A model generated the notes under the pieces. That model saw only the letters and a program-made list of their open reading frames with translations, had not been told where the DNA came from and did not search any database. A program made the translations under genes and the position numbers. From an uncultured Bacteroidia bacterium (GTDB lineage: Bacteria; Bacteroidota; Bacteroidia; Bacteroidales; UBA932), in the NCBI GenBank assembly GCA_902784965.1, contig CACZWU010000001.1, positions 59,444-123,443 of the forward strand: a DNA stretch of 64,000 nucleotides, given 5' to 3'. Below, one piece after another: positions 1-64,000 of this stretch (the stretch's first letter is position 1; every line of letters starts with the position of its first letter).

Positions 1-525
1 GATGAGGGGCTCGCGGAGGAATACGTAGACGGGGACTTTTTCGCGGGCGCCCTTCTCGAAGGCGCACTTACAGATGTCCCAGCGGTGGAGGTTGAGGGCC
101 GTGAGGCCGTTGCGGAGCACCGAGGCCCGGATGGGGTAGAGGCGGCAGGAGATGGGCTTGACGAAGCTGCAGCGGCCTGCGCAGTGGGCCCGCTCGATGG
201 CGCAGAAACAGCCCGCCTCTTCAAAACAGGTATAAGCGCATTCCTCACTGCCATGCAGCAGGGGTGTCACCAGGTCGCCATCGGCATCCACTTCAAAGAA
301 GCCGGTCTCCTGAATCTTTTCGCGACCGGCGGAACTCATCCATCCCTCGAATTCGGGGTAGTGCCGCTCCAGCAGTTCCGTCTCGCTTTCCTGTAGCGGT
401 GCTCCGCTGTCGCCGATGATGCAGCAGGCCCCGCGGCAAACCGCATAATCGCAGCAGAAGTGCTCCGTAAGCACTTCTGACGAGACCAGGATATCCCCGA
501 TCTGGAGGATGGAAGGCACGTTCAT
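1..525 (-). CDS. DUF3109 family cysteine-cluster protein (3' end outside window)
   Basis: The reading frame runs from an ATG at 525 leftwards and is still open at base 1, so the C-terminus is missing. The N-terminus (MNVPSILQIGDILVSSEVL) is followed at about residues 24-35 by a cysteine-rich stretch (HFCCDYAVCRGACC), and more cysteines follow around residues 95-115 and 145. This is the pattern of the Bacteroidota DUF3109 family, related to YkgJ-type proteins thought to bind metal or an Fe-S cluster. Function is not known. It is divergent from the TPR gene at 623, with a separate promoter box between them. Confidence 0.85.
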   Translation of the reverse strand, partial: MNVPSILQIGDILVSSEVLTEHFCCDYAVCRGACCIIGDSGAPLQESETELLERHYPEFEGWMSSAGREKIQETGFFEVDADGDLVTPLLHGSEECAYTCFEEAGCFCAIERAHCAGRCSFVKPISCRLYPIRASVLRNGLTALNLHRWDICKCAFEKGAREKVPVYVFLREPLI

Positions 526-536
526 GAGAAAAAGTT

Positions 537-567
537 TTGCAAATTTACGCAATAGTTGATAATTTTG
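537..567 (+). promoter_or_regulatory. Bacteroidota-type promoter for the TPR gene
   Basis: TTG at 537-539 and TAATTTTG at 560-567 are separated by 20 bp, matching the Bacteroidota -33/-7 consensus (TTTG, then TAnnTTTG). The predicted leader to the ATG at 623 is about 50 nt. Confidence 0.55.
540..547 (-). promoter_or_regulatory. -7 box of the DUF3109 gene
   Basis: The minus strand reads TAAATTTG 15 bases upstream of the ATG at 525. No good -33 element is seen, so the call rests on the -7 box alone. Confidence 0.4.
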
Positions 568-622
568 GCCGCATTTATGCATAGACCCATAAACCGTAAC
601 ACAAAACAAAAAACCATAAACG

Positions 623-1558
623 ATGAAAAAGATTTTCGTAACCCTCATGGTCGCCCTCTGTTCGTTGGGCATCGCAGCAGCCCAGGATCTGGAGAAAGCC
701 ACTGAAATCTACAACAACGCCGCTGCCGCTATCGACAACAACAAAGCCGAGGCTATCACCCTTTTTGAACAGGCTCTGGAAATGGCCGGAAAGCTTGGTG
801 ACGAAGGAGCCGAAATCGCCAACCAGTGCAAGAGCATCATTCCCAAACTTTATATCTCTGTCGGCAAGGAGCTCGTCAATGAGAAGAACCTCGACGGAGC
901 CGTAGAACAGTTCAAGAAGGCTATTGAAAAAGGTGAAGCCTTTGGTGACACCGAAGTGGCAGAAGAAGCCAGGACGCTGATTCCGCAGATTCTGATGGCC
1001 GATGCCAACCAGGCCCTCAACGCCAAAGACTATGAAGCCGCCGTTGCCGGCTACCAGAAAGTGATCGATGCCGATCCGACCAACGGTCAGGCACATCTGC
1101 GCAAGGGTCAGGCCCTCGCCGCTCAGGGCAAGGCCGACGATGCCATCAAGGCCTTCGAACTTGCTTCCGAGAACGGACAGGAAGAAGCTGCTGCCAAACA
1201 GCTTTCCAACCTCTATGTGAAGAAAGCCGTGGCTTGCCAGAAAGCCAAGGATATGAAGGGTGCCCTCGAGAACGCACAGAAATCGACCCAGTATGTCGAC
1301 AACGCCAACGCCGAGAAGATCATCGGCATCAGCGCTCTCTCGCTCAAGCAGAACAAAGTGGCCGCCGACGGTTTCAAAGCTTATCTGTCGATGAGCCCCA
1401 ACGCATCTGACAAGGCCCAGATCACCTATCAGCTCGGTACCGCCCTCGTGGGTGCCGGTGAGAATGCAGAGGCCTGCGGTTATTTCAAGCAGATTGCCCA
1501 GGATCCCAAGTGGGGTGAGGCAGCCCGCTATCAGATCACGACCCTCAAGTGCAACTAA
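623..1558 (+). CDS. Secreted tetratricopeptide repeat protein
   Basis: A 311-residue protein with a signal peptide (MKKIFVTLMVALCSLGIAAAQ, cleavage expected near residue 21) and then helical repeats rich in Ala, Lys and Glu. At least one clear TPR unit lies around residues 150-185 (YQKVIDADPTNGQAHLRKGQ). It probably acts in the periplasm or at the outer membrane as a protein-interaction scaffold; no enzymatic domain is visible. The stop codon overlaps the GTG start of the next gene by 10 bases, so the two are probably co-translated. Confidence 0.8.
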   Translation: MKKIFVTLMVALCSLGIAAAQDLEKATEIYNNAAAAIDNNKAEAITLFEQALEMAGKLGDEGAEIANQCKSIIPKLYISVGKELVNEKNLDGAVEQFKKAIEKGEAFGDTEVAEEARTLIPQILMADANQALNAKDYEAAVAGYQKVIDADPTNGQAHLRKGQALAAQGKADDAIKAFELASENGQEEAAAKQLSNLYVKKAVACQKAKDMKGALENAQKSTQYVDNANAEKIIGISALSLKQNKVAADGFKAYLSMSPNASDKAQITYQLGTALVGAGENAEACGYFKQIAQDPKWGEAARYQITTLKCN

Positions 1559-3342
1559 AGAAACTTGAACTTCTCGCACCCGCGAGAAACGCGGATATCG
1601 GCATCGCAGCCATCGACTGTGGTGCCGATGCCGTTTATATGGCGGGGCCTGCCTTCGGCGCCCGTGCGGCGGCGGGCAACCCGGTCGACGAAGTCGCCCG
1701 GCTGTGCCGCTACGCGCACCTCTACGGCGCCAAGGTCCACGCCACGGTCAATACGCTGCTGGAAGACGCCGAGTTCGCGAAGGCCCGGAAGCTGATGCAG
1801 GAACTCTATGAGGCGGGTGTCGACGTGTTCATCGTCCAGGACCTCCGGTTGCTCGAAGGGCCGCTGCCGCCCGTGGAGCTGCACGCCTCCACGCAGACGG
1901 CCATCCGTACGCCCGAGCGCGCACGGGAACTTGAAGCCCTGGGCTTTCGGCGCCTGGTGCTGGAGCGGCAATTGACGCTCGAACAGATCCGCGCCATCCG
2001 TGCTGCCGTGTCGTGCGAGTTGGAGTTCTTCATCCACGGGGCCATCTGTGTGGGATACAGCGGGCAGTGCTATCTCAGCCAGCAGCTTACCGGCCGCAGC
2101 GCCAACCGCGGCGTCTGTGCACAAGCCTGCCGTTCGCGCTACGATCTGGTCGACGCATCCGGAAAAGTACTGGTCCGCGACCAGCCGCTGCTTTCGCCCC
2201 GTGACTTGCGGCTCGACGGGCTGCTTCCCGAACTGGTGGGGGCCGGTATCAGCTCTTTCAAGATCGAGGGGCGTCTCAAGAATGCCTCGTATGTCAAAAA
2301 CGTGGTGCGGCATTACCGTGGGGTGATCGACGAGTTCATCGCTTCGTATCCGGGGTATGCGGCGGCGTCGGCCGGACGTCTGGAGGGCGGTTTTACGCCC
2401 GATCCCGACCGGACGTTCACCCGGGGCTGGACTCCGGCGTTCGTGGATGCCGGACCGGACGGGCAGCCGCGGGCGAAGATGCGCAGCGAAGATGCTGCCA
2501 AGGCGATGGGTGAACCCCTCGGCGAGATTGTTGCGGTGCGGGGGCGTGTCGTGGAGATTTCGGGTGCTAAGCCCCTGGCCAATGGCGACGGACTGTCGTT
2601 CGTGGGGGAGGAGGGCGCGGTTACCGGCGCGCGGGTCGAGTTGGCGGAAGGTCGGCGGGTGATCCTGCGCGAAACGACCGGGTTGCTTCCTGGAATGCGT
2701 GTCTTCCGTAATCTGGACATCCGTTTCGAACGGGAACTGGAGAAAAATATGCCCCGTCGGGTGCTCGACGTGGCCCTTGACTGGCATTCGCAGGAGGGCC
2801 GGACCGTGGTGACGGCTTCGTCACAGGACATTTCCGTGGAACAGCGTTTCACTGATGAGGCACCGTTGGCCGAGAAGCCCGACCTGGCGCTGGAAGGCCT
2901 GCGCAGGCAGCTGGGCAAACGCACGGGACCCTTTGCGTTTTCGGTTCGGAATGTGGTGGCCGATCCGGTCCGTTTCTATCCGGCCGCCTTCCTCAACCAG
3001 ATCCGCCGCGACCTGGCCGCCGCCCTGCAGGAGCGCCTGGAAAACCGTCCACGCTCGTCGGTCTTTCTGTCCCAGGCGGTACAGAAAGAGCGCAGCGGGG
3101 CGGGCGCGCTCAACCGCTCGATGCTCGGCATCCCGGGCGAGCTGCTCCGCAGCCGCTATTGCATCCGCCGGGAACTCGGGCTTTGCCCGAGATGCCGGGT
3201 CAAGCCCGGCATGACGGAGGCCGTCACCCCGGGCGCCGACCCGGGGTCTGAACCCTGGTATCTGGTCAACCAGAAAAACCGTCTCCGCCTGCACTTCGAC
3301 TGTGCGCATTGCGAAATGGTCGTCCTCTCACCTGACTGTTAA
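1549..3342 (+). CDS. Peptidase U32 family protein, RlhA-like RNA hydroxylase
   Basis: A 597-residue protein starting at a GTG that overlaps the upstream stop. It has the U32 opening (LELLAPARN), the signature region around residues 160-190 (EFFIHGAICVGYSGQC, then SANRGVCAQACR) and a C-terminal DUF3656-like extension. E. coli relatives RlhA and TrhP hydroxylate 23S rRNA C2501 and tRNA uridine-34, so an RNA-modifying role is more likely than proteolysis. Two oddities occur at the 3' end. About 19 residues encoded by a pair of inverted REP-like repeats lie between the ELGLCPRC motif and the conserved YLV segment. The last codons and the TAA stop come from a tRNA-Asn-like sequence. Confidence 0.87.
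   Translation: MQLKKLELLAPARNADIGIAAIDCGADAVYMAGPAFGARAAAGNPVDEVARLCRYAHLYGAKVHATVNTLLEDAEFAKARKLMQELYEAGVDVFIVQDLRLLEGPLPPVELHASTQTAIRTPERARELEALGFRRLVLERQLTLEQIRAIRAAVSCELEFFIHGAICVGYSGQCYLSQQLTGRSANRGVCAQACRSRYDLVDASGKVLVRDQPLLSPRDLRLDGLLPELVGAGISSFKIEGRLKNASYVKNVVRHYRGVIDEFIASYPGYAAASAGRLEGGFTPDPDRTFTRGWTPAFVDAGPDGQPRAKMRSEDAAKAMGEPLGEIVAVRGRVVEISGAKPLANGDGLSFVGEEGAVTGARVELAEGRRVILRETTGLLPGMRVFRNLDIRFERELEKNMPRRVLDVALDWHSQEGRTVVTASSQDISVEQRFTDEAPLAEKPDLALEGLRRQLGKRTGPFAFSVRNVVADPVRFYPAAFLNQIRRDLAAALQERLENRPRSSVFLSQAVQKERSGAGALNRSMLGIPGELLRSRYCIRRELGLCPRCRVKPGMTEAVTPGADPGSEPWYLVNQKNRLRLHFDCAHCEMVVLSPDC
3191..3249. repeat. Pair of inverted REP-like palindromes inside the U32 gene
   Basis: Bases 3191-3217 are, on the minus strand, CCGTCATGCCGGGCTTGACC followed by CGGCATC. 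Bases 3221-3249 read CCGTCACCCCGGGCGCCGAC followed by CCGGGGTCT on the plus strand. The two units face away from each other with 3 bases between them. Both are in frame with the U32 gene and translate as RVKPGMTEAVTPGADPGS. A third unit lies in dnaG at 16174. Confidence 0.8.
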
Positions 3343-3360
3343 TCAGGGGGTCGTGTGTTC
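3329..3360 (+). pseudogene. tRNA-Asn fragment (anticodon arm to T-arm start)
   Basis: Bases 3329-3354 are identical over 26 nt to the anticodon arm and variable loop of the intact tRNA-Asn (7604-7629, opposite strand), and the following GTGTTC still resembles the T-arm start AGGTTC. The D-arm and acceptor stem are absent, so it is not a functional tRNA. The TAA inside the former anticodon loop is the U32 stop codon, and the opposite-strand gene ends exactly at its edge (3360). Confidence 0.75.
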
Positions 3361-3809
3361 TAGAAGTAATACGTGAATCGAACTCCCAGGTCTCCCTGGT
3401 AGTGTTTGTAGAAGATGCGGACGTCGAAATGCCTGCCGGCCAGGCCGGTCTGGATGATGGTGCAGCCCCAGTAGGTCCCGATGAAATCGAATTCATAGCC
3501 ACCGCCGAGATAGGCGGACAGTTTGGGCCCCCGGTACAGATTCACGTTCACGGTAAGGGGAACCTGGAATCCGGACAGGCGCCGGCCATAGATATACCGG
3601 ACGCCTCCCACGAAATTGACCCACTGGTCGTACCGGCCTACCCGGCCCAGCACGCCCAGGCCGACGCTGGGCGCAATCTTGTCGCCCAAAGGAAGAAAAA
3701 AGTCCATGCTGGCATCGACACCTACACGGAAGATCCTGTCGTTTTGCCCTTTAAGGGAGAAAGGTATCAGAATAGCCGCCGTCAGCAGCAAGATATGCAG
3801 ATTCTTCAT
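3360..3809 (-). CDS. Putative small outer-membrane beta-barrel protein
   Basis: A 149-residue protein with a signal peptide (MKNLHILLLTAAILIPFSLKGQ) and alternating hydrophobic/polar strands typical of small outer-membrane barrels, ending in an aromatic residue (VRFTYYF). I do not recognise a named family. The start at 3809 is chosen because the frame upstream of it has no signal peptide and a TATCTTTG promoter box ends only 4 bases before this ATG. It converges on the U32 gene and is divergent from the beta-helix gene. Confidence 0.65.
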   Translation of the reverse strand: MKNLHILLLTAAILIPFSLKGQNDRIFRVGVDASMDFFLPLGDKIAPSVGLGVLGRVGRYDQWVNFVGGVRYIYGRRLSGFQVPLTVNVNLYRGPKLSAYLGGGYEFDFIGTYWGCTIIQTGLAGRHFDVRIFYKHYQGDLGVRFTYYF

Positions 3810-3813
3810 ACTA

Positions 3814-3821
3814 CAAAGATA
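3814..3821 (-). promoter_or_regulatory. -7 box next to the start codon at 3809
   Basis: The minus strand reads TATCTTTG, four bases before the ATG. This would place transcription initiation at or inside the start codon (leaderless mRNA). Confidence 0.5.
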
Positions 3822-3830
3822 AAAAGACTT

Positions 3831-3861
3831 TTGCCGTTTCGCGTTTTTTGGGGTATCTTTG
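3831..3861 (+). promoter_or_regulatory. Promoter of the beta-helix gene
   Basis: TTG at 3831-3833 and TATCTTTG at 3854-3861 are separated by 20 bp. The predicted leader to the ATG at 3903 is about 37 nt. Confidence 0.6.
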
Positions 3862-3902
3862 TTAATTTGACACGTGAAAAACAACCTATAGATACTTCTA
3901 TT

Positions 3903-5429
3903 ATGAAAAGATTCATCGTCAAGTTTATGGCGCTTGCGCTGGTGGCCTTCCTGTCATGCGGCGTCCAGGCCCAGGCCCAGGGTTTCCTAAACGGGCTCAA
4001 GCAGACAGCCAAGAAAGCCGTCAATTCCAATGACAATTCAAAGAAGAATGCCCCGGCCAACAATCCCGGATCGACCGACACGTCGGAGCCGGCCGTTGCT
4101 GCCGCAGGCAAAACCTTTTACGTCAGCCAGACCACCGGTTCGGCCCGCGCCGACGGACTGACGCCCGGCACGGCGATGAAAGACCTGCAGAAAGCCATCG
4201 ACACCGCAGAAGACAATGACATCATCTATGTGGCCGAAGGCAACTACCTGGGCAACATGGACCGCGGCTATGTCCAGTGCGGCCAGTTCGGCAATGCCAC
4301 GCACGACCTGGGCAAGTTCATCAGCATCTACGGCGGCTGGTCTACCGACTTCAGCGAGCGTGACATCATCAAGCATGTGACCAAGATTCAGCCGGTCGAC
4401 CAGAAATTCATCGCTCCGCTATTCAACTTCAACGCCCGCCGTCCGTACGGGTACAACGGTCCGGTCGGCAATGTCGTGATCGACGGCCTGGTGTTCGATT
4501 TGGGAGAGAACAACCTTTATTGCAAGGCCAACGTGGACCTGGAAATCACCGGAACTCCCAACGAAGGTGTGCTGACCGGTCGTTTCGTCGAACCCGATGC
4601 CGCCCCGAAATGCCCGCTGGAGGGCTATGCCAACGGCGATGAATACGCCCTGCACATGGATGTGGAAGGAAACGTCCGCGTGTCCAACTGCATCTTCGTG
4701 AACTGCCGCGACTATGGCATCGCTGCCATGATGGGCAAGGGCCACATGGAGATCTGCAACAACATCTTCATTGCCTGCCGCTACGCGGCCTGCCAGGTCC
4801 GTGGCAGCGTCCGAGATGCCGACGTCGACAAGGTCTCCCTGGAGTTCCACCACAATACGGTTCTCTTCACATGGACCCGCACCAAGGGCTTCGAGGATAT
4901 GGGCCAGGGGTTCCGCTTCATGAACGGCATCCGTATCATCGACGTCCACAACAACATTTTCGGCTGCAACAGCAACTGCGGTGTCGAGCGCGTGTATTAT
5001 GAGTCCAGCAAGGATCTGGAGGCCGCCAAGATCAGCAACCTGTACGACAATTATTTCTTCGCCAACCGGCGTGACCTCGAAATCGCCGCTCCCGGCGCCG
5101 CGACCATTTCCGTTCCGGCCGCCCGCATCGAAGAGGCCGAGCAGATCGGACCGAAATACGAAGGGAACAAGGAACTGCCGGAAGGCAACGATGCCTTCAT
5201 CCAGGCCATCGACCAGCCGTACCTGGAAGGTTTCATGACCTTGAAGATCATCTCTTCCCAGACGTACAACGCGAACTCCGCCGCCAACCAGGTCAACCGC
5301 ATGTTCGGCCTGAACCAGCAGGGTACGGAAATCGTCCGCCCGAGCATGTACTGCAACAAGTATCCTTGGGAAAAAGCGAAAGACCTCTTCGGCAAGGTGC
5401 CCGGCTACGGCGCACAAATGCCCGAATAG
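3903..5429 (+). CDS. Secreted right-handed parallel beta-helix protein
   Basis: A 508-residue protein with a signal peptide (MKRFIVKFMALALVAFLSCG, ending near AQAQ), a Lys/Asn-rich linker at about residues 25-60, and then a DUF1565/pectate-lyase-like opening (GKTFYVSQTTGSARADGLTP) leading into beta-helix coils with repeated HNN/CNN-type asparagine ladders (ICNNIFIACRYA, VHNNIFGC). Such proteins often bind or cleave polysaccharides at the cell surface, but no catalytic residues can be assigned. The ATG at 3903 is preferred over longer upstream extensions because it starts the signal peptide and follows a good promoter. Confidence 0.75.
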   Translation: MKRFIVKFMALALVAFLSCGVQAQAQGFLNGLKQTAKKAVNSNDNSKKNAPANNPGSTDTSEPAVAAAGKTFYVSQTTGSARADGLTPGTAMKDLQKAIDTAEDNDIIYVAEGNYLGNMDRGYVQCGQFGNATHDLGKFISIYGGWSTDFSERDIIKHVTKIQPVDQKFIAPLFNFNARRPYGYNGPVGNVVIDGLVFDLGENNLYCKANVDLEITGTPNEGVLTGRFVEPDAAPKCPLEGYANGDEYALHMDVEGNVRVSNCIFVNCRDYGIAAMMGKGHMEICNNIFIACRYAACQVRGSVRDADVDKVSLEFHHNTVLFTWTRTKGFEDMGQGFRFMNGIRIIDVHNNIFGCNSNCGVERVYYESSKDLEAAKISNLYDNYFFANRRDLEIAAPGAATISVPAARIEEAEQIGPKYEGNKELPEGNDAFIQAIDQPYLEGFMTLKIISSQTYNANSAANQVNRMFGLNQQGTEIVRPSMYCNKYPWEKAKDLFGKVPGYGAQMPE

Positions 5430-5433
5430 GTTA

Positions 5434-5973
5434 TCAGTGCTCGGCCATCAGCGCGACAGATGCTGCGCGAAGGGATTCGGCATAACGGACGACCGCATCA
5501 GCTTCGGCGATGCGGTCTCCTTTTATGTTTTCGGAGATCAACCCGTCTTCGCCGAAGTAGTAACGCGTCTCGTCCTTGGTCTCATGCTCGTAGCTGTCGC
5601 CCTGCAGGAAGGCGAAGACCAGGCGGCCTGACTTCATGTCGAAAAGATACTCTTCATAGAACTGCCGTACCGACGCATTGAACTTGCGCGTGATAAAGAA
5701 AGGGCGGAAGATTGGATACCAGTCTTCATCCCTGTCCGCATTGTTGAAATAGGTCGTGATGGTCTCTTTCCGGATTCCGACGGCGGGCATGTTGCATTGC
5801 GAGGTGGAGACCATCCTGCAGAGCATGTGCTCTTCCAGGTCCATGTCGGCGATCGCCTGATGGGCATCGGCATACATCTTTCTAACTTCCTGCACCGTCT
5901 TGGGAAGGCTTTGTGCGGATGATGCCAGGGGAAGGACCATGACAGAAAGCAGCAGAACAAACAGTTTTTTCAT
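5434..5973 (-). CDS. Secreted protein of unknown function
   Basis: A 179-residue protein with a clear signal peptide (MKKLFVLLLSVMVLPLASSA). The mature part is mixed alpha/beta with no motif that I recognise. It includes a stretch YYFGEDGLISENIKGD that resembles the strand-turn pattern of small periplasmic proteins. It lies 27 bases downstream of the AgcS symporter on the same strand, so the two may be co-transcribed. It converges on the beta-helix gene with a 4-base gap. Confidence 0.6.
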   Translation of the reverse strand: MKKLFVLLLSVMVLPLASSAQSLPKTVQEVRKMYADAHQAIADMDLEEHMLCRMVSTSQCNMPAVGIRKETITTYFNNADRDEDWYPIFRPFFITRKFNASVRQFYEEYLFDMKSGRLVFAFLQGDSYEHETKDETRYYFGEDGLISENIKGDRIAEADAVVRYAESLRAASVALMAEH

Positions 5974-6000
5974 CGTATCTATTCTTAGTTTAAGATTTCA

Positions 6001-7425
6001 TTATTCCCAACAATCGAGATCCAGTTCCGGCATCGAACTGCGGTGGAAGACGGGATTCCGGCCCGCCTTCTTTTGGGCGCAGTAGTCGTTGAGCAAACGG
6101 AAAGCGTATTTGCTGAGCCGGACGATCGCATAGAGGTTGCAGGCTGTCAGCAGCGCCATGCAGAGGTCGCCGATACTCCACACGAGATCGAGGCTGGCCA
6201 GGGCGCCGAAGATGACCATCACACCGCCAGACAAGAACCGATAGAGCGACATCACCCATTTTTTGCGCGTCAGGAAATGGATGTTGGCCTCTCCGTAATA
6301 ATAATTGCCGATGATGCTCGAATAGGCAAACAGCAGAATGGCCACCGCGATGAAAACCGTGCCGAAGTGGCCGATCTCCGCTTCCAGCGCCGACTGGGTC
6401 AGGGCGATGCCACCCGGACCACCCTGGATATCCACGCCGCTGAACAGGATGATAAAAGCCGTGCAGCTGCACACCACCAGCGTATCGGTAAATACTCCCA
6501 GTGCCTGGATAAGGCCCTGCTTCACGGGATGGCTCGTGCTGGCGGTTGCCGCTACGTTCGGCGCGGAGCCTTCGCCGGCCTCATTCGAGAAGAGGCCACG
6601 TTTGATGCCGTTCATCAGGGTGGCGGCGATGCCGCCGCCCGCGATGGGCCGGATGCCGAAGGCATCCTGGAAGATAAGGGTGAAGACCTGCGGAATCAGG
6701 TCGAGATGCCTGAAGATGACAAATAGTGCCAGCAACAGATAGCCAAGGGCCATCAAAGGGACGAGAATGCTGCTGACTCTGGCGATCCGGTGGATGCCGC
6801 CGAAGATGACCACCAGCGAAATGCCCGCCAGCACAATGCCGACGATAATCGGATCGAATCCAAAGGCCACGTTCATGGCGCTGCAGATGGTGTTGCTCTG
6901 GATGGAGTTGTAAGAAAGGCCGAAGGTTACGGAAATCAGGACGGCAAACAGCGCGGCGAGCCAGGGCTGCTTCAGGCCTTTGAGAATATAGAAGGCAGGA
7001 CCGCCGATGAATGAATCCTTGTGCCGCTTCTTGAAAAGTTGGGCAAGCGTCGATTCGATGAAAGCCGAGGCCGAACCCAGCAGGGCGATGATCCACATCC
7101 AGAACACTGCGCCGGGACCGCCGATGGCGATGGCGGTCGCCACGCCGGCCAGGTTGCCCGTTCCTACACGTGTGGCTACGGAAACGGCGAAGGCCTGGAA
7201 CGAAGAGACATGTTTTTTGCCGTCGTGCTTGTTGGTCGATTCGCCGAGCAGGCGGAACATTTCCCCGATCATCCGGAATTGCACGCCCCGCGAGCGGAGG
7301 GTGAAATACAGGGAACAACCGATGAGTACGGCAATCAGGACGTAGGTCCATAGAAAGTCGTTGGAAGCCGTTACCACACGGTTCAGCCAGCCGTCTGCAG
7401 CAAAGATATCGGACATCGTTTTCAA
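6001..7425 (-). CDS. Alanine/glycine:cation symporter, AgcS family
   Basis: A 474-residue integral membrane protein with about 10-11 hydrophobic segments and the AgcS signature near the N-terminal third (GTGNLAGVATAIAIGGPGAV). The second family motif follows (NEAGEGSAPNVAATA). Members import alanine or glycine with Na+ or H+ across the inner membrane. The length is normal for the family. It starts at an ATG with a second Met at codon 4 as an alternative. The secreted protein at 5434 follows it. Confidence 0.92.
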   Translation of the reverse strand: MKTMSDIFAADGWLNRVVTASNDFLWTYVLIAVLIGCSLYFTLRSRGVQFRMIGEMFRLLGESTNKHDGKKHVSSFQAFAVSVATRVGTGNLAGVATAIAIGGPGAVFWMWIIALLGSASAFIESTLAQLFKKRHKDSFIGGPAFYILKGLKQPWLAALFAVLISVTFGLSYNSIQSNTICSAMNVAFGFDPIIVGIVLAGISLVVIFGGIHRIARVSSILVPLMALGYLLLALFVIFRHLDLIPQVFTLIFQDAFGIRPIAGGGIAATLMNGIKRGLFSNEAGEGSAPNVAATASTSHPVKQGLIQALGVFTDTLVVCSCTAFIILFSGVDIQGGPGGIALTQSALEAEIGHFGTVFIAVAILLFAYSSIIGNYYYGEANIHFLTRKKWVMSLYRFLSGGVMVIFGALASLDLVWSIGDLCMALLTACNLYAIVRLSKYAFRLLNDYCAQKKAGRNPVFHRSSMPELDLDCWE

Positions 7426-7540
7426 AGAATGCGTAAAAATACAAAAAATGCAAAGAAAGAATGCCTATAATCGTTGTGTAACGGTATCGGCGGAGTATTA
7501 CAGGGCAAACTGCCCGGAAACCGACATCTGCAGAAAAGTT

Positions 7541-7576
7541 TAAAAAAAGCATCCGCCATTTCGACGGATGCTTTTT
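7541..7576 (-). terminator. Rho-independent terminator of tRNA-Asn
   Basis: On the minus strand, GCATCCG and CGGATGC pair around a short loop and are flanked by A-runs before and a T7 run after the stem. It lies 4 bases beyond the tRNA 3' end. Confidence 0.8.
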
Positions 7577-7580
7577 CGTG

Positions 7581-7654
7581 CTCCTCAAGTAGGACTTGAA
7601 CCTACGACCCCCTGATTAACAGTCAGGTGCTCTGACCAACTGAGCTATTGAGGA
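7581..7654 (-). tRNA. tRNA-Asn (GTT)
   Basis: A 74-nt cloverleaf: acceptor TCCTCAA/TTGAGGA, D-arm with AGCTCAGTTGGTCAGAGC, anticodon stem CCTGA/TCAGG with loop CTGTTAA (anticodon GTT), T-arm GTAGG-TTCAAGT-CCTAC and discriminator G. CCA is not encoded (the genome reads CAC). Confidence 0.96.
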
Positions 7655-7677
7655 AGGTTGTTCCCGTGTTGGGACTG

Positions 7678-7708
7678 CAAATGTAGAACTTTTTCACGGG
7701 AACGCAAA
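7678..7708 (-). promoter_or_regulatory. Promoter of tRNA-Asn
   Basis: The minus strand has TTTG (7708-7705), 19 bp, then TACATTTG (7685-7678), followed by CAGTCCCA and the tRNA 23 bases later. The box and following bases closely match those before tRNA-Leu. Confidence 0.65.
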
Positions 7709-7716
7709 ATTTTTCT

Positions 7717-8964
7717 TTAAAATTTTCGCTTGAAGGCGTCCCAGTCGTAGTAGGGCCATTGGTCGGTATCCATGGGCAGACGCGCTTCATGGCCGTTGAG
7801 GAGCACTTTGAACAGCACCTTCGGTGACTTCTTCGAACGGTAGAACACGAAGTGCAGGTTGGCGCCCATTGGAACGTCCTGCAGGCGGCACCATACCGGG
7901 ATGTCGTCGCCGCATTCCACATCGTGGTCGTAGCCGTTCACGCCCAGGCACATCAGCAGCGGCAGGAAGGTGTAGTCGTGGCCGAAACGCAGGTCGGCGC
8001 CGATCTGGCCGGCGGCAATGCGGGCATCGGCCTTCTCGATGATGTCTTTCACGATGGGCATGTACCCCAGGTGGGTGGGCCAGGCGTAGGCGTAGAACTG
8101 GAACCCGTCGATCTTCCAGAGGTCGATGCGTTCGTCGTGCGTGAAGATGTCGTTGAAATCAAGGTCGGTATCGAGACTGTTCATGCCTGCCGCAAAGAAA
8201 TACAGGTAGGAGACCAGGCTCCACTGGTCTTTCGCTTCCACGGTGGCCGAAGGATCGTTGAACAACCGCGCCAGGATGGCCTTGTAGTCGATGGTCCGTT
8301 CGATGTATTCCTCCCAGGTTTCCGAGAAGCGGAGCGGCGTCATCGGCACCTCCTTCACGCGGAAGGGATTGTGGCTGTCGAGCGGCAGGATGGCCGGCAG
8401 GAAACTGTAGCCGAAATTTTCGAAGATGTCGAGCTTGGGATTCATCCCCTTGAGGCCCAGGCAGAACGACGACATGGTCATCACGCAGCGGGTGGAAGTG
8501 GAGACCCAGGCGCGCACGGCGGCATCCCCCTTGAATACTTCGGGGAAATTCTTGTACATTCGCTCGGCGAGGAGTTGCTGTTGTTCCCAGCCCTTGCGCG
8601 AAAGGTCGCCCACGCGGTAGCGGACATCGGGATACAGGGAGTCGAAGCGCCGTTTGTAGTCCTGGCCGAGGGTGGTGAGGTTGCCCTGGTCAGCAGCCGT
8701 GCTCAGGACCGTGCGAAGCCGCTCATACATGTCGCTCTGCCAGGCATAACGGGCACCGTGACGGCCGTAATGGCTGATATAGAAGGCTTTGTATCCCTTG
8801 GGGGCCGGAGAGAGTGCGACGGGCCCGGTGGGGCAGAGGTAATCGGTTCCTGCCAGGAATTCCGGATGGGCTTCCAGTTGCATGAGATAGTCGGGCTGCT
8901 GGGCGCCGGCCAGGAATGTGCCGGCCAGGAAAATCAGCCCTGTGAGGAGGATGCGTTTGAACAT
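7717..8964 (-). CDS. Histidine-type phosphatase (histidine acid phosphatase family), secreted
   Basis: A 415-residue protein with a signal peptide (residues 1-21, ending LAGAQ) and the catalytic RHGxR motif at residues 68-72 (HYGRHGARYAW), where the His is the phospho-acceptor. A later HD element (RFGHDYTFLPLL) supplies the proton donor, as in branch-2 histidine phosphatases such as phytases and MINPP-like enzymes. It probably removes phosphate from small organic phosphates in the periplasm; the substrate is unknown. It lies 3 bases downstream of the XylR-type regulator on the same strand. Confidence 0.88.
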   Translation of the reverse strand: MFKRILLTGLIFLAGTFLAGAQQPDYLMQLEAHPEFLAGTDYLCPTGPVALSPAPKGYKAFYISHYGRHGARYAWQSDMYERLRTVLSTAADQGNLTTLGQDYKRRFDSLYPDVRYRVGDLSRKGWEQQQLLAERMYKNFPEVFKGDAAVRAWVSTSTRCVMTMSSFCLGLKGMNPKLDIFENFGYSFLPAILPLDSHNPFRVKEVPMTPLRFSETWEEYIERTIDYKAILARLFNDPSATVEAKDQWSLVSYLYFFAAGMNSLDTDLDFNDIFTHDERIDLWKIDGFQFYAYAWPTHLGYMPIVKDIIEKADARIAAGQIGADLRFGHDYTFLPLLMCLGVNGYDHDVECGDDIPVWCRLQDVPMGANLHFVFYRSKKSPKVLFKVLLNGHEARLPMDTDQWPYYDWDAFKRKF

Positions 8965-8967
8965 AGT

Positions 8968-10131
8968 TTATCGGATGGTTTGGTTTTTTTCTCTCCACTG
9001 GATGGGTGAGCAGCCATACAGCTGCTTGAAGCGGCGGGAGATGCTCTTGGTATCGTTTTCTCCCATCGCGTAGGCGATTTCAGTGAGCTGCTCGTCGGTG
9101 TCGAGCAACTTCTGTGCGAATTGCTTCAGTTTGACGTCAGTGATATATTGATAGATGGTCTGTCCCGTGACTTTCTTGAAGCGGCGCTCCAGCAGCCGGC
9201 GCGAGAGGGCCACTTCGTCGGTCACGTCTTCGACAGAGATTTTCTTCGTCACGTTGCTGTGGATGAACTGGATGGCCTTCTGGATCTGGTCGTCGTCGGT
9301 TGCGTAGGCGGCTGTGGACATCCGGCCGATAATCTTGAGGGGCTTGAGCACCACGTCTTCCAGCTGAGCCTCGGGATGGAGGACCCGCCGTTCGATGAGG
9401 GCTGCCGTCTGGTAGCCGCCTTCTTCGATGTTGATCTGGATGCTGGACAGCGGGGTGCTGCCGAGGCTGCACAGCAGTTCATCGTTGTCGACGCCCAGGA
9501 TGGAGACTTCGGAGGGGATCCGGATGCCGGCGGCGTGGCAGGCCTCGACCAGGTTGTTGCCCTGGTTGTCGTCGCAGGCCATGATGCCGATGGGTTTGGG
9601 GATGTCCCGCAGCCAGTCGGTGAGCTTGTCCTGTTCGTAGAACCAGAGATTGTCAATGTCTTGTAGATTATAAGTATAAAAGGCGTTGCCCAATCCGGCC
9701 GCCTCCACTTCCTGCCGGAAGCCGTCGCAGCGTTCGTCCGACCAGCAGACGTTGCGGAAGCCGAAGAAGCCGAAATGGCGGAACCCCCGGTCAAGATAGA
9801 AACGGGCGGCCATCCGGCCGGTTCCGAGGTAGTCTGCCGTGATGTTGGGGATATTGTTGAAACGATGCTTGAAGTCCTGGGCCACCGCAACGATGCCGTG
9901 GACGGCAAACAGGCCCACGTCGTCGGTTTCTTCGAACTGGCCGATCACAGCGTCGGCGCCCCAGCTCTTGGCCCAGCGCACGACACCCGGGATGCCGATC
10001 AACTTCTTGTAGGCGGGCGGCATGCGGCAGATGCTCCACTGTTCCTTCCGGCGGGAATACTGGACGATGCCTTTCAGCAGTTTGCTGGGGAAGGCTTCGG
10101 TGAAGTCGGAAATGATCAGGAGTCGGAGCAC
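8968..10131 (-). CDS. XylR-like transcriptional regulator (LacI-like sensor plus AraC HTH)
   Basis: The protein begins with a periplasmic-binding-fold sensor domain (ISDFTEAFPSKLLKGIVQYS at the very N-terminus, LGVDNDELLCSLGSTPLSSI near residue 240). It ends with an AraC-type double helix-turn-helix (residues about 285-387, EIAYAMGENDTKSISRRFKQ). This is the architecture of E. coli XylR, which senses a sugar directly. I place the start at a GTG (10131), giving 387 residues, because family members begin just before the LLIISDF strand. A longer frame exists but its upstream part is unrelated sequence through the promoter. It is divergent from the ROK kinase/GH2 pair, which it probably controls. 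Confidence 0.87.
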   Translation of the reverse strand: MLRLLIISDFTEAFPSKLLKGIVQYSRRKEQWSICRMPPAYKKLIGIPGVVRWAKSWGADAVIGQFEETDDVGLFAVHGIVAVAQDFKHRFNNIPNITADYLGTGRMAARFYLDRGFRHFGFFGFRNVCWSDERCDGFRQEVEAAGLGNAFYTYNLQDIDNLWFYEQDKLTDWLRDIPKPIGIMACDDNQGNNLVEACHAAGIRIPSEVSILGVDNDELLCSLGSTPLSSIQINIEEGGYQTAALIERRVLHPEAQLEDVVLKPLKIIGRMSTAAYATDDDQIQKAIQFIHSNVTKKISVEDVTDEVALSRRLLERRFKKVTGQTIYQYITDVKLKQFAQKLLDTDEQLTEIAYAMGENDTKSISRRFKQLYGCSPIQWREKNQTIR

Positions 10132-10149
10132 GGCGACGGACTTTGGGTG

Positions 10150-10165
10150 TTTGTGTAAACACAAA
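10150..10165. promoter_or_regulatory. Candidate operator, 7-bp inverted repeat
   Basis: TTTGTGT-AA-ACACAAA lies 19 bases upstream of the regulator start and about 110 bases before the ROK kinase. Its place in the divergent intergenic region suggests a binding site for the XylR-like regulator. This is inference from symmetry and position only. Confidence 0.4.
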
Positions 10166-10254
10166 GATGTAATATTTATTTGGAATAAGGAAAAATATCC
10201 GCAAATTGTACCCTGAAATACGCAATTTTTACCAAATCCTTTCATTTTTCTACC

Positions 10255-10262
10255 TAAATTTG
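10255..10262 (+). promoter_or_regulatory. -7 box of the ROK-GH2 operon
   Basis: TAAATTTG, 15 bases before the ATG at 10278. No convincing -33 element is seen, which fits an activator-dependent promoter. Confidence 0.45.
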
Positions 10263-10277
10263 TAAAAAATTGAACAA

Positions 10278-11105
10278 ATGACACTCGGTATCGACATAGG
10301 CGGCACCAATGTAAGCCTGGGACTCGTACAGGATGGAGCCATCCAGAACGCTTTCTCTGCCCCCTCTTTTCCGCCGGAGGCGAGCCTGGAGCAGACCCTC
10401 GAAGCACTTTCCGCACACATCAGCCGGATCATCACTCCCCAGACCCGCAAGATCGGCATCGGCGTCCCTTCCGTCGTGGATCTCAAGGAAGGCATCGTCT
10501 ACGACACGCAGAACATCCCGTCGTGGAAGGAAGTGCCGCTCAAGGCATTCCTGGAAGAACGCTTCCAGATTCCCGTGGCGGTCAACAACGACGCCAATTG
10601 CTATGCACTGGGCGTCTATGCGCAGTATCCCGAAACCGACCGGCCGGAATTGCTGGTGACTATCACCTTGGGCACCGGCGTCGGAATGGGCATCGTGGAG
10701 GAGGGCCGTCTGTTTTGTGGCGCCAATTGCGGCGCAGGTGAAATCGGGACGCTTCCGTACCGGGATTCCATGCTGGAAGATTATTGCGGCCGGCACTTCT
10801 TCGATGCGGCGGGACGGGACAGCAAGGAGGCTTCTGCTGCCGCCCGGGCCGGTGACCCGGCCGCCCTGGCTTTCTTCGACGAACTGGGCCGGAACCTGGG
10901 CGTCCTGATGAGCACGGTGTTGTTTGCCTACGACCCGAGCCATGTTGCCTTAGGCGGCGGCATCGCACACAACTATCCTTTGTTCCGCCCGGCGATGGAA
11001 CGCTATCTCCAGGAACACTTCCCGTACCGGAAGGTGCTGGAGCGGCTCAAAGTGAATATTTTTACCGACCATAACATTCCGGTCATCGGAGCAGCTCTCC
11101 TATAA
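10278..11105 (+). CDS. ROK family sugar kinase
   Basis: A 275-residue protein starting MTLGIDIGGTNVSLGLV (phosphate-1 DxGGT motif) with the catalytic VNNDANCYALG (Asp as base) and a C-terminal LGGGIA adenosine loop. The usual ROK zinc site (a His followed by a CxCGxxGCxE cluster) is absent: at the matching place there is GEIGTLPYRDSMLEDYCG. The length is also short for the family. It probably phosphorylates a hexose or amino sugar released by the GH2 enzyme 5 bases downstream. The substrate is not determined by the sequence. Confidence 0.86.
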   Translation: MTLGIDIGGTNVSLGLVQDGAIQNAFSAPSFPPEASLEQTLEALSAHISRIITPQTRKIGIGVPSVVDLKEGIVYDTQNIPSWKEVPLKAFLEERFQIPVAVNNDANCYALGVYAQYPETDRPELLVTITLGTGVGMGIVEEGRLFCGANCGAGEIGTLPYRDSMLEDYCGRHFFDAAGRDSKEASAAARAGDPAALAFFDELGRNLGVLMSTVLFAYDPSHVALGGGIAHNYPLFRPAMERYLQEHFPYRKVLERLKVNIFTDHNIPVIGAALL

Positions 11106-11110
11106 TAATT

Positions 11111-13621
11111 ATGAAACAGATCTGGATCATTCTCATCGCGGCGGCCCTGGGCGCCTGCACGCAACAAGCACAATTGGACAACGGAAGCGTCCTGGCCCTG
11201 AGCGAAGGGTGGCAACTGAGCCATACGGGCGGTCCCGAAAAGGTGGCGGCCGTCGTGCCGTCGACCGTGGCCGGTTCGCTCTATGCCTCCGGCTTCTATG
11301 GCGACGACCTGATGGTCGGCCGCAACTACGCTAAGGCCGACAAGTCTATCTTCGACGACGAATGGGTCTACCGGACCGAATTTCTGGCAAAACCGGCACA
11401 GGGACAGCACTGTGAGCTGGCCTTTGAGGGATTGGGCTACCGTGCGGATATCTTTCTCAACGGTACGCAGATCGCGTCGTCCGACACGACCTTCGGCGTG
11501 TTCCGCCGTCATGTCTACGACGTCGCTTCCCTGCTGAAAGGGCGCAACCAGCTGGAAGTCCGGCTCCGTCGGGCCCAGCCGGGCGACCTGAACCTGGGTT
11601 TTGTGGACTGGAACCCCCGCCCGCTCGACGAGAGCATGGGTCTGGTCCGTCCCGTATCCCTGCACACGACGGGCGCCGTTTCGATCGAGGATGTTTTCGT
11701 GATTCCCCACCTGGACGTCCCGAACTGTGAACAGGCCGACCTGGAAGTCCGCATCAAGCTGCGCAACCAGGAAGACCATCCAGTGGAAGCGCTTCTGGAC
11801 CTGGACCTGCAGGATGTCGGCGCCTTCCAGTCGCAGGCCGTCCTGCCGGCGGCTTCCTGCACGACCTTCGTGCTGACGCCCGCCGAGGCTTCGCAGCTGC
11901 ACCTTGTACGTCCCCGCGTCTGGTGGACCTGGGAGCAGGGCAATCCCGAACTGTACGGCCTGACGGTCGCCGTGAAAGCGGACAATGCGGTCTCCGACAC
12001 CCGCGCGGTCAGCTTCGGCGTTCGGAAGATCGAGAGCCGGCTCACCGGCAAGAATTACCGTCAGTTCACGCTCAACGGCCGGGATATCCTCATCAAGGGC
12101 GCCGGCTGGAGCGACGACATCTTCCTGCTTGACACGCCGGAATCCCTGGAGCGGCAGGTGAAGTATGTCAAGGACATGAACCTGAATTGTATCCGCTTCG
12201 AGAACATTTGGGGGAAGGATGACACCATCTACGACCTGTGCGACCGCGAAGGCCTGCTGGCCCTCGTGGGCTGGAGCTGCCAGTGGGAGTGGGAAGACTA
12301 TTGCGGCCTGCCCGAGACCCACGGCTATGGCTGCATCAACGACCCGGCCTCCGAAGATCTGGCCGTCGATTATTTCCGCGACCAGGTGATCCGCCTGCAC
12401 AACCACCCTTCCGTTTTCGCCTGGATGACCGGCAGCGACCGCATCCCGAATCCGGGCCTGGAAGAGCGCTATTTGGATATCTATCAGCAGGAAGACTACC
12501 GGCCGTACGTCAATTCGGCGAAGAATCTGTATAGCACGGTCAGCGGCTGGTCGGGTACGAAAATGGAAGGTCCCTACGACTACGTGGCGCCGGACTACTG
12601 GTATTTCGATACGGAACATGGCGGCGCCTTCGGCTTCAACACCGAAACGGGCATTGGTGCCAACCTTCCGCAGATGGAATCGTTGCGGAGGATGATCCCC
12701 GCCGACAAGCTCTGGCCGCTGTCGGACGACTGGAACTATCACTGCACGGCTTCTTCGTCGGTGATGAACACAGTCGATTATCTGAAGGAGACCCTTTCGG
12801 CCCAGTATGGTGAGCCGGAGGACCTGGAAGATTTCGTCCGGAAGGCACACGCACTCGACTACGCCGGTACCCGCGGCATGTTCGAAGCGTTCCGCGCCCG
12901 GATGCCCGAATCGACCGGCATCGTGCAGTGGATGCTCAATTCCGCCTGGCCTTCCATCTTCTGGCAGCTGTACGACTGGTACGGCGTGCCGACGGCCGCC
13001 TATTACGGCACGAAAAAGGCCTGTGAACCCGCGCAGTTGATCTTTAACTACAAGGACCGGAAGGCCTATCTGGCAAACGAATGCATGAAATGCGGCGGCA
13101 TGACGGCCTACGTGATGGTGTTCGATGCGGATTCGAAGGTCATCGGTCAGGAATGCAAGAGCGTCGTGGCCCGCTACCACACGGTTGTGCCGGTGTTCGA
13201 CCTGCGCAAGTACGACGGGAAACCGCATTTCATTGCCCTGATGCTTCAGGGTGCCGACGGCAAGGTAGTGGCCAAAAACTTCTACTGCATCGGCGCCAGC
13301 GACAACGTCTACGAGTTCGACAAGTCGACCTGGTATCATACGCCGGTCCGCAAGTGGACGGACCTGCGCTTTGCTTTTGCCCATAAGGATGCCGACATTG
13401 AGATGACGGTCGAGCCGGTGGAAGAAGGGTATGCCGTGACCCTCGTGAACCACTCGGACTTCATCGTTCCGCAAATCATCCTGAAGGCCCTGGACAAGGA
13501 CGGAAATCTCGCCGTCCCGGTGTACTGGAGCGACAACTTCTGTCCCATCCTCCCGGGCGAAACCGAAGTCTTTCTGTGCCGGACGGAACAGAAAGACCTG
13601 GATATCGTCCTGAACCAATGA
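11111..13621 (+). CDS. GH2 family lipoprotein, exo-beta-D-glucosaminidase-like
   Basis: An 836-residue protein with a lipoprotein signal (IILIAAALGAC, lipid-modified Cys at about residue 15). GH2 domains follow: a jelly-roll sugar-binding domain at about residues 25-190, an immunoglobulin-like domain, a TIM barrel from about 310 (LIKGAGWSDD) and C-terminal sandwich domains. In the CsxA exo-glucosaminidase subfamily the acid/base is an Asp in a GSD motif and the nucleophile is a Glu. Here WMTGSD places Asp443, and FNTETGIGA places Glu512. The enzyme probably removes terminal glucosamine or mannose from oligosaccharides at the cell surface or in the periplasm. Confidence 0.87.
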   Translation: MKQIWIILIAAALGACTQQAQLDNGSVLALSEGWQLSHTGGPEKVAAVVPSTVAGSLYASGFYGDDLMVGRNYAKADKSIFDDEWVYRTEFLAKPAQGQHCELAFEGLGYRADIFLNGTQIASSDTTFGVFRRHVYDVASLLKGRNQLEVRLRRAQPGDLNLGFVDWNPRPLDESMGLVRPVSLHTTGAVSIEDVFVIPHLDVPNCEQADLEVRIKLRNQEDHPVEALLDLDLQDVGAFQSQAVLPAASCTTFVLTPAEASQLHLVRPRVWWTWEQGNPELYGLTVAVKADNAVSDTRAVSFGVRKIESRLTGKNYRQFTLNGRDILIKGAGWSDDIFLLDTPESLERQVKYVKDMNLNCIRFENIWGKDDTIYDLCDREGLLALVGWSCQWEWEDYCGLPETHGYGCINDPASEDLAVDYFRDQVIRLHNHPSVFAWMTGSDRIPNPGLEERYLDIYQQEDYRPYVNSAKNLYSTVSGWSGTKMEGPYDYVAPDYWYFDTEHGGAFGFNTETGIGANLPQMESLRRMIPADKLWPLSDDWNYHCTASSSVMNTVDYLKETLSAQYGEPEDLEDFVRKAHALDYAGTRGMFEAFRARMPESTGIVQWMLNSAWPSIFWQLYDWYGVPTAAYYGTKKACEPAQLIFNYKDRKAYLANECMKCGGMTAYVMVFDADSKVIGQECKSVVARYHTVVPVFDLRKYDGKPHFIALMLQGADGKVVAKNFYCIGASDNVYEFDKSTWYHTPVRKWTDLRFAFAHKDADIEMTVEPVEEGYAVTLVNHSDFIVPQIILKALDKDGNLAVPVYWSDNFCPILPGETEVFLCRTEQKDLDIVLNQ

Positions 13622-13630
13622 AAAAATATA

Positions 13631-13660
13631 TTTGTAGTTTGAAATAATTTACTACCTTTG
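13631..13660 (+). promoter_or_regulatory. Promoter of tRNA-Leu
   Basis: TTTG at 13631-13634, 18 bp, then TACCTTTG at 13653-13660, followed by CAGTCCCTAA and the tRNA at 13677. Confidence 0.65.
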
Positions 13661-13676
13661 CAGTCCCTAACGGTTC

Positions 13677-13760
13677 GCCCGGATGGCGGAATCGGTAGAC
13701 GCGCTAGTTTCAGGGACTAGTAAACGCAAGTTTGTGCAGGTTCGAGTCCTGTTCCGGGCA
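13677..13760 (+). tRNA. tRNA-Leu (CAG)
   Basis: An 84-nt class II tRNA: acceptor GCCCGGA/TCCGGGC, anticodon stem CTAGT/ACTAG with loop TTCAGGG (anticodon CAG), a long variable arm and T-arm GCAGG-TTCGAGT-CCTGT. The discriminator is A and CCA is not encoded. Confidence 0.95.
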
Positions 13761-13763
13761 CAT

Positions 13764-13791
13764 AAAAAACCAGCTGCAAGGCTGGTTTTTT
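13764..13791 (+). terminator. Terminator after tRNA-Leu
   Basis: AAAAAACCAGC and GCTGGTTTTTT form a stem with a 6-base loop directly after the tRNA. The symmetric A and T tracts make it potentially bidirectional. Confidence 0.75.
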
Positions 13792-13898
13792 AGTGCCCGA
13801 GGGGCACTGTTTCTACTGGTGGCACAGCCCCCAGACCCCTCGGCCTTTGGCCGGTCAACCAGCTGCAAGGCTTGTTTTTTTAGTGCCCGAAGGGCACT
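13769..13898 (+). repeat. Duplicated terminator-like unit downstream of tRNA-Leu
   Basis: ACCAGCTGCAAGGCTGG...AGTGCCCGAGGGGCACT (13769-13808) is repeated with few changes at 13858-13898 (ACCAGCTGCAAGGCTTG...AGTGCCCGAAGGGCACT). The 49-bp spacer contains another small palindrome, CGGCCTTTGGCCGG. No gene is visible here. Confidence 0.75.
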
Positions 13899-13904
13899 TT
13901 TTTT
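13882..13904 (+). terminator. Second terminator hairpin
   Basis: AGTGCCC-gaa-GGGCACT followed by a run of seven or more T. The corresponding hairpin in the first repeat copy lacks the long T run. Confidence 0.65.
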
Positions 13905-13924
13905 CGTTTTAGCCATAAATTGTC

Positions 13925-13932
13925 TACATTTG
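13925..13932 (+). promoter_or_regulatory. -7 box of the HU-CCDC81 gene
   Basis: TACATTTG, 37 bases before the ATG at 13970. No clear -33 element. Confidence 0.45.
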
Positions 13933-13969
13933 TAGGTTATAATCGATTACGGGCCTCCGGATTATCATT

Positions 13970-14818
13970 ATGGAAATCAATCTTTTCTCCCAATGCATCA
14001 AGGAACTCATCGTTGAAAACGACCGGGTGGACGTGCCGTATCTGGGTACCTTCTCGGCCGAGATGATGCCGGCTACCTATTCCGACCGCCAGACGACCAT
14101 CGATCCGCCGTACCGGAAGATGTCGTTCCACAAACAGCCCGTGTCGCTCGAGGAGGGCCGCCTGCTGCTCAACAAGGTGTGTGAGCTGGCCGGTGTGTCG
14201 ATGGAGCAGGCCGGGGTGGAATTGGGCTGGTGCCTGAGCCGGTTGAGTTCGGAACTGGAGGGGAGGAAGATCTGCAAGCTGCCGGGGCTCGGCGTGATGC
14301 GCGCCAATGCGCGGAACGAATATTATTTCGTGCCCGACGACAAACTTGACATCTGGCCCGACGGCATCGGCTTCGAGCCTGTCTCGATGAAGCTCTCCGA
14401 GAAAGTGGAGGCTGCGGGTTCCGATTCGGGAGCTGATGCTTCTGAGCGATTCGGGGTTTCGCACGCTCAACGGGGCTCACTTAGCGAAACACCCGAATCT
14501 TCTACAGGCCAACCCACGACAGCTCCCGAATCGGAGCCCATGCCCGAAGTGAAGCCCGAAGTCAAGCCCGAAGTCAAGCCCGAAGTGAAGCCCGAAGTGA
14601 AGCCCGAAGTGAAGCCGAAGTTGGCGGAGTTTGAACGGGTGATGGAACCTGAACCCGAGCCGGTGTTTACGCTTCGCACCATCCGGCTGATCCTGATTGT
14701 TCTGCTCGTGCTGGTGGTGCTCTTCATCGTGGCCTCCTATCTGTTTACCGATGCAATGTCGCCGATTCTCGACCGGTTGCTGTATACGCGGGAAGAGCTG
14801 GAACTCTTGAGGAGGTAG
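13970..14818 (+). CDS. HU-CCDC81 domain protein with repeat linker and membrane anchor
   Basis: A 282-residue protein. Residues about 1-135 carry two bacterial HU-CCDC81-type domains (VPYLGTFSAEMM; KLPGLGVMRANARNEYYFVP), a Bacteroidota family related to the DNA-binding HU fold. Residues about 145-220 form a low-complexity linker that holds a palindrome-derived segment and six EVKP repeats. A single transmembrane helix follows at about residues 241-262 (ILIVLLVLVVLFIVASYLF), with a short C-terminal tail. It may tether DNA or another partner to the inner membrane. In other Bacteroidota, similar proteins carry a SPOR domain at the C-terminus; none is seen here. dnaG starts 1 base after it. Confidence 0.8.
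   Translation: MEINLFSQCIKELIVENDRVDVPYLGTFSAEMMPATYSDRQTTIDPPYRKMSFHKQPVSLEEGRLLLNKVCELAGVSMEQAGVELGWCLSRLSSELEGRKICKLPGLGVMRANARNEYYFVPDDKLDIWPDGIGFEPVSMKLSEKVEAAGSDSGADASERFGVSHAQRGSLSETPESSTGQPTTAPESEPMPEVKPEVKPEVKPEVKPEVKPEVKPKLAEFERVMEPEPEPVFTLRTIRLILIVLLVLVVLFIVASYLFTDAMSPILDRLLYTREELELLRR
14448..14499. repeat. Imperfect palindrome inside the HU-CCDC81 linker
   Basis: GATTCGGGGTTTCGC (14448-14462) and GCGAAACACCCGAATC (14484-14499) are inverted copies differing by one or two positions, with a 21-base spacer. They look like a mobile palindromic element inserted in frame in a disordered linker. Confidence 0.65.
14546..14617 (+). repeat. Six 12-bp tandem repeats encoding EVKP
   Basis: GAAGTSAAGCCC is repeated six times in frame. 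Differences among units are synonymous third-position changes (GTG/GTC, CCC/CCG), so the peptide repeat is kept. Confidence 0.9.
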
Positions 14819-14819
14819 G

Positions 14820-16868
14820 ATGATCGACCGGGCCACAGTCGAAAAGATTCTGGACGCCGTCAGGATCGAAGAAGTCATCGGCGATTTCGTGTCGCTGCGC
14901 AAGCGCGGCGCGAACTATCTCGGACTGTGCCCGTTCCACCAGGACAAGAACCCCTCGATGAGCGTCTCGTCGACCAAGGGTATCTTCAAGTGCTTCGCCT
15001 GCGGCAAGGCCGGCAACGCCGTGACCTTCCTCATGGAGCACGAACACCTGACTTACTGGGAGGCGCTTCGCTACCTGGCGAAAAAATACCATATCGAAAT
15101 CGTCGAAAAAGAGGAGACCGCCGAGGAGATCGCCAACCGGATGCGTTACGAGAGCATGCTGGTGGTCAGCGAATATGCGCAGAAATTCTACGCCGACATT
15201 CTCTGGAACACCGAGGTGGGGAAGGCCATCGGCCTGAGCTATTTCCGGGAACGAAAATTCACCGACGAAACCATCCGCAAGTTCGGCCTGGGCTACGCCG
15301 CTTCGCGGCCGCTGACCCTCTCGGCTGCCGCCCTGAAAGCCGGCTACAAGAAAGAATACCTGGTCGGGGCCGGCCTTTGCCTGGAGCGCGAGGGAACGGG
15401 TGAACTCTATGACCGCTTCTTCGACCGGGTGATGTTCCCCATCCATTCCATCAGCGGCCGTGTGATCGCCTTTGGCGGCCGGACGCTGAAGACCGACAAG
15501 AGCGTCGCCAAATATGTAAACAGCCCCCAGAGCGAAATCTACGACAAGAGCCGCTCGCTCTATGGCATCTTCCAGGCCAAGAACAGTATCGCCAAGGCCG
15601 ACAAGTGCATTATGGTGGAGGGTTATGCCGACGTGATCTCGATGCACCAGGCGGGCGTTACCAATGTGGTGGCTTCGTCGGGCACCTCGCTTACCGTGGA
15701 GCAGATCCGTCTGGTCAAGCGCTTCACCGACAAGATGACCATCATCTACGACGGTGACGAAGCCGGCATCAAGGCTTCCCTCCGGGGTATCGACTTGGTG
15801 CTGGAAGAGGGCTTGAGCGTGAAGGTGGTGCTGCTGCCGCCCGAAGACGATCCCGATTCTTTCGCCAAGAGTCATTCCCTGGTCGAAATCCAGGAATATA
15901 TCGAAGAGAACGAGAAAGATTTCATTACCTATAAGAGCGACCTGCTCTGGAAAGACTCCGAACGCGATCCGATCCGCCGCTCGCAGGTGATTCGCGACAT
16001 CGTACAAAGCGTATCGGTGGTACCCGATCCCATCCTGCGCAACGTGTATGTGGAGATGGTAGCCGAGAAATTCGAGATGAAGCCCGATGCCATCCTGGCT
16101 ACGATCGGGGAACTCCGCCGCAGGAAACGTGCGCTGGAACGTTCGCGCCGCCGCTTCGACCAGGCCTCGGAAACCGTCATCCCGGGCTCGACCCGGAATC
16201 TCCCGGAGCCCGAAGAGCTCATTCCGGAAGACCTGCCGGATACGGATGTTTCTACGCCGCCCGTGCAGCCGGACCGCTATGCGGTGAAAGACGCCTATCT
16301 GGCAGTACCCGAGCGCGAACTCGTATACTATCTGATAAAATTCGGCGAATACCCCCTGCATTTCGAAGAAGACATGTACTATGGGGCTGAGCAGAGGCCT
16401 GAAATCACGGTGTCGCAATACATCCACGATGCCCTCTCCGATGACGACCTGGTGTTCGTCAACGACCTGTACCGCACCATCTTTGACAAATACTACGCCT
16501 ATCTGGTCACCCTCCCGCGCGAGGACTGCGAAGCGATGCAGCAACGCGTCATCCGTTACTTCACGGCGGGTGAGGATCCGGCCATTTCACGGGCGGTGCT
16601 CGACCTGATCCTCGAAGAGCATCCCCTGACCGTGCGAACCTACGAAGAATCCATTACGCCGGAGGAGCAGGCTCTGGCACGCACCGTGCCCAAGACCGTT
16701 CTGCTCTACAAACTCCGCATCACCGAGCAGCAATGCACCGCTACGACCAAGCAGATCACCCTGGCCCAGCGCGGGGGCGAGAACGACACCCTCCGTGAGC
16801 TGGTGGCCCGCCTGCAGTTGCTCAATACCGTCAAAACCCGATTATCAAGAGAACTCAACAGATTATGA
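14820..16868 (+). CDS. dnaG: DNA primase
   Basis: A 682-residue primase that makes RNA primers for replication. The N-terminal CHC2 zinc finger is intact ([10 protein letters not shown] at about residue 39, then [11 protein letters not shown]). The RNA-polymerase and TOPRIM core includes [15 protein letters not shown] and [13 protein letters not shown] helical C-terminal domain for helicase binding follows. About 10 residues ([10 protein letters not shown], near residue 452) in the linker before the C-terminal domain are encoded by a REP-like palindrome. metG overlaps its stop by 4 bases. Confidence 0.96.
16174..16203. repeat. REP-like palindrome inside dnaG
   Basis: CCGTCATCCCGGGCTCGACC followed by CGGAATCTCC matches both units in the U32 gene (3191-3249) at most positions. 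It is in frame and sits in a predicted flexible linker. Confidence 0.75.
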
Positions 16869-18922
16869 AAAAAAGGAATCTCATTACCTGCGCGTTGCCC
16901 TATGCCAACGGTCCCGTCCACATCGGCCACCTGGCCGGCGTCTATGTCCCTGCCGACATCTATGTCCGCTACCTGCGGATGCGCGGACGCGAGACCCTCT
17001 TCGTGTGCGGCTCCGACGAGCACGGCGTGCCCATTACGATCGCGGCCCGCAAGGAAGGATGCAGCCCCCAGGATATCGTGGACAAATATCACAACATCAT
17101 CAAGAAGTCGTTCGCCGATTTCGGCATCACCTTCGACATCTACTCCCGGACGACCTCGCCTACGCACCACAGATACGCCGCGGAATTCTTCCGCAAGCTC
17201 TACGACGAAGGCAAGTTCATCGAGAAGGAGAGCGAGCAGTTCTACGATCCCGAAGCCAAGGTGTTCCTGGCCGACCGCTACATCGTGGGCACCTGCCCCA
17301 AATGCGGCAATGAAGGCGCTTATGGCGACCAGTGCGAGAAATGCGGCTCCACCCTCAGCCCGGAGGAGCTCATCAACCCGCATTCCAAGGTGAGCGGGGC
17401 CGAGCCCGTCAAGAAGATGACCAAGCACTGGTACCTGCCGCTCGACCAGTATGAATCCTGGCTTCGCGAATGGATCCTGGAAGGGCATAAGGAATGGAAG
17501 ACCAACGTGTACGGCCAGTGCAAGAGCTGGCTCGACGGCGGCCTGCAGCCGCGTGCCGTGTCGCGCGATCTCGACTGGGGCGTGCCTGTGCCGGTGGAAG
17601 GTGCCGAGGGCAAGGTGCTCTACGTGTGGTTTGACGCGCCGATCGGCTATATTTCCAATACCATCGAGCTGCTGCCTGACAGCTGGGAGAAATGGTGGAA
17701 GAGCGAGGATACGCGGATGATCCATTTCATCGGCAAAGACAACATCGTGTTCCACTGCATCGTGTTCCCGTCGATGCTCAAGGCCTACGGCGATGGCTTC
17801 ATCCTGCCCGAGAACGTGCCGGCCAACGAGTTCCTGAACCTCGAAGGCGACAAGATCTCGACCTCGAAAAACTGGGCCGTGTGGCTCCACGAATACCTCC
17901 AGGACTTCCCCGGCAAGCAGGATACGCTCCGTTACGTGCTGACCGCCAACGCTCCGGAGACCAAAGACAACGACTTTACCTGGAAAGACTTCCAGACCCG
18001 CCACAACAGCGAGCTGGTGGCGATCTTCGGCAATTTCGTGAACCGCGCCGTGGTATTGACGCACAAGTATTTCGGCGGCCGCGTGCCGGAGCCGGGCAAG
18101 CTGGAGCCCATCGATCGCGAAGTGCTCGCGCAGATTCCGCAGCTCAAGCAGGAGATCGAGGACAACCTGGAGACCTTCAAGTTCCGCGAGGCGCTCAAGG
18201 CCGCGATGAACCTGGCCCGCCTGGGCAACAAATACATTTCCGACACCGAGCCGTGGGCCGTGGCCAAGACCGACCTGCAGCGGACGGCGGCCATCCTGAA
18301 CACCTCGCTGCAGATCACGGCGAGCCTGGCGGTGACTTTTGCTCCGTTCCTGCCCTTCTCGGTCGAGAAACTCAACCGCATCCTGAATGTGAAGCCTTTC
18401 GGCTGGGACGACCTGGGCAAGGCTGAACTCCTGCCGGTGGGGCATCAGCTGAATCCGGCCGAACTCCTGTTCTCGAAGATCGAGGACGCCGAGATCGACA
18501 GGCAGGTTGCCCGTCTGGAGCGGATCAAGGCCGAGCGGCTGGCGGCCGAAGCCGCTGCTGCCGAAGCCGCTGCGCCGAAATGCGAGCCAGCCAAGGAGCC
18601 CTGCACCTTTGACGAATTCGGCAAGATGGATATCCGCACGGCGACCGTCCTGGCAGCCGAGCGCGTACCCAAGACCGACAAGCTGCTGAAGCTCACTATC
18701 GACACTGGCCTCGACCAGCGCACGATCGTGAGTGGTATCGCCGAATACTATTCGCCCGAAGAGATGGTCGGCAAGCAGATCTGCATCCTGGCCAATCTTC
18801 AGCCCCGCGTCATCCGCGGCATCGAAAGCAATGGCATGATCCTCATGGCCAAGCAGATCGACGGCAAGATGCGTATCGTCACTCCCGAAGAACGCCTTGC
18901 CAACGGTGCGACGATCGGATAA
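16865..18922 (+). CDS. metG: Methionyl-tRNA synthetase
   Basis: A 685-residue class I synthetase that charges tRNA-Met. It has the HIGH-type motif ([16 protein letters not shown]), a four-cysteine zinc knuckle ([18 protein letters not shown]), the KMSKS-type motif ([12 protein letters not shown]), and an appended C-terminal tRNA-binding OB domain from about residue 580 ([17 protein letters not shown]) after an Ala-rich helix. The size matches the long dimeric form. The ATG lies inside the end of dnaG (ATGA overlap), indicating translational coupling. Confidence 0.97.
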
Positions 18923-18926
18923 TAGT

Positions 18927-19020
18927 GACGGGTCGCTGCCCCGGACCCCGCCGCTCCAGCCTTGCTATTACACATGGCAGAGCCTGCTCGGCTTCCGCTG
19001 GCGCCGGATGGCGCTCAAGG
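18927..19020 (-). repeat. Dispersed repeat R, copy 1
   Basis: The minus strand from about 19010 to 18927 aligns with the sequence at 27001-27075. The best shared blocks are AGCGGAAGCCGAGC / AGCGGAGACCGAGC and AGCGGCGGGGTCCGGGGCAG / AGCGGCGGGGTTCGGGGCAG. It fills the whole gap between the convergent ends of metG and the serine hydrolase. The G/C-rich end can fold back (GGGTCCGGGGCAGCGACCC). Confidence 0.65.
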
Positions 19021-19022
19021 GG

Positions 19023-20093
19023 TCAAAGCACTGGCAGCAGATAGTCCCAGATCAGATTCAGTTCCTGGCGCATGTTGGGGATGTGCGCCGTGGTGACGAT
19101 GACGGCATCCTGCTCTGGCAAGACCAGGATGTACTGGCCGTTGGCTCCATCGGCCCGGAAGGCATGGTGGCGGCAGCGCCACATCTGGTAGCCGTAGCCC
19201 TGCATCCAGTCGCTCTGCTCCGGATCGAAATAAGCGTAGAAAGGACTGTCCGGATCCTTCCGGATGTCCTCCACGATTTGCTCGTTCACACCAGCATTGA
19301 CCGAAGGAACCTGGGCGGCGGACATCTCCCGGACCCAGTCGGCCGGAATGACCTGCCTGCCGCGGAATTTACCGCCGTCAAGCAGACAGAGCCCCATCCG
19401 GGCCAGGTCTTCCGTGCGCAGATACAGCCCCCAGCCACCCGTGTTGATGCCCGCTGGACTCTCCTGCCAGAAGGGCTTCTCTATGCCCAGCGGCTGCCAC
19501 AGCCGAGGTTCCAGGTAATCGACGACCTTCTGCCCCGTCACTTTCTGCACAGCCGCCGACAGCACATAGGTCCCCAGACTGTTGTAACAGTAACAGGTCC
19601 CCGGCTCAAAATCAAGTCGCCATTCCATGAACCCCCTCACCCAGTCGCTATCACCGGAACGCACGGTATAGGTCGGATCCGTACCATGGCCGGAATTCAT
19701 CGTCAACAGGTGCCGGATGGTAATCCGCTCCAGCGTGTCAGACACGCGGTCAGGCAAGCTTTCCGGGAACAGGTCCACGATCCGGTCGTCGAGCGACAGC
19801 AGACCTTCCGTAATGGCGAAACCCACGGCGGTTGCCGTGAAGGTCTTGGAAACGGAGTTCATGATATGCGCCGTATCAGGGACGGCAAAGTGCTCTTTGA
19901 GGATCTTGCCGTGCTGCAGGACCATGATGCTGTGCAATTCTTCGGAACTGTCGGCTACGGCCTGGAGATAGGAAGCGAATGCGTCTTCCAGCGCGGGAGT
20001 GGCCGTTCCGCGCGGAAGCGGATCGTTCGGATGGGTGCAGGCTGCCGCCAGGACGAGGACGGCCAGCAAGGCGGAAAGAAGGAACGGTTTCAT
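19023..20093 (-). CDS. Serine hydrolase, beta-lactamase class C-like lipoprotein
   Basis: A 356-residue protein with a lipoprotein signal (LLAVLVLAAAC, Cys19). The class C/PBP SxxK motif is at residues 80-83 (NSVSKTF), and a later CYNSLGTYVLSAAVQKVTG segment supplies the second motif in the form common in Bacteroidota serine hydrolases. It probably acts as a peptidase or esterase in the periplasm; there is no direct sign of beta-lactam resistance. It starts 4 bases after the pyrG stop on the same strand, so it is likely in one transcript with pyrG. Confidence 0.85.
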   Translation of the reverse strand: MKPFLLSALLAVLVLAAACTHPNDPLPRGTATPALEDAFASYLQAVADSSEELHSIMVLQHGKILKEHFAVPDTAHIMNSVSKTFTATAVGFAITEGLLSLDDRIVDLFPESLPDRVSDTLERITIRHLLTMNSGHGTDPTYTVRSGDSDWVRGFMEWRLDFEPGTCYCYNSLGTYVLSAAVQKVTGQKVVDYLEPRLWQPLGIEKPFWQESPAGINTGGWGLYLRTEDLARMGLCLLDGGKFRGRQVIPADWVREMSAAQVPSVNAGVNEQIVEDIRKDPDSPFYAYFDPEQSDWMQGYGYQMWRCRHHAFRADGANGQYILVLPEQDAVIVTTAHIPNMRQELNLIWDYLLPVL

Positions 20094-20097
20094 GGAA

Positions 20098-21717
<1,620 letters not shown>

Positions 21718-21743
21718 CTGTCAAGACGTTTGATAACGGGTTT

Positions 21744-21751
21744 CAAATGTA
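21744..21751 (-). promoter_or_regulatory. -7 box of pyrG
   Basis: The minus strand reads TACATTTG, 26 bases upstream of the pyrG ATG. Confidence 0.5.
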
Positions 21752-21785
21752 TAAATAATTTGGGAATCCTCCGAAAAAATTCTTG

Positions 21786-21834
21786 TTTTGCCGCGACAGC
21801 CCAGCGTGTTCTCGCGGCAAAACTAGCAGGCGGC
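21786..21834 (-). repeat. Hairpin repeat F, copy 1 (upstream of fumarase)
   Basis: TTTTGCCGCGA and TCGCGGCAAAA are perfect 11-bp arms around 15 bases, followed by CTAGCAGGCGGC. Its reverse complement matches the sequence just after the fumarase gene (copy 2), so fumarase is bracketed by inverted copies. Confidence 0.75.
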
Positions 21835-21861
21835 AAACGAAGAAAGTCCGGTTGTTTTTTG

Positions 21862-21869
21862 TATATTTG
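21862..21869 (+). promoter_or_regulatory. -7 box of fumarase
   Basis: TATATTTG, 32 bases before the ATG at 21902 and just after the hairpin. Confidence 0.5.
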
Positions 21870-21901
21870 TATTTCCAAGTTCCAGAAATACCCAAACTAC
21901 C

Positions 21902-23518
21902 ATGGAATTCAAATACGCTCCTATGTTCCAGCTCGGTGAGGATACCACCGAGTATTACAAGATTCCCGGATCCGAGGCATGGGTCTCGGTCGGTGATTTT
22001 GAAGGCAAACCCATCCTGAAGGTCAAGCCCGAAGCCCTTACCGTGTTGGCGAATACCGCTTTCCGCGACGTTTCTTTCATGCTGCGCCCGGCACACAACG
22101 CCCAGGTGGCCAAGATCCTTTCCGATCCCGAGGCCTCCGAGAACGACAAATACGTCGCCCTGACGATGCTCCGCAACGCCGAGGTGGCCTGCAAGGGCAA
22201 GCTCCCGTTCTGCCAGGACACCGGTACCGCCATTCTCCACGGCGAGAAGGGCCAGCAGGTCTGGACCGGCTTCTGCGACGAGGAGGCCCTCTCGAAAGGC
22301 GTGTTCAAGACATACACCGAAGAGAACCTTCGCTACAGCCAGAACGCGCCGCTGACCATGTACGACGAGGTCAACACCAAGTGCAACCTGCCCGCCCAGA
22401 TCGACATCGAGGCCACCGAAGGCATGGAATACCGTTTCCTCTGCGTGACCAAGGGCGGCGGCAGCGCCAACAAAAGCTATCTCTACCAGGAGACCAAAGC
22501 CATTCTCAATCCCGGCACGCTGGTGCCGTTCCTCGTAAGCAAGATGAAGACCCTGGGTACCGCGGCCTGCCCGCCTTACCACATCGCCTTCGTCATCGGC
22601 GGCACCTCGGCCGAGCGCAACTTGCTCACCGTGAAGCTCGCCTCCTGCAAATACTACGACAACCTGCCGACCACCGGCGACGAGACGGGCCGCGCCTTCC
22701 GCGACGTCGAACTCGAGAAGAAAGTGTGGGAAGAGGCATGCAAGATCGGCCTCGGCGCCCAGTTCGGCGGCAAGTACATGGCACACGACGTGCGCATCAT
22801 CCGTCTGCCGCGCCACGGTGCCAGCTGCCCTGTGGGCCTGGGCGTGAGCTGCTCGGCCGACCGCAACATCAAGTGCAAAATCAACAAGGACGGCGTCTGG
22901 ATCGAGAAGCTCGACGACAACCCGGGCCGATGGATTCCGGAGGAACTCCGCCAGGCCGGCGAGGGCAACGCCGTAAAGATCGACCTCGACCAGCCGATGG
23001 CCGACGTCTGCAAGATCCTGACAAAATACCCGATCGGAACGCGCCTGAGCCTGAACGGTACCATCATCGTGGGCCGTGACATCGCCCATGCGAAGATCAA
23101 GGAACGCCTCGACAGAGGCGAGCCGATGCCGCAGTACCTCAAGGACCATCCGATCTACTATGCCGGTCCGGCCAAGACGCCCGCCGGCATGGCCTGCGGG
23201 TCCATGGGTCCGACCACGGCCGGCCGCATGGACCCGTACGTCGACCTGTTCCAGGACCACGGCGGAAGCATGGTGATGCTGGCCAAGGGCAACCGCAGCC
23301 AGGCCGTGACCGACGCCTGCAAGAAGCACGGCGGCTTCTATCTCGGCTCGATCGGCGGTCCCGCTGCCATCCTGGCCCAGAACAACATCAAGAGCATCGA
23401 GTGCGTGGAGTACCCGGAGCTCGGCATGGAAGCCATCTGGAAGATCCGCGTGGAAGATTTCCCCGCCTTCATCCTGGTCGACGACAAGGGCAACGACTTC
23501 TTCGCGAAGTTCAAATAG
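21902..23518 (+). CDS. Fumarate hydratase, class I (iron-sulfur)
   Basis: A 538-residue protein covering both the alpha and beta regions of class I fumarases, which interconvert fumarate and malate with an oxygen-sensitive [4Fe-4S] cluster. Cluster-binding cysteines are expected in [10 protein letters not shown] (residue about 104) and in the [17 protein letters not shown] region. The beta region has [20 protein letters not shown]. In this lineage it would serve the reductive succinate branch. The gene is bracketed by palindromic repeats on both sides. Confidence 0.95.
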
Positions 23519-23523
23519 CAGGA

Positions 23524-23593
23524 GCCGCCTGCTAAAGATCTGAGCACTTTTGCCGCGAAAACACGCTGGGGTGTCCCAGGGTGTTTTCGCGGC
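23524..23593 (+). repeat. Hairpin repeat F, copy 2 (downstream of fumarase)
   Basis: GCCGCCTGCTA (23524-23534) and TTTTGCCGCGAAAACACGC (from 23548) match copy 1 in inverted orientation with 13 extra bases between the blocks. Bases 23552-23593 form a hairpin with 19-bp arms (one mismatch, GCCGCGAAAACACGCTGGG against its partner) and a 4-base loop. It may also end fumarase transcription, but there is no T run. Confidence 0.75.
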
Positions 23594-23647
23594 CGTGTTT
23601 TGGGCGAAACAGACTGATCTGCGGACGCGACGACACCGTGAGCTTAT

Positions 23648-23679
23648 TCAGCGTGCCGTCGCGGCAAAAACAGGAGCCG
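23648..23679 (-). repeat. Hairpin repeat F, copy 3 (partial)
   Basis: TCAGCGTGCCGTCGCGGCAA AAACAGGAGCCG resembles copy 1 (CCAGCGTGTTCTCGCGGCAA AACTAGCAGGCGGC) in the same orientation. It lies 37 bases upstream of the kinase-like gene. Confidence 0.55.
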
Positions 23680-23704
23680 AAGAGCGGAGAACGGATATTT
23701 TTGA

Positions 23705-23712
23705 TACCTTTG
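23705..23712 (+). promoter_or_regulatory. -7 box of the HprK-S26-PqqD-ABC operon
   Basis: TACCTTTG ends 4 bases before the ATG at 23717, so the mRNA would start at or next to the start codon. No clear -33 element is visible. Confidence 0.5.
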
Positions 23713-23716
23713 CAGG

Positions 23717-24607
23717 ATGATGAAAGAATATTGCTATACCGTAGCCGGACACTGTTTCAGCGTACATCCCGCAAACGGCATCGACCTGACGGGGCCGCTG
23801 GCGCATTATGCGCCCTTTGCGACCGATCCCGTCCAGGCGCCTGCCGAACCGGAACGGGCGTTTTGCCTGAACGTCGTCTCGCAAGATGCCTTGCCCGAAC
23901 CGGCGGGCATGGTTGAAGAGTTCAACCAGGACGACGACGGTTCGCAGATCCGGCTGTGCCGGACGCCCGACGGCTGTTCGTGGTTCGCTTTCAGCCTCTT
24001 CGGTGAATTGTCGGGCACGATGCTCGCCGAGACGGATTTCAGGTCGGCGACGCTGGCACTCCATACGCAGGACGACTTCGCCCTGAACAATGCACTGATG
24101 GTGATGTACGCCATGCGCACCGCCTCGCTGGGGACGGCGCTTTTCCACGCGGCCGTGATTGGCTGCCAGGGGCGGGGATACCTGTTCCTGGGCAAGAGCG
24201 GTACGGGCAAGAGCACGCATGCCCGCCTGTGGCTCAAGTATATCCCTGGGTCCGAGCTGGTCAACGACGACAACCCGGTGGTCCGCGTCTTCGCGGACGG
24301 AACGGCCCGCGTGTATGGCTCTCCCTGGAGCGGGAAAACCCCCTGCTACCGGAATATGGAGCTGCCGCTCGGCGGTTTTGTCCAGCTGGCGCAGGCCCCG
24401 TACAACGCCATCCGGCGTCTGAAAGGCATTTCGGCCTATGCTGCGCTGGTGCCGAGCATCTCGGGCAAGCGCTGGGACCGCCAGATGGCCGACGGCCTGC
24501 ACGCCACAGAAGATGCGCTGGCCACCCATGTCCCCGTATGGCATTTGGATTGCTTACCCGATGAAGCGGCGGCACGTCTGTGCGCCGGTCAGATCATGCG
24601 CGTATGA
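23717..24607 (+). CDS. HPr-kinase-like ATPase
   Basis: A 296-residue protein. The first about 140 residues are a variable beta-rich region. A P-loop follows at residues 159-167 (GKSGTGKST), then LVNDDNPVVRV and YGSPWSGKTPC, the pattern of the C-terminal kinase domain of HPr kinase/phosphorylase. Members of this wider family in lasso-peptide clusters phosphorylate a serine of the peptide; others have no known target. The start could also be the Met 3 bases later. It is first in a four-gene operon joined by ATGA overlaps. The context (peptidase, PqqD, exporter) suggests a peptide substrate; no HPr-binding region is recognised. Confidence 0.8.
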   Translation: MMKEYCYTVAGHCFSVHPANGIDLTGPLAHYAPFATDPVQAPAEPERAFCLNVVSQDALPEPAGMVEEFNQDDDGSQIRLCRTPDGCSWFAFSLFGELSGTMLAETDFRSATLALHTQDDFALNNALMVMYAMRTASLGTALFHAAVIGCQGRGYLFLGKSGTGKSTHARLWLKYIPGSELVNDDNPVVRVFADGTARVYGSPWSGKTPCYRNMELPLGGFVQLAQAPYNAIRRLKGISAYAALVPSISGKRWDRQMADGLHATEDALATHVPVWHLDCLPDEAAARLCAGQIMRV

Positions 24608-25068
24608 AAGCGACGGCCGTGACCGACGAACTGATTATCGGTGATGCCGTTTCCCTGGTCAATGAGGGAATGGCGGTGACGCTGCTGGTGAAAGGACGCA
24701 GCATGCTGCCCTTTATCCTGGGCGGTCATGACAGCGTGGTGCTGACCAAGCCGGTCAACATCTCAGTGGGCGACGTGGTGCTCGCACGGATCGACGGGCG
24801 GCGTTACGTGCTGCACCGGGTAGTGGAAGTTTCCCCCGACCGGATTGTGCTGATGGGCGACGGGAACATCCGCGGACAGGAGGTCTGCCGTCCCGAGGAC
24901 ATCCTGGCCCGGACCGACGAAGTGGTCGGCGAAGACGGCCGCCACCGCCGGCTCGACACGCCGAAGCAGCGCCGGAGAGCCCGCATCTGGCGCTCCCTGC
25001 TGCCGGTCAGGCGTTGGATCCTGGCGGTTTACAAACGGACTGTGATACGTAATATCGACATACAATGA
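24604..25068 (+). CDS. S24/S26 family peptidase, S26B (Ser/His) type
   Basis: A 154-residue protein. The catalytic Ser33 lies in VKGRSMLPFI, the signal-peptidase box B. Instead of the bacterial Lys, the second catalytic residue appears to be His71 in RYVLHRVVEV, as in SipW and ER-type signal peptidases. VLMGDGNI follows as the box E-like motif. The N-terminus lacks a clear membrane anchor, although residues 130-147 are moderately hydrophobic. It may cleave a leader peptide for the ABC exporter encoded two genes downstream. It overlaps both neighbours by 4 bases. Confidence 0.82.
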   Translation: MKATAVTDELIIGDAVSLVNEGMAVTLLVKGRSMLPFILGGHDSVVLTKPVNISVGDVVLARIDGRRYVLHRVVEVSPDRIVLMGDGNIRGQEVCRPEDILARTDEVVGEDGRHRRLDTPKQRRRARIWRSLLPVRRWILAVYKRTVIRNIDIQ

Positions 25069-25337
25069 AACGGAAAGAAGGTTTTGTACTGCGCACTGTG
25101 TGCGGTGAGAAGGTGATCGTGGGCGAAGGCCTCGGTGCCATCGATTTCGGCAAACTGGTGAGCCTCAACGACACGGCCGCCTGGATCTGGGAAAAGGCCG
25201 GCGAATTGGGAGATTTCAATGCCGATGCGCTGGCAAAGGCCATGACCGAAGTCTACGACGTGAATTATGAGATTGCGCAAGCCGATGTGGAAACGCTGCT
25301 CAAGCAGTGGAAAGAACTGGGCATCATAGAGGAATGA
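25065..25337 (+). CDS. PqqD-like protein (peptide-recognition chaperone)
   Basis: A 90-residue protein with the PqqD fold pattern: a beta-rich N-terminal half and a helix after LVSLNDTAAWIWEKAGELG (the conserved LN-x-(S/T)-A-x-x-(I/L)-W motif), then two more helices ending QWKELGIIEE. In ribosomally made peptide systems such RRE domains bind the leader peptide and deliver it to modifying enzymes. Here the partners would be the kinase-like protein, the S26B peptidase and the exporter of the same operon. A second PqqD protein is at 62815. Confidence 0.88.
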   Translation: MKRKEGFVLRTVCGEKVIVGEGLGAIDFGKLVSLNDTAAWIWEKAGELGDFNADALAKAMTEVYDVNYEIAQADVETLLKQWKELGIIEE

Positions 25338-26959
25338 AATACTTCCGGTGGATATGGCAGTCGATGCAGGGGATTCGCTGGAATACCCTGTGGCGCATCC
25401 TGATCGGCATCGCGCAGGCCGGAATGGGCCTGTTGATGGTGTGGCTCAGTCGCCGCTTCATCGACCAGACCATCCGCACCGGCACCACCCGCGACATCGT
25501 GGTGATGGTCATCCTGCTGGTGGTACTGATGCTGGGTGGCGTAGTGCTACGGCAGCTCTATTACTACATGTCCACCCTGGCCAACACCCGGCAGACCAAT
25601 TCCATCCGCCTCAAGGCATTCAGCCGGCTTTTCACGCGTCAGCTCTATGCGGAACGCGACATGCACTCGGGCGACGTGGCTTCCCGCCTGTCGAAAGACA
25701 TCGACGTGGTGGGCGAGGCGTCGACCTCGCTGCTTCCTCGGGCTGTGGTGACGGCCGTCCAGCTGCTGGGAGCTTTCCTGATGCTGCATTCGATGGACAA
25801 CTACCTGGCCTGGGCCCTGCTGGTATTCACGCCCCTGATCATTGTCTTCGCCAAATTGATTTCCCGTCCGCTCCGGCAGATGACGCTCGACATCCGGCAG
25901 GATGAGAGCCGCATTCAGATGCAGGTGCAGGAGGGCATGGAGCACAATGCCACCCTCCGTTCGCTAGGCAGCGAAGAGTGGATGACGCAGCGGCTCGACG
26001 CGGCGCAGGAAGGTTTGATGGGACGGGTAAAACGCCGTACCCGCTTTACCGTGATGACCCGCATCCTGATGGCCTCATGCTTCGGTCTGGGTTATCTGAT
26101 GGCCTTTGTCTGGGGCGGCCTCCAACTACGCACCGGTGCCATCACCTTCGGTGTGATGACGGCTTTCCTGCAGCTGGTGAGCCAGATCCAGAATCCAATC
26201 CTCACGCTGCTCAACATGGTTCCGCAGCTCATCCACACCACGGCCAGCATCGACCGGCTGGAAGAGGTCCTGGCCGACCACCCGGAAGAGCGGGGACAAT
26301 CGGCTGAACCCGTGTCGAAAGGAGTGGCCGGTGTCCGGGTTCAGGATCTGCACTTCCAGTATGCTACGGGAGACCGGGCTGTCTTCAGCGGGTTCTCCCA
26401 CGATTTCCGTCCGGGCAGCAAGACGGCGCTGATGGGTCCCACCGGTGTTGGGAAAACTACGCTGTTCCGCCTGATGCTGGCCCTGATCAGGCCCGACAGC
26501 GGGACGCTGACGCTCTACGACGGAACGATGGCCCGGGAGGTGTCTCCCGACACCCGCCCCGACTTCGTGTTCGTCCCGCAGGGCAATACGCTGATGAGCG
26601 GTTCCGTCCGTTTCAACCTGCTGTTGGCGCATCCTTCTGCCACGGACGACGAATTGCGTGAAGTATTGCATACCGCCGCCGCCGATTTCGTCTTCGACCT
26701 GCCGGCCGGACTCGACACGGAACTGGGCGAGCGCGGCATCGGCCTGAGCGAAGGACAGGCCCAGCGCATCGCCATCGCCCGCGGCCTGCTGCGGCCCGGC
26801 AGCTTCCTGCTGCTCGACGAAATCAGCGCTTCGCTCGACGAAGCGACCGAGCGCGAACTTTTCTCCCGCCTTTTCCAGAATTATCCGGACCGGACGATGA
26901 TCTTCATCACCCACCGTCCCGGCGTCGCCAGCCTCTGCGACGACACCATCCGGCTCTGA
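25334..26959 (+). CDS. ABC transporter, fused permease and ATPase (exporter type)
   Basis: A 541-residue half-transporter. About six transmembrane helices occupy residues 15-300. The nucleotide-binding domain has Walker A at residues 368-376 (GPTGVGKTT), a Q-loop, a signature with one change (LSEGQAQR instead of LSGGQ), Walker B (FLLLDEISASLD) and the switch His (FITHR). No C39 peptidase domain is fused, which fits with a separate peptidase gene in the operon. The ATG at 25334 overlaps the PqqD stop. It would act as a homodimer in the inner membrane; the exported substrate is unknown. Confidence 0.9.
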   Translation: MKYFRWIWQSMQGIRWNTLWRILIGIAQAGMGLLMVWLSRRFIDQTIRTGTTRDIVVMVILLVVLMLGGVVLRQLYYYMSTLANTRQTNSIRLKAFSRLFTRQLYAERDMHSGDVASRLSKDIDVVGEASTSLLPRAVVTAVQLLGAFLMLHSMDNYLAWALLVFTPLIIVFAKLISRPLRQMTLDIRQDESRIQMQVQEGMEHNATLRSLGSEEWMTQRLDAAQEGLMGRVKRRTRFTVMTRILMASCFGLGYLMAFVWGGLQLRTGAITFGVMTAFLQLVSQIQNPILTLLNMVPQLIHTTASIDRLEEVLADHPEERGQSAEPVSKGVAGVRVQDLHFQYATGDRAVFSGFSHDFRPGSKTALMGPTGVGKTTLFRLMLALIRPDSGTLTLYDGTMAREVSPDTRPDFVFVPQGNTLMSGSVRFNLLLAHPSATDDELREVLHTAAADFVFDLPAGLDTELGERGIGLSEGQAQRIAIARGLLRPGSFLLLDEISASLDEATERELFSRLFQNYPDRTMIFITHRPGVASLCDDTIRL

Positions 26960-27000
26960 TCAGAAACTCGTCGCAGCACCTCGCATAATAGGCGGCATCA

Positions 27001-27075
27001 GCCGCTAGCGGAGACCGAGCGGGTAGGCTTAGAGTGATAGCCGGTCGTAGCGGCGGGGTTCGGGGCAGCGCCCCG
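27001..27075 (+). repeat. Dispersed repeat R, copy 2
   Basis: It aligns with the minus strand of 18927-19010 (see copy 1). It fills the gap between the convergent ends of the ABC transporter and prfB and ends in a G/C-rich fold-back (CGGGGCAGCGCCCCG). The bases just before it (26960-27000) contain nothing recognisable. Confidence 0.65.
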
Positions 27076-27077
27076 TA

Positions 27078-28155
27078 TCATAGATCATTTCTCATGAGAA
27101 ACTCCTTCATGAAGGGGTTGAGGTCGCCGTCGAGGACCCCCTGGGTGTCGGAGGTCTCGTAGCCTGTGCGCAGGTCCTTGACCATCTTGTAGGGATGCAG
27201 CACGTACGAGCGGATCTGTGAACCCCACTCGATGCGCTTCTTCTGTCCCTCGAGTTCGGCCTGCTTCTCCTGGCGTTTCTTGAGCTCCAGGTCATAGAGG
27301 TGCGACTTGAGGATGCGCAGGGCGTTCTGCCGGTTGTCGAGCTGCGAACGGGTCTCGGTATTCTCGACCGTGATGCCCGTGGGGATATGCCGCACCCGCA
27401 CGCCGGTCTCGACCTTGTTGACGTTCTGGCCACCGGCACCGGAGGAACGGAACGTGTCCCACTCCAGGTCGGCCGGGTTGATCTCGATCTGGATGGTGTC
27501 GTCGACCAGCGGGTAGACGAATACCGACGAGAAGGTGGTCTGGCGTTTGCCCTGCGCATTGTAGGGCGAGATGCGCACCAGACGGTGAACGCCGTTCTCA
27601 GCCTTGAGATAGCCGTAGGCGTAATCGCCCTCAAACTGGATGGTACACGACTTGATGCCCGCCTCGTCGCCTTCCAGCAACTCGGTGACGGTCATCTTGT
27701 AGCCGTTGCGCTCGCCCCAGCGGGTGTACATGCGCATCAGCATCGACGACCAGTCGTTCGCTTCGGTACCGCCGGCACCCGAGTTGATGGTCAGCACGGC
27801 GCCCAGGCTGTCGCCTTCCTCGCCCAGCATGTTGCGCATTTCCAGCGCCTCCAGCTTTTCGACCAGGCTGGCGTAAGCGGCGTCGATGTCATCGGCCGCG
27901 TCTTCCCCGAAATCGAACAGGGTTTCCAGGTCGGAGAGCCCTTCTTCCAGGGCGTCGAAACCATCTACCCAATACTTGATGGCCGAGACCTCTTTCATGA
28001 AGGACTCGGCAGCCTTCGGGTCGTCCCAAAAGTCTGCAGCGGTGGTCCTGGCTTGTTTTTCGGCTAAATCCGTACGTTTGGCAGCGATGTCAAAGAAACC
28101 TCCCCAACGTCTCAATCCGCTGTTTAACCGTTTTAATCTCTTCTGAGGTAATCAT
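27078..28155 (-). CDS. prfB: Peptide chain release factor 2, with programmed +1 frameshift
   Basis: RF2 recognises UAA and UGA and releases the finished protein. The first 21 codons start at an ATG at 28155 (MITSEEIKTVKQRIETLGRF) and meet an in-frame TGA at 28092-28090. Skipping one T gives LDIAAKRTDL and continues to 27078. The total is 358 residues, normal for RF2. The catalytic GGQ is present (SSGAGGQNVNKVE). The start lies inside the end of recX (23-base overlap). The mature frame alone would lack the conserved N-terminus. Confidence 0.95.
28089..28105 (-). promoter_or_regulatory. prfB frameshift site
   Basis: The minus strand reads GGGGAGG-TTT-CTTTGAC. The CTTTGAC slip site with the UGA stop and a Shine-Dalgarno-like GGGGAGG three bases upstream of CTT has the same geometry as in E. 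coli. It allows autoregulation: low RF2 gives slow termination at UGA and more frameshifting. Confidence 0.93.
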
Positions 28156-28603
28156 ACATCCGTTTTATTTCGTCGTAGCCGTAACCGCGGCCCAGTCCGT
28201 AGCGGAAGAACTTGGCCTGCTTGCGGGCCGGGTCTTCCTCGCGGGCGAGGCTTTTCCACTTGGCGCTGAGCACCTGCTCCATCCGGGTTTCGGCGGCAGG
28301 AGCGTCGATGGACGATAACGCCGCCGCGATGTCGGCTGCATCGATCTGTTTCTGTTGCAAAGCTAATTGAATTCTGCGACTTCCCCAACCCTGGAGCGCA
28401 CTTTTGTCGCGGGCGAAGGCACGGGCGTAACGCGCATCGTCGAGATAGCCTTCCCGGCAGAGCGTGTCGACGATGTCGTCCGCATCGGCGGGAGGCAGCG
28501 CGGCGAGCTTGCGGCGGATGTCGCTGCGGCAGCACTCGCGCAGGGCGCATCGCCGCATCATCCGGCCGAGGAGGCGGGTTTTCTCGTCGTTGTCAGCAGG
28601 CAT
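28133..28603 (-). CDS. recX: Regulatory protein RecX
   Basis: A 156-residue helical protein with the RecX three-helix repeats (VDTLCREGYLDDARYARAFA and WGSRRIQLALQQKQI are the best conserved). RecX binds RecA filaments and limits their growth. The gene is in the operon rlmN-patatin-recX-prfB, divergent from recA at 32129, rather than directly after recA as in many bacteria. Confidence 0.9.
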   Translation of the reverse strand: MPADNDEKTRLLGRMMRRCALRECCRSDIRRKLAALPPADADDIVDTLCREGYLDDARYARAFARDKSALQGWGSRRIQLALQQKQIDAADIAAALSSIDAPAAETRMEQVLSAKWKSLAREEDPARKQAKFFRYGLGRGYGYDEIKRMYDYLRRD

Positions 28604-28614
28604 GACGCTCCGGG

Positions 28615-30945
28615 CTAGAAGTCAAAGCCCAGCGCGAGGTAGACGCCGACGCGCCGGGATATGTCAGAATACTGGACGAGGAGCTGGACGGGGCCGATGA
28701 AGGTGTTGACCGCGTAGCTGGCGCCGAAGCCATAGTGATGATTGCACATGAATCCGCTCTGATCCAGATCCCATTCCAGCATATAGTTGGCATGCAGGGT
28801 CACGTAGTGCTGCTTGAACAGGTTGAAACGCAGGTCGGCCCGGGCGATATCCACTTTGTCATAGGTGCTGTAAGTATGGTTGAGACCGATGAACGGCAGC
28901 TGCGTCGTCGTATAGCGGCCGTACATCGTTCCGCCGACGAAGTTCCGGTAGAATCCGCCCGGAGAGCCGAACAGGATACGGTTCCAGGTCTGGGGAATCA
29001 GGGCCACCCGACTGCCGAGCGGGATGGTGGCCTTCAGGTCGAACATGGCCTCAAAAGACTGGTGTTTGAAATAGACACCCTTTCCGGTTTGGGCGTATAG
29101 ATATTTGTCCCAGATGTTGTAGTAACCACCTTCCAGCCCCATCTTCAGGCCGCGGGTAGGGAAGTAGTTGTCATCCAGGCTGTCGAAGCGCCAGCTGGCG
29201 AAAGCCTTGAAGGTCTGCGTCAGGAAATGTTCATCCAGGTTGTTGACGGCCGACTGCGCCCGGTATTCCATGTTGTCATACTGGGCACCGATCCGGATGT
29301 CGGAGCTTCGCCAGCCGATAATCTGGTAATTGACATCGCCGCGGAAGAAGTTATAGCGTTCGGTGTGGTCCAGACCATATTTGTATTTTTGGGGATTTTC
29401 CTCATAGACGGAGACGTCGTCGTAGACGTCCATGCTCAAATGGTGGAGGTGGGCCGATACGTTCAGCTGGGTCCGGTTGCGGAAGGTATAGCCATAGTTG
29501 AGCGTGCCGTTGATGTTGGCGCCGAGTTCGGCTTCGATGTCGAGCTTCGAACCGAAGAGCTTGCGTTTGTTGAAGCTGACACCCAGCAGGATGGAAGCCA
29601 TTTCCTCGGTATCGAAACGCAATCCGACAGCAGCCTGGTGCAAGCGCTGCGGCTCAAAGAAGATCCTGAGCTGGTAGCCATCTTCACCCGTACCGCAGAC
29701 GCGGTAAAACACTTTGGTGAAGGCCCGCGTGTTGTAGAAGAATTTCATCATCTTGTCCATGGTCTCTCCCGATACCATCTCACCGGGGGCGATGTCGGTC
29801 TTGGAGAGCAGCCACTTCATTTCCTTGGGATCGGCGCCGCTGATTTCAATCTGGGAGATGAGCACGGGTTCCTGGGCCAGATTGGTGGCCTTGTGCGGAC
29901 GCACCCGCTTCGTGTCAGGGAATTCCTTCAGGTGGTCGGCCAGCGCCTTGAGCTTCGGGGCGACCAGCCGGGCGGCCACCTGACCGCTGTCGATGAGGGC
30001 TACCACGCTGTTGTTGTCGAAGGCCAGGACGCCGTATTCGCTGGTATTGGGCTCAATGATGATGTCGGAATTCTGGCGGGCAGCCTGGTATTTTTCCCCG
30101 TTCATCATGCTGAGCATCGTGCCGATCTGCTCAGGCAGGGTCTGATCGGTCTCGGTGCGGGGTTTCTTGAAATTGTGAAGGTCGATGGTGATGATGTAGT
30201 CGGCACCCATCTGCCTGGCCACGTCGACCGGCAAGTTGTTGACCATGCCGCCGTCCACCAGGAATTTGTCGCCTACCCTGACCGGCGTGAAATAAGCCGG
30301 GATCGACATGCTGGAGCGGATGGCGGTGACGATGCTTCCATGATGGAACACATACTCCTCCTTCGTGTTGAGGTCGACCGCCACGCAGGCAAAGGGGATG
30401 GGCAGGTCGTTGAAGTCGATGTCGTCCTGATAGCCGACCGAGAGCTTGGTAAAGAGCTGGTCGAGATTCTGCCCTTCCACCAGCGCGCCCGGCATGTTGC
30501 GCAGCAGGCTCCGGCTCCTGCCTTTGTTGGCCTGTGTCTCGTCGTTGAAGTTGAAGGCATTCATGAAAGGGACGGACAGCAGATAACGGTCCCGGTCTTC
30601 CTTGCTCATGTAGGAGATGTCCCGCCGGTCCATCTGGTCACGGATCAAGAGGTTCCAGTCCTGGGCCCGGACCAGGGAATCCATGTCGGCGGCCGAGTAG
30701 CCGAGGGCATAGATGCCGCCCACGATCGAACCGATGCTGGTGCCCACGACGATGTCGATCGGGATACCCGATTCTTCGATGATCTTGAGGGCACCGATGT
30801 GCGCCAGGCCTTTGGCGCCGCCGCCGGAAAGGACGAGGCCGACTTTCGGACGCTCCTTGCGGGGTGCGGCAGATTCGGGTTCTTCGGCCCGAAGCAAGGG
30901 GGACAGGAGGGCCAGAAGTACGAGGACAGACAGCAAGCGTTTCAT
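28615..30945 (-). CDS. Patatin-like phospholipase with outer-membrane barrel
   Basis: A 776-residue protein. A signal peptide occupies residues 1-20. The patatin domain has the oxyanion loop GGGAKG at residues 41-46, nucleophile Ser70 (VGTSIGSIVGG) and the catalytic Asp231 (VDGGMVNN). A POTRA-like region follows at about 380-450. A C-terminal BamA/Omp85-type beta barrel ends in YLALGFDF. This is the PlpD-type or class D patatin architecture, in which the lipase is carried at the outer membrane. It lies 13 bases downstream of rlmN and 11 bases upstream of recX. Confidence 0.9.
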   Translation of the reverse strand: MKRLLSVLVLLALLSPLLRAEEPESAAPRKERPKVGLVLSGGGAKGLAHIGALKIIEESGIPIDIVVGTSIGSIVGGIYALGYSAADMDSLVRAQDWNLLIRDQMDRRDISYMSKEDRDRYLLSVPFMNAFNFNDETQANKGRSRSLLRNMPGALVEGQNLDQLFTKLSVGYQDDIDFNDLPIPFACVAVDLNTKEEYVFHHGSIVTAIRSSMSIPAYFTPVRVGDKFLVDGGMVNNLPVDVARQMGADYIITIDLHNFKKPRTETDQTLPEQIGTMLSMMNGEKYQAARQNSDIIIEPNTSEYGVLAFDNNSVVALIDSGQVAARLVAPKLKALADHLKEFPDTKRVRPHKATNLAQEPVLISQIEISGADPKEMKWLLSKTDIAPGEMVSGETMDKMMKFFYNTRAFTKVFYRVCGTGEDGYQLRIFFEPQRLHQAAVGLRFDTEEMASILLGVSFNKRKLFGSKLDIEAELGANINGTLNYGYTFRNRTQLNVSAHLHHLSMDVYDDVSVYEENPQKYKYGLDHTERYNFFRGDVNYQIIGWRSSDIRIGAQYDNMEYRAQSAVNNLDEHFLTQTFKAFASWRFDSLDDNYFPTRGLKMGLEGGYYNIWDKYLYAQTGKGVYFKHQSFEAMFDLKATIPLGSRVALIPQTWNRILFGSPGGFYRNFVGGTMYGRYTTTQLPFIGLNHTYSTYDKVDIARADLRFNLFKQHYVTLHANYMLEWDLDQSGFMCNHHYGFGASYAVNTFIGPVQLLVQYSDISRRVGVYLALGFDF

Positions 30946-30958
30946 TATCGTAAGAGTT

Positions 30959-32011
30959 TTAATTATTCTTTTTCAGCCCTTTGCCTGCGAGCAGGCCGCA
31001 GGCGGCGAGGATGTCTTCGCCGCGCGAGGCGCGCAGCGTGGCGGTGATGCCGGCCCGTTCCAGCCGTTGCTGGAAGGCGGCGATGGCGGCGGCGTCGGAG
31101 CTTTGGAAGGGGGCGTCGGGGATGGCGTGGAAGCGGATGAGGTTGACCCGGCATTCCAGTCCCTGCAGCAGGCGGGCCAGGGCGTCGGCGTAGCGGGGGG
31201 TGTCGTTGAGGCCGGCGAACATCGTATATTCGAAGCTCACGCGGCGCTGTCCCGTGAAGTCATACTGGCGGATGAGTGCGAGAACGTCGTGAAGGGGCCA
31301 GGCTTTCTGCACGGGCATCAGCTTCTCCCGCTCCTGCGGAAAGGGATTGTGCAGGCTTACGGCCAGGTGGCAGCGGCTTTCGTCGAGAAAATGCTTCAAG
31401 TTGGGGAGCACGCCGATGGTCGACACGGTCACCCGTTTCGGGCTCCAGCCGAAGCCCCAGTCGGCCGTGATGATCTCCAGGGCCCTGGACACCTGTTCCC
31501 AGTTGTCGAGGGGTTCTCCCATCCCCATGAAAACCGCGTTGGTCAGCTGGTCGGCTTCTTCGAGTCCCAGGAACTGGGAGATGATCTCGCCGGCGGAAAG
31601 CTGGCCGTGGAAGCCGCCGCGCCCGGTCATGCAGAAACGGCAGCCCATCTTGCAGCCGATCTGCGATGACACGCAGACCGTGGCTCGGGCGATGCCGCCT
31701 TCTGCGCCGTCTTCGTACTGGGGAATCATCACCGTCTCGATGTACTTGTCGGGCTGGACAGTGGGGAAGAGATACTTGCGGGTGCCGTCGCGAGAGGTGA
31801 AGCACTCCACCGGGAGCGTGCGCCCCACTTCGTAGCGTTCGGCCAGGGCGCTGCGGGCTGCTTTCGACAGATTGGTCATCGCGTCGATGTCGGTGACCCG
31901 CTTCTGGTAGAGCCATTGGGCCATCTGTTTCGCAGCGAAGGAGGGGAGTCCCAGCTGCGAAGCGACCAGCTGCAATTCGGCCAGCGTCTTGCCTAGTAAG
32001 CGCTCTTTCAT
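30959..32011 (-). CDS. rlmN: 23S rRNA (adenine-2503-C2)-methyltransferase
   Basis: A 350-residue radical SAM enzyme. The [4Fe-4S] CxxxCxxC motif is in IGCKMGCRFCMTG, and the C-terminal catalytic Cys in DILAACGLL. It methylates C2 of A2503 in 23S rRNA and A37 in some tRNAs. It is first in the rlmN-patatin-recX-prfB operon. Confidence 0.95.
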   Translation of the reverse strand: MKERLLGKTLAELQLVASQLGLPSFAAKQMAQWLYQKRVTDIDAMTNLSKAARSALAERYEVGRTLPVECFTSRDGTRKYLFPTVQPDKYIETVMIPQYEDGAEGGIARATVCVSSQIGCKMGCRFCMTGRGGFHGQLSAGEIISQFLGLEEADQLTNAVFMGMGEPLDNWEQVSRALEIITADWGFGWSPKRVTVSTIGVLPNLKHFLDESRCHLAVSLHNPFPQEREKLMPVQKAWPLHDVLALIRQYDFTGQRRVSFEYTMFAGLNDTPRYADALARLLQGLECRVNLIRFHAIPDAPFQSSDAAAIAAFQQRLERAGITATLRASRGEDILAACGLLAGKGLKKNN

Positions 32012-32030
32012 GAGAGAATCGACTGAATTG

Positions 32031-32038
32031 CAAATTTA
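32031..32038 (-). promoter_or_regulatory. -7 box of the rlmN operon
   Basis: The minus strand reads TAAATTTG, 19 bases upstream of the rlmN ATG. Confidence 0.45.
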
Positions 32039-32070
32039 AGACAAAACGAAGGATTTTCCCACAAAAATAG

Positions 32071-32078
32071 TATCTTTG
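32071..32078 (+). promoter_or_regulatory. -7 box of recA
   Basis: TATCTTTG, 50 bases before the recA ATG. No LexA box is obvious between the divergent genes. Confidence 0.5.
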
Positions 32079-32128
32079 CAGACAGACGGAATGAGTCAGC
32101 GATCATGAACCATTAAAAACATTGAAGT

Positions 32129-34295
<2,167 letters not shown>

Positions 34296-34305
34296 TTCTT
34301 CAACG

Positions 34306-34920
34306 ATGAAAAAAATCTTTGTCTCCCTTATGATGGTCTGCCTCATGGCGCTTCCCACCATGCAGGCACAGACCCAGACGTACTACAAACAGATTCATCC
34401 CAACGAGATCTCGGCCAGCTACGGCGTGTCGCTGCTGGGCACCAGCATCGGAACGGTCGTCAACAAGCTGGACGACCTGCGGAGATGGCTTGATATCGAT
34501 GACGGTTTGGTTGTTAAGAGCGGTGGTACCTTTGGTGTCATCAACCTGGGTTATACCTATCAACTCAACAAGGTGGTTTCGATCGGTGGCGCCATCGGCC
34601 TGAACAGCATGAAAATTAGATTGGAAGATAACACCGGCAAGATCGATGCGGCGCGCGCCAATATCTGGATGCTCATGTCCAGCGCCAAGTTTGATTGGTT
34701 CCGCACCCGGTCCGACGTCTTTGGCATGTACTCGAAGGTCAATCTGGGCGTGATGGGTATCGGCGCCTCGCTGATGGAAGAAGCCCACAAGACGCTCTGG
34801 CTTCCGACTGGTCATTTGTCTCTTATCGGCCTGGAGGTCGGCAAGGGCTTCAGCGGTTTCATGGAACTCGGTGTCGGCATGCAGGGCATCGTCCAGGCCG
34901 GTGTCCGCGCCCGTTTCTAA
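34306..34920 (+). CDS. Putative outer-membrane beta-barrel protein, paralogue 1
   Basis: A 204-residue protein with a signal peptide (MKKIFVSLMMVCLMALPTMQA) and alternating beta-strand pattern. It shares with the next gene the segments HPNEISASYGVSLL, FDWFRTRSDVFGMYSK and the C-terminal GMQGIVQAGVRARF, so the two arose by duplication. The ending in Phe is typical of outer-membrane barrels. Function is unknown. The start at 34306 is the Met that opens the signal peptide, 10 bases after trpS. Confidence 0.75.
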   Translation: MKKIFVSLMMVCLMALPTMQAQTQTYYKQIHPNEISASYGVSLLGTSIGTVVNKLDDLRRWLDIDDGLVVKSGGTFGVINLGYTYQLNKVVSIGGAIGLNSMKIRLEDNTGKIDAARANIWMLMSSAKFDWFRTRSDVFGMYSKVNLGVMGIGASLMEEAHKTLWLPTGHLSLIGLEVGKGFSGFMELGVGMQGIVQAGVRARF

Positions 34921-34936
34921 CAACCTCTCTTAACCT

Positions 34937-35542
34937 ATGAAGAAACGATTGCTCGTCCTGCTGGCGCTTGTAGCCGTGATCATTCCGGCGAAGGCACAGA
35001 AGCCCTATCGATTGTCACATCCCAACGAGATTTCCACGAGTTACGGATTCTCGCTGCTCAACTTTGGCGTGTGCATGCTCGACAAGGCCAACCTGGTCTA
35101 TGTCGATCCCAAAAACGGTGCGGTGACCGGCCTCCTGAGCGGCGGCACCCGGGGCGCCCTGAATATCGGGTATTCCCGGCAGCTGAACCCCTGCATTTCC
35201 GTCGGCGGCGCTTTCGGGTTCAACCGCGCCAGCGTCAACGGGCTCATCTACAACGCGAACCTGATCCTGGCCGCTGCCAACATCTATACTTTCCTGGGGA
35301 CTGTCAAGTTTGACTGGTTCCATACCCGCAACGAGGTCTTCAGCATGTACTCCAAATTGGGCCTGGGCATGATGGTCGTGCAGGGCGTCGTCCTGCAGGG
35401 CCTGCTCAATGGCGCTATTGTGCTTCCTACCTTCCAGAGTTCTTTTGTCTGCCTGGAAGTCGGCAAGGCCGTCAGCGGCTTTTTGGAACTGGGTATCGGC
35501 ATGCAGGGGATTGCCCAGGCCGGTATCCGCGCCAGATTCTGA
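34937..35542 (+). CDS. Putative outer-membrane beta-barrel protein, paralogue 2
   Basis: A 201-residue protein with a signal peptide (MKKRLLVLLALVAVIIPAKA). It is co-linear with its neighbour along the whole length (HPNEISTSYGFSLL; FDWFHTRNEVFSMYSK; GMQGIAQAGIRARF) but diverged in the middle loops, which are probably surface-exposed. Its stop overlaps the ATG of the CapA gene by 1 base. Confidence 0.75.
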   Translation: MKKRLLVLLALVAVIIPAKAQKPYRLSHPNEISTSYGFSLLNFGVCMLDKANLVYVDPKNGAVTGLLSGGTRGALNIGYSRQLNPCISVGGAFGFNRASVNGLIYNANLILAAANIYTFLGTVKFDWFHTRNEVFSMYSKLGLGMMVVQGVVLQGLLNGAIVLPTFQSSFVCLEVGKAVSGFLELGIGMQGIAQAGIRARF

Positions 35543-36618
35543 TGCCGAAGAAGCTCCGCATAGTAGGGTGTCTGCTGCTCTGTCTGGCCGGCTGCCTGCC
35601 GGCTATGGGGGCCGGCCCCGACACGGTGCGGATCGTTTTCATCGGCGACGTCATGACTCACGGGCCGCAGGTGACTGCGGCCCTGCGGCTTGGCGGCGAC
35701 CGCAACAACCCCGCCGACTACGATTACAGCGCCTGTTTCAGCCATGTGGCCGACCGCTTTGCGGCGGCCGATTTTGTGGTGGCCAACATGGAGTTCCCCT
35801 GCGGGGTGACGCCCTATACCGGCTATCCGCAGTTCTCTGCGCCCCAGAGCCTGGCCTATGAGGCCAAGCGGGCGGGCGTCGACCTTTTCCTGACGGCCAA
35901 CAACCATATCTGCGACAAAGGCCGCGCCGGGATCGACAGCACCTACGTGGTGTATTCCCGGATGGGCATCCCCTTTACGGGCGTCTACCGTTCGGAAGGA
36001 GAGGAATACCTTCGGAACCCGTTGATCGTCCGCATCAAGGGGCACGATATCGCCTTCATCAATTTCACGTATGGCACCAACGGCCTTCCCGTTCCCGCAC
36101 CTTGGCGGGTAAACCTGCTCGACTCGACCCATGTGCGTGAAGTCATCGACCGGGCCAGGGCGCGCGGGGCCGAATTGATCGTCGCCCTGCCCCACTGGGG
36201 GCTGGAGTACCATTTGGAACCTTCGCAGAACCAGCGTGAATGGGCCGATTTCCTGCACCGCAACGGCGTAGCCGCCATTGTGGGCTCGCATCCCCACGTG
36301 GTGCAGCCTGCGGTCTTTGCGCCGCCCTATGCCACCGCCTTTTCGCTGGGCAATTTCCTGTCAAACCAGAGCGACCCTTTCACGCAGATCGGGATGCTCT
36401 ACGAACTGGTGCTCACCGGTGACGGACGGGGCGGCCTGGCCATCGCCGAAGCCATCCCCACCTACACCTGGTGCTCACGACGGCGGATGCTCGAAGCCAA
36501 CTATACCGTGATTCCCATTCTCGACTGGATCGGCCGCCGCGACGAATGGTCCGACAAGAGCGACTACGACAAGATGTTGCGCGAATGGACGGCCTTGAAA
36601 ACGAAATTCAACCTGTAA
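35542..36618 (+). CDS. CapA family metallophosphatase-like protein
   Basis: A 358-residue protein with a signal peptide that ends near residue 24. The PGA_cap fold motifs are present: IVFIGDVMTHGPQ, NMEFPCG, ANNHICDKG and GSHPHVVQP. Family members are linked to poly-gamma-glutamate capsule assembly in Bacillus; most others have no proven function but are probably calcineurin-like metal hydrolases. It is coupled to the upstream barrel gene by a 1-base overlap. Confidence 0.85.
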   Translation: MPKKLRIVGCLLLCLAGCLPAMGAGPDTVRIVFIGDVMTHGPQVTAALRLGGDRNNPADYDYSACFSHVADRFAAADFVVANMEFPCGVTPYTGYPQFSAPQSLAYEAKRAGVDLFLTANNHICDKGRAGIDSTYVVYSRMGIPFTGVYRSEGEEYLRNPLIVRIKGHDIAFINFTYGTNGLPVPAPWRVNLLDSTHVREVIDRARARGAELIVALPHWGLEYHLEPSQNQREWADFLHRNGVAAIVGSHPHVVQPAVFAPPYATAFSLGNFLSNQSDPFTQIGMLYELVLTGDGRGGLAIAEAIPTYTWCSRRRMLEANYTVIPILDWIGRRDEWSDKSDYDKMLREWTALKTKFNL

Positions 36619-36634
36619 ACCTGATACATTGCTT

Positions 36635-37585
36635 ATGGAGAAAACCATTTTCCTCGAAGAGATCGACCCGATTGACATCTACGGCGTCAACAACCGCCTG
36701 TTTGACCAGCTCGCCAGCCATTACCCCAAGATCAAAGCCATCGCCCGCGGAGCCGAGATCTACCTGATGGGACCCCAGAGCGAGCTCGACGATTTCGAGG
36801 AAAAGATCAAGATCCTCCGCCGCAGGCGGATGACCAAGAGCGTCCTCAACGAATACGACGTGGAGGCACTCTTCGAAGGCAGCGACCGCAGCGCTGAAAG
36901 CGGCGCCGTCCCCACCGAGGAGACGGCCGAGAGCATCATCGTCTACAGCAATGAAGGGCGGCCCATCAAGGCCCGGACGCCCAATCAGAAACGCATGGTG
37001 CGGGAATACTACCGCAACGACCTGATCTTCGCCCTCGGGCCGGCGGGCAGTGGCAAAACCTACACCGCCATCGCCCTGGCCGTCCGTGCGCTCAAGAACC
37101 GGGAAGTGAAACGCATCATCCTCACGCGACCCGCCGTGGAGGCCGGTGAAAGGCTCGGCTTCCTGCCAGGCGACCTGAAAGACAAACTTGACCCGTATCT
37201 CCAGCCGCTCTACGACGCCCTCGGCGACATGATTCCCGCCAAACGGCTCCAGAACTTCATGGAAGAGGGCATCATCCAGATTGCGCCGCTGGCCTATATG
37301 CGCGGCCGTACGCTCGACCGGGCCTTCGTCATCCTCGATGAGGCACAGAACACTTCGCTGGGGCAGCTCAAGATGTTCCTCACGCGAATGGGCTGCGATG
37401 CCAAGTTCATCGTGACGGGCGATGCTACACAGATCGACCTGCCCAACAAGGCCGATTCAGGACTGATGCGCGGCATCGAACTGGTCCGCGACATCAAGGG
37501 TATCAGTATTGTGGAATTCGGGAAAGAGGATATCGTCCGGCACCCGCTGGTTACAAAGATTGTGGATGCATTCGAACGCACCTGA
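36635..37585 (+). CDS. PhoH family ATPase
   Basis: A 316-residue protein: a KH-like N-terminal domain and a PhoH ATPase domain with Walker A ALGPAGSGKTYTA near residue 135 and Walker B FVILDEAQNTS. PhoH-like proteins are linked to RNA metabolism and ribosome maturation. The start is the ATG at 36635; an upstream TTG two codons earlier is less likely. Its 3' end overlaps the convergent FISUMP gene by 35 bases. Confidence 0.93.
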   Translation: MEKTIFLEEIDPIDIYGVNNRLFDQLASHYPKIKAIARGAEIYLMGPQSELDDFEEKIKILRRRRMTKSVLNEYDVEALFEGSDRSAESGAVPTEETAESIIVYSNEGRPIKARTPNQKRMVREYYRNDLIFALGPAGSGKTYTAIALAVRALKNREVKRIILTRPAVEAGERLGFLPGDLKDKLDPYLQPLYDALGDMIPAKRLQNFMEEGIIQIAPLAYMRGRTLDRAFVILDEAQNTSLGQLKMFLTRMGCDAKFIVTGDATQIDLPNKADSGLMRGIELVRDIKGISIVEFGKEDIVRHPLVTKIVDAFERT

Positions 37586-38543
37586 CGTTGGCCCGCATGT
37601 CTGACTTGCCCGTATAGGCCATCGGGAAATCGCCCAGGTCGTACCAGATGTAACGGTAATAGGCCTGGGTATCGTTTTTCTCCGTGGCACTCCACCAGCA
37701 TCCGTACTCGTTGATTCCCTCGAACTTCTTGCTGCCCGCGAAGGTATAGCCGAGCGGCATGGCGTTCCAGCCGATGTCGTTGGTGTGCGAATTGTCGGGG
37801 GAATAGGGCCACATCCGCTCGTCATTCAGACAAACTGCGGCCGAGGCCTTTTCGCCCAGGCCGAACCAGTTGTCGACGAAGGGCACTGCAATGCCGCCGC
37901 TGAGCACTTCGGCGAGCGACTCCCAGTCCTCATTGGTGGGTACCGACCATCCTTCCGGACAGACATCCCCGTCCATTGCTTCGTCCCAGGTGTAGAAATG
38001 ACCGAAATAGGCGGCGGTGACGGGAGAGGTCTTGAACGGAACGCCTCCCCAGGCCAGGTTCTGGCAGAACCAGTCGAGTTCGCCGGCGGTGATGTATCGG
38101 TAGGCCCGTCCGTCACGTTTGTCAACAATGAACTGCGGACTGGCCTTGAGGCCGGTGATCGATGCGTTCCAGCTGGTATCGATGGTCGTGACCTGCTGGG
38201 AGGTACTGTTGATATAGTAACCGTCGGCGTAGCAATTGGCGGAAACGATGAAGACGCCGATGCTGTCGGGGAAGCGTACGGAGACGACGTTGCTCGTCAG
38301 GGTGTCGACGTAGACGCCGGAAACATACCATTTGTAGTTGGCATTTTTCGGGTCAATGATGCCCGATGCGGACAAGGTGACCGTTTCCCCCATCTGAACA
38401 TAAAAGGGAATGTCAAACTCCACCGTGCCGGACATCGTCTCCGGGGTGAAAGTTTCCTCTTCGGCTTTCTTGCAGGACGCGAGGCTCAGCAGAAGCATCA
38501 GAAAGATGCCGGCCCCACGGTATAATTTCTTCAAATCCATCAA
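37551..38543 (-). CDS. FISUMP-domain lipoprotein
   Basis: A 330-residue protein with a lipoprotein signal (LMLLLSLASC, Cys near residue 24), an Ig-like middle region and a C-terminal Fibrobacter-succinogenes major-paralogous domain (FYTWDEAM, CPEGWSVPTNEDWESL, GCWWSATE). These surface lipoproteins have no settled function. Either of the first two Met codons could be the start. The gene converges on phoH, and its stop lies inside the phoH coding region. Confidence 0.85.
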   Translation of the reverse strand: MMDLKKLYRGAGIFLMLLLSLASCKKAEEETFTPETMSGTVEFDIPFYVQMGETVTLSASGIIDPKNANYKWYVSGVYVDTLTSNVVSVRFPDSIGVFIVSANCYADGYYINSTSQQVTTIDTSWNASITGLKASPQFIVDKRDGRAYRYITAGELDWFCQNLAWGGVPFKTSPVTAAYFGHFYTWDEAMDGDVCPEGWSVPTNEDWESLAEVLSGGIAVPFVDNWFGLGEKASAAVCLNDERMWPYSPDNSHTNDIGWNAMPLGYTFAGSKKFEGINEYGCWWSATEKNDTQAYYRYIWYDLGDFPMAYTGKSDMRANVRCVRMHPQSL

Positions 38544-38562
38544 TTATTATCCCTGTTTCAAC

Positions 38563-38593
38563 TTGCAAAGGTGCAGAAATAATCGTAATTTTG
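38563..38593 (+). promoter_or_regulatory. Promoter of apbE
   Basis: TTG at 38563-38565, 20 bp, then TAATTTTG at 38586-38593. It ends 6 bases before the ATG at 38600 (leaderless mRNA expected). It overlaps the opposing promoter of the FISUMP gene. Confidence 0.6.
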
Positions 38594-38596
38594 CAA
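38566..38596 (-). promoter_or_regulatory. Promoter of the FISUMP lipoprotein gene
   Basis: On the minus strand, TTG (38596-38594), 20 bp, then CACCTTTG (38573-38566), one change from TACCTTTG. The ATG lies 22 bases further on. Confidence 0.5.
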
Positions 38597-38599
38597 GAA

Positions 38600-39607
38600 A
38601 TGTACCGTAATCTCATCCTACTCCTGACAACTTCACTTCTGCTCTGCAGCTGTGTGAAGGACACGTCATATCACCGCATCGAAGGTTTTGCCCAGGGCAG
38701 TTCCTACCAGGTGATCTGCAGTCCCCTTCGGGGCATCACCCAGGAAGCGCTGAAACAACGCATCGAATCGTGCCTGGAAGGCATCGACCAAAGTTTGAGC
38801 GGTTACAACAAAGGCTCGCTGCTTTCGCGCCTCAACGAAGGGGAAGATCTCCCGCTCAACGATGATTTCATCGATTGTTTCACGCGCTCCAAAGAGATTT
38901 GGGAAGAGACCGGCGGCGCCTTCGATCCGTCGTCCGGCCCGTTTTTCGACCTGTGGGGCTTTGGCTTTACCAACAAGGGCTCCGTTACGCAGGAAGCCAT
39001 CGATTCGATCCGCGCTTTCATCGGCATGGATCTCCTCTCTCTTGAAACCCGCCCCGACGGCGTCCATCTGGTCAAGGCCGACCCGCGTGTCAAACTCAAC
39101 TTCAACGCCATCGCCCAGGGCTTCTCCTGCGACCGGGTGGCACGCATCCTCGATTCGGTCGGCTGTACCGACTACCTCATCGACATCGGACGGGAGATTG
39201 TCTGCAAAGGGCTGAACGCCAACGGCGGTCTCTGGCGCATCGGGCTTGACAGGCCCATCGACGGCAATTTCGATGAGGGGAGCGACCTGCAGGCCATCAT
39301 CGAAGTCACCGATTGCGGCATCGTCACCTCCGGCAACTACCGGAAATACTATATCGAGGACGGACACAAGTTCGCCCATACCATCGACCCGACCACCGGC
39401 CGTCCCGTGACGCACAACCTCCTGAGCGCCACTGTCGTGGCGAAAGACGGCTCGACGGCCGACGCCTATGCCACCTGGTTGATGGTGGAGGGTGTCGACA
39501 AGGCCCGCAAGATCCTGGCCGACCGGCCTGAGCTCGATGCGCTGCTCGTGTATGAGCGGGACGGAGATTTCGCCTCCTTCCAGACAGATAACCTCAAAAC
39601 CCAATAG
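38600..39607 (+). CDS. apbE: FAD:protein FMN transferase, ApbE-like lipoprotein
   Basis: A 335-residue protein with a lipoprotein signal (LILLLTTSLLLCSC, Cys near residue 17). ApbE attaches FMN to threonines of flavoproteins such as the NQR and RNF subunits. Family motifs are FDPSSGPFFDLWGFG, LNFNAIAQGFSCD and HTIDPTTGRPV. A TTG three codons upstream would place the start inside the promoter, so the ATG at 38600 is used. It is followed 1 base later by the amidohydrolase gene. Confidence 0.92.
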   Translation: MYRNLILLLTTSLLLCSCVKDTSYHRIEGFAQGSSYQVICSPLRGITQEALKQRIESCLEGIDQSLSGYNKGSLLSRLNEGEDLPLNDDFIDCFTRSKEIWEETGGAFDPSSGPFFDLWGFGFTNKGSVTQEAIDSIRAFIGMDLLSLETRPDGVHLVKADPRVKLNFNAIAQGFSCDRVARILDSVGCTDYLIDIGREIVCKGLNANGGLWRIGLDRPIDGNFDEGSDLQAIIEVTDCGIVTSGNYRKYYIEDGHKFAHTIDPTTGRPVTHNLLSATVVAKDGSTADAYATWLMVEGVDKARKILADRPELDALLVYERDGDFASFQTDNLKTQ

Positions 39608-39608
39608 C

Positions 39609-41288
39609 ATGAACAGAAGAGATTTCCTCCGGACGTCCGCGCTGGGGGCTGCCGCCCTCGGATTGGGCGGCCTGAGCGCCTGCAAGGTTACCAACCGGCA
39701 TTCCTTCGACACCATCATCAAAAATGGCACGATCTACGTCGGCGACGGGAAAGCGCCTGTCAAAGGAGATATTGCCATCCGCGACGGGAAGGTCGCGGCC
39801 ATCGGGAAAGACCTCGGGACCAATGCCCCGAATCTCGTGGACGCGGAAGGCCTTGTCGTCTCGCCGGGTTTCATCGACATCCACACCCACACCGACACCA
39901 ATCTCTTCGACGCCCCCAAAGGCGACAGCCGCATCTTCCAGGGCATTACGACCGACCTGGGCGGCAACTGCGGCTACTGCCCCTTCGTCTACAGCGACCA
40001 GGCCTGGGAGAGCCGCAAGGACAGGCCCCGCCATGGCGGTCCCGCCTGGCGCGACATCGACGGTTTCTACCAGCGCCTGACCGAAAACAAGATCGGTATC
40101 AACTATGCCAGCCTGGTGGGCCACGGCGATGTCCGCGAGGCCGTGGTCGGCCCCTATAATGTCAAGGCCTCCGACATGCAGCTCCGGAAAATGTGCGAAG
40201 TGCTGGACCGTCAGCTCGAACTCGGTGCCATCGGCCTGTCGTACGGTTTGGAATATGCGCCTGGTTGCTACTGCGATACCCGTGAGATGGTGGAGCTCAA
40301 CAAGGTCGTTGCCAAGCACAATGCCCTCTATACCATTCACATGCGCAACGAGGACGATCATGTGCTCGAAGCCATGGACGAAGCTATCGAAGCCGCACGG
40401 CTTTCGGGGGCCCGGCTGGAGATCTCGCATCTCAAGGCTCAGAATCCGGCCAATTTCGACAAGATCGACCGGATGCTCGGCAAGATCGATGCCGCCCGTG
40501 CAGAAGGCATCGACATCGCCTTCGATCGCTATCCCTACACGGCCTTTTCCACGGGTTTCACCTCGTTCATCCCCATCGAACTCCGCGACGGCACGTCCGA
40601 GGACATCTACAAACGCCTCAACGACAAGGCGACCTGCGAGAAGATCAAGAAATACGCTTACAGCCGCCTGGAACGCTTCGGTGGCCCGCAGCAGGTGGTC
40701 GTGGCCGGCTGCAACGATCCGGCCAACGCCGTCTATGCCGGCAAGAATCTGGCGGAATGCTGCAAGATTTCCGGTATGGACGAATGGGAGATGATCCGCT
40801 ACCTGCTCATCTCGGAAAAACTCGAGGTCAACCAGGCCACCTTCGCCATGAAGGAAGAGAATCTCCAGAAGATTTACGCGCATCCGCTTTCGATGCCGGC
40901 TTCCGACGGCAGCGTTTACTCGCCCGAAGGTGTGCTGGGCAAGGAACTGCCGCATCCGCGTTCCTATGGCACCTTCCCCCGTTTCTTTGAAAAATTCGTC
41001 CGCGAGGACAAGGTGCTCGACCTGGCTACTGCCATCTGGAAGTGTACCGGTTTTCCGGCTTCCCGGATGAAACTCAAGGACCGCGGACAGCTGGTGGTGG
41101 GGTATGCCGCCGACGTCACGGTGTTCGACCCGGCCACCATCGCCGACCTGTCGACCTACGCCAAGCCGCACACCTTCCCAGCCGGCATCATCCACGTGTT
41201 CGTCAACGGCGTCCATACCATCAAGGAAGGCGCCCATACGGGTGCCCTCTCCGGGATGGTGCTGGGTAACGATCAGTTGAGCCGGTAA
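39609..41288 (+). CDS. D-aminoacylase-like amidohydrolase, Tat lipoprotein
   Basis: A 559-residue protein. The N-terminus MNRRDFLRTSALGAAALGLG has the twin-arginine RRDFL motif and continues to a lipobox-like LSAC. The metal-dependent hydrolase domain has IDIHTHTDTN (HxH) and a later EISHLKAQN, matching N-acyl-D-amino-acid deacylases, which free D-amino acids from N-acyl forms. It probably acts in the periplasm; the substrate is unproven and dihydroorotase-like activity cannot be excluded. Confidence 0.85.
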   Translation: MNRRDFLRTSALGAAALGLGGLSACKVTNRHSFDTIIKNGTIYVGDGKAPVKGDIAIRDGKVAAIGKDLGTNAPNLVDAEGLVVSPGFIDIHTHTDTNLFDAPKGDSRIFQGITTDLGGNCGYCPFVYSDQAWESRKDRPRHGGPAWRDIDGFYQRLTENKIGINYASLVGHGDVREAVVGPYNVKASDMQLRKMCEVLDRQLELGAIGLSYGLEYAPGCYCDTREMVELNKVVAKHNALYTIHMRNEDDHVLEAMDEAIEAARLSGARLEISHLKAQNPANFDKIDRMLGKIDAARAEGIDIAFDRYPYTAFSTGFTSFIPIELRDGTSEDIYKRLNDKATCEKIKKYAYSRLERFGGPQQVVVAGCNDPANAVYAGKNLAECCKISGMDEWEMIRYLLISEKLEVNQATFAMKEENLQKIYAHPLSMPASDGSVYSPEGVLGKELPHPRSYGTFPRFFEKFVREDKVLDLATAIWKCTGFPASRMKLKDRGQLVVGYAADVTVFDPATIADLSTYAKPHTFPAGIIHVFVNGVHTIKEGAHTGALSGMVLGNDQLSR

Positions 41289-41294
41289 TTTTTA

Positions 41295-41302
41295 TATCTT
41301 TG
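41295..41302 (+). promoter_or_regulatory. -7 box of the SPOR protein gene
   Basis: TATCTTTG, 18 bases before the ATG at 41321. It would start a separate transcript for the SPOR-gcvT-M28 genes. Confidence 0.5.
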
Positions 41303-41320
41303 TAAGATGAATGTAATGTT

Positions 41321-41869
41321 ATGAATAAATCGATACTATTTCTCCTGCTGGCTGGCCTGCTGCTCTGCACGGGATGTGATTACATCCGCGCTTCGCTGGG
41401 CAAGCCGACTTCGGCCGACCTGGTCAAGATCAGTGACGAACTGAAAGCCCGCGAGCAGTTCCTTCGCGACAGTATTGCTGCCGTCCGCGCCGCAGAAGCC
41501 GGACTGGCAGCGCAGGGCGACACGCTGGCGTCACAGGCCCCGGTACCTGCTGCTTCTGCCGCCCAACCTGCAGTTCAGCCCGCTCAGCCGGCACCTGCCC
41601 AGCCCGCCGCCGCTGCTCCGCTGAAGAAATACTATGCCGTGGCCGGTGCCTTCAAGAACCCGGAGGGCGCCCAGAAATATGTCAACAAGCTGCAGGAGAA
41701 CGGGATCAAGGCCCATCTCTTCGATTTCCGCAGCGGACTCAAGGTGGTCTGCGTGGAGGGCCACGACACCCTCGAGGAGGCTCAGCAGGACGTGGCCCGG
41801 CTCAAGGAACTGAAGCTGTCGGACTCTGATCCCTGGATCTACAACACGAATCAGAAACTTCACAAATGA
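41321..41869 (+). CDS. SPOR-domain lipoprotein
   Basis: A 182-residue protein: lipoprotein signal ([13 protein letters not shown], Cys near residue 19), a Pro/Ala/Gln-rich linker at about 65-105, then a C-terminal SPOR domain ([20 protein letters not shown]). SPOR domains bind denuded peptidoglycan, usually at division sites. gcvT starts 1 base after its stop. Confidence 0.87.
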
Positions 41870-41870
41870 T

Positions 41871-42977
41871 ATGAAAAATACCGTTTTCACAGAGAAGCAC
41901 ATCGCGCTGGGTGCGAAGATGGCTCCGTTTGCCGGCTACAATATGCCGATCCAATACAAGGGTATCAATGAAGAGCACGCCTGCGTGCGGGAGAAGGTGG
42001 GTGTCTTCGACGTCTCTCACATGGGCGAGATCTGGATCCTGGGCCCGAAAGCCCTGCCGTTCCTGCAGTATGTCTCTTCCAACGACGCATCCGTCCTTTT
42101 CCCGGGCAAGGCGCAGTATACCTGCTTCCCCAATGGCAAGGGCGGCATTGTCGACGACTTCATCGTCTATTGCTTCAGCACGGAGAAGTACCTGCTCGCC
42201 GTCAACGCTGCCAACATCGAGAAAGACTGGAACCACCTCTGCGCCATCGCGCCGAAATTCGGCCTGACCGTGGGCAAGGACCTGGTCAACGCATCCGACC
42301 AGACCTGCCAGCTCGCCATCCAGGGTCCCCGGGCCATGGAAGTGATGCAGAAACTCTGCAAGGAAGACATCCTCTCGATGGAATACTATACCTTCAAGGA
42401 ACTGGAAGTGGCCGGCATTCCCGGCGCCATCCTCTCGACCACCGGTTACACCGGCAGCGGCGGATGCGAGGTCTACGTTCCCAACGAATACGGCGACCAG
42501 CTCTGGAAAGCCGTCTTTGAGGCTGGAGAGCCCTTCGGCATCCAGCCGATCGGTCTGGGCGCCCGTGACACGCTCCGCCTGGAGATGGGATTCTGCCTCT
42601 ACGGCAACGATATCGACGACACCACCTCGCCGCTGGAAGCCGGCCTGGGCTGGATCACCAAGTTCAACGACGTGAAGGGCGACTTCATCGACAAGCAGTA
42701 TCTGCTTGACCAGAAGGCCGCCGGCCTGAAGCGCAAACTCGTGGGCTTCGAGCTCGTGGACCGCGGCATCGCCCGCCACGAGATGCCCATCTGCGACGCC
42801 GAAGGCAAGCAGATCGGCCATGTGACCTCCGGCACGATGGGCCCGACCGTCAAGAAGGCGATTGGCATGGGTTATGTAGATGTTCCGTACAACAAGGTCG
42901 GTTCTGAAATCTACATCGAGATCCGTGGCAAGCTGCTGAAGGCCGTTGTGGTGAAGATGCCGTTCTACCAGAAATAG
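41871..42977 (+). CDS. gcvT: Aminomethyltransferase (glycine cleavage T protein)
   Basis: A 368-residue enzyme that transfers the methylene group of lipoyl-bound glycine to tetrahydrofolate. Motifs include [28 protein letters not shown] near the N-terminus, and [12 protein letters not shown] with the folate-binding region. The other glycine cleavage genes are not in this window. The next gene starts directly after its stop. Confidence 0.96.
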
Positions 42978-44294
42978 TTGAAAAGAAGACTGATCATACT
43001 CATAGCACTGGAATTCTGTGCGGCAGGCCTTGCCGCACAGAATTTTGCTGTTGCCCCGGCGCTGCGGGCCCATGTCGAGGCCCTTTGCGACGAGGAGCTG
43101 GAAGGTCGTCGTGCCGGCAGCGACGGTGAGCGCGCGGCGGCCCGTTACCTCTACGATGCGCTGGAGGAGGCCGGCGTGCTGATGCTCACCGATACGCTGG
43201 GACAGGACTTTACCATCACCGGTCCCGACGGGGACATCCATTCCCGGAACGTCGTGGGCATCGTCCAGGGCAGCGATCCGCTGCTGCGCGATGAATACAT
43301 CGTGGTGGGCGCCCGCTACGACCATCTGGGCACCCACGTGCTGACCGTCGACGGCGAACCGGTGGTCCAGCTCTTTCCGGGGGCTGACTGCAACGCCTCG
43401 GGCGTTGCCATGCTGATCGAGCTGGCACGGTTGGTGGCTGAGTACCAAGGCCTTTTCCGCCGCTCCATCCTTTTCGTCGGCTTTGGCGCCGGAGAGCAGG
43501 GGTCGGCCGGCTCCTGGTATTTTGTCAACCGGGCCTTTGAACAGTCCGGAAAGATCAAGGCGATGCTCGACCTCGACTGCCTGGGCCGGGGCGGGAGCGA
43601 CCATCCGCTGACGGTGTTCTCCCAGCTCGCCCGCCGGGATTTCGACTACCTGCTCGACCAGACCGCCCGCCAGCCCGTGGTCCGGCTGCCCGAAATCGCG
43701 ACCGGGACGCTCCGCCCCTCCGATTACCTGCCTTTCTACGAAAAGAAGATTCCGGTGTTCTTCTTTTCCACGGGACCCGCCCGCGAACACCGCACCATCA
43801 AGGACACGCCGCGGCTCATCGATTATGCGGCGATGGAGATCAACGGCAACTATCTCTATCATTTCCTGATGGTGGTGGCCGACGTCGACGAGGTCTCCTC
43901 GGTCGACGCTGACCCCGAGAAACGGGCTGTGCGTGCCGATCGGGTCTATGCCGCCTCCGACTGCGACGTCCGTCCCCAGTTCTTCCATTCCAACGAACGC
44001 CACTTCCTCCAGAGCTGGGTGTACAAATACCTCAAGTATCCCTCCTACGCCATCGAACACAACATCCAGGGACAGGTGCTGGTGAGCTTCATCATCGAGA
44101 AAGACGGTACCGTGACCAACGTCCAGGTGGAAGACGGGGTCGACGAACTGCTCGACGACGAGGCCGTGCGCGTGGTGTCGGTTTCACCGAAATGGATTCC
44201 GGGCCAGATCAAGGGCAGCAAGGTCCGTACGAAAATGGTCATTCCCGTGGAATTCCGTCTGTCGTCGAAGTGGGACATGGGTTTGAAAAAATAA
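42978..44294 (+). CDS. M28-like peptidase (probably inactive) fused to TonB C-terminal domain
   Basis: A 438-residue protein starting at a TTG directly after the gcvT stop; the first residues form a signal peptide (KRRLIILIALEFCAAGLAAQ). The M28 zinc aminopeptidase fold is clear. Metal ligands His116 (YDHLG), Asp137 (GADCNASG), Glu173 and Asp200 are present. The catalytic-base Glu of the AEE motif is Gly172 (GAGEQG), and the last His ligand of the SDH motif is Tyr250 (PSDYLPF). Residues about 345-430 form a TonB C-terminal domain (QGQVLVSFIIEKDGTV). This may be a binding pseudoenzyme rather than a peptidase. Confidence 0.82.
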   Translation: MKRRLIILIALEFCAAGLAAQNFAVAPALRAHVEALCDEELEGRRAGSDGERAAARYLYDALEEAGVLMLTDTLGQDFTITGPDGDIHSRNVVGIVQGSDPLLRDEYIVVGARYDHLGTHVLTVDGEPVVQLFPGADCNASGVAMLIELARLVAEYQGLFRRSILFVGFGAGEQGSAGSWYFVNRAFEQSGKIKAMLDLDCLGRGGSDHPLTVFSQLARRDFDYLLDQTARQPVVRLPEIATGTLRPSDYLPFYEKKIPVFFFSTGPAREHRTIKDTPRLIDYAAMEINGNYLYHFLMVVADVDEVSSVDADPEKRAVRADRVYAASDCDVRPQFFHSNERHFLQSWVYKYLKYPSYAIEHNIQGQVLVSFIIEKDGTVTNVQVEDGVDELLDDEAVRVVSVSPKWIPGQIKGSKVRTKMVIPVEFRLSSKWDMGLKK

Positions 44295-44295
44295 C

Positions 44296-44303
44296 TATCT
44301 TTG
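44296..44303 (+). promoter_or_regulatory. -7 box of leuS
   Basis: TATCTTTG, 36 bases before the leuS ATG. It begins 1 base after the upstream stop codon. Confidence 0.5.
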
Positions 44304-44339
44304 CGCCAGATTTCAAACAGGCGTACAATCATCATATCC

Positions 44340-47051
44340 ATGGAATACAACTTCGTCGACATTGAGAAGCGGTGGCAGGCTTATTGGGCTGAGCACCATA
44401 CCTTCGAAGTCAGTAACGACTCTCCCCTCCCCAAATATTATGTGCTGGACATGTTCCCTTATCCTTCGGGAGCCGGTCTCCATGTGGGCCATCCCCTGGG
44501 CTACATCGCCAGCGACATCTATACCCGCTACAAACGCCTCAAGGGTTTCAACGTGCTGCATCCGATGGGATACGATGCCTTCGGCCTTCCCGCCGAGCAA
44601 TACGCCATCCAGACCGGGAAGCATCCGGCCGAAACCACCGAGAAGAACATCGCCCGCTACCGGCAGCAGATGGACCGCATCGGCTTTTCGTACGACTGGT
44701 CGCGTGAAGTCCGTACCTGTGATCCCTCTTACTACAAGTGGACGCAGTGGGCTTTCCTCGAGATGTTCAACCACTGGTACAACCCTGAAACCGACAAGGC
44801 CGAGCCCATCGACACGCTGATCGACCGGTTCAAGGCCGAGGGCCGCTGGGAGGGTCTCTCCGAGAAGGAGCAGTCCGACCTGTTGATGCAGTACCGCATC
44901 GCTTATCTCGGCGAGACCGCGGTGAACTGGTGTCCGAAACTGGGTACCGTCCTGGCCAACGACGAGGTGAAGGAAGGTTATTCCGTACGTGGCGGTTTCC
45001 CTGTGGAACAAAAGAAGATGAAGCAGTGGCAGCTGCGCGTGAGCGCCTATGCGGAGCGCCTGCTCTCCGGCCTCGACCAGCTCGACTGGACCGACTCCCT
45101 GAAAGAGATGCAGCGCAACTGGATCGGCAAGAGCCAGGGCGCCGAGATGGTGTTCCACGTCTTCAACGGCGACAAGGAATATGAGATGACCATCTTCACC
45201 ACCCGTGCCGATACCGTCTTCGGTGTTACCTTCATGGTGCTGGCACCGGAAAGCGAATGGGTGGAGAAGCTGACGACGCCGGAGCAGAAAGAAGCCGTGG
45301 AGGCGTATCTGCAGCAGGCGAAGAAAAAGACCGAGCGTGAGCGCATTGCCGAGACCCGCAAAGTCACCGGTGTCTTCACGGGTTCCTATGCCGTCAATCC
45401 CCTCACGGGCGACAAGGTCCCCGTGTGGATTTCCGAATACGTGCTGGCGGGCTACGGTACCGGCGCCATCATGGCTGTGCCGGCGCACGACAGCCGCGAC
45501 TACGCTTTCGCCAGGACCTTCCACCTGCCCATCGTCCCCCTGATCGAAGGCTGCGACGTTTCGGAATCGAGTTTCGACGCCAAGGACGGCATCATGTGCA
45601 ACTCTGGCTTCCTTAACGGGATGACGGTCAAGGAGGCCATTTCCGCCGCCATCGATTACATCGAAGCCAAGGGCCTGGGCCACCGCAAGGTCAACTACCG
45701 TCTGCGCGACGCCATCTTCTCGCGCCAGCGTTATTGGGGCGAGCCGTTCCCCATCTACTACAGGGACGGCATCCCCTGCGCCATGCCGTACGAGGAGCTG
45801 CCGCTGCAGCTGCCCGAGGTCGACAAGTTCCTCCCCACGGAAAACGGTGAGCCGCCGTTGGCCCGTGCCAAGGACTGGACCTACAAGGGATATCCCATCG
45901 AGACCAGCACGATGCCCGGTTTCGCCGGCAGCAGCGCGTACTACCTGCGTTATATGGATCCGCACAACGACGAGGCACTGGTGGGCCGCGTGGCCGACGA
46001 TTACTGGCGCGACGTGGACCTGTATATCGGCGGCACGGAGCACGCCACCGGCCACCTCATCTACTCTCGCTTCTGGAACAAGTTCCTCTATGACTGCGGA
46101 TACGTGTGTGAGCCGGAGCCGTTCAAGAAGCTCATCAACCAGGGCATGATCCAGGGCCAGAGCAAGTTCGTATACCGTATCAAGAACACCAATACCTTCG
46201 TGTCGTCCGGTTTGAAGGACCAGTACGACACCACCGAGATCCACGTCGACGTCAACATCGTGTCGGGCGACCGCCTCGACACCGAGGCCTTCCGTCGCTG
46301 GATGCCCGATTTCGCCACGGCCGAATTCATCCTCGAAGACGGCCAGTACATCTGCGGCAGCGCCATCGAGAAGATGAGCAAGTCGATGTTCAACGTGGTC
46401 AACCCCGACCAGGTATGCGACCGCTACGGCGCCGACACCCTCCGCTTGTACGAGATGTTCCTCGGCCCGCTGGAGCAGAGCAAGCCCTGGGACACCAAGG
46501 GCATCGACGGCGTCCACCGCTTCCTCAGGAAGTTCTGGAAACTCTTCTACGACCGCGACGATTTTGCCGTGAGCGACGAGAAAGCAACGCCGGCCGAGCT
46601 CAAGGTGCTGCACAAGCTGATCGGCAAGGTCCAGGACGACATCGAGCATTTCTCGTTCAACACCTCGGTGAGCGCCTTCATGATCGCTGTCGGCGATCTG
46701 GCCGACCTGCACAGCAACAAGCGGGAGATCCTGGAGCCGCTGCTCATCGTGCTCAGTCCTTTTGCCCCGCACATCTGCGAGGAACTCTGGCAGAAACTCG
46801 GCCACGAAGAGAGCATCAGCTTTGCCCGTTTCCCGCAGTATGTGGCCGCCTACACGGTCGAAGACACCGTCAAGTATCCGGTCCAGTTCAACGGCAAGAT
46901 GCGTTTCCTGCTCGAACTGCCCAAGAACCTGAGCCGGGAAGAAGTGGAAGCCGCCGTCCGCAAGGCTTCTGAAACGGAGAAATATCTGCAGGGCGCTGCC
47001 ATCCGCAAGGTCATCGTCGTCCCTGGCAAAATCATCAATATCGTCTGCTAA
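44340..47051 (+). CDS. leuS: Leucyl-tRNA synthetase
   Basis: A 903-residue class I synthetase. The HIGH-type motif is [16 protein letters not shown]. The CP1 editing domain contains [14 protein letters not shown] and the threonine-rich editing site nearby. The KMSKS motif is [13 protein letters not shown]-terminal anticodon-binding domain follows. The start at [13 protein letters not shown] fits the family; a longer frame upstream crosses the promoter box. Confidence 0.98.
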
Positions 47052-47947
47052 TGGATAAGAACAAATTCCTGGCGACTTTCAAGTCTTACGCCATCATTAC
47101 CCTCGGCCTGGTCTTCTACGTGCTCGCGTGGGTGGTTTTCATCATGCCCCATCAGCTGGTCGGCGGTGGCGTGACCGGTATTTCGGCCGTCATCCAGTAT
47201 TGCACCGGCTTCAACGTGAGCTACTCTTTCTTCATCATCAACGGCGTCCTGCTGCTGATCGCCCTCAAGGTGCTGGGCCCGTCGTTCGGCGTAAAGACCA
47301 TCTATGCGATGGTGGTCACGACCCTGCTGCTGCGTTTCCTGCCCATGGTCATTCCCCAGGAGTTCATCCAGATCATCGCCCTCGACAACGGCAAACTGCT
47401 CAGCGTGATCATTGGCGGTACGCTCTCCGCCCTGGGCATTTCGCTCACCTTCTCGCAGGGCGGCAGTTCCGGCGGTACCGACATCATCGCCCTGATGATC
47501 ACGAAATATCGGGCCATTTCTCCCGGCAAGATCCTGCTCATCCTCGACGTGTTCATCATCGGCTCTTCCCTTATCGTTCCGACCGAAGGCAGCTGGGGCG
47601 TGAGGGTGGCCAACCTGATGTACGGTTATATCATGGCCGGTGTGTTCAGCGTGGCGCTCGACCTGTTCGTGTCGGGTTCCAAGCAGTCGGTACAAATCTT
47701 TATTTTCTCGAAAAATTATGAAAAAATTGCCGACCGCATCACGTCCGACGTGCACCGCGGCGTGACGGCACTGCAGGGAAAGGGCTGGTACACAAAGACG
47801 GAGTCGACGGTCCTGCTGGTCATCGCCCGCAAGCCGGAACTGAAACTTTTGTTGAATTTGATCAAGGAGGAAGATCCGCAGGCCTTCATTTCGGTGGGCA
47901 GCGTTTCCGGCGTGTACGGTTACGGCTTCGACGTAATCAAAAAATAA
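47051..47947 (+). CDS. YitT family membrane protein
   Basis: A 298-residue protein with about five or six transmembrane helices (LGLVFYVLAWVVFIMPHQLV and following) and a C-terminal DUF2179 domain (GVTALQGKGWYTKTESTVLL). The GGSSGGTDIIA loop is typical. The family is widespread and its function is not established, although a transport role is often suggested. It is coupled to leuS by a 1-base overlap. Confidence 0.9.
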   Translation: MDKNKFLATFKSYAIITLGLVFYVLAWVVFIMPHQLVGGGVTGISAVIQYCTGFNVSYSFFIINGVLLLIALKVLGPSFGVKTIYAMVVTTLLLRFLPMVIPQEFIQIIALDNGKLLSVIIGGTLSALGISLTFSQGGSSGGTDIIALMITKYRAISPGKILLILDVFIIGSSLIVPTEGSWGVRVANLMYGYIMAGVFSVALDLFVSGSKQSVQIFIFSKNYEKIADRITSDVHRGVTALQGKGWYTKTESTVLLVIARKPELKLLLNLIKEEDPQAFISVGSVSGVYGYGFDVIKK

Positions 47948-48035
47948 TCCGATTTTTCCGGTACAGCCGGGTTATATCCCGGCAGAAACGGAATCGCCGA
48001 TTTGTTCGTAGTTTCGTATCAAAAAAACGGAACCT

Positions 48036-48608
48036 ATGGACATCGTTTACTTATTGCTTGCTTATCTGCCGCTTGCCGGATTGCTGGTGTTCCTCTTCCT
48101 CTACCTGCGCAAGAAGCGGCATCAGGACGTTCAGAACGTCCAGCTGTCGGGCCAGACCGTGACGGCAAAGGAATACCCCATTCAGGACCGTCCGATCCCC
48201 CATGCTGACCGCATGCTGGAAGATCCGGGCCCCAGCCTGAAGGATTCGGACATGGAAGAGTTGAAAGACCGGCTCTGCAACGTGCTGGAACGCGAGAAAC
48301 TCTTCCTGAATCCCGATATCCGCGTGGGCGACCTGGCCGAACGGCTGTTCACCAACAAAAGCTACCTGGCGCAGACCATCAAGATCAAGTTGAACAAAAA
48401 TTTCTGCCAACTGGTCCACTATTACCGTGTCCGCGAGGCGATGCGCCTCTACGCCCAGAATCCGGAGCTGACCATCACCCAACTGTGCCGCAGGGTCGGT
48501 TTCAATTCGATGACCACCTTCAATACAGCCTTCGGCCGGAACACAGGTTATACCCCCGCCGAATGGTGTAAAGAGTTTCGAAAAAGGAATGAGGCGAAAG
48601 CGAGTTGA
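48036..48608 (+). CDS. Membrane-anchored AraC-type HTH protein
   Basis: A 190-residue protein with an N-terminal transmembrane helix (residues about 4-27, YLLLAYLPLAGLLVFLFLYL), a linker, and an AraC-type HTH domain at about residues 85-185 (FTNKSYLAQTIKIKLN; VGFNSMTTFNTAFGRNTGYT). A DNA-binding domain fixed directly to the inner membrane is unusual for the family. The second HTH gene overlaps its end by 20 bases. Confidence 0.8.
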   Translation: MDIVYLLLAYLPLAGLLVFLFLYLRKKRHQDVQNVQLSGQTVTAKEYPIQDRPIPHADRMLEDPGPSLKDSDMEELKDRLCNVLEREKLFLNPDIRVGDLAERLFTNKSYLAQTIKIKLNKNFCQLVHYYRVREAMRLYAQNPELTITQLCRRVGFNSMTTFNTAFGRNTGYTPAEWCKEFRKRNEAKAS

Positions 48609-48951
48609 CGACAAGGCGGTCTATGAGAAAATGATACAATTGATGCAGGACAGGCGGCTTTTTCTCCGGCGCAGCCTGACCCGCGACGACCTGGCACGGG
48701 AGGTGCTCACCAACCGGACCTATATCACGCGGGCACTCAGGGGACGCGGGCTCAATTTTTCCCAGTTCGTCAATTCGTTCCGGGCCGACTATGCCATCGA
48801 CCTGATGACCAGCGAAAAATACCGCGACGCCTCGCCCGAGGACATCGCTGTGCTGAGCGGTTTCTCCAGTGTCGACACGATGAACCGCTACATCAAAAAA
48901 AGCGCAGGCACAACGGCCTGCGCTCTCAGGGAAAGGATGGAAGGCGCTTAG
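48589..48951 (+). CDS. Short AraC-type HTH protein
   Basis: A 120-residue protein consisting almost only of an AraC-like HTH domain (LTNRTYITRALRGRGLNFSQ; LSGFSSVDTMNRYIKKSAG). It aligns with the DNA-binding part of the upstream gene, so the two are diverged duplicates. The start lies inside the upstream gene. It converges with aspA, overlapping by 4 bases. Confidence 0.7.
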   Translation: MRRKRVDDKAVYEKMIQLMQDRRLFLRRSLTRDDLAREVLTNRTYITRALRGRGLNFSQFVNSFRADYAIDLMTSEKYRDASPEDIAVLSGFSSVDTMNRYIKKSAGTTACALRERMEGA

Positions 48952-50378
48952 AGTTCCACCTTCGTGGGCTTGACCATGTTCTTCGGGTCGAGGATCTTGT
49001 CGAGCTGCTGCTTGGTCAGGTATTTCTTGTCCAGCACGAGCTGATACACGCTGCCGCCGGTGACGAGGGCTTCCTTGGCCACTTCCGTGCACTTGGCGTA
49101 GCCGATATACGGCTTCAGAGCGGTCACGATCCCGATGCTGTGCTCGGCCAGAGACTTGCAGTGCTTCTTGTTGGCGGTGATGCCGTCGACGCACTCGATG
49201 CGGAGGGTGTTGAGGGCGTTGGTCATCCAGGTCATCGACTCGACCATCGATTCCACGAGCACGGGTTCCATCACGTTGAGCTCGAGCTGGGCGGCTTCCG
49301 ATGCCATCGTGATGCAGGTGTCGTTGCCGATCACCTTGAAGCACACCTGGTTGGTCACCTCGGGAATCACGGGGTTCACCTTGCCCGGCATGATGGAGCT
49401 GCCCGGCTGCTTCGGCGGAAGGTTGATTTCGGCCAGGCCGGTGCGGGGACCGGAGGCGAGCAGGCGGAGGTCGTTGCAGATCTTGGAGATGCGGATGGCG
49501 ATGTTCTTCAGTTCAGCGTGGTAGCAGACCATGCAGGAGGTGTCGTTGGTGGCCTCCACGAGGTCTTTGGCCAGCGAGATTTTCCAGCCGGAAATCTTCT
49601 TGATGTGCTTGGTGCAGGCTTCGGCGTAGCCCGGTTCGGCAGTGATGCCGGTACCGATGGCTGTTGCGCCCATGTTGATGACGAGAAATTCCTGGGCGGC
49701 GGCGTCCAGGCGTTTCATCTCGGTCTCAACGGCGGTAGCGAAGGCGCCGAAGGTCTGTCCGAGGGTCATCGGGACGGCGTCCTGCAGCTGGGTGCGGCCC
49801 ATCTTGATGATGCCAGCAAAACTGCGCTGTTTGGCGCGGAACGACTTGGCGAGTGCCTTGAGGGCAGCCATCAGGTCCTGGTGGATCATGTACAGGCCCA
49901 GATGCATGGCGGTCGGATAGGCGTCGTTGGTCGACTGGGCCATGTTGATGTGGTCGTTGGGGTGGATTACCTTGTAGTCGCCGTGTTTCTTGCCCAGGAT
50001 CTCGAGGGCGCGGTTGGCAATCACTTCGTTGGCGTTCATGTTGGCCGACGTGCCAGCACCGCCCTGGATCATGTCGATCGGGAAGTGCTCGGTGTGCTTG
50101 CCTTCCATCAGTTCCTTGCAGGCGGCCACGACGGCGTCGGTGATCTCGTCAGAGACCAGGCCGAGCTCATGGTTGGCCAGGATGGCGCCCATCTTCACGA
50201 TGCCGAAGGCCTTGACGAACTCGGGGTGGTCACCCAGGAGATTGCGGCTGATATCGAAGTTTTCGATGCAGCGGAGGGTCTGTACGCCGAAGAGGGCCTC
50301 TACGGGGACTTCCTTGTCGCCCAGCAAGTCATGCTCGGTGCGGGTCTTGCCGGAGGTTTTGAATTTGTATTCGATCAT
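48948..50378 (-). CDS. aspA: Aspartate ammonia-lyase
   Basis: A 476-residue enzyme that converts aspartate to fumarate and ammonia. The signature of the aspartase/fumarase superfamily is intact (GSSIMPGKVNPVIPE), with TSANMNANEV and the HPNDHINMAQSTND segment also present. It follows trkA by 29 bases on the same strand. Confidence 0.96.
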   Translation of the reverse strand: MIEYKFKTSGKTRTEHDLLGDKEVPVEALFGVQTLRCIENFDISRNLLGDHPEFVKAFGIVKMGAILANHELGLVSDEITDAVVAACKELMEGKHTEHFPIDMIQGGAGTSANMNANEVIANRALEILGKKHGDYKVIHPNDHINMAQSTNDAYPTAMHLGLYMIHQDLMAALKALAKSFRAKQRSFAGIIKMGRTQLQDAVPMTLGQTFGAFATAVETEMKRLDAAAQEFLVINMGATAIGTGITAEPGYAEACTKHIKKISGWKISLAKDLVEATNDTSCMVCYHAELKNIAIRISKICNDLRLLASGPRTGLAEINLPPKQPGSSIMPGKVNPVIPEVTNQVCFKVIGNDTCITMASEAAQLELNVMEPVLVESMVESMTWMTNALNTLRIECVDGITANKKHCKSLAEHSIGIVTALKPYIGYAKCTEVAKEALVTGGSVYQLVLDKKYLTKQQLDKILDPKNMVKPTKVEL

Positions 50379-50407
50379 GTTAAAAATATTTTAGGGAGTT
50401 AACAGAT

Positions 50408-51757
50408 TCAGGCGAAGAATTTTTCGAGCCGGCCGAGGGCGGTCGGCAGGGCGAAGATCACGACGCGGTCGTAGGGCTTGACGCACGTCTGGTCGGTGGC
50501 GATGATGGCCTCGTTGCCCCGGATGATGCCGCCGATGATGGCGTCCTGGGGGAGGTTGAGCTCGCCGATTGGCGCCTTGGTGATCTGGCTGTCGGGGTTG
50601 ACGATATATTCGATGACTTCCGCATCGGAGCCACCGATGACCTTGACGGTGCGCACCTTGTTGCTCATCGTGAAACGGAAGATGCGGCCGGCCGTGATGA
50701 TTTTCTTGTTGATGACCGCATCGACGCCCATCCCTTCGGCCAGCCTGATGTATTCTATGTTCTCGACCTCTGCAATGGTCTTGGCCACGCCCATGTTCTT
50801 GGCGGCCACGCAGGCCAGGATATTGGTCTCCGAACTCGAGGTGACGGCCACAAAGGCATCGCAGCTCTTGACATCCTCTTCGTAGAGGAAGTCGGAATTG
50901 CGCCCGTCGCCGTTGATGACGAGGGTCCGGTCGAGATTCTCCGACAGGACTTCGCAACGCTCGCGGTTGATTTCGATGATTTTCACGAACTCGGCATCCT
51001 TCTCGAACTGGGCGGCCACCATTTCGCCGATGCGTCCGCCGCCCAGGATGGTGAGCCGCTTGATGTCGAGGTAGCGCTTGCCCGAAAGGACCATCAGCTC
51101 GTCGACAAAGGAACGCTTGCAGACGACGTAGATCATGTCGCCCCGTTTGAACAGGGTGTCTCGCTGGGGAATCAGGGTTTCGCCGCCGCGGGTGATGGCC
51201 ACGATGCGGAAAGGCAGATTCTCCGGATCGTAGGGAAGGTCGGCGCTGGTCTTGTTGAGCAGCTTTGAATCTTCATCGATGCGGAATACCACCAGCTGCA
51301 GCTGTCCGCGCGCGAAGTCCACGAATTCCGATACGTCGGACTGCTTGAGCAGATCGCAGATCTCCGTGGCGGCAATCTTTTCCGGGTAGAAGAGCAGGTC
51401 GATGCCCATCTCGGTGAACATCAACTTGTTGTCGTAGTTGAGGTATTCCGCGTCGTTGATGCGGGCAGTCACCTTCTTGGCGCCCAGTTTCTTGGCGATG
51501 ATGGCCGAAACGATGTTGACGTCTTGTTCGCGGGCCGGGCTGACGGCCACGAACAGATCGGCCTTCTCGACGCCGGCCGACTTGAGCACCTTGATGGAGG
51601 TAGGGCTGCCCTGTACGGTGAGCACGTCCATGCTCTCGGTGACCAGGGCGAGGCGTTCCTCGTCGTGGTCGATGATGGTGATCTCGTGGAAGCCCTCGCT
51701 CAGCATCTTGGCCAGGTGGCATCCGACTTCTCCGGCTCCTGCAATGACGATCTTCAT
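50408..51757 (-). CDS. trkA: Trk potassium uptake regulator TrkA
   Basis: A 449-residue cytoplasmic protein with two Rossmann TrkA_N domains (MKIVIAGAGEVGCHLAKML at the start; LTILGGGRIGEMVAAQF near residue 232), each followed by a TrkA_C domain. It gates the TrkH/TrkG K+ channel in response to nucleotides. No trkH is present in the window. It lies 7 bases downstream of folE. Confidence 0.94.
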   Translation of the reverse strand: MKIVIAGAGEVGCHLAKMLSEGFHEITIIDHDEERLALVTESMDVLTVQGSPTSIKVLKSAGVEKADLFVAVSPAREQDVNIVSAIIAKKLGAKKVTARINDAEYLNYDNKLMFTEMGIDLLFYPEKIAATEICDLLKQSDVSEFVDFARGQLQLVVFRIDEDSKLLNKTSADLPYDPENLPFRIVAITRGGETLIPQRDTLFKRGDMIYVVCKRSFVDELMVLSGKRYLDIKRLTILGGGRIGEMVAAQFEKDAEFVKIIEINRERCEVLSENLDRTLVINGDGRNSDFLYEEDVKSCDAFVAVTSSSETNILACVAAKNMGVAKTIAEVENIEYIRLAEGMGVDAVINKKIITAGRIFRFTMSNKVRTVKVIGGSDAEVIEYIVNPDSQITKAPIGELNLPQDAIIGGIIRGNEAIIATDQTCVKPYDRVVIFALPTALGRLEKFFA

Positions 51758-51764
51758 GGCTGTA

Positions 51765-52364
<600 letters not shown>

Positions 52365-52440
52365 GGCTTTCTTTTAAAATTATGGCAAGTTACGAAATAT
52401 TTTCATTATTTTCGTATTTTGGAACTTTAAACTTGCAATT

Positions 52441-52980
52441 ATGCCGATTTTGTTCGTCGCAGCCGTCGATTTTGAACTGGACGTGGCCCGTACTGCCTGG
52501 TCAGACCGGCCGGCCCGTTTCCTCTGTACCGGGGTGGGGGCCGAAGCGACGGTGCGGGCGCTGGAGGCGGTTCTCGCCGGGGAATCCTTCGACAGGGTCG
52601 TCGACCTCGGCGTAGCGGGCAGTTACCGCGGCGACTTTCCCCTCGGTACGGTGGTCCATGTGGTGAGCGAGCAGAACGGCGAATCCCCGGGAATCCTGCT
52701 GCGGCAGCCCTCACCCTGGCCGGAACTGGGATTCCTGCCCGCCGCTACCGGCAATACGCTCCAGCTGCTGGATGATCGTTACCGCCGGGTGACGGCCGAC
52801 GTGGAGTCGATGGAAGGCGCCGCCTTTTTCGAAACCTGCCTGCGGCACGGCGTCCCTTTCGCCGAGTTGCGCGCCGTGTCGAACGAAGTGGGGGAGCGCG
52901 ACCATTCCCATTGGGACATCCCGCTGGCCCTCAAACGGTTGCAATCGGCTTTGGAAACGTTTAAAAACGCGTTGCAATGA
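52441..52980 (+). CDS. mqnB: Futalosine hydrolase
   Basis: A 179-residue nucleosidase of the phosphorylase superfamily that removes adenine or hypoxanthine from futalosine derivatives in menaquinone synthesis. Motifs are FLCTGVGAEATV, LGVAGSYRG and the catalytic VESMEGAAFFE. The size is slightly short, with a small middle loop missing. It overlaps mqnD by 4 bases, supporting the assignment. Confidence 0.88.
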   Translation: MPILFVAAVDFELDVARTAWSDRPARFLCTGVGAEATVRALEAVLAGESFDRVVDLGVAGSYRGDFPLGTVVHVVSEQNGESPGILLRQPSPWPELGFLPAATGNTLQLLDDRYRRVTADVESMEGAAFFETCLRHGVPFAELRAVSNEVGERDHSHWDIPLALKRLQSALETFKNALQ

Positions 52981-53831
52981 AACTGAAACTCGCTTTTTCC
53001 TCCTGCCCCAACGATACGTTCATGTTCCATGCGCTGGTCCACGGCCTGGTCGACACCGAAGGGCTCGACTTCGATGTCGACATCTACGACGTAGAAGAAC
53101 TCAACGAACGGGCCCAGCGTGGGTATTACGATATGACCAAACTCAGCTATCACGGATGGTTCACGGTACGCGACCGTTACGCGATGCTGGAGTCCGGTTC
53201 CGCCCTGGGTTGGGACTGCGGGCCGCTGCTGGTGCGGCGGGCCGGCGATGAAAGCGTGTTGGAGCGCCGTCCCCTGACCATCGCCATCCCCGGCCGCTAT
53301 ACGACGGGTGCCCTGCTCTGCTCCCTGGCCTATCCGGGGCTTGGCGGGACGGTCCCGATGCTTTTCTCCGAGATCGAAGAAGCGGTGGGCCGTGGCCGGG
53401 CCGACCTGGGCGTGCTCATCCATGAGGGCCGTTTCACCTACCGTGACAAGGGACTGGCCCTGGTCTGTGACCTGGGGGCCTGGTGGCAGGCGTACTCGGG
53501 CTGCCCGATTCCGCTCGGCGGCATCGCCGTCCGGCGTTCCCTTGGCCCGGAAATTGCTGCATCTGCAGGCCGTGTGCTGCACCGGAGCATCTCGTATGCG
53601 TTCGCCCATCCGGAAGCCTCGCGCGATTATGTCGCCTCGTACGCCCGCGAGCTGTCGGCACAGATCCAGCAAAAACACATCGACATGTTCGTAAACCGCT
53701 TCTCCCTCGACCTGGGCGAAGAAGGACACCGGGCCATCGATACATTGTATACCTGCTATGAGCGAGCTGATCTTGATGGAAGGCGTCAGGAAGTATTATC
53801 CCGCGGGCGAAGGGGTGGTACGGGCACTTGA
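52977..53831 (+). CDS. mqnD: 1,4-dihydroxy-6-naphthoate synthase
   Basis: A 284-residue periplasmic-binding-like enzyme for the cyclic de-hypoxanthine futalosine step. It begins LKLAFSSCPNDTFMFHALVH, and the catalytic His is expected in IDMFVNRFSLDLGEEGH or nearby. The last about 25 residues (after IDTLYTCYE) are Arg/Gly-rich and lie in the overlap with the ABC gene, unlike family ends. The stop may have shifted recently. Confidence 0.9.
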   Translation: MKLKLAFSSCPNDTFMFHALVHGLVDTEGLDFDVDIYDVEELNERAQRGYYDMTKLSYHGWFTVRDRYAMLESGSALGWDCGPLLVRRAGDESVLERRPLTIAIPGRYTTGALLCSLAYPGLGGTVPMLFSEIEEAVGRGRADLGVLIHEGRFTYRDKGLALVCDLGAWWQAYSGCPIPLGGIAVRRSLGPEIAASAGRVLHRSISYAFAHPEASRDYVASYARELSAQIQQKHIDMFVNRFSLDLGEEGHRAIDTLYTCYERADLDGRRQEVLSRGRRGGTGT

Positions 53832-54453
53832 CGGCATTGACCTCCGCATCCGGAAAGGAGCATATGTCGCCATTATGGGCCCTTCGGGCTCCGGTAAATC
53901 AACGATAATGAACCTGCTGGGATGTCTCGACGTCCCGACTTCCGGCCGTTACCTGCTGGACGGGAAGGATGTTGGCGCCCTGGACGACGACGCTCTCTCC
54001 GGCGTGCGCAACCGGGAGATTGGTTTCGTGTTTCAGTCGTTCAATCTGCTGCCGCGCCTCGATGCACTGGAGAACGTGGCAGTACCGCTGGGCTATGCGG
54101 GTGTGCCGAAGGCGGAGCGGCTGGAGCGTGCGGCAGAAGCCCTGCGGCAGGTGGGCCTTTCGGAGCGGATGCGGCACCGGCCCGATGCCCTTTCGGGCGG
54201 GCAGCGGCAGCGGGTGGCGGTGGCCCGGGCGCTGGTCACGCATCCTTCCCTCATCCTGGCCGACGAGCCGACGGGCAATCTCGATTCGGCGGCGACCGAG
54301 GCCGTGATGAAACTTTTTGCAGAGATTCATCGTAAAGGGAATACAGTGATATTGGTCACGCACGAGGAGGCGGTCGCCCGCTGTGCGGAGCGGATCATCC
54401 GCTTGCGTGACGGTAAAGTCGAAAGCGATGAAAATCTACACGAAAACCGGTGA
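53758..54453 (+). CDS. ABC transporter ATP-binding protein, LolD/MacB type
   Basis: A 231-residue ATPase with Walker [10 protein letters not shown], the [21 protein letters not shown] segment typical of the LolD/MacB/FtsE group, signature [15 protein letters not shown] and Walker [13 protein letters not shown]. The matching permease is not in the window. Its ATG lies 74 bases inside the annotated end of mqnD. The next gene overlaps its own end by 26 bases. Confidence 0.9.
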
Positions 54454-54946
54454 TGCCGGCACCACCTCGCTGGTCGGGGGCACGCGCGTGAGCAAGGCGC
54501 ATCCGCGTGTCATGACCTATGGGGACCTCGATGAACTGATCAGTTGCCTTGGCCTGCTGCGCTGCGAGGTCGACCAGGCCCTTCCGCTGCGCCGTATCCA
54601 GATCCATCTGATGAATGTCAGCGCCCACCTGGCCAACGACGGCCGCAGTGTCAAACTCCAGCCTCTCGACGAAGGGGAGACCCAGTTTCTCGAAGAAGAA
54701 ATCGACCGGATGACGGCGGCCCTTCCGCCGCAGAAGGCCTTCGTGCTGCCCGGCGAACCCCATGCCGCATCGTTGGCCCACATGGCCCGCACCATCTGCC
54801 GACGGGCGGAGCGCAGCGCCGTCCAGATCGATCCGAAAACCGAGCAGGATACCCTGGCCCTTCGCTACGTCAACCGCCTGAGCGACTATCTTTTTACCTT
54901 GGCAAGATACTTGTGCGCCGGGCACGATGACTATTGGTTGCCGTAG
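54428..54946 (+). CDS. Cob(I)alamin adenosyltransferase, PduO type
   Basis: A 172-residue protein that makes adenosylcobalamin. The start [18 protein letters not shown] is the family N-terminus with the ATP-binding TKTGD motif, followed by GDLDELISCLGLL; a later RTICRRAERSAVQ helix is also conserved. The ATG lies in the last 26 bases of the ABC gene, and the longer upstream frame is not used. Confidence 0.93.
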   Translation: MKIYTKTGDAGTTSLVGGTRVSKAHPRVMTYGDLDELISCLGLLRCEVDQALPLRRIQIHLMNVSAHLANDGRSVKLQPLDEGETQFLEEEIDRMTAALPPQKAFVLPGEPHAASLAHMARTICRRAERSAVQIDPKTEQDTLALRYVNRLSDYLFTLARYLCAGHDDYWLP

Positions 54947-54981
54947 GTCATGAAAAAAACTTTGCGATTCAGTTTTTTTTA

Positions 54982-54989
54982 TATCTTTG
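54982..54989 (+). promoter_or_regulatory. -7 box of the DUF2795 gene
   Basis: TATCTTTG, with TTTG at 54961-54964 (17 bp spacing, slightly short). The leader to the ATG at 55032 is about 40 nt. Confidence 0.5.
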
Positions 54990-55031
54990 CGGCCCCATTA
55001 TCAAAAAGAGAATTTATAGAACGATTCGCGT

Positions 55032-55253
55032 ATGTATTGGACACTTGAACTCGCATCCAAGCTGGAAGACGCCCCGTGGCCTGCAACCCGGGAAGAATTG
55101 ATCGATTATGCCACCCGTTCGGGAGCCCCGCTCGAAGTAATCGAGAACCTGGAAGACCTCGAGGAAGACGGCGAAGTCTACGATTCCATCGAAGACATCT
55201 GGCCCGACTACCCGACCAAGGATGACTTTTTCTTCGACGAAGAGGAGTATTGA
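55032..55253 (+). CDS. DUF2795 family acidic protein
   Basis: A 73-residue acidic protein (MYWTLELASKLEDAPWPATR ... WPDYPTKDDFFFDEEEY). It matches the short, highly conserved Bacteroidota DUF2795 proteins. Function unknown. It has its own promoter and a terminator, so it is a single-gene transcript, probably strongly expressed. Confidence 0.87.
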   Translation: MYWTLELASKLEDAPWPATREELIDYATRSGAPLEVIENLEDLEEDGEVYDSIEDIWPDYPTKDDFFFDEEEY

Positions 55254-55283
55254 CCCGAAGATTTTGAAAGAAGGTCGAAAAAT

Positions 55284-55315
55284 TGCCCGTTCCGGAAAGG
55301 TAACGGGCATTTTTT
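55284..55315 (+). terminator. Rho-independent terminator of the DUF2795 gene
   Basis: TGCCCGTT and AACGGGCA pair around a 10-base loop and are followed by six T. Confidence 0.85.
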
Positions 55316-55325
55316 GTATAAATGC

Positions 55326-55356
55326 TTGAAAATGTGAACTTATTTCCGTAAATTTG
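55326..55356 (+). promoter_or_regulatory. Promoter of the sensor kinase gene
   Basis: TTG at 55326-55328, 20 bp, then TAAATTTG at 55349-55356. It ends 14 bases before the ATG at 55371. Confidence 0.6.
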
Positions 55357-55370
55357 AATTTTATAAAGAA

Positions 55371-57356
55371 ATGAGTCAAATTCGATATATCCTTTTGGCT
55401 TTTGCGCTTTTGATGGCCTTGCCGTCGCAGGCGCAGAACAACGCCTACGGTCTGGACGACGAGTGCTATCCGTACTTCCGCCGGGCCGAGGATCTGGTGG
55501 GCAAGGAAGGGTTCAAGGCCGTGAACGACACGCTTTTACGCCTGGCCCTCCAGAAAGGCGACACCAAGGCGCAGACGCTCTTCTACGTCGAAAAGCTCCG
55601 CGACGTCATCGAAGTGGCCTTGCGTGAAGGACCGAACGACGGTGCCGTGAATGCCGCCTTCCGTGACCTGCGGGAGGCTGCGATCCGGCTCGGCCACCGG
55701 CAGTACTACTATTACGGCTACGAGCAGACCCAGAACTACTATTTCACGACGGGACGCATGCTCAAGGCGATGGAACTCATCCAGCAGATGCAGGACTATG
55801 CGCTGGAGAACGACGATGAGTACGGTAAATGGATGGCCGACCGCTACATGGTGAAACTCTACGTCGCGATGAACGACTACGTGTCTGCCAAGAAGTTCAT
55901 CGACCGGGCGCTCGATACCTACCTCAATTCCACCGACTCCCTGATCAGGCGGCAGTCGTCCACCCGCCTGTGGTGCGACCTGGCGGACTACTATCCCATC
56001 GGTTCCGATTCTTCCCGCATGTGCATCCAGCGGGCGGTGGAAGACCAGAAAAGCTATCTCGACACGCTGCGCTGCGAATACTATCTGGCGAAGCTGGCCG
56101 CCCTCGACCAGGACATGGCGGGCTATCAGACCTCCCGCGACATCTGTGTCAACAGTCCGTCTTTCCATACCATCACGCCTTCGGGCGCCAAGTTCTTCGA
56201 TGTCGTCGACGCTGTGTTCGACGGCACGGTGGGCCGGCATCTCAACGACATCCAGCAGTTGAAACTGCTGCGTGAGTGGAAATACCTGTCGTATCTCCTG
56301 CAGCAGAACGGATACCGCAGCTACGCGCTCTTCCTGTACCAGCGCCTGGTCGACGAGCTGGAGAACCAGGTTTCCACCAACAACCAGTCGCGTCTGGCTG
56401 AAGTGGAGGCCCGCATCGGCAACATGTCGCTGGCGGCCAACCTGCGGGAGAAATCGTCGCAGGTGACGCAGATCAGCCGGATGGTGATCATCCTGGCCGG
56501 CGCCACGATGCTCATCGTTATCACCTTCCTGCTGTTCTCCATCGCCTCCTACCGGAAAAACCGCAAGAAAGACGCCATCCGGATCGCTGAACTCAAGACC
56601 GCCAACGAACACGTCATCGCGGCCAACGAGGCCAAGACCCAGTTCGTCCAGAACATGAGCCATGAGATCCGTACGCCGCTCAATGCCATCGTCGGATTCT
56701 CCCAGCTGCTCTCCCTGCCCGACGGCTCCTTCCCCACTGAAGAGAAGGAATCGTTCAGCGGCCATATCGTCAACAACGCCCAGATGCTGACCATGCTGCT
56801 CGACGACATCCTCAACGCCTCGGCCATCGACCACAAGGAATACAAGCTCATCTACGAAGACGGGGAGTGTCACCACATGTGCCAGGCCGCCATCAGCAGC
56901 TCGGAGCACCGGCTCCAGCCCGGCGTGCAGATGTACTATGATCCGGAAAGCGAAGAACCCTTCTACTTCCGCACCGACCCGCGCCGCATACAGCAGATCC
57001 TCATCAACATGCTGACCAATGCCTGCAAGCATACGGAAAAGGGAGAGATCCGGCTGTCCAGTTCCACCACCGCTAACCCGGGTTACGTGACCTTCACCTG
57101 TACCGACACCGGTACCGGCATCCCTCCGGAGCAGGCGGAGGTCATCTTCGAGCGCTTCGTCAAGCTCAACGGATTCGTGCAGGGCACCGGCCTGGGCCTG
57201 AGCATCTGCCGCGACATCGCCAAGCAGATGGGTGCCCGTATCTACCTCGACACGACCTACACCGCCGGCGGTGCCCGCTTCGTGTTCATCGTTCCCGTCA
57301 ACCCGCCTGAAGGCGCCGACAATACCGCCATCCCTCAACCCAAGATCAATCTTTAG
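55371..57356 (+). CDS. Sensor histidine kinase
   Basis: A 661-residue protein. A signal peptide ends near residue 22. A helical, TPR-like periplasmic sensor region covers about 25-355. A transmembrane helix lies near 370-392 (VIILAGATMLIVITFLLFSI), then a HisKA domain with phospho-accepting His431 (NMSHEIRTPLNAIVGFSQLL). The ATPase domain has NACKHTEKG (N box), CTDTGTGIPPEQ (G1) and GTGLGLSICRDIA (G2). The next gene is a single-domain receiver, its probable partner. The signal sensed is unknown. Confidence 0.93.
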   Translation: MSQIRYILLAFALLMALPSQAQNNAYGLDDECYPYFRRAEDLVGKEGFKAVNDTLLRLALQKGDTKAQTLFYVEKLRDVIEVALREGPNDGAVNAAFRDLREAAIRLGHRQYYYYGYEQTQNYYFTTGRMLKAMELIQQMQDYALENDDEYGKWMADRYMVKLYVAMNDYVSAKKFIDRALDTYLNSTDSLIRRQSSTRLWCDLADYYPIGSDSSRMCIQRAVEDQKSYLDTLRCEYYLAKLAALDQDMAGYQTSRDICVNSPSFHTITPSGAKFFDVVDAVFDGTVGRHLNDIQQLKLLREWKYLSYLLQQNGYRSYALFLYQRLVDELENQVSTNNQSRLAEVEARIGNMSLAANLREKSSQVTQISRMVIILAGATMLIVITFLLFSIASYRKNRKKDAIRIAELKTANEHVIAANEAKTQFVQNMSHEIRTPLNAIVGFSQLLSLPDGSFPTEEKESFSGHIVNNAQMLTMLLDDILNASAIDHKEYKLIYEDGECHHMCQAAISSSEHRLQPGVQMYYDPESEEPFYFRTDPRRIQQILINMLTNACKHTEKGEIRLSSSTTANPGYVTFTCTDTGTGIPPEQAEVIFERFVKLNGFVQGTGLGLSICRDIAKQMGARIYLDTTYTAGGARFVFIVPVNPPEGADNTAIPQPKINL

Positions 57357-57359
57357 CCT

Positions 57360-57785
57360 ATGATACCGATATACGCACAAGAACACGACTTCTCCAAGTT
57401 TTCCGTTTTGGCAGTCGACGACATCCCGCTGAACCTGTTGCTGGTAGAGAAAATGCTCTCCCGCTTCAACTTCAAGTTCCGGAAGGCCACCAACGGCCAG
57501 CTGGCGCTCGATGCCGTCGCCCAGGAGAAACCCGATCTCATCCTGCTCGACCTGATGATGCCCGGCATCGACGGATTCGAAGTCATCCGCCGCCTGCGCG
57601 CCAATCCCGAGACGGCCGACATCCAGATCGTCATCCTCTCGGCCCTCACCTCCAACGAAGACATCATCAAGGGTTTCGACGTGGGTGCCAACGACTTCAT
57701 CATGAAGCCCATCATCATGGAAAAACTGCTGACTTGCGTGGTCACCCACCTGCAGTTGGCCGAAGCCAAGAAGACCCAGGCATAA
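57360..57785 (+). CDS. Single-domain response regulator
   Basis: A 141-residue receiver domain with no output domain. The acidic pair is Asp20/Asp21 (LAVDDIPLN), the phospho-acceptor Asp64 (LILLDLMMPGIDG), and the conserved Lys lies in DFIMKPI. It starts 3 bases after the histidine kinase. It probably passes phosphate to another protein or acts by protein binding. Confidence 0.93.
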   Translation: MIPIYAQEHDFSKFSVLAVDDIPLNLLLVEKMLSRFNFKFRKATNGQLALDAVAQEKPDLILLDLMMPGIDGFEVIRRLRANPETADIQIVILSALTSNEDIIKGFDVGANDFIMKPIIMEKLLTCVVTHLQLAEAKKTQA

Positions 57786-57804
57786 GTGAACGGGCGATAG
57801 GGGC

Positions 57805-59133
57805 ATGGACAAGAGATTCTCATTGAAAGGCTCCCTGCTGCAGTACATTCTGTTGTCCTGCATCGGTACCTTTTTCTCCATCCTCCTGCTGCGATGGATC
57901 TCCGTGCCGGAGTACGGATTCACGCGGCACATGCTCATCGCCATGGCGTCTGCCGCCGTCTTCACACTCATCGGCCTGCTGATCTCCGGCAGTTCCCGCC
58001 ATATCCGGGAAGACGCCTCTTTCTGGAATTTCCGCCGCATCGCCGCCACGGTGATGATCAAGGAAGTGGGCATGCTGGCCGTGATGCTGAGTGGCTGGAT
58101 CGGCCACCATTCTGCCGTTCATATCCTGCTGGGTATTTTCTCTGACATCGTCTTCTCCATCGCGCTGATCATCTATCCTTCCATCATCGCCGCCCGCATC
58201 CGGAAAGAGAGCAAGGATATGCATTCCATCAGCGACCGCATCAATGCGCTGGTGTATGGTGATGGCGAGGAGGCGGCCGACATGGCGGAGAGCGCTGAGC
58301 TGTCGGGCCGTTACGAGGTACTGGGCCTGATTTCCCGCGACCCGGACATGAACGGCAAGATCCTGCGGGAATATGTCATCTACTATGTGGGCAGCGAACA
58401 GGATCTGGAGGCACTCCAGTGGCGGTTGGGCGGCATCGACTGCATCCTCTTCCCCAAAGGGGGACAGTCCGACAAGTCTGAAGCCAATATGTGGCGGGGC
58501 CCCGTGTCATCGGAAAACATCCCCCAGCCCAAGGATTCGATGAGCCTGACGGGCAAATTCATCAAGCGGGCTTTCGACATCACGCTGTCCGGCCTGCTGC
58601 TGATTGTCTTTTCGCCCTTGTTCCTTATCTGCGCGCTGGCCGTGCTGATCGACGACGGCCGGCCGGTCATCTACAAGCAGGAACGCATCGGTCGCGGTGG
58701 CAAACCCTTCTACATCTACAAGTTCCGCTCCATGCGGAAAGATGCCGAAGCGGCCGGTCCGGTACTCTATTCGGGCATCACCGATCCCCGTCTCACCCGT
58801 TCCGGCAGCTTCATGCGCCAGCATCACCTCGATGAGCTTCCGCAGCTTTGGAACGTCTTCCGCGGCGACATGTCGTTCATCGGCTATCGCCCCGAACGCC
58901 AGTTCTATATCGACCGCATTATGGCCGACAACCCGCGCTATCGTTTCCTCTATCAGATCCGTCCCGGGGTCACCAGCTATGCGACCCTCTACAACGGTTA
59001 TACCGACACCAAGGAAAAGATGCTTACCCGGCTGGACATGGACCTCTACTACCTGCGCAACCACTCCGTGTGGTTCGATCTGCGTATCCTGGGTCTGACT
59101 TTCCTGAGTATCGTTGGGGGCAAGAAGTTTTAG
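57805..59133 (+). CDS. Undecaprenyl-phosphate sugar transferase (WcaJ/WbaP-like)
   Basis: A 442-residue protein. The N-terminal part has several transmembrane segments. The C-terminal bacterial sugar transferase domain starts FIKRAFDITLSGLLL, with RIGRGGKPFYIYKFRSMRKDAE, LDELPQLWNVFRGDMS and RPGVTSYATLYNG. It would load the first sugar-phosphate onto undecaprenyl phosphate to begin a surface polysaccharide repeat unit. UpxY follows 3 bases later. Confidence 0.9.
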   Translation: MDKRFSLKGSLLQYILLSCIGTFFSILLLRWISVPEYGFTRHMLIAMASAAVFTLIGLLISGSSRHIREDASFWNFRRIAATVMIKEVGMLAVMLSGWIGHHSAVHILLGIFSDIVFSIALIIYPSIIAARIRKESKDMHSISDRINALVYGDGEEAADMAESAELSGRYEVLGLISRDPDMNGKILREYVIYYVGSEQDLEALQWRLGGIDCILFPKGGQSDKSEANMWRGPVSSENIPQPKDSMSLTGKFIKRAFDITLSGLLLIVFSPLFLICALAVLIDDGRPVIYKQERIGRGGKPFYIYKFRSMRKDAEAAGPVLYSGITDPRLTRSGSFMRQHHLDELPQLWNVFRGDMSFIGYRPERQFYIDRIMADNPRYRFLYQIRPGVTSYATLYNGYTDTKEKMLTRLDMDLYYLRNHSVWFDLRILGLTFLSIVGGKKF

Positions 59134-59136
59134 ACG

Positions 59137-59691
59137 ATGGAAAGCGTGCTCATATCCGACAAGACCTGCTGGTTCGCCGCCCGCACCCGCTGCGGAGCGG
59201 AACTGGGCGTGCGCGACCGGCTCGACCGTTTTGGAACGGAGCACTTCCTTCCTGTCGAACTGCGCCGCCACACCCGCTCCCGCGCTTCGTATGAGCATCC
59301 GCTGATTCCCGGCCTGATCTTTTTGCATACCACCAAGAAGCAGGCCTGCGCCCTGACCAACGAGATGGGCCTGCCGGTGCGCTACCTCATCGACCCGGCC
59401 ACGCATACCCTGCTCGTGGTCCCTGACAAGCAGCTCGACGATTTCCGCCGGGTCCTCGACCTTTCGGCCGAGAAGGGTGGGCTGATGGACTGCCCGCTGG
59501 CTCTGGGCGACTTCGTGCGGGTCATCAAGGGCCCGCTCCGGGGCGTTGAGGGCCGTGTTCTGGAACTGCGCGGGCACATCTACGTAGTAGTGGAACTGCT
59601 GGGCTGTTTCTTCGCCCGCGCCACGGTGCGGCGGGCCTGGCTTGAAAAAATAGATGCACCACGAAATGATTTTGGAACAATTCATGCTTAA
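59137..59691 (+). CDS. UpxY family transcription antiterminator (NusG-like)
   Basis: A 184-residue protein with an N-terminal NGN domain (WFAARTRCGAELGVRDRL) and a C-terminal KOW motif (GDFVRVIKGPLRGVEGRVLE). In Bacteroides, UpxY proteins allow RNA polymerase to read through long capsular polysaccharide operons. Its place at the start of a polysaccharide region supports this. Its last codons are A/T-rich. Confidence 0.9.
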   Translation: MESVLISDKTCWFAARTRCGAELGVRDRLDRFGTEHFLPVELRRHTRSRASYEHPLIPGLIFLHTTKKQACALTNEMGLPVRYLIDPATHTLLVVPDKQLDDFRRVLDLSAEKGGLMDCPLALGDFVRVIKGPLRGVEGRVLELRGHIYVVVELLGCFFARATVRRAWLEKIDAPRNDFGTIHA

Positions 59692-59730
59692 CATTCGTAT
59701 AATATCTAATCGGCAATAATTGTGAACTAT

Positions 59731-59898
59731 ATGGAACAGAAAAAATACGAAGCACCTGCCATCCTTGAAGATGTCCATCTCGAGGTGGCCTGTGGTATTC
59801 TCGCACAGTCAGTAGTAGAAGAAGACCAGGAAGTGGAATCCGTGGGCCAGGAAGTCGAAACCCACACGATGACCGGTTACGAGCATAGCTGGCAATAG
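59731..59898 (+). CDS. Small 55-residue peptide gene
   Basis: The ATG at 59731 opens a 55-codon frame: MEQKKYEAPAILEDVHLEVA, then CGILAQS, an acidic segment (EEDQEVESVGQEVE), ending YEHSWQ. The opening resembles short Bacteroidota peptides of the form MxxKxYxxPxIxxVxLxxxxxxL that are often found next to fimbrillin-like genes. Function unknown. It could be a small structural or secreted peptide, or a precursor peptide. It lies 16 bases upstream of the fimbrillin-like lipoprotein, probably in one transcript. Confidence 0.6.
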   Translation: MEQKKYEAPAILEDVHLEVACGILAQSVVEEDQEVESVGQEVETHTMTGYEHSWQ

Positions 59899-59914
59899 AA
59901 GCAGGAAATTGTCT

Positions 59915-61732
59915 ATGAAACAGCTTTACCATCCAGTCGCTTTCGTACTGGCCGCACTCGTTTGCCTGTTGATGTCTGTATCCGGATGCGCCCTTTTCGA
60001 AGAGACTACGGGCGATCAGGTCATCCGTTTCACGGCCGCTTCCTCGCTCGATACGAAAGTCTATTATGGCAATGAGCAGAACGGCAAGATCCAGTTGATC
60101 TGGGAGACGGGCGACCAAATCCGTATTGTCAGTGACCGCGCCCGTACTTCCAGCGGTTCCAGTTCACACGATTACCGCCTCCGTCACGACCGGGAAGAGG
60201 GCTCCCACAGCTATGCCAAATTCGATCTCAATGATGCCGGAGAAAACGGACTGCGTTGGGAAGAGTCGGGCGACTATGAGTTCTATGCCACCTATCCGGC
60301 CGTATCCGTATCGTCTGACGGCTCCTTCTCGGCCGATGTCTCGGATGATCGATACCTGATGGTCGCCCATACCACGGCAGCGTACAATACCCAGCGGAAG
60401 GTGTTCCTCAGTTTCTATCCTGCCTTTACGGCCTTTGAAGTGACCATCACCGCCGACGATTCTTCCGTTTCGGTCGACGACAGCGAACTCTATTCCCTGG
60501 TGACGCCGATGGCCGGCAAGTTCACCGCCAAGATTGGCAACGCCGGGATTTATGACTACAATGTCACCTCTCCCGAGCGTTCTGCCTATCCGGCCTCCTC
60601 GCTGACGAGCGGCAGCCGCAGCAGCAAAACCTTCATCTTTTTCTGCCTGCCCCAGGATCTTCGCAACGTGGTTCTCTACTGTACCTTCACCAAAGACGGA
60701 CAGACGCGGACCAAGTCGCTGGCCTTGTCGTCGGGTGGCAGTTCCATCGTTTTCTCGGCCTGTAAGTATCATCGTCTCAACCTGACGCTCGACAGCTCGG
60801 GTGGCGACGTGGAGATCGAGTTCTCCGACATGTCGATGGGCGGTTGCCAGATGCTGCTGTCCCTGCTCAAGCAGAACGCCGGGTCTTTGCAGCAATATGC
60901 GCAGAACCGGGGTGTTACGCTCGACCAGAACCTGGCCGTCAACCTGTTCAACTATTATGTGAACAACAATGTCGGTCAGGTGGATGCCCGTGATGCGTTC
61001 AAAGGGACCGGCAGCAACAGCTTTACCTCCGACCAACTTCCCGTCATCAAGGACTTCCTCGGAACACTGACCAACTATACGCATCAGAACTCCCTCTGGG
61101 CCAGCATCGAGGCCACTGACTTCGTCTTCGTCCCCAACCTGGAGACCATCAATCAGTTGGAGGTCGATCCGCAGAAGGTCAACAACTACGGAATGTCGAT
61201 CGACGTAAGCGGTTTGCAGAAGCTCAAATCCATCTCCCTGTACAAGTGTACCCATCTGAGCGTCAGCGATTGCCCGCAACTGACATCGGTTCAGATGATG
61301 AACATCGACAACAATTACTCCTGTGATTTCAGTCTGAGCAACTGCCCGAAGGTGACCAGTTTCTCACAAGATTGGAACGGCCAGCGCTGCTCGTTCAGTT
61401 TCACCAACATGTCGGGCCTCCAGACGATCAGCCTGAAGAATGGCGCTTCCGTGACGGTCGACAACTGCAGTGCCTTGACCTCTCTGGGCATGGAACAGGC
61501 CAGCAACCTGGAGTCCATCAGCATTTCGAATGCGCCCAATTTCACCGGCGGTGAATTCAAGACGGTCGAGAAAACGGTCTCGGTGAGTGTGAGCAATTGC
61601 AGTGCGAACGTATCGGGAGCGACGCTGATCCTGCGGGGCAACGGGAATGCCACCAATGCCGGCAAGACAAACAGCGACAACTTGACCGTCAAGTTTATCG
61701 ACAACGGCGGAAACGAGAAGACCCGTTTCTAG
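59915..61732 (+). CDS. Fimbrillin-like lipoprotein with leucine-rich-like C-terminus
   Basis: A 605-residue protein. A lipoprotein signal (LAALVCLLMSVSGC) is followed by a fimbrillin-type region with the usual IRFTAAS opening, and then about 20 kDa of repeats of about 21-24 residues from residue about 420 (LKSISLYKCTHLSVSDCPQL; LTSVQ; LQTISLKNGASVTVDNCSAL; LESISISNAP). These look like a leucine-rich-type solenoid. The fimbrillin part is probably surface-exposed. The start is the ATG at 59915; the TTG two codons upstream is less likely. Its 3' end overlaps the convergent nucleotidyltransferase gene by 4 bases. Confidence 0.8.
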   Translation: MKQLYHPVAFVLAALVCLLMSVSGCALFEETTGDQVIRFTAASSLDTKVYYGNEQNGKIQLIWETGDQIRIVSDRARTSSGSSSHDYRLRHDREEGSHSYAKFDLNDAGENGLRWEESGDYEFYATYPAVSVSSDGSFSADVSDDRYLMVAHTTAAYNTQRKVFLSFYPAFTAFEVTITADDSSVSVDDSELYSLVTPMAGKFTAKIGNAGIYDYNVTSPERSAYPASSLTSGSRSSKTFIFFCLPQDLRNVVLYCTFTKDGQTRTKSLALSSGGSSIVFSACKYHRLNLTLDSSGGDVEIEFSDMSMGGCQMLLSLLKQNAGSLQQYAQNRGVTLDQNLAVNLFNYYVNNNVGQVDARDAFKGTGSNSFTSDQLPVIKDFLGTLTNYTHQNSLWASIEATDFVFVPNLETINQLEVDPQKVNNYGMSIDVSGLQKLKSISLYKCTHLSVSDCPQLTSVQMMNIDNNYSCDFSLSNCPKVTSFSQDWNGQRCSFSFTNMSGLQTISLKNGASVTVDNCSALTSLGMEQASNLESISISNAPNFTGGEFKTVEKTVSVSVSNCSANVSGATLILRGNGNATNAGKTNSDNLTVKFIDNGGNEKTRF

Positions 61733-62748
61733 CGAAAGAGATTCCCGTGAGCCAGTTCCCGGAGCGTGGCCCAGGTTTCTCTGGGGGCGTACCGGAGCGA
61801 GAAAGGCAGCCTGGCGATGAAGGAAGTGGCCGTAGAGAGCTTCCTGCGCCAGCCGGCTTTTTTTACTGCCAGTTTCCGTGATGTCCGTGAAGTACCGAAA
61901 TTGCCTCCCCGTCGCACATTTTGGAGCAGGTTCCTGTAGCTGCAGGGCTTGAAACTGTCCAGACAGTATTTCGGGTTGAGCCCCAGTTCTCCGACCAGCA
62001 TGGCACAAAGCATCTGGTGCCAGTGTAGGATGCCGGCTTTCCGCAGGGCTTCCTCCAATTCCTGTTTGTCGTAGCGGCCTTCCAGCATGGCCAGGGCACG
62101 GGCCAGGTCGCAGAACTGCTTCAGGCCGATTCCCACGCCCAAGGCGTGCTTGAGGATGTGCGCGCTGTAGAGTACGATTTCGCCGCATGCAGAAGGGACG
62201 GCAGGCAATCGTTCGTCGGGCAGGTGCAGGTCGAAATAGCGCGGATGGATTTCTATGCAAATGCCTTTCCGGTTGAAAACCGTGCTGCCGTCCGGTGCCC
62301 GTTCTGCCTTGTCGACCAGGGCACTGGCTTCCTCGATCTTTCCGTCGGGGAAGTAGATGTCGATGTCGCCGCATTGGCGGAGCAGGGGCACCTCATAGTG
62401 CCGGGCGGCCTGGCTTCCCTTGAGGACCAGCATCCTGAGGCCATGCTGCTCGAAGAAAGCGCGGAGCTCCCGCTCCACGATGTTCATCTGCAGGTTCAGC
62501 TGCTCGATCTCGTTGGCTTCGGCCAGCAGCTGCATCCGGACGGGGGCGGGTGGAAGCTGATCGGCCGGAAGATGGGTGATGCCGCGCAACAGGAGGCCGG
62601 TCACGGCCTGCCGCCGTGCCAGCTCCAGCATCCGCTCCCACCGGCCCTGGCTGGCCAGTTTGGAAAGGATGACCGGCTGTTCCCACAGACCTGCCCGGAG
62701 CAGGCTGAGGAACAGATTCCAATCCCCGTCTGTTATGGATTGCCGCAT
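61729..62748 (-). CDS. Nucleotidyltransferase family protein (NTP_transf_5 type)
   Basis: A 339-residue protein with a nucleotidyltransferase-like core (MLVLKGSQAARHYEVPLLR then CGDIDIYF, the GxDxD-type metal motif, at about residues 110-135) and a helical C-terminal half. This uncharacterised family is found in Bacteroidota polysaccharide loci and in some lasso-peptide clusters. The start is the Met at 62748; a longer frame to 62775 crosses a TATCTTTA promoter-like box. It is divergent from the PqqD gene. Confidence 0.82.
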   Translation of the reverse strand: MRQSITDGDWNLFLSLLRAGLWEQPVILSKLASQGRWERMLELARRQAVTGLLLRGITHLPADQLPPAPVRMQLLAEANEIEQLNLQMNIVERELRAFFEQHGLRMLVLKGSQAARHYEVPLLRQCGDIDIYFPDGKIEEASALVDKAERAPDGSTVFNRKGICIEIHPRYFDLHLPDERLPAVPSACGEIVLYSAHILKHALGVGIGLKQFCDLARALAMLEGRYDKQELEEALRKAGILHWHQMLCAMLVGELGLNPKYCLDSFKPCSYRNLLQNVRRGGNFGTSRTSRKLAVKKAGWRRKLSTATSFIARLPFSLRYAPRETWATLRELAHGNLFR

Positions 62749-62785
62749 ATTCGGTATAAAGATATGAAAAATCAACGAAAATGAT

Positions 62786-62793
62786 TATATTTG
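62786..62793 (+). promoter_or_regulatory. -7 box of the second PqqD gene
   Basis: TATATTTG, 21 bases before the ATG at 62815. Confidence 0.5.
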
Positions 62794-62814
62794 AATTCGA
62801 AAAGACAACTTTTT

Positions 62815-63087
62815 ATGCGAATTCACCCTGGCTACCATCTTCGCGAGTTGGGCGACGATCATCTGGTCATCGGCAAAGACGCCGCTGCCAAGCAAAATGA
62901 GCGGCGGGTCGTACGGCTCAATGCATCGGCCGCTTTTTTGTGGCGCGCCGTTGAAGGAAAAGAGTTTGATGTGCCGATGCTGGCTCGACAGCTTCAGGAG
63001 GAATACGGATTGGATGCCGCCAGGGCCGCAGCCGATGCGGCGGCCATCGTCTCTGCCTGGACGGACGCCGGACTGGTCGACGCATAG
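62815..63087 (+). CDS. Second PqqD-like protein
   Basis: A 90-residue protein with the PqqD pattern: beta-rich start (MRIHPGYHLRELGDDHLVIG), then VRLNASAAFLWRAVEGKEFD (the LN-x-(S/T)-A-x-x-(L)-W motif) and C-terminal helices. The same length as the PqqD at 25065. The start at 62815 is chosen because the frame upstream lies in the promoter. It is divergent from the nucleotidyltransferase. A leader-peptide-binding role is inferred from the fold only; its peptide, if any, is unknown. Confidence 0.85.
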   Translation: MRIHPGYHLRELGDDHLVIGKDAAAKQNERRVVRLNASAAFLWRAVEGKEFDVPMLARQLQEEYGLDAARAAADAAAIVSAWTDAGLVDA

Positions 63088-63105
63088 GCCTTTTTCCCGC
63101 TATTT

Positions 63106-63142
63106 TTGCTTTTCTCGACAGGAATCAGTAACTTTGTTACTG
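63106..63142 (+). promoter_or_regulatory. Promoter within an inverted repeat, for the beta-barrel gene
   Basis: TTG at 63106-63108, 20 bp, then TAACTTTG at 63129-63136. The -7 box lies inside the inverted repeat CAGTAAC-TTT-GTTACTG (63126-63142). The predicted leader to the ATG at 63229 is about 85 nt. Confidence 0.55.
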
Positions 63143-63228
63143 AAATGGCGATTCTGTCTTTCAATCTTGCTTCGAGTCTGCTCAGCAGGCCCGTTGGCGA
63201 AGCCTTATTCTAAATCCTTCATTTTTCG

Positions 63229-63936
63229 ATGAGAAAGTGTGTTTTGCTGGCAGCGGCTTTGCTCCTGAGCGCCGTGTCGCTGTTCGCTCAAAAGAGTCCC
63301 CTGACGCCCTATGAATATGGACACCGCTGGTACTTTATGTTCCAGGGCGGTCCGCTTTATTTCAACAGTGATTATTGCAGCAACATGTGGGCGGAGGGCC
63401 GCGTGGATGAGTTGTTAACCTTCAGTACGGGCCTGGCCCTGGGCTACAATTTCGACGACGCCAACGCCATTCAGGTCATGGCCAATTACGCGCGCAAGAC
63501 GGGCGTCTGCGAACCGTTCGAAAGCGATTTATTTAATTCCACGACCGAAACGATTCCGACCTACACCTACAAATTCCGCAGCGTGCAGTGCTTTGTCGAC
63601 TACGTGATCAACTTCAATGCGCTGGCCGAATACTTCATGTCCTTCTCGGCCAAGTGCTACGCCGGCCTCGGTGCGGCCTATACCTTCGATTTCACCGAGC
63701 CGGAGCATCCCGAAGTTTGGGTGACCGACCCCAATCTCGTGCCTGCCCTGAATTTCGGCTTTATCGTGGAATACGATTTCAAGGACGGTTTCGGGTTCTT
63801 TCTCGACCTGGGCCTTGCATTCTATACCGACCGATACAATGGCCGCGAACCCATCAGTTTTCCGCTCGAAATGGATAACTCCGTGCAGATCGGCCTGATT
63901 TACCATATCCCCCTCAAAGCAGGATCCCGTCGCTAG
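63229..63936 (+). CDS. Putative outer-membrane beta-barrel protein
   Basis: A 235-residue protein with a signal peptide (MRKCVLLAAALLLSAVSLFA) and strongly alternating beta-strand sequence (WYFMFQGGPLYFNSDY; FSTGLALGYNFDDANAIQVM). No named family is recognised. It lies between the PqqD gene and a polysaccharide flippase gene that starts 12 bases later. Confidence 0.7.
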   Translation: MRKCVLLAAALLLSAVSLFAQKSPLTPYEYGHRWYFMFQGGPLYFNSDYCSNMWAEGRVDELLTFSTGLALGYNFDDANAIQVMANYARKTGVCEPFESDLFNSTTETIPTYTYKFRSVQCFVDYVINFNALAEYFMSFSAKCYAGLGAAYTFDFTEPEHPEVWVTDPNLVPALNFGFIVEYDFKDGFGFFLDLGLAFYTDRYNGREPISFPLEMDNSVQIGLIYHIPLKAGSRR

Positions 63937-63948
63937 CATTTCGGCTGA

Positions 63949-64000
63949 ATGGCTGAATCCCTGAAAGATAAATCGATCAAAGGCATCTCCTGGAGTTTTG
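63949..64000 (+). CDS. Start of a polysaccharide flippase gene (cut by window edge)
   Basis: The first 17 codons read MAESLKDKSIKGISWSF, the usual opening of Wzx/MATE-type oligosaccharide flippases in Bacteroidota capsule loci. Only the N-terminus is visible. Confidence 0.6.
   Translation, partial: MAESLKDKSIKGISWSF

Follow-up and report, generated by a model that had tools for sequence, protein, structure and literature searches.

A candidate phosphopeptide maturation and export cassette of Bacteroidales and its putative YxxP-leader precursors

In a 64,000-nucleotide stretch of DNA from an uncultured Bacteroidia bacterium (the window), four adjoining genes encode an HprK-like kinase, a Ser/His peptidase, a PqqD-type protein, and an ABC exporter. 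The initial annotation read them as a compact peptide phosphorylation, cleavage, and export system with an unknown substrate and no classic maturation enzyme. Which peptides would such a system act on, and by which steps? The linear polyphosphorylated peptide (LPP) pathway of Bacillota was published in May 2026; as described in the available text of PMC13381572, its genes (lppAKBSDN of Paenibacillus alginolyticus) provide an HprK-like kinase, a discrete RRE, a signal-peptidase-like leader peptidase, an MsbA-like exporter, and an NTP-transferase, and the functions of LppK, LppS, and LppB were established by experiment. The remark on missing maturation enzymes has thus been overtaken, since a linear phosphopeptide is produced there by just this set of enzymes. 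We consider it probable (about 0.82) that the operon supplies the maturation enzymes and the exporter for a RiPP pathway of LPP type acting in trans.

Layout and conservation of the operon

All four genes are joined by ATGA overlaps, read in the sequence at 24604, 25065, and 25334 as initially annotated. We compared the window with 80 named contigs, the best 80 of 151 found. The order kinase–peptidase–PqqD–ABC (K-S-B-D) was kept in 63 of these 81 loci; therefore, the four-gene operon is real and not a chance arrangement. Of the remaining 18 loci, three are cut off by the end of their contig; the other 15 have a partial or rearranged set, or no exporter was detected in them. Not every locus shows the ATGA overlaps: in the 71 loci where a kinase was called, a gap of -4 was seen 30 times at the junction following the kinase, 26 times at the second, and 9 times at the third. 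The flanks of the cassette vary between loci.

Table 1 Features of the operon and of the second locus in the window.
Feature	Positions	Strand	Length and evidence
HprK-like peptide kinase (LppK-like)	23717..24607	+	296 aa; weak Pfam/NCBIfam HprK matches, fold, invariant motifs
Ser-His leader peptidase, LexA/signal-peptidase fold (LppS-like)	24604..25068	+	154 aa; Peptidase_S24 (E 2.4e-6, over Pfam cut-off), Ser33/His71, fold
PqqD-type RiPP recognition element (RRE; LppB-like)	25065..25337	+	90 aa; PqqD (E 1.5e-13, over Pfam cut-off), invariant residues
MsbA-like ABC exporter (LppD-like), no C39 peptidase	25334..26959	+	541 aa; ABC_membrane (2e-28), ABC_tran (6.9e-22), both over Pfam cut-off
Initiating sugar transferase, exopolysaccharide-type; recurrent precursor neighbour	57805..59133	+	Bac_transf 2.6e-59; synteny
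UpxY-family antiterminator; recurrent precursor neighbour	59137..59691	+	NF033644 E 8.4e-33, over cut-off; synteny
Candidate LPP-type precursor	59731..59898	+	55 aa; leader profile A1, single-sequence relatives, synteny
Predicted leader of candidate precursor, Y6xxP9 ... GIL	59731-59802	+	
Predicted core of candidate precursor, begins AQS	59803-59895	+	
Fimbrillin-like lipoprotein directly 3' of precursor	59915..61732	+	Mfa_like_1 E 1.4e-12, over cut-off
NTP_transf_5 nucleotidyltransferase (LppN-like)	61729..62748	-	PF14907 E 2.7e-30, over cut-off
Second PqqD-type RRE	62815..63087	+	PqqD E 1.6e-12

The kinase gives a weak HprK signal (Hpr_kinase_C E 0.0037, under the Pfam cut-off). Its predicted structure (pLDDT 92.2) matches PEPCK and HprK/P in the PDB, and GxSGTGKSTH and NDDNPVV were invariant in 34 aligned sequences. 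The annotated HPr-kinase-like identity is thus one of modelled fold, with the sequence models under cut-off. The peptidase, annotated as S26B with Ser33 and His71, keeps both residues in all 31 aligned sequences (window included), and its Pfam domain is Peptidase_S24. Its model (pLDDT 88.9) matches LexA and UmuD, and more weakly the signal peptidase SpsB. The fold is similar to that expected of LppS, which in the available text of PMC13381572 has the catalytic residues S29, H68, and D93; the invariant D86 and E93 are candidates for the third residue here. Like LppB, the RRE is discrete, and its N35, Y64, and D74, invariant in 32 aligned sequences, align with the YxxP-binding N33, Y60, and D70 of LppB (numbering mapped from the printed alignment). 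Its closest PDB sequence was the lasso protein TfuB1 (E 2.3e-4), with LppB at E 0.42. The HPr-rel-A system (TIGR04353) likewise has a PqqD-type chaperone and, by its family name, an HprK-related kinase, but the window PqqD scored 15.6 bits where the cut-off is 35. The best NCBIfam model for the exporter, MsbA_rel, was under its cut-off, and the Pfam search listed no C39 domain, in agreement with the annotation of an exporter lacking this fused peptidase.

YxxP-leader peptides and their gene partners

A pattern scan of the window ORFs found no leader-type precursor adjoining the cassette. Among free and called ORFs of the window, the leader pattern matched only the one at 59731, 33-35 kb downstream; the ORF at 43072, the sole match of a looser pattern, was rejected as unrelated. 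The description as compact therefore holds for the four-gene set but not for the NTP-transferase, the second PqqD, and the precursor, which lie at this second locus. The peptide matched leader profile A1 with E 1.2e-15, but its sequence is a row of A1; a single-sequence search found relatives in 10 of the 39 other genus genomes (E<=0.1). Its Ser sits at Y+21. The cleavage site in Table 1 is predicted from the alignment with LppA, and the lipoprotein start at 59915 was picked by eye from its reading frame. In 3 of the 81 loci (window plus best 80 of 151), the gene immediately upstream of the kinase encodes an NTP-transferase homologue, and an NTP-transferase match was obtained in 26 of 40 genus genomes. 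In a genome of another family (G229), the two window loci are joined.

The YxxP leaders form a dispersed family with six members in the window's genome, so the unknown substrate can be narrowed to a candidate peptide family with one member in the window. Peptides close to kinases, together with the window peptide, served as seeds for the leader profile, and its 50 rows were chosen by a pattern requiring S or G near the site. From 94 unique peptides, 81 had E<=1e-3, and 79 of these had YxxP or FxxP in the first 24 residues (the two dropped carry the motif further in); Tyr and Pro are thus fixed by the selection of rows. Ser stood at Y+19/+20 in 74 of the 79 leaders, against 2-15 in ten control windows, and in 47 of 49 matches picked without requiring Ser. 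Amino acids are conserved at fixed spacing, the core is partly conserved within the P0001-like subfamily, and dN/dS was 0.15-0.20 in six distinct pairs, indicating purifying selection.

Leaders shared a stretch with cassette genes in six of the 35 fetched kinase stretches L209-L243 (L209, L210, L211, L226, L228, and L231), and no leader was detected in the other 29. In an order sample of 295 genomes, 17 had a kinase at E<=1e-30, 11 had a leader at E<=0.01, and 8 had both (Fisher p 2.9e-9; 3.6e-8 without the window's own genome); the kinase limit was chosen after the list was seen, and a limit of 1e-10 gave 35 genomes and p 2.3e-6. In the genus (40 genomes), leader matches at E<=1, counted as listed with some in long frames or with an internal stop, occurred in 28 of 32 kinase-positive and 3 of 8 kinase-negative genomes (p 0.008). 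The genomes in these tests are not independent. Nine of the 17 kinase-strong order genomes had no leader at E<=0.01, and the kinase-positive genus genomes G001, G024, G029, and G033 had no leader match. Leaders without a detected kinase were found in G136, G290, and G344 of the order sample (E<=0.01) and in G009, G014, and G031 of the genus (E<=1).

Of the 94 peptides, 84 had a downstream frame to judge, nine had none, and one was too near an end. A lipoprotein gene directly followed the precursor in 53 of the 84 cases, as called by a simple lipobox pattern with a chosen start, which misses some and makes false calls. Seventy-seven of the 84 frames were long enough for a fimbrillin profile, and 68 went to Pfam. 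Since Pfam alone found Mfa_like_1 in only 6 of 68 neighbours, an iterated profile was used, and it found fimbrillin-like proteins in 40 of 77 downstream neighbours against 12 of 1394 in the background. Such a fimbrillin-like or other lipoprotein is likely the surface partner of the peptide.

Alternative explanations

The kinase could be a genuine HPr kinase that serves carbon control, with incidental neighbours, as its structural likeness to HprK/P might suggest, but TIGR00679 (NCBIfam) gave 16.5 bits where its cut-off is 240 and the four-gene order is fixed. PTS-HPr matched in none of the 40 genus genomes and in 7 of 14 control genomes, so HPr, named by the initial annotation as a possible unrelated target, was rejected as the substrate, and this reading has a negligible chance. 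A lasso peptide pathway whose cyclase and B2 genes lie at another genomic site would fit the RRE's closeness to TfuB1 and, going by the available text of PMC13381572, the kinase and NTP-transferase common to paeninodin-type clusters; these phosphorylated lasso peptide systems also share the PqqD-type RRE and the exporter. However, a domain search found no cyclase in the cassette, where a signal-peptidase-like peptidase is present instead. B2 (Transglut_core3) exceeded the cut-off in one of 40 genus genomes, G031, which lacks a detected kinase, and reached 20.1 bits against 26 in the window's own genome (78% complete). B2 is thus unsupported, and we regard a lasso pathway as very unlikely.

The short ORFs might instead be regulatory upstream ORFs of lipoprotein operons, with a different substrate for the cassette. 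Their frequent position directly before a lipoprotein gene fits this, but the fixed spacing of conserved amino acids, the purifying selection, the partly conserved core, and the leaders' co-occurrence with the kinase and linkage to cassette genes make it improbable. The same pairing of genes might mean that the cassette processes the fimbrillin-like lipoproteins rather than peptides; this is highly improbable, given that the lipoproteins have their own lipobox signal and that the RRE residues equal those binding YxxP in LppB.

Proposed pathway and relation to LPPs

An LPP-type pathway is the reading we prefer. The annotated phosphorylation, cleavage, and export functions gain support from the conservation of the set, the lack of HPr matches in the genus, and the match to the LPP enzymes, which is gene for gene with the NTP-transferase in trans. 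According to the available text of PMC13381572, LPP precursors carry YxxPxVLxHQxIxFETxxS, the LppA core is AQSNWK, and core Ser3 is phosphorylated multiply. Here, too, a YxxP leader precedes a Ser at similar spacing (LPP, Y+18), the predicted window core shares the initial AQS, and polysaccharide genes are linked. In contrast, the leader middle differs (HQxIxFET was not found in Bacteroidales leaders), precursor and NTP-transferase are unlinked to the cassette in the window, precursors are many per genome, dispersed, and mostly unlinked, and they are paired with lipoproteins, often fimbrillin-like. The phylum is Bacteroidota, whereas LPPs are described as restricted to Bacillota in the Discussion of PMC13381572 and as 'predominantly' so in its section 6.

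By homology, the cassette of gut-type Bacteroidales probably adds phosphate to short peptides, trims them, and exports them. The PqqD protein would bind the YxxP leader as a beta-strand, the kinase would phosphorylate the conserved Ser (core residue 3), the Ser/His peptidase would cut off the leader in the cytoplasm between [L/C] and xxS, and the ABC protein would move the resulting linear, acidic phosphopeptide into the periplasm. A decoration of the phosphate may be added by the NTP-transferase. The dispersed precursors, often directly 5' of lipoprotein genes, many of them fimbrillin-like, would there meet a likely surface partner. More tentatively, one shared cassette might mature many different acidic phosphopeptides. 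Each would have a lipoprotein of its own, often a fimbrillin-like one, encoded beside it and might dock on that protein or polymerise with it, giving Bacteroidales a widespread repertoire of phosphopeptide-modified pili or adhesins.

The cassette is common in the genomes of Prevotella-type rumen bacteria and related Bacteroidales, and the cultured rumen isolate Xylanibacter ruminicola Ga6B6 (locus L107) carries it. Bacteroidota would thus be a further phylum with an LPP-related system besides Bacillota, the main one known for LPPs in the available text of PMC13381572. We propose the YxxP peptides as the substrate family of the cassette; such short precursor ORFs may escape routine annotation. 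The biological role of LPPs, given as unknown in that text, becomes testable because many precursors per genome occur here with a recurrent gene partner: do the peptides bind the adjoining fimbrillin-like lipoprotein?

Organization and distribution of the four-gene cassette

The initial annotation described an operon for an HPr-kinase-like ATPase, a Ser/His peptidase, a PqqD protein, and an ABC exporter. Four overlapping genes are indeed read at 23717-26959 (+), with ATGA overlaps at 24604, 25065, and 25334. Pfam matches above the cut-off were obtained for PqqD (1.5e-13), Peptidase_S24 (2.4e-6), and ABC transporter domains. The HprK match of the kinase was weak, and its predicted structure (pLDDT 92.2) resembled PEPCK and HprK/P. 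The predicted structure of the peptidase (pLDDT 88.9) was most similar to LexA/UmuD, with a weaker match to signal peptidase SpsB, and the Ser33 and His71 already noted in it did not vary across 31 aligned sequences, including that of the window.

The order kinase–peptidase–PqqD–ABC was kept in 63 of 81 loci (the window and 80 named contigs, the best 80 of 151). Among the other 18, three are cut off by the contig end; the remaining 15 lack a detected exporter or are incomplete or rearranged. The flanks of the cassette differ from lineage to lineage. The kinase was present in 32/40 genus genomes (E ≤ 0.001), 35/295 order genomes (E ≤ 1e-10), and 5/395 phylum genomes (E ≤ 1e-25), two of these five belonging to the same class but another order. 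PTS-HPr was found in 0/40 genus genomes.

Kinase homologues from the same class but another order were seen in genomes G347 (two copies) and G700. Two Fibrobacter-labelled MAG contigs carry the same cassette (L084:3210-4028 and L091:5359-6222; kinase identity 57-58%), reflecting either transfer or mis-binning. Proteins of ca. 480 aa (cluster c14) lie upstream of the kinase in seven loci of Prevotella-type genomes (L047, L048, L049, L051, L064, L075, and L088), in tandem in four of them.

Candidate precursors and downstream genes

A scan for short YxxP-type ORFs found peptides near several cassettes and the window ORF 59731-59898. Such a peptide lay immediately upstream of PqqD-kinase in locus L098 and upstream of NTP-transferase-kinase in L108. 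At E ≤ 1, leader profile A1 (ten YxxP peptides chosen by eye) matched in 31/40 genus genomes, and 1-22 times per genome in 12 Prevotellaceae-, Bacteroidaceae-, or Bacteroidales-labelled genomes, which were hand-chosen from the compared loci and seven of which had supplied A1 rows. Leader profile A2 (50 rows) gave six matches in the window's own genome and, at E ≤ 0.01, matches in 11/295 order genomes. Eight of these 11 were among the 17 order genomes with a kinase at E ≤ 1e-30, a limit fixed post hoc (Fisher p 2.9e-9; 3.6e-8 minus the own genome; 2.3e-6 when the limit is relaxed to 1e-10, which admits 35 genomes). Within the genus, leader matches occurred in 28/32 kinase-positive versus 3/8 kinase-negative genomes (p 0.008); all these statistics concern genomes related to one another and a leader profile seeded mostly with kinase-adjacent peptides. 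Among 35 stretches around genus and order kinases (L209-L243), a leader was detected in six (L209, L210, L211, L226, L228, and L231) and none in 29; therefore, precursors are mostly unlinked in the main lineage.

Residues were counted in 79 peptides selected for Y/FxxP. Beyond this motif, the leader shows alternating hydrophobics followed by [IL][LC]xxS. Past Y+22, the peptides are acidic, with a median net charge of -3. This part contains Cys in 1/79, and 23/79 peptides have a C-terminal Trp. Ser occupied Y+19/+20 in 74/79 peptides versus 2-15/79 in ten three-position control windows. Because A2 rows had been chosen with a pattern requiring S or G nearby, we recounted on A1 matches chosen without this requirement, and Ser was found there in 47/49; the window peptide has Ser at Y+21. 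Ten close precursor pairs were compared, of which two had dS 0 and two duplicated other pairs. The remaining six gave dN/dS of 0.15-0.20, and thus the frames look translated and constrained.

A lipobox protein came next after the precursor for 53/84 peptides with a judged downstream frame versus 95/1275 called genes. An iterated search profile started from the Mfa-like (fimbrillin-like) protein of the window matched 40/77 proteins downstream of precursors versus 12/1394 background genes, at least six of the 12 being window or own-genome genes adjoining leaders. Pfam (E ≤ 0.001) detected Mfa_like_1 in just 6/68 downstream proteins; the others include three GNAT acetyltransferases and one NTP-transferase. 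Similar genes lie 3' of YEMPEV or YFDPEM leader peptides at L063:7300-8205, L166:1501-2630, and L075:11385-12292. By resemblance, these are the three GNAT matches, possibly a further tailoring enzyme.

The second window locus

Genes of the second window locus, in order
Feature	Position	Strand
Sugar transferase	57805	
UpxY antiterminator	59137	
Candidate precursor	59731	
Fimbrillin-like lipoprotein	59915-61732	
NTP_transf_5	61729-62748	-
Second PqqD	62815	

Among nine stretches around relatives of the window peptide, the arrangement from sugar transferase to NTP-transferase was found in four (L253, L254, L256, and L257) and in part in L255 and L258. The short stretches L259 and L260 had the peptide alone, and L261 an Mfa-like gene alone. 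PqqD occurred in this comparison only in the window and L226. In cores of the window peptide's subfamily, judged by eye, GQ was kept in 11/12 (window and L226 counted in) and [FY]xHxW in 8/12. In G229, a genome of another family, stretch L226 carries kinase, peptidase, ABC, NTP-transferase, PqqD, sugar transferase, and UpxY genes contiguously, with a leader peptide ca. 9 kb past the kinase. Given this contiguity, each of the two loci in the window looks like one half of a single cluster.

Contig 162 of genome G031, which lacks the kinase, has a lasso B2-like match ca. 1 kb from an NTP_transf_5 match, possibly a true lasso cluster.

Relationship to the LPP pathway

According to PMC13381572, in the linear polyphosphorylated peptide (LPP) pathway of Paenibacillus alginolyticus (lppAKBSDN), LppB binds YxxP, LppK places several phosphates onto core Ser3, LppS cuts after T-1 assisted by LppB, and LppD is the export pump; no activity of LppN was seen in the host used. 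LPPs are encoded within capsular loci, and the paper gives the role of these peptides as unknown. Its Discussion describes LPPs as restricted to Bacillota, its section 6 places the peptidase cluster predominantly there, and its main text does not contain 'Bacteroid'. Our literature search found no Bacteroidota report of such a system.

When TxxS of LPP is aligned with [LC]xxS of the Bacteroidales peptides, the leader would be cleaved just before xxS and core residue 3 would be phosphorylated. The predicted window core starts with AQS, as does the LppA core AQSNWK. For the RRE of the cassette, lasso TfuB1 is a better match than LppB, and therefore the Bacteroidales system may either form one clade with LPP or be a convergent relative. 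We consider it probable (roughly 80%) that an LPP-type RiPP pathway operates in Bacteroidales, its mechanism being assigned by homology. Because the precursors are dispersed, numerous, and paired with lipoproteins, it would represent a variant of the LPP type.
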